Assembly (NCBI GenBank): GCA_946886545.1
Contig: CAMPIU010000013.1
Coordinates: forward strand, 1 to 17,297
Reading direction: 5' to 3'
From: an uncultured Flavobacteriales bacterium
GTDB taxonomy: Bacteria > Bacteroidota > Bacteroidia > Flavobacteriales > Crocinitomicaceae
DNA: 17,297 nt
The notes below the pieces were generated by a model. That model ran no database searches. It was not told the DNA's origin and saw only the letters and a program-made list of their open reading frames with translations. Made by a program: the position numbers and the translations under genes. Numbering within the stretch: position 1 is the stretch's first letter; every line of letters begins with the position of its first letter. This document shows, one piece after another, positions 1-17,297 of this stretch.

Positions 1-293
1 GTAATAACTTCATCTCCGGGTTTTAACAATTTAAGTACAGCATCCGTTGCAGCAACACCACTGCTGAAGCAAACGCAATGTTTTCCGTTTTCCAAGGCGG
101 CAATGTTTGCCTGAAGTGCTTCACGTGTCGGATTCTTTCCTCTTGCATACCCAAATCCCTTGTTTACTCCGGGAGCTTCCTGGACGTAAGTAGAGGTTTG
201 AAAAATAGGAGTCATGATTGCCCCGGTTGTTGGATCTGGCTGTACACCGGCATGAATAGCTTTGGTACCGAATTTCATATCTTGTTCTTTCAT
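1..293 (-). CDS. Cys/Met metabolism PLP-dependent enzyme (cystathionine gamma-synthase/lyase family), 5' part only
   Basis: The first 97 codons of a gene that runs off the left edge. The translation begins MKEQDMKFGTKAIHAG and continues with the family signature order: PDPTTGAIMTPIFQTSTY (residues 19-36), GFGYARGKNPTREAL (46-60), ALENGKHCVCFSSG (66-79). Y49 and R51 match the Tyr/Arg pair that in this family reaches the PLP phosphate of the neighbouring subunit, and the SSG loop (77-79) also lines the cofactor site. The family includes cystathionine gamma-synthase, cystathionine gamma-lyase and methionine gamma-lyase; the deciding C-terminal part, including the PLP lysine, is outside the window, so I give no symbol. 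An ATG at 293 preceded by a TAACTTTG -7 box supports this start; the in-frame ATG at residue 6 is an alternative. It lies downstream of persulfide and thiol genes on the same strand, which suits a role in sulfur amino-acid metabolism. Confidence 0.9.
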   Translation of the reverse strand, partial: MKEQDMKFGTKAIHAGVQPDPTTGAIMTPIFQTSTYVQEAPGVNKGFGYARGKNPTREALQANIAALENGKHCVCFSSGVAATDAVLKLLKPGDEVI

Positions 294-321
294 AGAAAAT
301 GGATTCACTTTTTTAGAATTG

Positions 322-329
322 CAAAGTTA
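322..329 (-). promoter_or_regulatory. -7 promoter box of the PLP enzyme gene
   Basis: Read on the minus strand this is TAACTTTG, a full match to the Bacteroidota -7 consensus TAnnTTTG, about 29 nt before the ATG at 293. I see no good -33 TTG at the usual spacing, so the call rests on the -7 box. It suggests that the PLP enzyme can be transcribed independently of the genes upstream of it. Confidence 0.45.
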
Positions 330-454
330 ATCGTTCGACAAAGAAAATAATGGGGATTCTCGAAAATATTCTTTTCCGGAGATTTCTGTCAATCAGGTTT
401 CACGAGGTGAAGGGGTTTCAAAGAGGAACTGGTCCGTAACTGATATAAGTAGAA

Positions 455-1093
455 TTACCTGTGTTGTTTTTTTCGCAGGTTGATAAATACTTCCGACCCC
501 ATTCTGGCAGGTACGCTGTTGTAGCATTCTACCATCGTTATGATTTCGAAATTCGGATCGAAAATGGGTTTGTATTCCAGTGAATTACCTCCGAATGGCG
601 GACCTTGGTGCGTAAATTCTCGGTTAAACAAAACGCCGATCACTCTTCCATGAGGGCGTAACAAGGAGTCCATTTTATTTGAATAGTGTGTGCGCTCTTT
701 TGGATCAATAGCACAAAAGAATGTCTGTTCGATGATCAGATCGTAGGTTTCCTGATGTTGAAAAAAGTCTTCACATAGAATCCTGATTCCTTCCTGATTC
801 TCAAATTTCACTTGCAAGAGTTCCACTGCTTTTGGAGCAATATCAATTAAGGTAATATTCGTGAATCCGTTCAAAATCAGGTATTCCGCTTCGTAAGCAT
901 TTCCGCAACCGGGAATCAAAATGGCTGCTTCTTTGTTTTGGTATTGGGATAAATAGTTGGTGATTGAAGGAGAAGCAAAACCGATATCCCAACCGGTTTT
1001 GCTCATTTCCCACCGAGTATTCCAATAAGAAGCATCAAGTTGTTGCTCATTGGTTTTTGTCAGGTGTTGTAGTTTTTTTTCTCCTTTCTCCAT
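455..1093 (-). CDS. TPMT-family SAM-dependent methyltransferase (thiol/halide methyltransferase-like)
   Basis: A 212-residue class I methyltransferase. The SAM-binding motif I is ILIPGCGNAYEAEYL (58-72), followed by the acidic strand end TLIDI (81-85) and CEDFF (107-111). The N-terminal YWNTRW...TGWDIG (23-38) and the central YDLIIEQTFFCAIDP (117-131) are typical of the TPMT family, which includes thiopurine methyltransferases and the plant halide/thiol methyltransferases that can methylate bisulfide. The substrate cannot be read from the sequence. A longer TTG start at 1132 would overlap the upstream gene; the ATG at 1093 fits the family length better and leaves a 31-nt gap to the stop codon of the persulfide dioxygenase. 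With no promoter visible in that gap, the two genes are probably one transcript. This context makes a small thiol or sulfide a reasonable but unproven substrate. Confidence 0.85.
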   Translation of the reverse strand: MEKGEKKLQHLTKTNEQQLDASYWNTRWEMSKTGWDIGFASPSITNYLSQYQNKEAAILIPGCGNAYEAEYLILNGFTNITLIDIAPKAVELLQVKFENQEGIRILCEDFFQHQETYDLIIEQTFFCAIDPKERTHYSNKMDSLLRPHGRVIGVLFNREFTHQGPPFGGNSLEYKPIFDPNFEIITMVECYNSVPARMGSEVFINLRKKQHR

Positions 1094-1124
1094 TTTGTAT
1101 AATCTGCTTAAGAATAAGATTCGA

Positions 1125-2537
1125 TTAACCAATTACTTTGCTCTGACACACAAATTTACTTTTAGGTACATTGGTTGTCGAAATGGCATTGAATCCACCG
1201 GCAACTTCCGTAAAGTTTCGGTATCCCCGTGCCTGTAAAATGCTTGCAGCAATCATACTTCGGTAACCTCCTGCACAGTGCAGGTAAAAGTGTTCTTGTG
1301 GCTTAACATCCTTAATCCAATCATTGATGTATGCCAAAGGTTTACTATATGCTTCTTCGACGTGTTCAGCCGCATATTCACTTTCTTTCCGGACATCTAT
1401 TATTTTACTTTTACCGATTTTTACTTCCGAAGCAAATTGTTCGGCTGTGATGCGGTTTACCATGTCAATTTCTTTAGCAGCATTCACCCATGATTGAAAA
1501 CCACCACCTAAATGACCTAATACATGATCAAAGCCAACCCGGCTCAATCGGGTGATTGCTTCTGCTTCTCTCCCTTCGTCAGTAACTAATAGAATCGGTT
1601 GTTTGACATCGACAATCAGTGCGCCGACCCACGGGGCAAAATCTCCATCCAAACCGATATTAATGGATTGTGGAATGAATCCGATTGCAAATTCCTGATC
1701 ACTTCTCGTATCCAAAATCAATGCTCCGGTACTTTCTGCAACCGCTTCAAATTCACCGACAGATAAGGCATTCATTCCATGACTCAATACGTTTTCGAAT
1801 TGGTCGTATCCTTTCTTATTCATTGCTACGTTCATTCCAAAATAGGCAGGAGGAGGTAGTAGTCCTTCCGTTACCGCTTCAACAAAGGCTTTCTTGTTCG
1901 GTTGATTCAGGGCATAATTCATTTTCTTTTGGTTCCCTAAACTGTCAACCGTTTCCTTCATCATGTTTTTTCCACAGGCAGAGCCTGCTCCGTGTGCCGG
2001 ATAAACGGTGATATCATCTGGAAGGGGTAGAATTTTAGTGTAAATACTTTCGTATAACAATCCAGCTAATTCTTCCATCGTGAGGTGAGCTGCTTTTTGA
2101 GCTAAATCAGGTCTTCCTACATCCCCCAGGAAAAGGGTATCCCCACTAAATAATGCTGTTTCCTTGCCATGCTCATCGATTAACAAAAAGCAAGAACTTT
2201 CCATAGTGTGTCCCGGAGTGTGCAGTACTTTCAGTTTGATGTCGCCGATTTCGAAGATTTGATTGTCTGTTGCAACAATGGCATCGAATTCCGGTTGAGC
2301 TGTAGGACCATAAACAATGGGTGCATTGGTTTTCTTACTTAAATCAAGGTGACCGCTAACGAAATCTGCATGAAAATGGGTTTCAAAAATGTATTTGAGC
2401 TTCACGCCGTCGTATTCTAATCGATCGATATAGGGTTGTGTTTCTCTTAATGGGTCAATAATTGCCGCTTCTCCGTTTGACGTGATGTAGTATGCTCCTT
2501 GTGCCAGACATCCCGTATAAATTTGTTCGATTCTCAT
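1125..2537 (-). CDS. CstB-like persulfide dioxygenase with two rhodanese domains (MBL fold-rhodanese)
   Basis: A 470-residue cytoplasmic enzyme expected to oxidise low-molecular-weight persulfides. The metallo-beta-lactamase domain (about 1-230) carries ETHFHADFVSGH (52-63), TPGHT (107-111, H110) and SGDTLFLGD (131-139, D133), with a further PAH (180-182). By analogy with ETHE1/CstB, the first His of the THFH motif, H110 and D133 are likely mononuclear iron ligands. A first rhodanese-like domain (about 255-358) has VTDEGRE (318-324) where the active-site loop should be and has no cysteine, so it is probably structural. The second domain (about 364-455) keeps the catalytic loop HCAGGYRS with C421. 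A further cysteine, C464, lies in the C-terminal tail. This order of active MBL, pseudo-rhodanese and active rhodanese is that of Staphylococcus CstB. A GTG start at 2576 would lie inside the -7 box, so I chose the ATG at 2537. Confidence 0.92.
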   Translation of the reverse strand: MRIEQIYTGCLAQGAYYITSNGEAAIIDPLRETQPYIDRLEYDGVKLKYIFETHFHADFVSGHLDLSKKTNAPIVYGPTAQPEFDAIVATDNQIFEIGDIKLKVLHTPGHTMESSCFLLIDEHGKETALFSGDTLFLGDVGRPDLAQKAAHLTMEELAGLLYESIYTKILPLPDDITVYPAHGAGSACGKNMMKETVDSLGNQKKMNYALNQPNKKAFVEAVTEGLLPPPAYFGMNVAMNKKGYDQFENVLSHGMNALSVGEFEAVAESTGALILDTRSDQEFAIGFIPQSINIGLDGDFAPWVGALIVDVKQPILLVTDEGREAEAITRLSRVGFDHVLGHLGGGFQSWVNAAKEIDMVNRITAEQFASEVKIGKSKIIDVRKESEYAAEHVEEAYSKPLAYINDWIKDVKPQEHFYLHCAGGYRSMIAASILQARGYRNFTEVAGGFNAISTTNVPKSKFVCQSKVIG

Positions 2538-2575
2538 GTGTTTGAAATTTGATGTTCTTAACTCATTTGGTAGCA

Positions 2576-2620
2576 CAAAGGTGCATCGATTGTTTTTGAT
2601 ATTCAGCTACTTTGGTTACA
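2576..2620 (-). promoter_or_regulatory. Promoter with Crp/Fnr-like operator for the persulfide dioxygenase gene
   Basis: On the minus strand, TGTAACCAAAGTAGCTG (2620 to 2604) is followed by an 18-bp spacer and then TGCACCTTTG (2585 to 2576), whose last eight bases differ from TAnnTTTG only at the first. The ATG is at 2537. The operator contains a TGTAAC half-site and a degenerate second half with four bases between, the spacing used by Crp/Fnr proteins. Assuming transcription starts about 5 nt after the -7 box, the operator centre lies near -41, a classical activator position. The same layout is found before the TauE gene. Confidence 0.6.
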
Positions 2621-2659
2621 CAAACAGATTTTCCTGCTAAATACATTGACATGCCCTCA

Positions 2660-3457
2660 TCAGTTGGTCGGAATGAGTTCTTTCAGAATAATATACACTC
2701 CCATTGCCAGCACAAACCACCCGAACGCTGGCTTTAATCGTGCTCCGTTTATCTTTTTCGAAAGAGCCATCCCGACGAAAATTCCGCTGATTGCGAATAC
2801 CGTAATGATACTCAAAAATTTCCAATCGATTTCAGTGTCATGAAGTGAGAACAAAAATCCGGTTAAGGAGTTGATCGCAATGATTACCAATGAAGTTCCA
2901 ACGGCTGTTTTCATAGGTAGTTTCAGGAAGTTAACCAAGGCCGGAATGATCAGAAATCCACCTCCTGCGCCAACAATGCCTGTTACAAATCCTACAAAAA
3001 TTCCTTGGAACATCAAAAACAAGTAGCTGGGTTTGTTTTGCCCTGATTCATTGTCCTGAACTTTCCGTTTTTTGATCATGCTATAGGCAGCTGCAATCAT
3101 TAAAAAAGCAAACAACAACATGAAAAATACATTTTTAGTCACCGCAAAACTTCCGATTTGAAAAAGATGCTCCGGAATAGCAGGAACTATAAACCATCTG
3201 GTAAGAAATACAATAGCGATGGAAGGAAGTCCAAAGGCGATCACTGTATTGCGATTTACCTGACCCCTTTTGAAGTAAAAAACGGAACCTACCAAACTCG
3301 TTACTCCGACAACAAAGAGGGAATATGTCGTAGACAGAACTGTATCCAGGCTAAATAAGTAAACCAAAACAGGAACCGTAAGAATACTTCCTCCTCCACC
3401 GATAAGCCCTAGTAAAATACCGATAAAGATAGAAGCGAAATAACCTGCAATTTCCAT
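2660..3457 (-). CDS. TauE/SafE family anion exporter (putative sulfite/sulfonate permease)
   Basis: A 265-residue inner-membrane protein made almost entirely of hydrophobic segments, consistent with about eight helices. The two pseudo-repeat signatures of the TauE/SafE family are present: GLIGGGGSILTVPVLVYLF (17-35) near the N-terminus and GIVGAGGGFLIIPALV in the second half, after a charged cytoplasmic loop (KKRKVQDNESGQNKP). Family members export sulfite, sulfoacetate or related anions. Here the neighbouring persulfide dioxygenase releases sulfite, so removing sulfite or thiosulfate is the likely role; the substrate is inferred from context. A TTG start at 3481 would lie inside the -7 box, so the ATG at 3457 was chosen. 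It is separated by 122 nt from the dioxygenase gene, which has its own copy of the same promoter and operator. Confidence 0.88.
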   Translation of the reverse strand: MEIAGYFASIFIGILLGLIGGGGSILTVPVLVYLFSLDTVLSTTYSLFVVGVTSLVGSVFYFKRGQVNRNTVIAFGLPSIAIVFLTRWFIVPAIPEHLFQIGSFAVTKNVFFMLLFAFLMIAAAYSMIKKRKVQDNESGQNKPSYLFLMFQGIFVGFVTGIVGAGGGFLIIPALVNFLKLPMKTAVGTSLVIIAINSLTGFLFSLHDTEIDWKFLSIITVFAISGIFVGMALSKKINGARLKPAFGWFVLAMGVYIILKELIPTN

Positions 3458-3478
3458 GTGCTGATAAAATTGATGCTG

Positions 3479-3523
3479 CAAAAGTGCAGTTATTCAACAA
3501 CTAATCCAGCAACTTTGGTTACA
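3479..3523 (-). promoter_or_regulatory. Promoter with Crp/Fnr-like operator for the TauE gene
   Basis: On the minus strand, TGTAACCAAAGTTGCTG (3523 to 3507), then 18 bp, then TGCACTTTTG (3488 to 3479). It differs from the copy before the dioxygenase gene at one base in the 17-bp operator and one in the 10-bp box, with identical spacing. The intervening 18 bp are not conserved, which argues for selection on the two elements rather than a recent duplication. The ATG lies about 22 nt downstream of the box. The operator abuts the 3' end of the Crp/Fnr relic. Confidence 0.62.
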
Positions 3524-3543
3524 TAAGAGTTATTTTATTTTTG
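3514..3543 (+). promoter_or_regulatory. Candidate plus-strand promoter upstream of the helicase
   Basis: TTTG at 3514-3517 and TATTTTTG at 3536-3543, spaced 18 bp, match the Bacteroidota -33/-7 pattern. The -33 box lies inside the operator of the divergent TauE promoter. Transcription from here would give the helicase mRNA a leader of about 240 nt that crosses the regulator relic in antisense. A promoter closer to the helicase start cannot be excluded. Confidence 0.35.
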
Positions 3544-3697
3544 CACAAATCCACTATTCTGTCTTCTTCCGTTCGAATGAACTTCAAAGTTCCTTTTATT
3601 ATGATCGGAATGGCGCGGATATAAGCGTTCTTGTTTAAGACGATACTGCCGGCTTTGTAGGTTTTTTGAATTCTGAGATTCGTTCCAAATTCTCCAT
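3519..3697 (-). pseudogene. Relic of a Crp/Fnr-type transcriptional regulator (N-terminal cNMP-binding-domain fragment)
   Basis: The minus strand encodes TYKAGSIVLNKNAYIRAIPI followed by IIKGTLKFIRTEEDR, which is the start of a Crp/Fnr cyclic-nucleotide-binding beta-barrel as seen in Bacteroidota regulators (KxYKAGexIlxxgdYIrxIPIvlxGxlKvxRxdED). After EEDR the similarity ends and the frame stops at 3519, so the rest of the barrel, the dimer helix and the DNA-binding domain are missing. No ATG lies in this frame. One frame over, an ATG at 3697 gives MENLERISEFKK, which would join the conserved part if the six-A run (plus-strand T's at 3662-3667) had one more A. The relic therefore shows a probable frameshift plus a 3' deletion. 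It lies directly upstream of the TauE promoter, where a regulator of this sulfur cluster would be expected. A functional 60-residue protein is possible but unlikely. Confidence 0.68.
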
Positions 3698-3788
3698 ATT
3701 GCAAGGTTATCGTTTATGGGCTACTTCAATCGCTTCGTTTCAGCCAACATTTATAACCACCTTTTCACTATTTTCGCTAAGCATTTCA

Positions 3789-6700
3789 ATGAGTTATTCA
3801 CCAACACATATCAGCGATTTTATTCATGCCTTATCGGACATGCCTAAATCGGATATGTTGGTAAATCTCACGGAAGCTGCTGAGTCCTTGATTCATTTGG
3901 AAGAACTTCCGAAGGATAAATTTCAGGTTAGAGCGGAAGGTAAATGGAAGTCTGTTTGGCAGGTTGCAGCAAAGTTCCGTCTGGAATCAGATGTGAATTC
4001 ATTGTGCCTGGTTTTTGGAACTTTTTCTTCAAACCTTCAAACCGGAACTGTTAAATCTCCCTTGCTTATTGTACCGCTGAACTGGGAATATACCCGGATC
4101 AGCAACATGCTTCAGTTGGAATTGGACGAAGAATCAATTGAGATTAATCCCTATATCAAATTTCTTTATTCTGAATTGAATAATGAATCGCTAAATGATA
4201 TTCCGGTCGATCTGAATTTGAAAGAAAAGTTGAATTGGGTTATTCAGCGATTTCAAAATTTAAGTTTGGAAACCGGATTCTCTCACGAAATCTATATCGG
4301 TAATTTTCATTATCACCGCTTTCACATGTTGAGAGAATTGGAAGGAATTGAAAAGTCTGAAAGAAAGAATGGGCTTGTCCAACAACTGCTTGGAAATGAC
4401 TTTGAAGCACCGGAGAAAATAGAGTTGCCACCTGATTTGATTTATCCTGCTGATGCAGACCAAAAACAGGTTTTCACTTGTTTGAGTGAGAAGAATGTAT
4501 TGCTTCAAGGACCTCCTGGAACAGGTAAATCGCAAGTTTTAATCAATATTTTGGGGAAATCACTGAAATGTGAGTTAAAAACATTGGTGGTTTCCGAAAA
4601 AAGAGTGGCACTGGACGTGTTGGTTAAAAAGCTTTCCGAATTGAATCTCGACCCATTTGCATTTGTGGTACATAGTCAAACCAAATCAAAGAATTTACTC
4701 GCCCAATTAAAAAGGACCTGGCAAGTCTTGGAAAACGATGCGATTCATTCGGGTCAAAACCTGAGACTTTCGGAACAATTGAATGCAAATCTGCAATTAC
4801 TTCTTGATCGCTTAAATACACCGGATTATTTTGCGGGAGTTTCTTATAAGCAATTGCAGGATTTATTACAGGAAACTCCTATTGCAAACAGTCGCTTTTC
4901 AAGCCTGGCACCAACTCTTGATGAATGGTTGAAAAGCAGGGCGCTCATCCAAAAATTGGATCTGCGGCTCAATGGATTTTCTAAATTGAAAGGATTAAAA
5001 CCTGCGTTCTTCGAACAGTGGAATGGAGATCAGTTGATTAAAACCGGATTGAAGAACTTACATTCATTGCAAAGTAAATTGGAGGACTTGAGCTCATTCG
5101 GCGATTTGGAAAAATTGATTGCCGTTTTGGGACGATGCCAATTGGTGGAAAATGAAAATTACAAAGCGTATAGTCAGCTTGTTTCGAAACCGAGAGAATG
5201 GAAAAAATTCCAAAAACAGGTTCAACTGTTCAAGGAATTACAGGAGCGGATGGCTCTGATTGAAAAAGAAAATCAGATTTGGAAACAAGTTCCTTCCAAA
5301 AGTCAATTGGAATCATGGGAGCAAGCCGGTAGTTGGATTCAGCTGCGAAGACGCAAAAAAGCAATCACAAGATTATTGAATGATCCTTCGGTCTTGCCGG
5401 AAATTGCTCTTGCAAACTGGAGGAATTATTTGGTGGAAAAGGAGAAGATCAGCCAATTGGAATCTTACTTCATGGATTTAGGTCTGGATACAAATAGACA
5501 CGCTCTTGAAATGGGGCTGATTTATGCAGTAAGTTTGGAAAGCGAAAGCGGTTCGTTGCTGAGCGAGATTGCCGGTTGGACTAAGGAAAAACGCCGAATA
5601 ATTATCCAATGTGGACCGGAATTAAATCAACTGAAGTCAAACTTGACCCGCTATTTCGAATTAAAGAGCGAGACCGTCTTATCAGAATTTTTGGATCAAA
5701 AACAATCCGAATTTATCGAATTAAGCTCCGTTTACGAAGATCTTAAACAAGTGCCGCGTTTCTTTTTCGGATTATTGGATGAGGTCAATTCCTGGGAAGC
5801 CTTGCAATCACTGATCTTGTTTAGCTCTTTAAAAAAAATTGAATCGCTTAATCCTGAGATCGTTAAATTTTCGGGAGCCTCGCTTCACGAACGTTTGGAT
5901 GAGTTGATCCGGACAGAAGACCGGGAATTTGCTGATTTTGCAGATTCACTTCGTTTTCAGATCCGGAAACGATTTACGGACTTTGAAGAATTGTTGCGGA
6001 CTCCGGCTCAGAAACTTTCCGCTAATCAAAAAGAATTCAAAACACGATTAAAAAGGGGGAAGGCTCTTTTAGTAAAGGAATTTGCGAAGTCTAGGAATCA
6101 TATCACCATCCGGAACCTGATTGCAAGCGATGCAAAAGAATGGGTTCAGCTGCTTATACCGGTTTGGCTGGCGACACCGAATCAGGTGGCGGATCATTTT
6201 CCCCTGGAAATGGAATTGTTTGATTTGGTTCTCTTTGATGAAGCTAGTCAGCTTCCATTGCCGAATGCTTTAGGTTCCTTGTTCCGTTCCAAAAGAGCAT
6301 TAGTTGCAGGTGATGAACAGCAAATGGCGCCGTCTAATTATTTCGGGAAAAATTTCGGGTTCCACGATTTGCTTCATCAGGCTTCATACTATTTTGAACG
6401 GGTTCCTTTACATCATCATTACCGGTCTGAACACATCGAATTGATCGGGTTTTCAAATAAACATTTTTACAAGGATGAATTAATTGTTTATCCTTCCCCG
6501 CATCACCAGGAAGTACTGTTTCACCATTATGTGGAAAAAGGGGTTTTTGATGAAAGAAGAAATCAGTTGGAAGCTAAATCACTTGCCGACTTTTTGGAAA
6601 ATTTCAGCAATTGGGATCAGAAAACGGTCGGAATTGTTGCTTTCTCCGAAGAACAGTTGAAGGCTGTTTGGAAAGAATGTTCACCAAGAGTACAAAACCT

Positions 6701-7163
6701 GATTACACTTAAACAAGATGATAACACACTTTTCTTTAAAGCTTTGGAAAATGTGCAGGGAGATGAAGCAGATGTTTTGATCATCAGTTTGGGGTATGCA
6801 CGAAATCCGGAGGGATCATTTCAAATGCGCTTCGGTCCTTTAAATCAAAGTAACGGACACAAGCGCTTAAATGTGTTATTGACCAGAGCGAAACAGGAGA
6901 TGCACTTTTTTACCTCGGTAAAGGCTTCGGATTTTGAATTGTCGGATAATGAATCGGTGAATCTACTTAGAAGATTCTTGCAGGAATTGGAAGCCGTTCA
7001 GGTATCTGCTAAGGAATTGATCTTTCCTTATGGTTTGGAAGTGGAATCCGTAAACAAGAACAGTGTTCGTTTTAAAAACAGTTATGCTCAAATTCCAAAC
7101 GGCCAGGATCTGGTGACTTTTCACCGGGTAATGAAACAGCGAGGTTGGAAGCTGGGTTATTAG
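3789..7163 (+). CDS. Superfamily 1 helicase with DUF4011-like N-terminus (Upf1/Dna2-like)
   Basis: A 1124-residue protein. The N-terminal region (about 15-215) has PLLIVPLNWE...LDEESIEINPYI and IGNFHYHRFHMLRELE, matching the pattern of DUF4011 helicases. The SF1 core follows: Walker A GPPGTGKS (241-248, K247); a very long insert of mostly Leu/Glu/Lys-rich helices; motif II LVLFDEASQLP (814-824, D817 E818); motif III VAGDEQQM; motif V NVQGDEADVLIIS (988-1000); motif VI NVLLTRAKQE (1028-1037, R1033). All ATPase residues appear intact. About 85 residues follow motif VI and show no nuclease motif that I recognise, although many relatives carry a C-terminal Vsr-like nuclease. The role could be nucleic-acid metabolism or defence. 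I chose the ATG at 3789; upstream non-ATG starts run into the regulator relic. No partner gene lies beside it. Confidence 0.88.
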   Translation: MSYSPTHISDFIHALSDMPKSDMLVNLTEAAESLIHLEELPKDKFQVRAEGKWKSVWQVAAKFRLESDVNSLCLVFGTFSSNLQTGTVKSPLLIVPLNWEYTRISNMLQLELDEESIEINPYIKFLYSELNNESLNDIPVDLNLKEKLNWVIQRFQNLSLETGFSHEIYIGNFHYHRFHMLRELEGIEKSERKNGLVQQLLGNDFEAPEKIELPPDLIYPADADQKQVFTCLSEKNVLLQGPPGTGKSQVLINILGKSLKCELKTLVVSEKRVALDVLVKKLSELNLDPFAFVVHSQTKSKNLLAQLKRTWQVLENDAIHSGQNLRLSEQLNANLQLLLDRLNTPDYFAGVSYKQLQDLLQETPIANSRFSSLAPTLDEWLKSRALIQKLDLRLNGFSKLKGLKPAFFEQWNGDQLIKTGLKNLHSLQSKLEDLSSFGDLEKLIAVLGRCQLVENENYKAYSQLVSKPREWKKFQKQVQLFKELQERMALIEKENQIWKQVPSKSQLESWEQAGSWIQLRRRKKAITRLLNDPSVLPEIALANWRNYLVEKEKISQLESYFMDLGLDTNRHALEMGLIYAVSLESESGSLLSEIAGWTKEKRRIIIQCGPELNQLKSNLTRYFELKSETVLSEFLDQKQSEFIELSSVYEDLKQVPRFFFGLLDEVNSWEALQSLILFSSLKKIESLNPEIVKFSGASLHERLDELIRTEDREFADFADSLRFQIRKRFTDFEELLRTPAQKLSANQKEFKTRLKRGKALLVKEFAKSRNHITIRNLIASDAKEWVQLLIPVWLATPNQVADHFPLEMELFDLVLFDEASQLPLPNALGSLFRSKRALVAGDEQQMAPSNYFGKNFGFHDLLHQASYYFERVPLHHHYRSEHIELIGFSNKHFYKDELIVYPSPHHQEVLFHHYVEKGVFDERRNQLEAKSLADFLENFSNWDQKTVGIVAFSEEQLKAVWKECSPRVQNLITLKQDDNTLFFKALENVQGDEADVLIISLGYARNPEGSFQMRFGPLNQSNGHKRLNVLLTRAKQEMHFFTSVKASDFELSDNESVNLLRRFLQELEAVQVSAKELIFPYGLEVESVNKNSVRFKNSYAQIPNGQDLVTFHRVMKQRGWKLGY

Positions 7164-7270
7164 CTTATATGAATTCGTTGGGAAGGACGTAGAAGTGATC
7201 TGGATTCTATTTGACTGCAAGCCAGCTATATCAGATAAATCAACGAGACTGGCATTTAAATTATTAGAAG

Positions 7271-7302
7271 TTGTTTTTATTCGCTTTTCTTGTCTTTTTT
7301 TG
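7271..7302 (+). promoter_or_regulatory. Possible promoter of the M36 peptidase gene
   Basis: A TTG at 7271-7273 and TTTTTTTG at 7295-7302 are separated by 21 bp, in the position of -33 and -7 boxes and 27 nt before the ATG at 7330. The -7 box lacks the usual A, so this is a weak match. No clear hairpin terminator follows the helicase, so read-through from that gene is also possible. Confidence 0.3.
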
Positions 7303-7329
7303 TACATTGGACAACTTAAAAAACTGAAA

Positions 7330-9873
7330 ATGAAAAGGCTACTCTCCTCTTTTTTATTCCTTATGGTCTTAAACTGCGGTTTCGGACAAAGCGAATTAGT
7401 TTCCATCCAAAGGTATTTGCAGGAACATGCAAGTCAATGGAATTTGAAATCTACGGACTTTTCAAATCTTGAATTGGTTTCAAAAGCTTCATCGAAAGCG
7501 GCGAATACCCAGCATTTAAAAATTCGTCAAACAAAAAACGGTATTTCTCTTATTGACGGATTCGGAATCGTAACCATCAAAGACGATCAGGTGGTTCATG
7601 TCACTACGAATTTTGTTTCGATAGCGGAACCTGTAAATCAATCGGCATTAAGCGCAGAAGAAGCAGTAAATGCCGCTTTAAAGCATTTGAACCTTGCAAG
7701 TGCTGATATCAAACAATTGAAGAACGGTAAAAACACATTTCTCTTTTCTAAGGAGGGTATTTCAAAAGAAAATATCCCGGTGAAACTGGTTCTTGGTGAA
7801 CATCAGGGACAATTAATGTATCTGTGGGATTTAAGTATTTATCCTATCGGTTCCGAACATTGGTGGTCAATGAGGTTGAATGCTGAAACGGGTGAAGTGA
7901 TCTTTCAGAATGATTGGATCTCACATTGTGCTGTAGAACATTGTCCGGATGAAAAACATCAGTTTACTCAGACAATGATGGCTCCGCCACCGCCTCCGGG
8001 AGCTGATCAGTATATGGTTTACGCATTGCCGAATATCAGTCCCGCACATGGGAATAGGGTGCTGGTAACAAATCCTTCGGATGCTGTTTACTCTCCTTTT
8101 GGTTGGCATGATACCGACGGAATTGCAGGGGATGAATACACGATCACGCGAGGAAATAATGTCCACGCTTCCGAAGATATTGACAATGACGATATTCCTG
8201 GTTATTCACCGGACGGGGGTGTAAGCCTTGATTTTAATTTTGCTTATGATTCTTTACTCGGTGTTCAGGGAAACCTGGATGCAGTGATCACCAACCTGTT
8301 CTATATGAACAATATGATGCACGACATTTGGGCACATTATGGTTTTGATGAGGAAAGCGGAAATTTCCAGGAAACAAATTATTCCGGTCTTGCGCAGGGA
8401 TTTGATCAGGTACTGGCGGATGCACAGGATGGAAGCGGAACCAATAATGCTAATTTCGGAACACCACCCGATGGATTTAATCCGCGTATGCAGATGTATT
8501 TATGGACAGAAAGCAATGTGCCGGATTTGTTGACTATCAATGCTCCCGCTGCCATTGACGGAGCTTATTCCTGTTCTACCGCAGGTTTCGGCCCACCGGT
8601 TCCAATGACACCGATAACCGAAGATTTGGTTTTGGTAATTGATGATGGGGCCGATACAACTGATGGCTGCGGAGTGATTACAAACGGAGGAGCACTTGCA
8701 GGTAAAATTGCATTGGTGCGAAGAGGTAATTGTACTTTTGCTGAAAAAGTAGAAGCTTGTGAGCTTTTTGGAGCAGTTGCCGTAATCGTTATGAATAATA
8801 CGGGGACAAGTACTCAGGCCATGGGAGGTAACTCCTTTACTGCGATTCCTTCCATCATGGTTTCAAAGCCAAACGGGGATTTATTCGTGAATCAAATGGT
8901 ATTGGGAAATACGGTAAACGGAACAATAGTAAATCCGGGTGATCTGACAGCAACCGATTCGGATTTTGACAATATGATCATAGCACATGAATATGGTCAC
9001 GGTATTTCCAATCGCCTGGTTGGCGGCGGCGATGATACGGATTGTTTGTTCAATGCCGAGCAAATGGGCGAAGGGTGGTCTGATTGGTTCGGATTGATGA
9101 TTACTCAGGTTGCTTCAGATCTTCCGGGAGACGGTCGGGGAGTTGGAACCTATGTTACGAATGAACCGAATAACGGTGGTGGAATTCGTCCGGCACGATA
9201 TTCTAGGGATTTTGCGATCAACGATTATACTTATGGGAATACCAACAGCGGTTCTTTGAGCCAACCACACGGAATTGGTTTCGTTTGGGCTTCTATGTTG
9301 TGGGATTTGAATTGGGCATTGATCGATCAATACGGTTTTGATCCGAACATCAAAACTGGAACAGGTGGAAATAACATCGCCATGAACCTGGTGATCGAAG
9401 GGTTGAAATTAACTGCTTGCGCTCCCGGATTTGTAGACGGACGCGATGGTATTTTGGCAGCAGATCAGGTACTTTATGGCGGAGCAAACAAATGTTTGAT
9501 CTGGGAAGTGTTTGCACGAAGAGGTTTAGGTTATTCTGCTGATCAGGGAAGCTCGGATGATCGCTCAGATCAGATTGAGGCTTTTGATATTGATCCGGGT
9601 TGTTCTTCGGGACTTGGCTTAAGTGAAAATAAAACAAATCAAATTCAGGTGTACCCGAATCCGAGCAATGGAAAATTGACAGTTAAAAATAACCAGTCGG
9701 AAATTCAGCAAATTGAACTGCATGATCTAAGTGGAAAAGCAGTTTATTCGAAAGAAATTGAAACCGGCAATTACGAAGTCGTTTTAGATATGAGCAACTT
9801 GAAGAAAGGATTATACCTGATGAAAATTCAAACACAGAACGGTTTCCAAACTGTTCGGGTAGAGAAATTGTAA
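7330..9873 (+). CDS. Secreted M36 (fungalysin) zinc metallopeptidase with PA domain and T9SS C-terminal sorting domain
   Basis: An 847-residue secreted protease. A signal peptide (MKRLLSSFLFLMVLNCGFGQ, cleavage probably after residue 19) is followed by a fungalysin/thermolysin-type propeptide (about 45-100), then the catalytic region. The zinc site is HEYGHGISNRL (HExxH at 553-557) with the third ligand in MGEGWSDW (E581); E554 is the catalytic glutamate. GRDGILAADQVLYGG is also typical of the family. A protease-associated (PA) domain of about 130 residues (roughly 405-535, GKIALVRRGNCTFAEKVEAC) is inserted just before the HExxH helix. The last 75 residues (VYPNPSNGKLTV... to KKGLYLMKIQTQNGFQTVRV) form a type A Por sorting domain, so the protein should cross the outer membrane by the type IX system. 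The role is likely extracellular protein degradation for nutrition. The in-frame non-ATG start further upstream would spoil the signal peptide. Confidence 0.94.
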   Translation: MKRLLSSFLFLMVLNCGFGQSELVSIQRYLQEHASQWNLKSTDFSNLELVSKASSKAANTQHLKIRQTKNGISLIDGFGIVTIKDDQVVHVTTNFVSIAEPVNQSALSAEEAVNAALKHLNLASADIKQLKNGKNTFLFSKEGISKENIPVKLVLGEHQGQLMYLWDLSIYPIGSEHWWSMRLNAETGEVIFQNDWISHCAVEHCPDEKHQFTQTMMAPPPPPGADQYMVYALPNISPAHGNRVLVTNPSDAVYSPFGWHDTDGIAGDEYTITRGNNVHASEDIDNDDIPGYSPDGGVSLDFNFAYDSLLGVQGNLDAVITNLFYMNNMMHDIWAHYGFDEESGNFQETNYSGLAQGFDQVLADAQDGSGTNNANFGTPPDGFNPRMQMYLWTESNVPDLLTINAPAAIDGAYSCSTAGFGPPVPMTPITEDLVLVIDDGADTTDGCGVITNGGALAGKIALVRRGNCTFAEKVEACELFGAVAVIVMNNTGTSTQAMGGNSFTAIPSIMVSKPNGDLFVNQMVLGNTVNGTIVNPGDLTATDSDFDNMIIAHEYGHGISNRLVGGGDDTDCLFNAEQMGEGWSDWFGLMITQVASDLPGDGRGVGTYVTNEPNNGGGIRPARYSRDFAINDYTYGNTNSGSLSQPHGIGFVWASMLWDLNWALIDQYGFDPNIKTGTGGNNIAMNLVIEGLKLTACAPGFVDGRDGILAADQVLYGGANKCLIWEVFARRGLGYSADQGSSDDRSDQIEAFDIDPGCSSGLGLSENKTNQIQVYPNPSNGKLTVKNNQSEIQQIELHDLSGKAVYSKEIETGNYEVVLDMSNLKKGLYLMKIQTQNGFQTVRVEKL

Positions 9874-9892
9874 ATACAACACAACTACTTAT

Positions 9893-9930
9893 AAAAAAAT
9901 CCGGCACTGGTTTCCAGGTCGGATTTTTGT
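9893..9930 (+). terminator. Rho-independent terminator after the M36 peptidase gene
   Basis: AAAAATCCG pairs with CGGATTTTT around an inner CTGG-TTT-CCAG stem, giving a strong hairpin flanked by A-run and T-run, 20 nt after the stop codon. The symmetry means it could also stop transcripts reading through from the convergent polA gene. Confidence 0.85.
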
Positions 9931-10113
9931 TTTAAATATTTATTGATTTCCGAGAAGATGTGCAAAGTACATGAAGACAAAGGCTCCTTCAATGAAGGAA
10001 TAGCTTGAGGATGAACACGAATCCGCTATGCGGACACTGAAGGATAATAAAGTACTTCCTTCCGTGAACCTCTGTGCTCTTCTGTGGGAAAAAATGATCA
10101 ATTTTATTTCCTA
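9931..10113. other. Intergenic gap between convergent genes with two small palindromes
   Basis: No gene is visible here. The stretch holds TCCTTC-AAT-GAAGGA (9985-9999) and TCCGC-TAT-GCGGA (10022-10034), and then a T/G/C-rich phrase at about 10058-10090 that resembles degenerate intergenic repeats seen in other Bacteroidota. Either hairpin could act as an mRNA 3'-end structure, but neither has a T-run. Confidence 0.4.
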
Positions 10114-12918
10114 TCAATGTGCATCTAGCCAGTTTTGGGCCAATTCCATTTCCACTTCCATCGGAACGGATAAGGAAACGGCATTTTCCATCGCTTCTTT
10201 CACTAAGGCTTTCATGATTTCCTGCTCGTCTTTATGTACATCAAAGACCAATTCATCGTGTACCTGCAGGATCATTTTGGATTGGACTTTTGCTTCCTTC
10301 ATCGCTTTGTTCACTGCTACCATTGCTAATTTTACAATATCGGCAGCAGAACCCTGAATCGGTGCATTGACTGCATTTCGTTCTGCGAATCCTCTTACAA
10401 CTGCATTTGCTGAATTGATATCCGGTAAGTAACGACGACGCTGCATGATTGTTTCGACATATCCGTTCTCACGTGCACTTTTTACCGCTTGATCCATGTA
10501 GGTTTTGATCGTGGAATACTGAGCAAAGTAAGCATCAATGATTTGCTTTGCTTCTGTCCTGCTGATTCCCAGGTTTTGGGAAAGTCCAAATGCTGACTGT
10601 CCGTAAATGATTCCGAAGTTCACTGCTTTTGCGGCGCTTCGCTGGTCTTTTGTTACTTCTTCCAAATCTACATGAAACACTTTTGCAGCTGTTGCCCGGT
10701 GAATATCCAATTTGTCTTTGAATGCCTGGATCATATTTGTATCGTTTGCCAAAGCGGCAATGATCCGTAATTCAATTTGTGAGTAATCGGCAGACATTAA
10801 CTGGAAATCTTCCGAACGGGCAATAAATGCTCTTCTGATTTCTTTTCCGCGTTCACTGCGAATAGGAATATTCTGAAGGTTCGGGTTATTGGAGCTCAAT
10901 CGGCCGGTTGCGGTGATCGTTTGCATGTAGCTGGTATGTACCCGGCCATCAATCGGATCTTTCATGGTCGGAAGCGGATCTACATAAGTGGATTTCAGCT
11001 TCTTCATTTGACGGTAATCCAAAATGCATGGAATGATCTCGTGGTCATTTTTATGTTGTTGTAAAATATCTTCGGATGTCGCGTACTGACCCGTTTTGGT
11101 TTTCTTTGCTTTCGAAGAGATCTTCATGTGCTCGAACAAAACATCTCCTAATTGTTTCGGGGAATCGACATTGAAATCCATTCCGGCGAGTTCTTTGATC
11201 CGGATTTCCAAAGCTGCTGTTTCTTCTGCTAACTGTTTGGAGTAAGCTTCCAGATGTGGAATATCGATTGCAACACCTTCTTCTTCCATTTCTGCAAGAA
11301 CGGATACCAAAGGCATTTCCATCTCGTAGAACAATTTCTTCAAATGGTCCTTTTCAATCTGCGGACCGAACAATTGTTTTAACTGGAAAGTAATGTCGGC
11401 GTCTTCACAGGCGTAATCGCTGATCGCTTCCGGCGGAAGATCTCCCATGTTTCCCTGGCCTTTTCCTTTTTTTCCAATCAGTGTTTCGATACTGATCGGT
11501 GTATAGTTCAGGTAATATTCTGCCAGGAAATCCATTCCCTGTTTGGATTCAGGCTGGATCAGATAATGCGCGATCATGGTGTCGAATAGTGGTCCTGCAA
11601 ACTGAACGCCGTAACGATGCAATACCTGAATGTCGTATTTCATGTTGTGGGCGATCTTTTCGATCGACGTACTTTCAAAGAAAGGTTTGAATTCATCTAC
11701 AATGACTTGTGCTTCCTCACGATCTTTTGGAACTGCAACATAATAGGCTTCACGTTCTTTGTATGAAAAGGACATTCCGACCAGGTCGGCATGCAGTGCG
11801 TTGATATCTGTGGTTTCCGTATCAAAACACACGGATTTTTCATTCAATAATTTAGTCAGTAAAGCCTTACGTTCTTCTGGAAGAGTGACTAAATGGTAGG
11901 AAGGTTTCTCTGTTGCAATGGTCTTTACACCGCTTGTGGGTTGCGCTTGTTGCACATCAACGAGACTTTGCGTTCCGAACAGGTCCAGCTGACCATTTTG
12001 ATCAACTCCTGCCGATGTAACAACGATTTCTTCGCCGGTTATTCGTTTAGCTAAGTTCCGGAATTCAAGTTCGGTGAAAATATCTAAGATCAGTTCCTTG
12101 TTTGGTTCCTCAAGTACTAGTGCCTCGGGGTTAAATTCTACCGGCGCGTCAAGAATGATCGTTGCAAGGATTTTGGAGATAATTCCCTGTTCCTTGAAAT
12201 TGATCATATTCTCTTTCATTTTTCCTTTGAGATCTTCTACGTTTTCAAAAACGCCTTCCATGGATCCGTAATCTGCGATCAGTTTTTTGGCTGTCTTTTC
12301 TCCAACTCCCGGAATCCCCGGAATATTATCTGCAGCATCTCCCCACAATCCTAAAATATCGATAACCTGGAGAGGATTTTGAACTTCAAACTTCTCACAG
12401 ACTTCTTTTACACCCATAATGCTTGCAGGATCTCCGCCGCGACCTGGTTTGTAAATGAAAATATTGTCGCTTACCAATTGACCGAAATCTTTATCAGGAG
12501 TCATCATGTAGGTGACGAAACCTTCTTTTTCTGCCATTTTTGCCATGGTTCCGATCAGATCATCTGCTTCATACCCGTCCACAACGTACATCGGGATGCG
12601 GAATGCTTCAATAATCCGTTTGATCGGCTCGATCATGTTGCGGATGTCCTCAGGCATTTCCTCTCGATGCGCTTTGTAGGCTGCAAAATCCACGTTTCTG
12701 TTGGTAGCTCCTCCCGGCGGATCAAAAACAACGGCTATGTGAGTTGGTTTCTCTTTGTTGAGAATGTCGATCAGAACGTTGGTGAAACCAAAGGCTGCAG
12801 AAGTGTTTTGTCCTTTTGAATTCACTCTTGGATTTTTTGCAAAAGCGAAATATGCCCTGTAAATCAAGGCGAACGCATCTAATAGGAACAATTTTTTATC
12901 TGACTCCGGAGTAAGCAT
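10114..12918 (-). CDS. polA: DNA polymerase I
   Basis: A 934-residue polymerase for gap filling, Okazaki primer removal and repair synthesis. The 5' nuclease domain (1-290) has LLDAFALIYRAYFAF, GYEADDLIG (115-123), TPDKDF (140-145) and the helix-hairpin-helix NIPGIPGVGEKTA. The 3'-5' exonuclease domain (about 340-520) keeps all catalytic positions: D366/E368 in FDTET, N425/D429 in HNMKYD, Y502/D506 in YACEDAD, so proofreading is probably active, unlike in Taq-type enzymes. The polymerase domain has motif A ADYSQIELR (D711), motif B KAVNFGIIYG (F768, Y772) and motif C QVHDELVF (H887, D888), and ends NWLDAH. F768 is the residue that discriminates against dideoxynucleotides. The 300-340 linker contains QLDLF (310-314), a canonical beta-clamp-binding motif. 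The ATG at 12918 gives the usual N-terminus. It is convergent with the M36 gene. Confidence 0.97.
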   Translation of the reverse strand: MLTPESDKKLFLLDAFALIYRAYFAFAKNPRVNSKGQNTSAAFGFTNVLIDILNKEKPTHIAVVFDPPGGATNRNVDFAAYKAHREEMPEDIRNMIEPIKRIIEAFRIPMYVVDGYEADDLIGTMAKMAEKEGFVTYMMTPDKDFGQLVSDNIFIYKPGRGGDPASIMGVKEVCEKFEVQNPLQVIDILGLWGDAADNIPGIPGVGEKTAKKLIADYGSMEGVFENVEDLKGKMKENMINFKEQGIISKILATIILDAPVEFNPEALVLEEPNKELILDIFTELEFRNLAKRITGEEIVVTSAGVDQNGQLDLFGTQSLVDVQQAQPTSGVKTIATEKPSYHLVTLPEERKALLTKLLNEKSVCFDTETTDINALHADLVGMSFSYKEREAYYVAVPKDREEAQVIVDEFKPFFESTSIEKIAHNMKYDIQVLHRYGVQFAGPLFDTMIAHYLIQPESKQGMDFLAEYYLNYTPISIETLIGKKGKGQGNMGDLPPEAISDYACEDADITFQLKQLFGPQIEKDHLKKLFYEMEMPLVSVLAEMEEEGVAIDIPHLEAYSKQLAEETAALEIRIKELAGMDFNVDSPKQLGDVLFEHMKISSKAKKTKTGQYATSEDILQQHKNDHEIIPCILDYRQMKKLKSTYVDPLPTMKDPIDGRVHTSYMQTITATGRLSSNNPNLQNIPIRSERGKEIRRAFIARSEDFQLMSADYSQIELRIIAALANDTNMIQAFKDKLDIHRATAAKVFHVDLEEVTKDQRSAAKAVNFGIIYGQSAFGLSQNLGISRTEAKQIIDAYFAQYSTIKTYMDQAVKSARENGYVETIMQRRRYLPDINSANAVVRGFAERNAVNAPIQGSAADIVKLAMVAVNKAMKEAKVQSKMILQVHDELVFDVHKDEQEIMKALVKEAMENAVSLSVPMEVEMELAQNWLDAH

Positions 12919-13058
12919 AATCTGTAAGAATTGTGAATTGCAAGTTTACTTCAAATTCGGCAAATTCTGTGTGCTTTTCCCGAATGTTTATCAAAAACAC
13001 ACCATTGTCTGACCATTAATATCAAGCGTCTGAACCTGCTCACTAGTGGTTGGTTATA

Positions 13059-13113
13059 GCATGGATGAAGCTTAATTAAAGCATAAATGAGGCATAGATA
13101 AAGCATAGATATA
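13059..13113. repeat. Five imperfect tandem copies of an 11-bp unit
   Basis: The units start at 13059, 13070, 13081, 13092 and 13103: GCATGGATGAA, GCTTAATTAAA, GCATAAATGAG, GCATAGATAAA, GCATAGATATA. The consensus is GCATAGATgAA. The period is exactly 11 bp with no slippage over 55 bp, close to one DNA helical turn, and the copies differ from each other by one to five bases. Confidence 0.85.
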
Positions 13114-13205
13114 GTTACGTTTGTATATAAACTTAACAACCGATGAACATATTTAACTGAGAATAACTTAGCACTAAAAACCATTGCCTATTACTACTAA
13201 TTTAA

Positions 13206-13226
13206 ATTCGGCATTCGTAATTCGTA
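13206..13226. repeat. Three 7-bp tandem units ATTCG(GC/TA)
   Basis: ATTCGGC, ATTCGTA, ATTCGTA in direct succession, followed by ATTA. This looks like slippage-type low-complexity DNA; no function is evident. Confidence 0.6.
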
Positions 13227-13312
13227 ATTAAAACAATATCTATTCACTAATGCCTGATCACTATTGCCCGAGTTCAATTAACAGTCTGAATTGCATAACT
13301 ATTTAGGATCAC

Positions 13313-14962
13313 TTGGCTTTGACGAGTTCTTTGAGCGAAATTTACAAAGTGATAAAATGGTTTAAGCTAACCGTAGTTTACGGGATTGTTTTTTTAGTGG
13401 GATATCTGGGAACCGGGATTACTTTGCATTATGTAAAACCTGAAGTGCGGATATTGCCTCAATTCGTAGAGAATATCCTGGATGGAGGTGCGGTTTGGAA
13501 AGTTCAATACCCGGAAGAATCAAATGTTTCAATGTTTGATCAGCGTACTTTTAACCCGGAATCGCACGATCCTGAAGAGGAAATCCTGTTTACGGATGAT
13601 TATAATTCTAAGAATGGAATTTTTTGTTTCAGAGGGAACGCACAGCGCAATGCTCCCACGCGTGGTGTGCTGAAAGGAAAACCGACAAATATTCGTGTAG
13701 ACTGGGAGTTTACCACAGGTTACGACGGACGCACAACGGAATACGGTTCCTGGGGTGGCGGTTCAGGCTGGACAGGTCAGCCTTTGGTTGTGAAGTGGCC
13801 GCAGAAAATTGCAAAGCGACTTTACGGGATAAATGAAACTTATCTGAGGCAATCCAATTTCAGGGAAGTGATTGTCGGAAGCTTGTGTGGAGATATTTAT
13901 TTCATTGATTGGAAGACCGGGAAGGTAACAAGACCACATGTAAGTATTGAAAACCCGATTAAAGGTACTGTCTCGGTTGATCCGCGAATGAACGGACTTC
14001 TTTATGTGGGACAAGGAATTCAAAATGGGGAACGATTCGGTTCTTATATTTTCAACATGTTTACAGGTCAGGAAATTTTCTTTCGAAATGGTTTGGATCC
14101 GAAAGCACGCAGAAGTTGGGGAGCATTTGACAGTAATTCCCTGATTGATGCGAAATCGGGATATTGGATCCATCCTGCGGAAAACGGTCAGATTTACAAA
14201 ACAAAAATCTCAAACCCAAAAATGATTCCATCCCCTTTTATCTTTAATTATCACATTCAGAAACATCCGGATTTGGGAATCGAATCGAGTTTCGGAGCCT
14301 GGAATAACCTGGGCTGGTTTGGCGACAATGGGGGAAATGTGTTTTGTATGAACCTGATGACCATGAAACCGGTTTGGTACCTGGATAATTACGATGATAC
14401 GGATGCATCGATGGTCATTGATTTGCAGGAAGATGCACATCCTTTTTTGTATATTGGAAATGAAGTGGATAAACAAGGTGAGACCGGAACTGCACATATT
14501 CGCAAAATTGATGGACTTAGCGGAAAAGAAATTTGGGATGTAAGCCGCAAATCAACCAATACGAAATTGAATGGACGTGTGAATTCCGGTGGTGTTTTGG
14601 CTTCCGTTTTACCGGGTAAGAAGAAGGCAAGTAACCTGGTTTATGGAATTTTCTCACGGGTGAACGGAAGTTTGGCAGGAGAATTCGTTGCGATTGACAA
14701 GCATACCGGGAAAGTGAAGTTCTCAATCCCAATGGATTATTACAGTTGGGCTTCGCCAATCGACCTGTATGATAAAGAAGGGAATTGCACTGTCTTTTTC
14801 ACGGATGTTTATGGAACGATCTACCTGATTGATGGCTTAACAGGGAAAATTATTGTGAAACGGAAAACGGATTGTGTTTGGGAATCTTCACCTGTTGCCT
14901 GGGGAAACCGCATCGTAGTAGGAAGCAGGGGCAAGAAGATCGTGAGCTTTGTGATAGAATAA
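13313..14962 (+). CDS. Membrane-anchored PQQ-binding-like beta-propeller repeat protein
   Basis: A protein of up to 549 residues. One hydrophobic segment (about 17-38, FKLTVVYGIVFLVGYLGTGI) behind a short basic N-terminus suggests an uncleaved inner-membrane anchor with the rest in the periplasm. The remainder carries repeated propeller blades of the PQQ-like type, for example EVIVGSLCGDIYFIDWKTGK, GNVFCMNLMTMKPVWYLDN, RKIDGLSGKEIWDVSRK, GTIYLIDGLTGKIIV and RIVVGSRGKKIVSF. I do not recognise dehydrogenase catalytic residues, so it is more likely a binding or scaffolding propeller than a quinoprotein enzyme. A TAG stop at 13304 lies in frame and no ATG precedes the membrane segment, so the start must be non-ATG; the TTG at 13313, preceded by TTTAGGATC, is the best guess. 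No function is assigned. Confidence 0.82.
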   Translation: MALTSSLSEIYKVIKWFKLTVVYGIVFLVGYLGTGITLHYVKPEVRILPQFVENILDGGAVWKVQYPEESNVSMFDQRTFNPESHDPEEEILFTDDYNSKNGIFCFRGNAQRNAPTRGVLKGKPTNIRVDWEFTTGYDGRTTEYGSWGGGSGWTGQPLVVKWPQKIAKRLYGINETYLRQSNFREVIVGSLCGDIYFIDWKTGKVTRPHVSIENPIKGTVSVDPRMNGLLYVGQGIQNGERFGSYIFNMFTGQEIFFRNGLDPKARRSWGAFDSNSLIDAKSGYWIHPAENGQIYKTKISNPKMIPSPFIFNYHIQKHPDLGIESSFGAWNNLGWFGDNGGNVFCMNLMTMKPVWYLDNYDDTDASMVIDLQEDAHPFLYIGNEVDKQGETGTAHIRKIDGLSGKEIWDVSRKSTNTKLNGRVNSGGVLASVLPGKKKASNLVYGIFSRVNGSLAGEFVAIDKHTGKVKFSIPMDYYSWASPIDLYDKEGNCTVFFTDVYGTIYLIDGLTGKIIVKRKTDCVWESSPVAWGNRIVVGSRGKKIVSFVIE

Positions 14963-15031
14963 TTGAAAATTCCAAAAGTTACTTTCTAAAACTTTAGCAT
15001 TTCCGTTGAAACCTGTGAGAAACTAAAAATG

Positions 15032-15039
15032 TATCTTTG
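15032..15039 (+). promoter_or_regulatory. -7 promoter box directly before surE
   Basis: TATCTTTG matches TAnnTTTG fully and ends only 6 nt before the surE ATG at 15046. A TTG at 15006-15008, 23 bp upstream, could serve as the -33 box. The transcript would have a leader of only a few bases or none. Confidence 0.5.
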
Positions 15040-15045
15040 TTTTCA

Positions 15046-15816
15046 ATGGAAAATTCAAATCGCCCGCTCATTTTTGTTACCAACGACGATAGCCTTCACG
15101 CAAAAGGAATAGCCTCATTAGTTGCTGTTGCCCGTGAGTTTGGAGATGTGGTAGTTATAGCTCCCGACAAACCGCAATCCGGAATGGGACATGCAATTAC
15201 TATTTCTCATCCGTTGAGATTGCTTCGTTCCGATATTTTTGAAGGAATAGAATCATATTCGTGTAGCGGAACGCCGGTAGACTGTGTGAAATTGGCCGTT
15301 TACGAAGTATTGCACCGTAAACCCGACCTGATCCTTTCAGGAATTAATCACGGATTGAATTCATCGACGAATGTATTATATTCCGGCACCATGTCTGCGG
15401 CAGTGGAGGGAGCAATGGAACACATTCCGAGTATCGGTTTCTCGTATGGTGATTTCGACCTGGATGCCGATTTTTCAGCCCCAATAGCTGTGGCGAAAGA
15501 AGTTATTCCGAAGGTATTGAGCAATGGATTGAAACAAGGAGTTTGCTTAAACATAAATATTCCAAAAGGCCCGGCTGAAGCATTAAAAGGGATAGAAGTT
15601 TGCAGACAAGCCTATGCATTTTGGGAAGACCGTTTTGATAAGCGGATAGATCAATTCGGAAGACCTTATTATTGGCTTACCGGAACATTTGATTCCAGGG
15701 AAGATGCAACAGATACAGATTTATATTTTTTAGATCAGGGCTTTGCAACCATTGTGCCTACTCAATTTGATTTAACAGCTCACGATACAATTGCTGGCCT
15801 AAAAAAAGTATTCTAA
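15046..15816 (+). CDS. surE: 5'/3'-nucleotidase SurE
   Basis: A 256-residue metal-dependent nucleoside-monophosphate phosphatase. The four metal-binding positions of the family are present: D14 and D15 in FVTNDDSLHAKG, S45 in PDKPQSGMGH, and N101 in LSGINHGLN. CSGTPVDCVKLA and YSGTMSAAVEGA are further SurE signatures. Many relatives have NDDG where this protein has NDDS; the ligand aspartates are unaffected. The length is normal. A TTG nine bases upstream would give three more residues but lies in the -7 box, so the ATG was chosen. The stop codon overlaps the next start as TAATG, so this is the first gene of a three-gene operon ending in lpxB. SurE is linked to stationary-phase and nucleotide-pool maintenance. 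Confidence 0.95.
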   Translation: MENSNRPLIFVTNDDSLHAKGIASLVAVAREFGDVVVIAPDKPQSGMGHAITISHPLRLLRSDIFEGIESYSCSGTPVDCVKLAVYEVLHRKPDLILSGINHGLNSSTNVLYSGTMSAAVEGAMEHIPSIGFSYGDFDLDADFSAPIAVAKEVIPKVLSNGLKQGVCLNINIPKGPAEALKGIEVCRQAYAFWEDRFDKRIDQFGRPYYWLTGTFDSREDATDTDLYFLDQGFATIVPTQFDLTAHDTIAGLKKVF

Positions 15817-16127
15817 TGAAAAGAAAATTTACCTGGAACTCACGAGTTACCGTAGGAATGTTAATAGGTTTATTATCTCCGATCATCATCGTACCGATTA
15901 CAATGGTAATTATTGCCTGGGCTCAGAATTTTTACTTTTCCGTGTTATGGAGTAAGTTTTTTAGTGATCTGAATATCATGAGCAAATTTGTTTCTCTTTC
16001 AATCATTCCGAATTTGGTTTGGTTCTACATCTTCCTGAATAAAGAGCGTTATGACCTGGCTCGCGGGATTATTATCGGCTCTGCTTTATTCCTTCCGTTC
16101 ATTTTATATGTCAATTTAATCCGCTAA
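15816..16127 (+). CDS. Small membrane protein of unknown function, between surE and lpxB
   Basis: A 103-residue protein that I do not recognise. It begins with a basic stretch (MKRKFTWNSR) and has three hydrophobic segments: about 13-36 (GMLIGLLSPIIIVPITMVIIAW), about 56-76 (SLSIIPNLVWFYIFL) and about 83-102 (GIIIGSALFLPFILYVNLI). No enzymatic motif is visible. Its ATG overlaps the surE stop and its stop overlaps the lpxB start, both as TAATG, so translation of all three is probably coupled. This tight placement makes it a real gene and suggests a membrane or envelope role, perhaps with the lipid A pathway, but that is inference. Confidence 0.85.
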   Translation: MKRKFTWNSRVTVGMLIGLLSPIIIVPITMVIIAWAQNFYFSVLWSKFFSDLNIMSKFVSLSIIPNLVWFYIFLNKERYDLARGIIIGSALFLPFILYVNLIR

Positions 16128-17236
16128 TGGGTAAGAAACTATATATCATTTCAGGGGAGGCGTCCGGAGATTTGCATGGTTCCAACGTCATGAAAGAATT
16201 GTATGCAGAACAACCCGACCTGGATATCCGGTTTTGGGGTGGAGACAAAATGCAGGCAGTTGGCGGAACAATGGCGAAACATATTCGTGAACTGGCTTTT
16301 ATGGGATTCGTAGAAGTATTGATGAACCTGCCGACGATTTTAAGAAACATCAAATTTTGTAAGGAAGATATTCTGAAATTTCAGCCGGATGCTCTTTTAC
16401 TGATCGATTATCCGGGATTCAACATGCGGATAGCTGAGTGGGCAAAGAAGAATAACATCAAGGTATATTATTACATTTCTCCTACGGTTTGGGCCTGGAA
16501 GGAAAACCGCGTACACAAGATCAAACGGGATGTTTACAAATTGTATTGTATCCTTCCTTTTGAAGAAGCATTTTACCAAAAATACCGCTATGATGTTGAA
16601 TATGTAGGACATCCATTGCTGGACGAAATAGAACAGTACCGGGAACTTCCGAAACAGGAACTGAAGATTTCTGCAGGAAATAAACCGATCATTGCTATGC
16701 TTCCGGGTTCCAGGAAACAGGAATTGAGAACGAAATTACCGGTGATGCTTCCTTTGGTAGATCTGTTTCCGCAATATCACTTTGTGATTGCAGGCGCACC
16801 AAATATGGATATTGCTATTTACAAGGAGTTGATAGGAGACAAGCAAGTAGATGTGGTTTACGGTCAAACCTATCCTCTGCTGCAACAATCGGAGGCTGCG
16901 GTAGTAACATCAGGAACAGCGACATTGGAAACGGGCTTGTTTGAAATACCGCAAGTGGTGTGTTATATTGGAAATGCAATTTCCTATCAGATTGCAAAGA
17001 GGTTGGTGAATGTGAAATATATTTCGCTGGTGAACCTTATTTTGGATAAGGAAGCAGTTACCGAACTGATCCAGAATGATTGCACAACAGAGCGTTTGGC
17101 TAAAGAGTTATCCTTAATTATTGAAGGCGGAAACAAACGTTCCGGGGTTCTGGAAGATTATTCCAATTTAAAAGCACTCCTGGGAAAAGGAGGCGCATCT
17201 AAAAAAGTTGCACAATCGGTGTTGAAAACTATTTGA
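16127..17236 (+). CDS. lpxB: Lipid-A-disaccharide synthase
   Basis: A 369-residue GT-B fold glycosyltransferase that joins UDP-2,3-diacylglucosamine and lipid X to make the lipid A disaccharide at the inner face of the cytoplasmic membrane. The N-terminal ISGEASGDLHGSNVM (8-22) and FWGGDKMQAVGG are hallmark LpxB sequences, followed by LAFMGFVEVL, IDYPGFNMRIA, YYISPTVWAWKENRV and EYVGHPLLDEI. The C-terminal donor-binding half has IAMLPGSRKQEL and VTSGTATLETGLFEIPQVVCY. The length is normal for the family. It is the third gene of the surE operon and starts within TAATG. Confidence 0.96.
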   Translation: MGKKLYIISGEASGDLHGSNVMKELYAEQPDLDIRFWGGDKMQAVGGTMAKHIRELAFMGFVEVLMNLPTILRNIKFCKEDILKFQPDALLLIDYPGFNMRIAEWAKKNNIKVYYYISPTVWAWKENRVHKIKRDVYKLYCILPFEEAFYQKYRYDVEYVGHPLLDEIEQYRELPKQELKISAGNKPIIAMLPGSRKQELRTKLPVMLPLVDLFPQYHFVIAGAPNMDIAIYKELIGDKQVDVVYGQTYPLLQQSEAAVVTSGTATLETGLFEIPQVVCYIGNAISYQIAKRLVNVKYISLVNLILDKEAVTELIQNDCTTERLAKELSLIIEGGNKRSGVLEDYSNLKALLGKGGASKKVAQSVLKTI

Positions 17237-17266
17237 GTTCGAGCCGATTTCAGTCGTGTACGAAAC

Positions 17267-17274
17267 TAATTTTG
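17267..17274 (+). promoter_or_regulatory. -7 promoter box before the right-edge ORF
   Basis: TAATTTTG matches TAnnTTTG fully and ends 4 nt before an ATG at 17279. No good -33 box is seen at the usual distance. Confidence 0.35.
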
Positions 17275-17278
17275 TAGT

Positions 17279-17297
17279 ATGTTGAGCTTGTTCGTGC
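17279..17297 (+). CDS. Possible start of another gene, cut by the window edge
   Basis: An ATG at 17279 opens MLSLFV and continues to the end of the window. It follows a consensus -7 box. Only six codons are visible, so no function can be given. Confidence 0.3.

Follow-up and report, generated by a model that had tools for sequence, protein, structure and literature searches.

The two promoter sites considered here, located before a persulfide dioxygenase (PDO) gene and a TauE-family exporter gene in a 17,297-nucleotide stretch of DNA (the window), probably serve as operators. The protein that binds them would be an activator of the Crp/Fnr family that turns on the detoxification of sulfane sulfur in Bacteroidota. 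The components of this picture, namely a conserved element, its target genes, its linkage to and co-occurrence with a candidate regulator, and an invariant cysteine in that regulator, emerge from sequence comparison.

There are two copies of TGTAACCAAAGTNGCTG-N18-TGCACNTTTG in the window, both on the minus strand and upstream of the PDO and TauE genes, and neither the operators (2604-2620 and 3507-3523) nor the combined 45-mers (2576-2620 and 3479-3523) carry a mismatch, which bears out the initial annotation in its central observation of the same operator, exact 18-bp gap and -7 box occurring twice. Before PDO, the operator TGTAACCAAAGTAGCTG (2604-2620) is followed by an 18-bp spacer (2586-2603) and the -7 box CACCTTTG (2576-2583), with a predicted start at about 2571. 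Before TauE, the operator TGTAACCAAAGTTGCTG (3507-3523), spacer (3489-3506) and -7 box CACTTTTG (3479-3486) lead to a predicted start at about 3474. The -7 boxes, which had been described as matching, are indeed both present at 18 bp and fit the consensus TAnnTTTG, except that the first base departs from it in both. No further perfect match to the general form, TGTRAC-N4-GTNRC followed after 22 bases by NANNTTTG, was found in the window.

Two near-identical cores within one window could reflect a recent duplication or chance resemblance, and we consider this extremely improbable. The spacers, AATATCAAAAACAATCGA and GATTAGTTGTTGAATAAC, are fixed in length and agree at 5 of 18 positions, which is about the level of chance, and thus the two promoters are not a plain duplication, as had been claimed from their unconserved spacers. 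With as many as three mismatches tolerated, 200 dinucleotide shuffles of the window still yielded no copy of the combined motif. Moreover, both copies are retained in a syntenic genome, G157 (locus L275; PDO 95%, TauE 82%, methyltransferase 84% and flanking genes 79-97%), where the PDO operator is the same and the operators and -7 boxes are kept save for one base each before TauE (16 of the 17 operator bases are retained), while 9 of the 18 bases of the TauE spacer have changed and 9 are shared. The recurrence of the element across related genomes, described below, also argues against duplication or chance.

The gene behind the first promoter (1125-2537, minus strand) encodes a 470-residue protein in which Pfam detects a metallo-beta-lactamase (MBL) domain and then two rhodanese stretches, the arrangement of a CstB-like PDO-rhodanese fusion. 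Its relatives in the PDB, 3tp9 and 3r2u, the latter of which we take to be staphylococcal CstB, span residues 3-452 of 470, and the NCBIfam Blh model is not reached (55.7 against 625 bits). The second gene (2660-3457, minus strand) encodes a 265-residue protein that belongs to the TauE/SafE family by its Pfam TauE score (156.5 bits, cut-off 32.6); no NCBIfam model matched it. A thiol/halide methyltransferase-like gene (455-1093, minus strand; Pfam TPMT, 92 bits) lies 31 bp past PDO and is probably in the same operon.

The window motif is a local version of TGTRAC-N4-GTNRC, a conserved element standing at one set distance from a sigma-A -7 box. A search with the PDO protein provided 81 loci, consisting of the best 80 of 591 confirmed relatives' loci together with the window, and in these a loose form of the element had PDO as the next gene at 48 sites and TauE at 29. 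When operator-to-box spacings from 12 to 32 were scanned in the same 81 loci, 86 sites fell at 22 and between 0 and 3 at each of the 20 others. Many PDO promoters among the best 80 of 591 loci are without the element, including those of L005, L006, L026, L030 and L035. The TAnnTTTG box was placed at -12 to -5 in PMC9723704, and this placement puts the dyad centre at -41.5, which would correspond to the class II position of Crp/Fnr activators; the earlier estimate of a centre near -41 agrees with this value predicted from the box. An alignment of 115 non-redundant promoters, out of 153, revealed additional conservation of T at -51 (72%), GT at -33/-32 (54% and 57%), T or C at -4 (82%) and A at +1 (70%), while T at -12 was present in merely 53%.

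Genome-wide occurrence was examined in 79 related genomes that were reached through PDO loci, each chosen for its PDO relative, with the genome of L020 left out. They yielded 150 matches to the element against 10 for a reversed-pattern control, an excess of about 15-fold. The first 37 genomes contributed 95 matches, with all 37 represented (control, 4), and a further 42 genomes contributed 55 matches in 28 genomes (control, 6). The spaced element is scarce, with one to six copies per genome where it is present. Among 151 distinct sites in loci gathered from these PDO-selected genomes, the window excluded, 113 lie upstream of PDO/rhodanese, TauE, YeeE, YgaP-like, SQR-cluster or thiol methyltransferase genes, a target set that is biased because the genomes were found through PDO and in which target names derive from scanning one member per cluster. 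The largest group is a single-linkage cluster merging MBL and rhodanese proteins (67 sites), followed by TauE (34, with a further 2 for half-length TauE), TolC of RND operons (10), YeeE (5), DUF983-like proteins (5; the scanned member falls slightly below the Pfam cut-off), Tll0287-like (3), Prx6-like (2), YgaP-like (2), the SQR cluster (2; the scanned member scores 649.9 bits against an NCBIfam cut-off of 525) and the methyltransferase (1). Other small clusters account for 15 sites, and 3 have no gene within 350 bases.

A less biased sample was drawn from 200 genomes of the family of G047, which is probably also that of the window, five of which (G047 and four others) are also among the 79. 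The element is present in 125 of these genomes, compared with 13 that carry a match to the reversed control. Thirty loci were taken, one per genome, with near-copies included and with one locus (L238) from an overlapping genome. PDO, rhodanese, TauE or SulP occurs within the first three genes at 19 of the 30; two loci have a YgaP-like gene alone, one a DUF983-like gene alone and one an unknown gene. Four carry a DUF6132-OsmC operon, followed in L246 by what reads as a rhodanese-thioredoxin-like protein, and at three a SoxB-like protein lies about 600 bases off, another member of whose cluster scores 249 bits with the SoxB model against a cut-off of 550. Random occurrence across related genomes with no link to sulfur genes had been put forward as the outcome that would speak against the proposal, and both samples revealed the opposite. 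The small sulfur regulon of the initial annotation is correct in that most targets are sulfur genes; it proves wider than two genes and includes RND efflux, DUF983-like and other targets.

Several record titles in these collections appear to be wrong (L021, L029, L038, L052 and L053, assigned to Chryseobacterium gleum, Sphingomonadales, Rhizobium and Bifidobacterium breve), with these MAGs carrying a Bacteroidota-type PDO. The PolA proteins of L021 and L029 are as close to that of the window as is the PolA of a Crocinitomicaceae MAG, and the genome of L038 is in the 200-genome family set.

The likely regulator of the operators is a Crp/Fnr subfamily that is often encoded directly upstream of them, as judged from gene neighbourhoods and joint occurrence. 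A Crp/Fnr protein cluster is the fourth-commonest neighbour after PDO, being found in 37 of the 81 loci (the best 80 of 591 and the window), and the order crp-[operator]tauE-[operator]pdo is frequent. A profile built from 16 regulator sequences (A1), applied at a threshold of E 1e-20, gave 90 matches in 68 of the 79 genomes, a few of them pieces (G027 and G043). Of the 90 matches, 29 have a same-strand operator no more than 100 bp downstream, and for 52 one lies no more than 12 kb away; on the opposite strand the count is zero up to 2 kb and three up to 12 kb. The regulator gene ends within the operator that follows it in 14 of 46 linked cases, its stop codon being a TAA or TGA of that operator (for example L002:7053-7057). 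Operator and regulator occur together in 63 of the 79 genomes, the operator alone in 2, the regulator alone in 5 and neither in 9 (p=4.7e-7, ignoring kinship); at E < 1e-60 the corresponding numbers are 60, 5, 3 and 11 (p=1.4e-7, likewise ignoring kinship). For the 200 family genomes they are 111, 14, 40 and 35 (p=4.6e-8, again ignoring kinship). In a Saprospiraceae MAG (L047:4162-4784) a stop interrupts the regulator frame, possibly by assembly error or decay.

In the two members of the subfamily that were scanned, both the cNMP_binding and the HTH_Crp_2 models exceeded their curated cut-offs, as expected of the Crp/Fnr superfamily, and the candidate's fold matches CRP and Vfr. Pfam showed these Crp-type domains and no ArsR or CsoR model in the two members, one of which also gave weak MarR/Rrf2-like winged-helix matches. 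The candidate does not fit a cAMP-dependent CRP: the protein of L002 scores 54.6 bits with the NCBIfam CRP model against a cut-off of 266. In CRP, cAMP is contacted by Glu72 and Arg82, and the alignment provides no equivalents of these pocket residues in the candidate. Nor does it fit a 4Fe-4S FNR protein, as many members have one cysteine only, at position 76, and the FNR subfamily score is 21.7 against 228 bits. A cysteine beside the cNMP-pocket helix, presumably near the place of CooA's haem ligand, is present in all 91 fetched subfamily sequences that cover the position, and absent from the 22 other Crp/Fnr proteins compared, which came from three genomes. That control comprised 23 non-family rows, two of which are the same gene in overlapping loci, with the column gapped in nine rows and, in L222, a cysteine one place further on.

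A second line of evidence connects the recognition helix of this subfamily with the operator. According to PMC11253593, Glu181 of E. coli CRP makes contact with the cytosine at base pair four of TGTGA. Among 69 linked sites, the 14 accompanied by Glu-type regulators, as defined at the CRP-181 position, all have G at the fourth half-site place in at least one half, whereas of the 49 linked to Val-type regulators 4 have a G half and 45 have none. The remainder divide into two Ala sites with G, three Thr sites (two with and one without) and one regulator fragment (without). In a smaller earlier sample a G half was found at 0 of 35 Val-type and 12 of 12 Glu-type sites, and 20 more loci brought these counts to 4 of 49 and 14 of 14. 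On a tree there were five changes of Glu, and in four supported independent pairs the operator followed suit in 3.7 on average, with no change in the opposite direction; the four to five independent pairs available fall short of significance (median p 0.125).

The window operators lack a G half, which predicts a Val-type regulator, and one would therefore be expected in the window's own genome. No regulator gene lies within the 17,297-nucleotide window. Its closest relatives in PolA, at 71-72% identity, are G047, G044 and G017 (a Crocinitomicaceae MAG, locus L027), with 29 other genomes compared at 67% or less. The syntenic genome G157, which emerged from the family search, carries four element sites, two of them before rhodanese clusters and one each before TauE and PDO. 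Its single regulator match is of Val type, has the cysteine and lies beside one rhodanese cluster, away from tauE-pdo; the lack of a regulator in the window is thus no objection. Two of the four G157 sites (C24 and the one by the regulator) have a G half, which the simple code would not predict.

We propose that a regulator dimer would bind TGTAAC-N4-GTNRC centred at -41.5, adjoining the place expected of a -33 box, and make class II contact with RNA polymerase, thereby aiding sigma-A at promoters in which the first base of the -7 box often departs from the consensus. PDO would then oxidise persulfide and TauE would export sulfite or a related anion. At other loci of the regulon, persulfide and sulfide would be handled by YeeE, rhodanese and SQR. 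The regulator appears to have lost the residues with which CRP holds cAMP and to carry instead, where the pocket helix begins, the invariant cysteine, whose modification by persulfide or polysulfide may turn the regulator on. The Crp/Fnr-type activator envisaged by the initial annotation draws support for its family assignment from adjacency, co-occurrence and the recognition-helix code, and its activating sign is probable.

Crp/Fnr proteins have TGTNA-type half-sites in common, and another member, responsive to nitrosative stress or oxygen, might bind the sites such that the sulfur genes follow redox state indirectly. HcpR, a nitrosative-stress sensor controlling hcp, would be an example, and in a Porphyromonas genome (G014) one match precedes what reads as a hybrid-cluster-like protein and another a cupin-like one. 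Three genomes have 33, 28 and 10 cNMP-domain matches, and 14 of the 125 operator-bearing family genomes are without the candidate at E 1e-20. We nevertheless consider this unlikely and rank a pure redox reading low, because it is the cysteine subfamily that adjoins the operator, co-occurs with it (the test having been run for that subfamily alone) and has a helix residue that tracks the half-site.

A similarly low probability is attached to repression, whereby the regulator would block polymerase from -41.5 and be released by sulfur species in the manner of CstR or BigR. The site would crowd the -33 element, and BigR and two Hyphomicrobium sulfane-sulfur regulators are described as repressors. 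Against this, one exact spacing would not be needed for a repressor, and the low frequency of T at -12 is expected of activator-dependent promoters. Activation rather than repression is what we infer, and the Crp/Fnr-type sulfur regulon is widespread in Bacteroidota and probably of an activating kind.

In the cst operon of Staphylococcus aureus a TauE exporter, a PDO-rhodanese fusion and SQR form one sulfide regulon under CstR, a CsoR-family repressor. The present system is alike in placing TauE, PDO-rhodanese and SQR in one predicted sulfide regulon and differs in its Crp/Fnr-fold candidate and the inferred class II position of its operator. SqrR, BigR and YgaV are ArsR-type repressors. They and the Hyphomicrobium proteins sHdrR and SoxR are similar in that sulfide or sulfane sulfur controls sulfur-oxidation genes; sHdrR and SoxR are described as ArsR-type repressors, and fold and sign differ. 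From E. coli CRP the candidate is set apart by the missing equivalents of its cAMP contacts, by the pocket cysteine and by the low CRP model score. The Crp of Acinetobacter baumannii is persulfidated in sulfide-treated cells and is likewise a Crp-family protein with a cysteine modified by sulfur species; however, according to PMC7315123, it is 50% identical to E. coli CRP, its cysteine lies opposite the ligand pocket, and the modification is tied to biofilm rather than to sulfur genes. The best PDB match, 3dv8 (EUBREC_1222 of Eubacterium rectale, from structural genomics; 1.6e-34), has a cysteine in the same column and differs in coming from a Firmicute. Its pocket cysteine raises the possibility that the subfamily extends beyond Bacteroidota.

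There is about an even chance that a Crp/Fnr pocket has been turned into a thiol sensor, such that sulfane sulfur on the invariant cysteine allosterically activates the dimer and controls a phylum-wide sulfide and persulfide regulon by activation, distinct from CstR, SqrR/BigR or FisR. If so, this would constitute a new mode of sensing by the Crp fold, with pocket-cysteine chemistry replacing ligand binding. Bacteroidota carry many PDO genes, and the phylum's pdo transcripts rise on addition of sulfide to sediment (PMC12345210). The literature searched, in listings and passages, contained no description of sulfide or persulfide sensing in Bacteroidota, nor of such a sulfur regulator and operator system. 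The present results name a regulator and its operator, the geometry of the promoter and a residue that may do the sensing, all of which can be tested in a genetically tractable Flavobacterium.

Two further observations concern genes accompanying the element. The closest PDB structures to the TPMT-annotated protein at 455-1093 are halide/thiol methyltransferases (best 3.2e-21), and its cluster is present in 18 of the 81 loci (the best 80 of 591 PDO relatives and the window) at a median of 1612 bp from the PDO start, which suggests methylation of sulfide or thiols as a second detoxification route. The element also precedes TolC-MFP-RND efflux operons in L118, L121, L126, L128, L137, L164, L167, L171 and others, and the cysteine-bearing regulator adjoins several RND efflux operons (L137, L164, L167 and L174).
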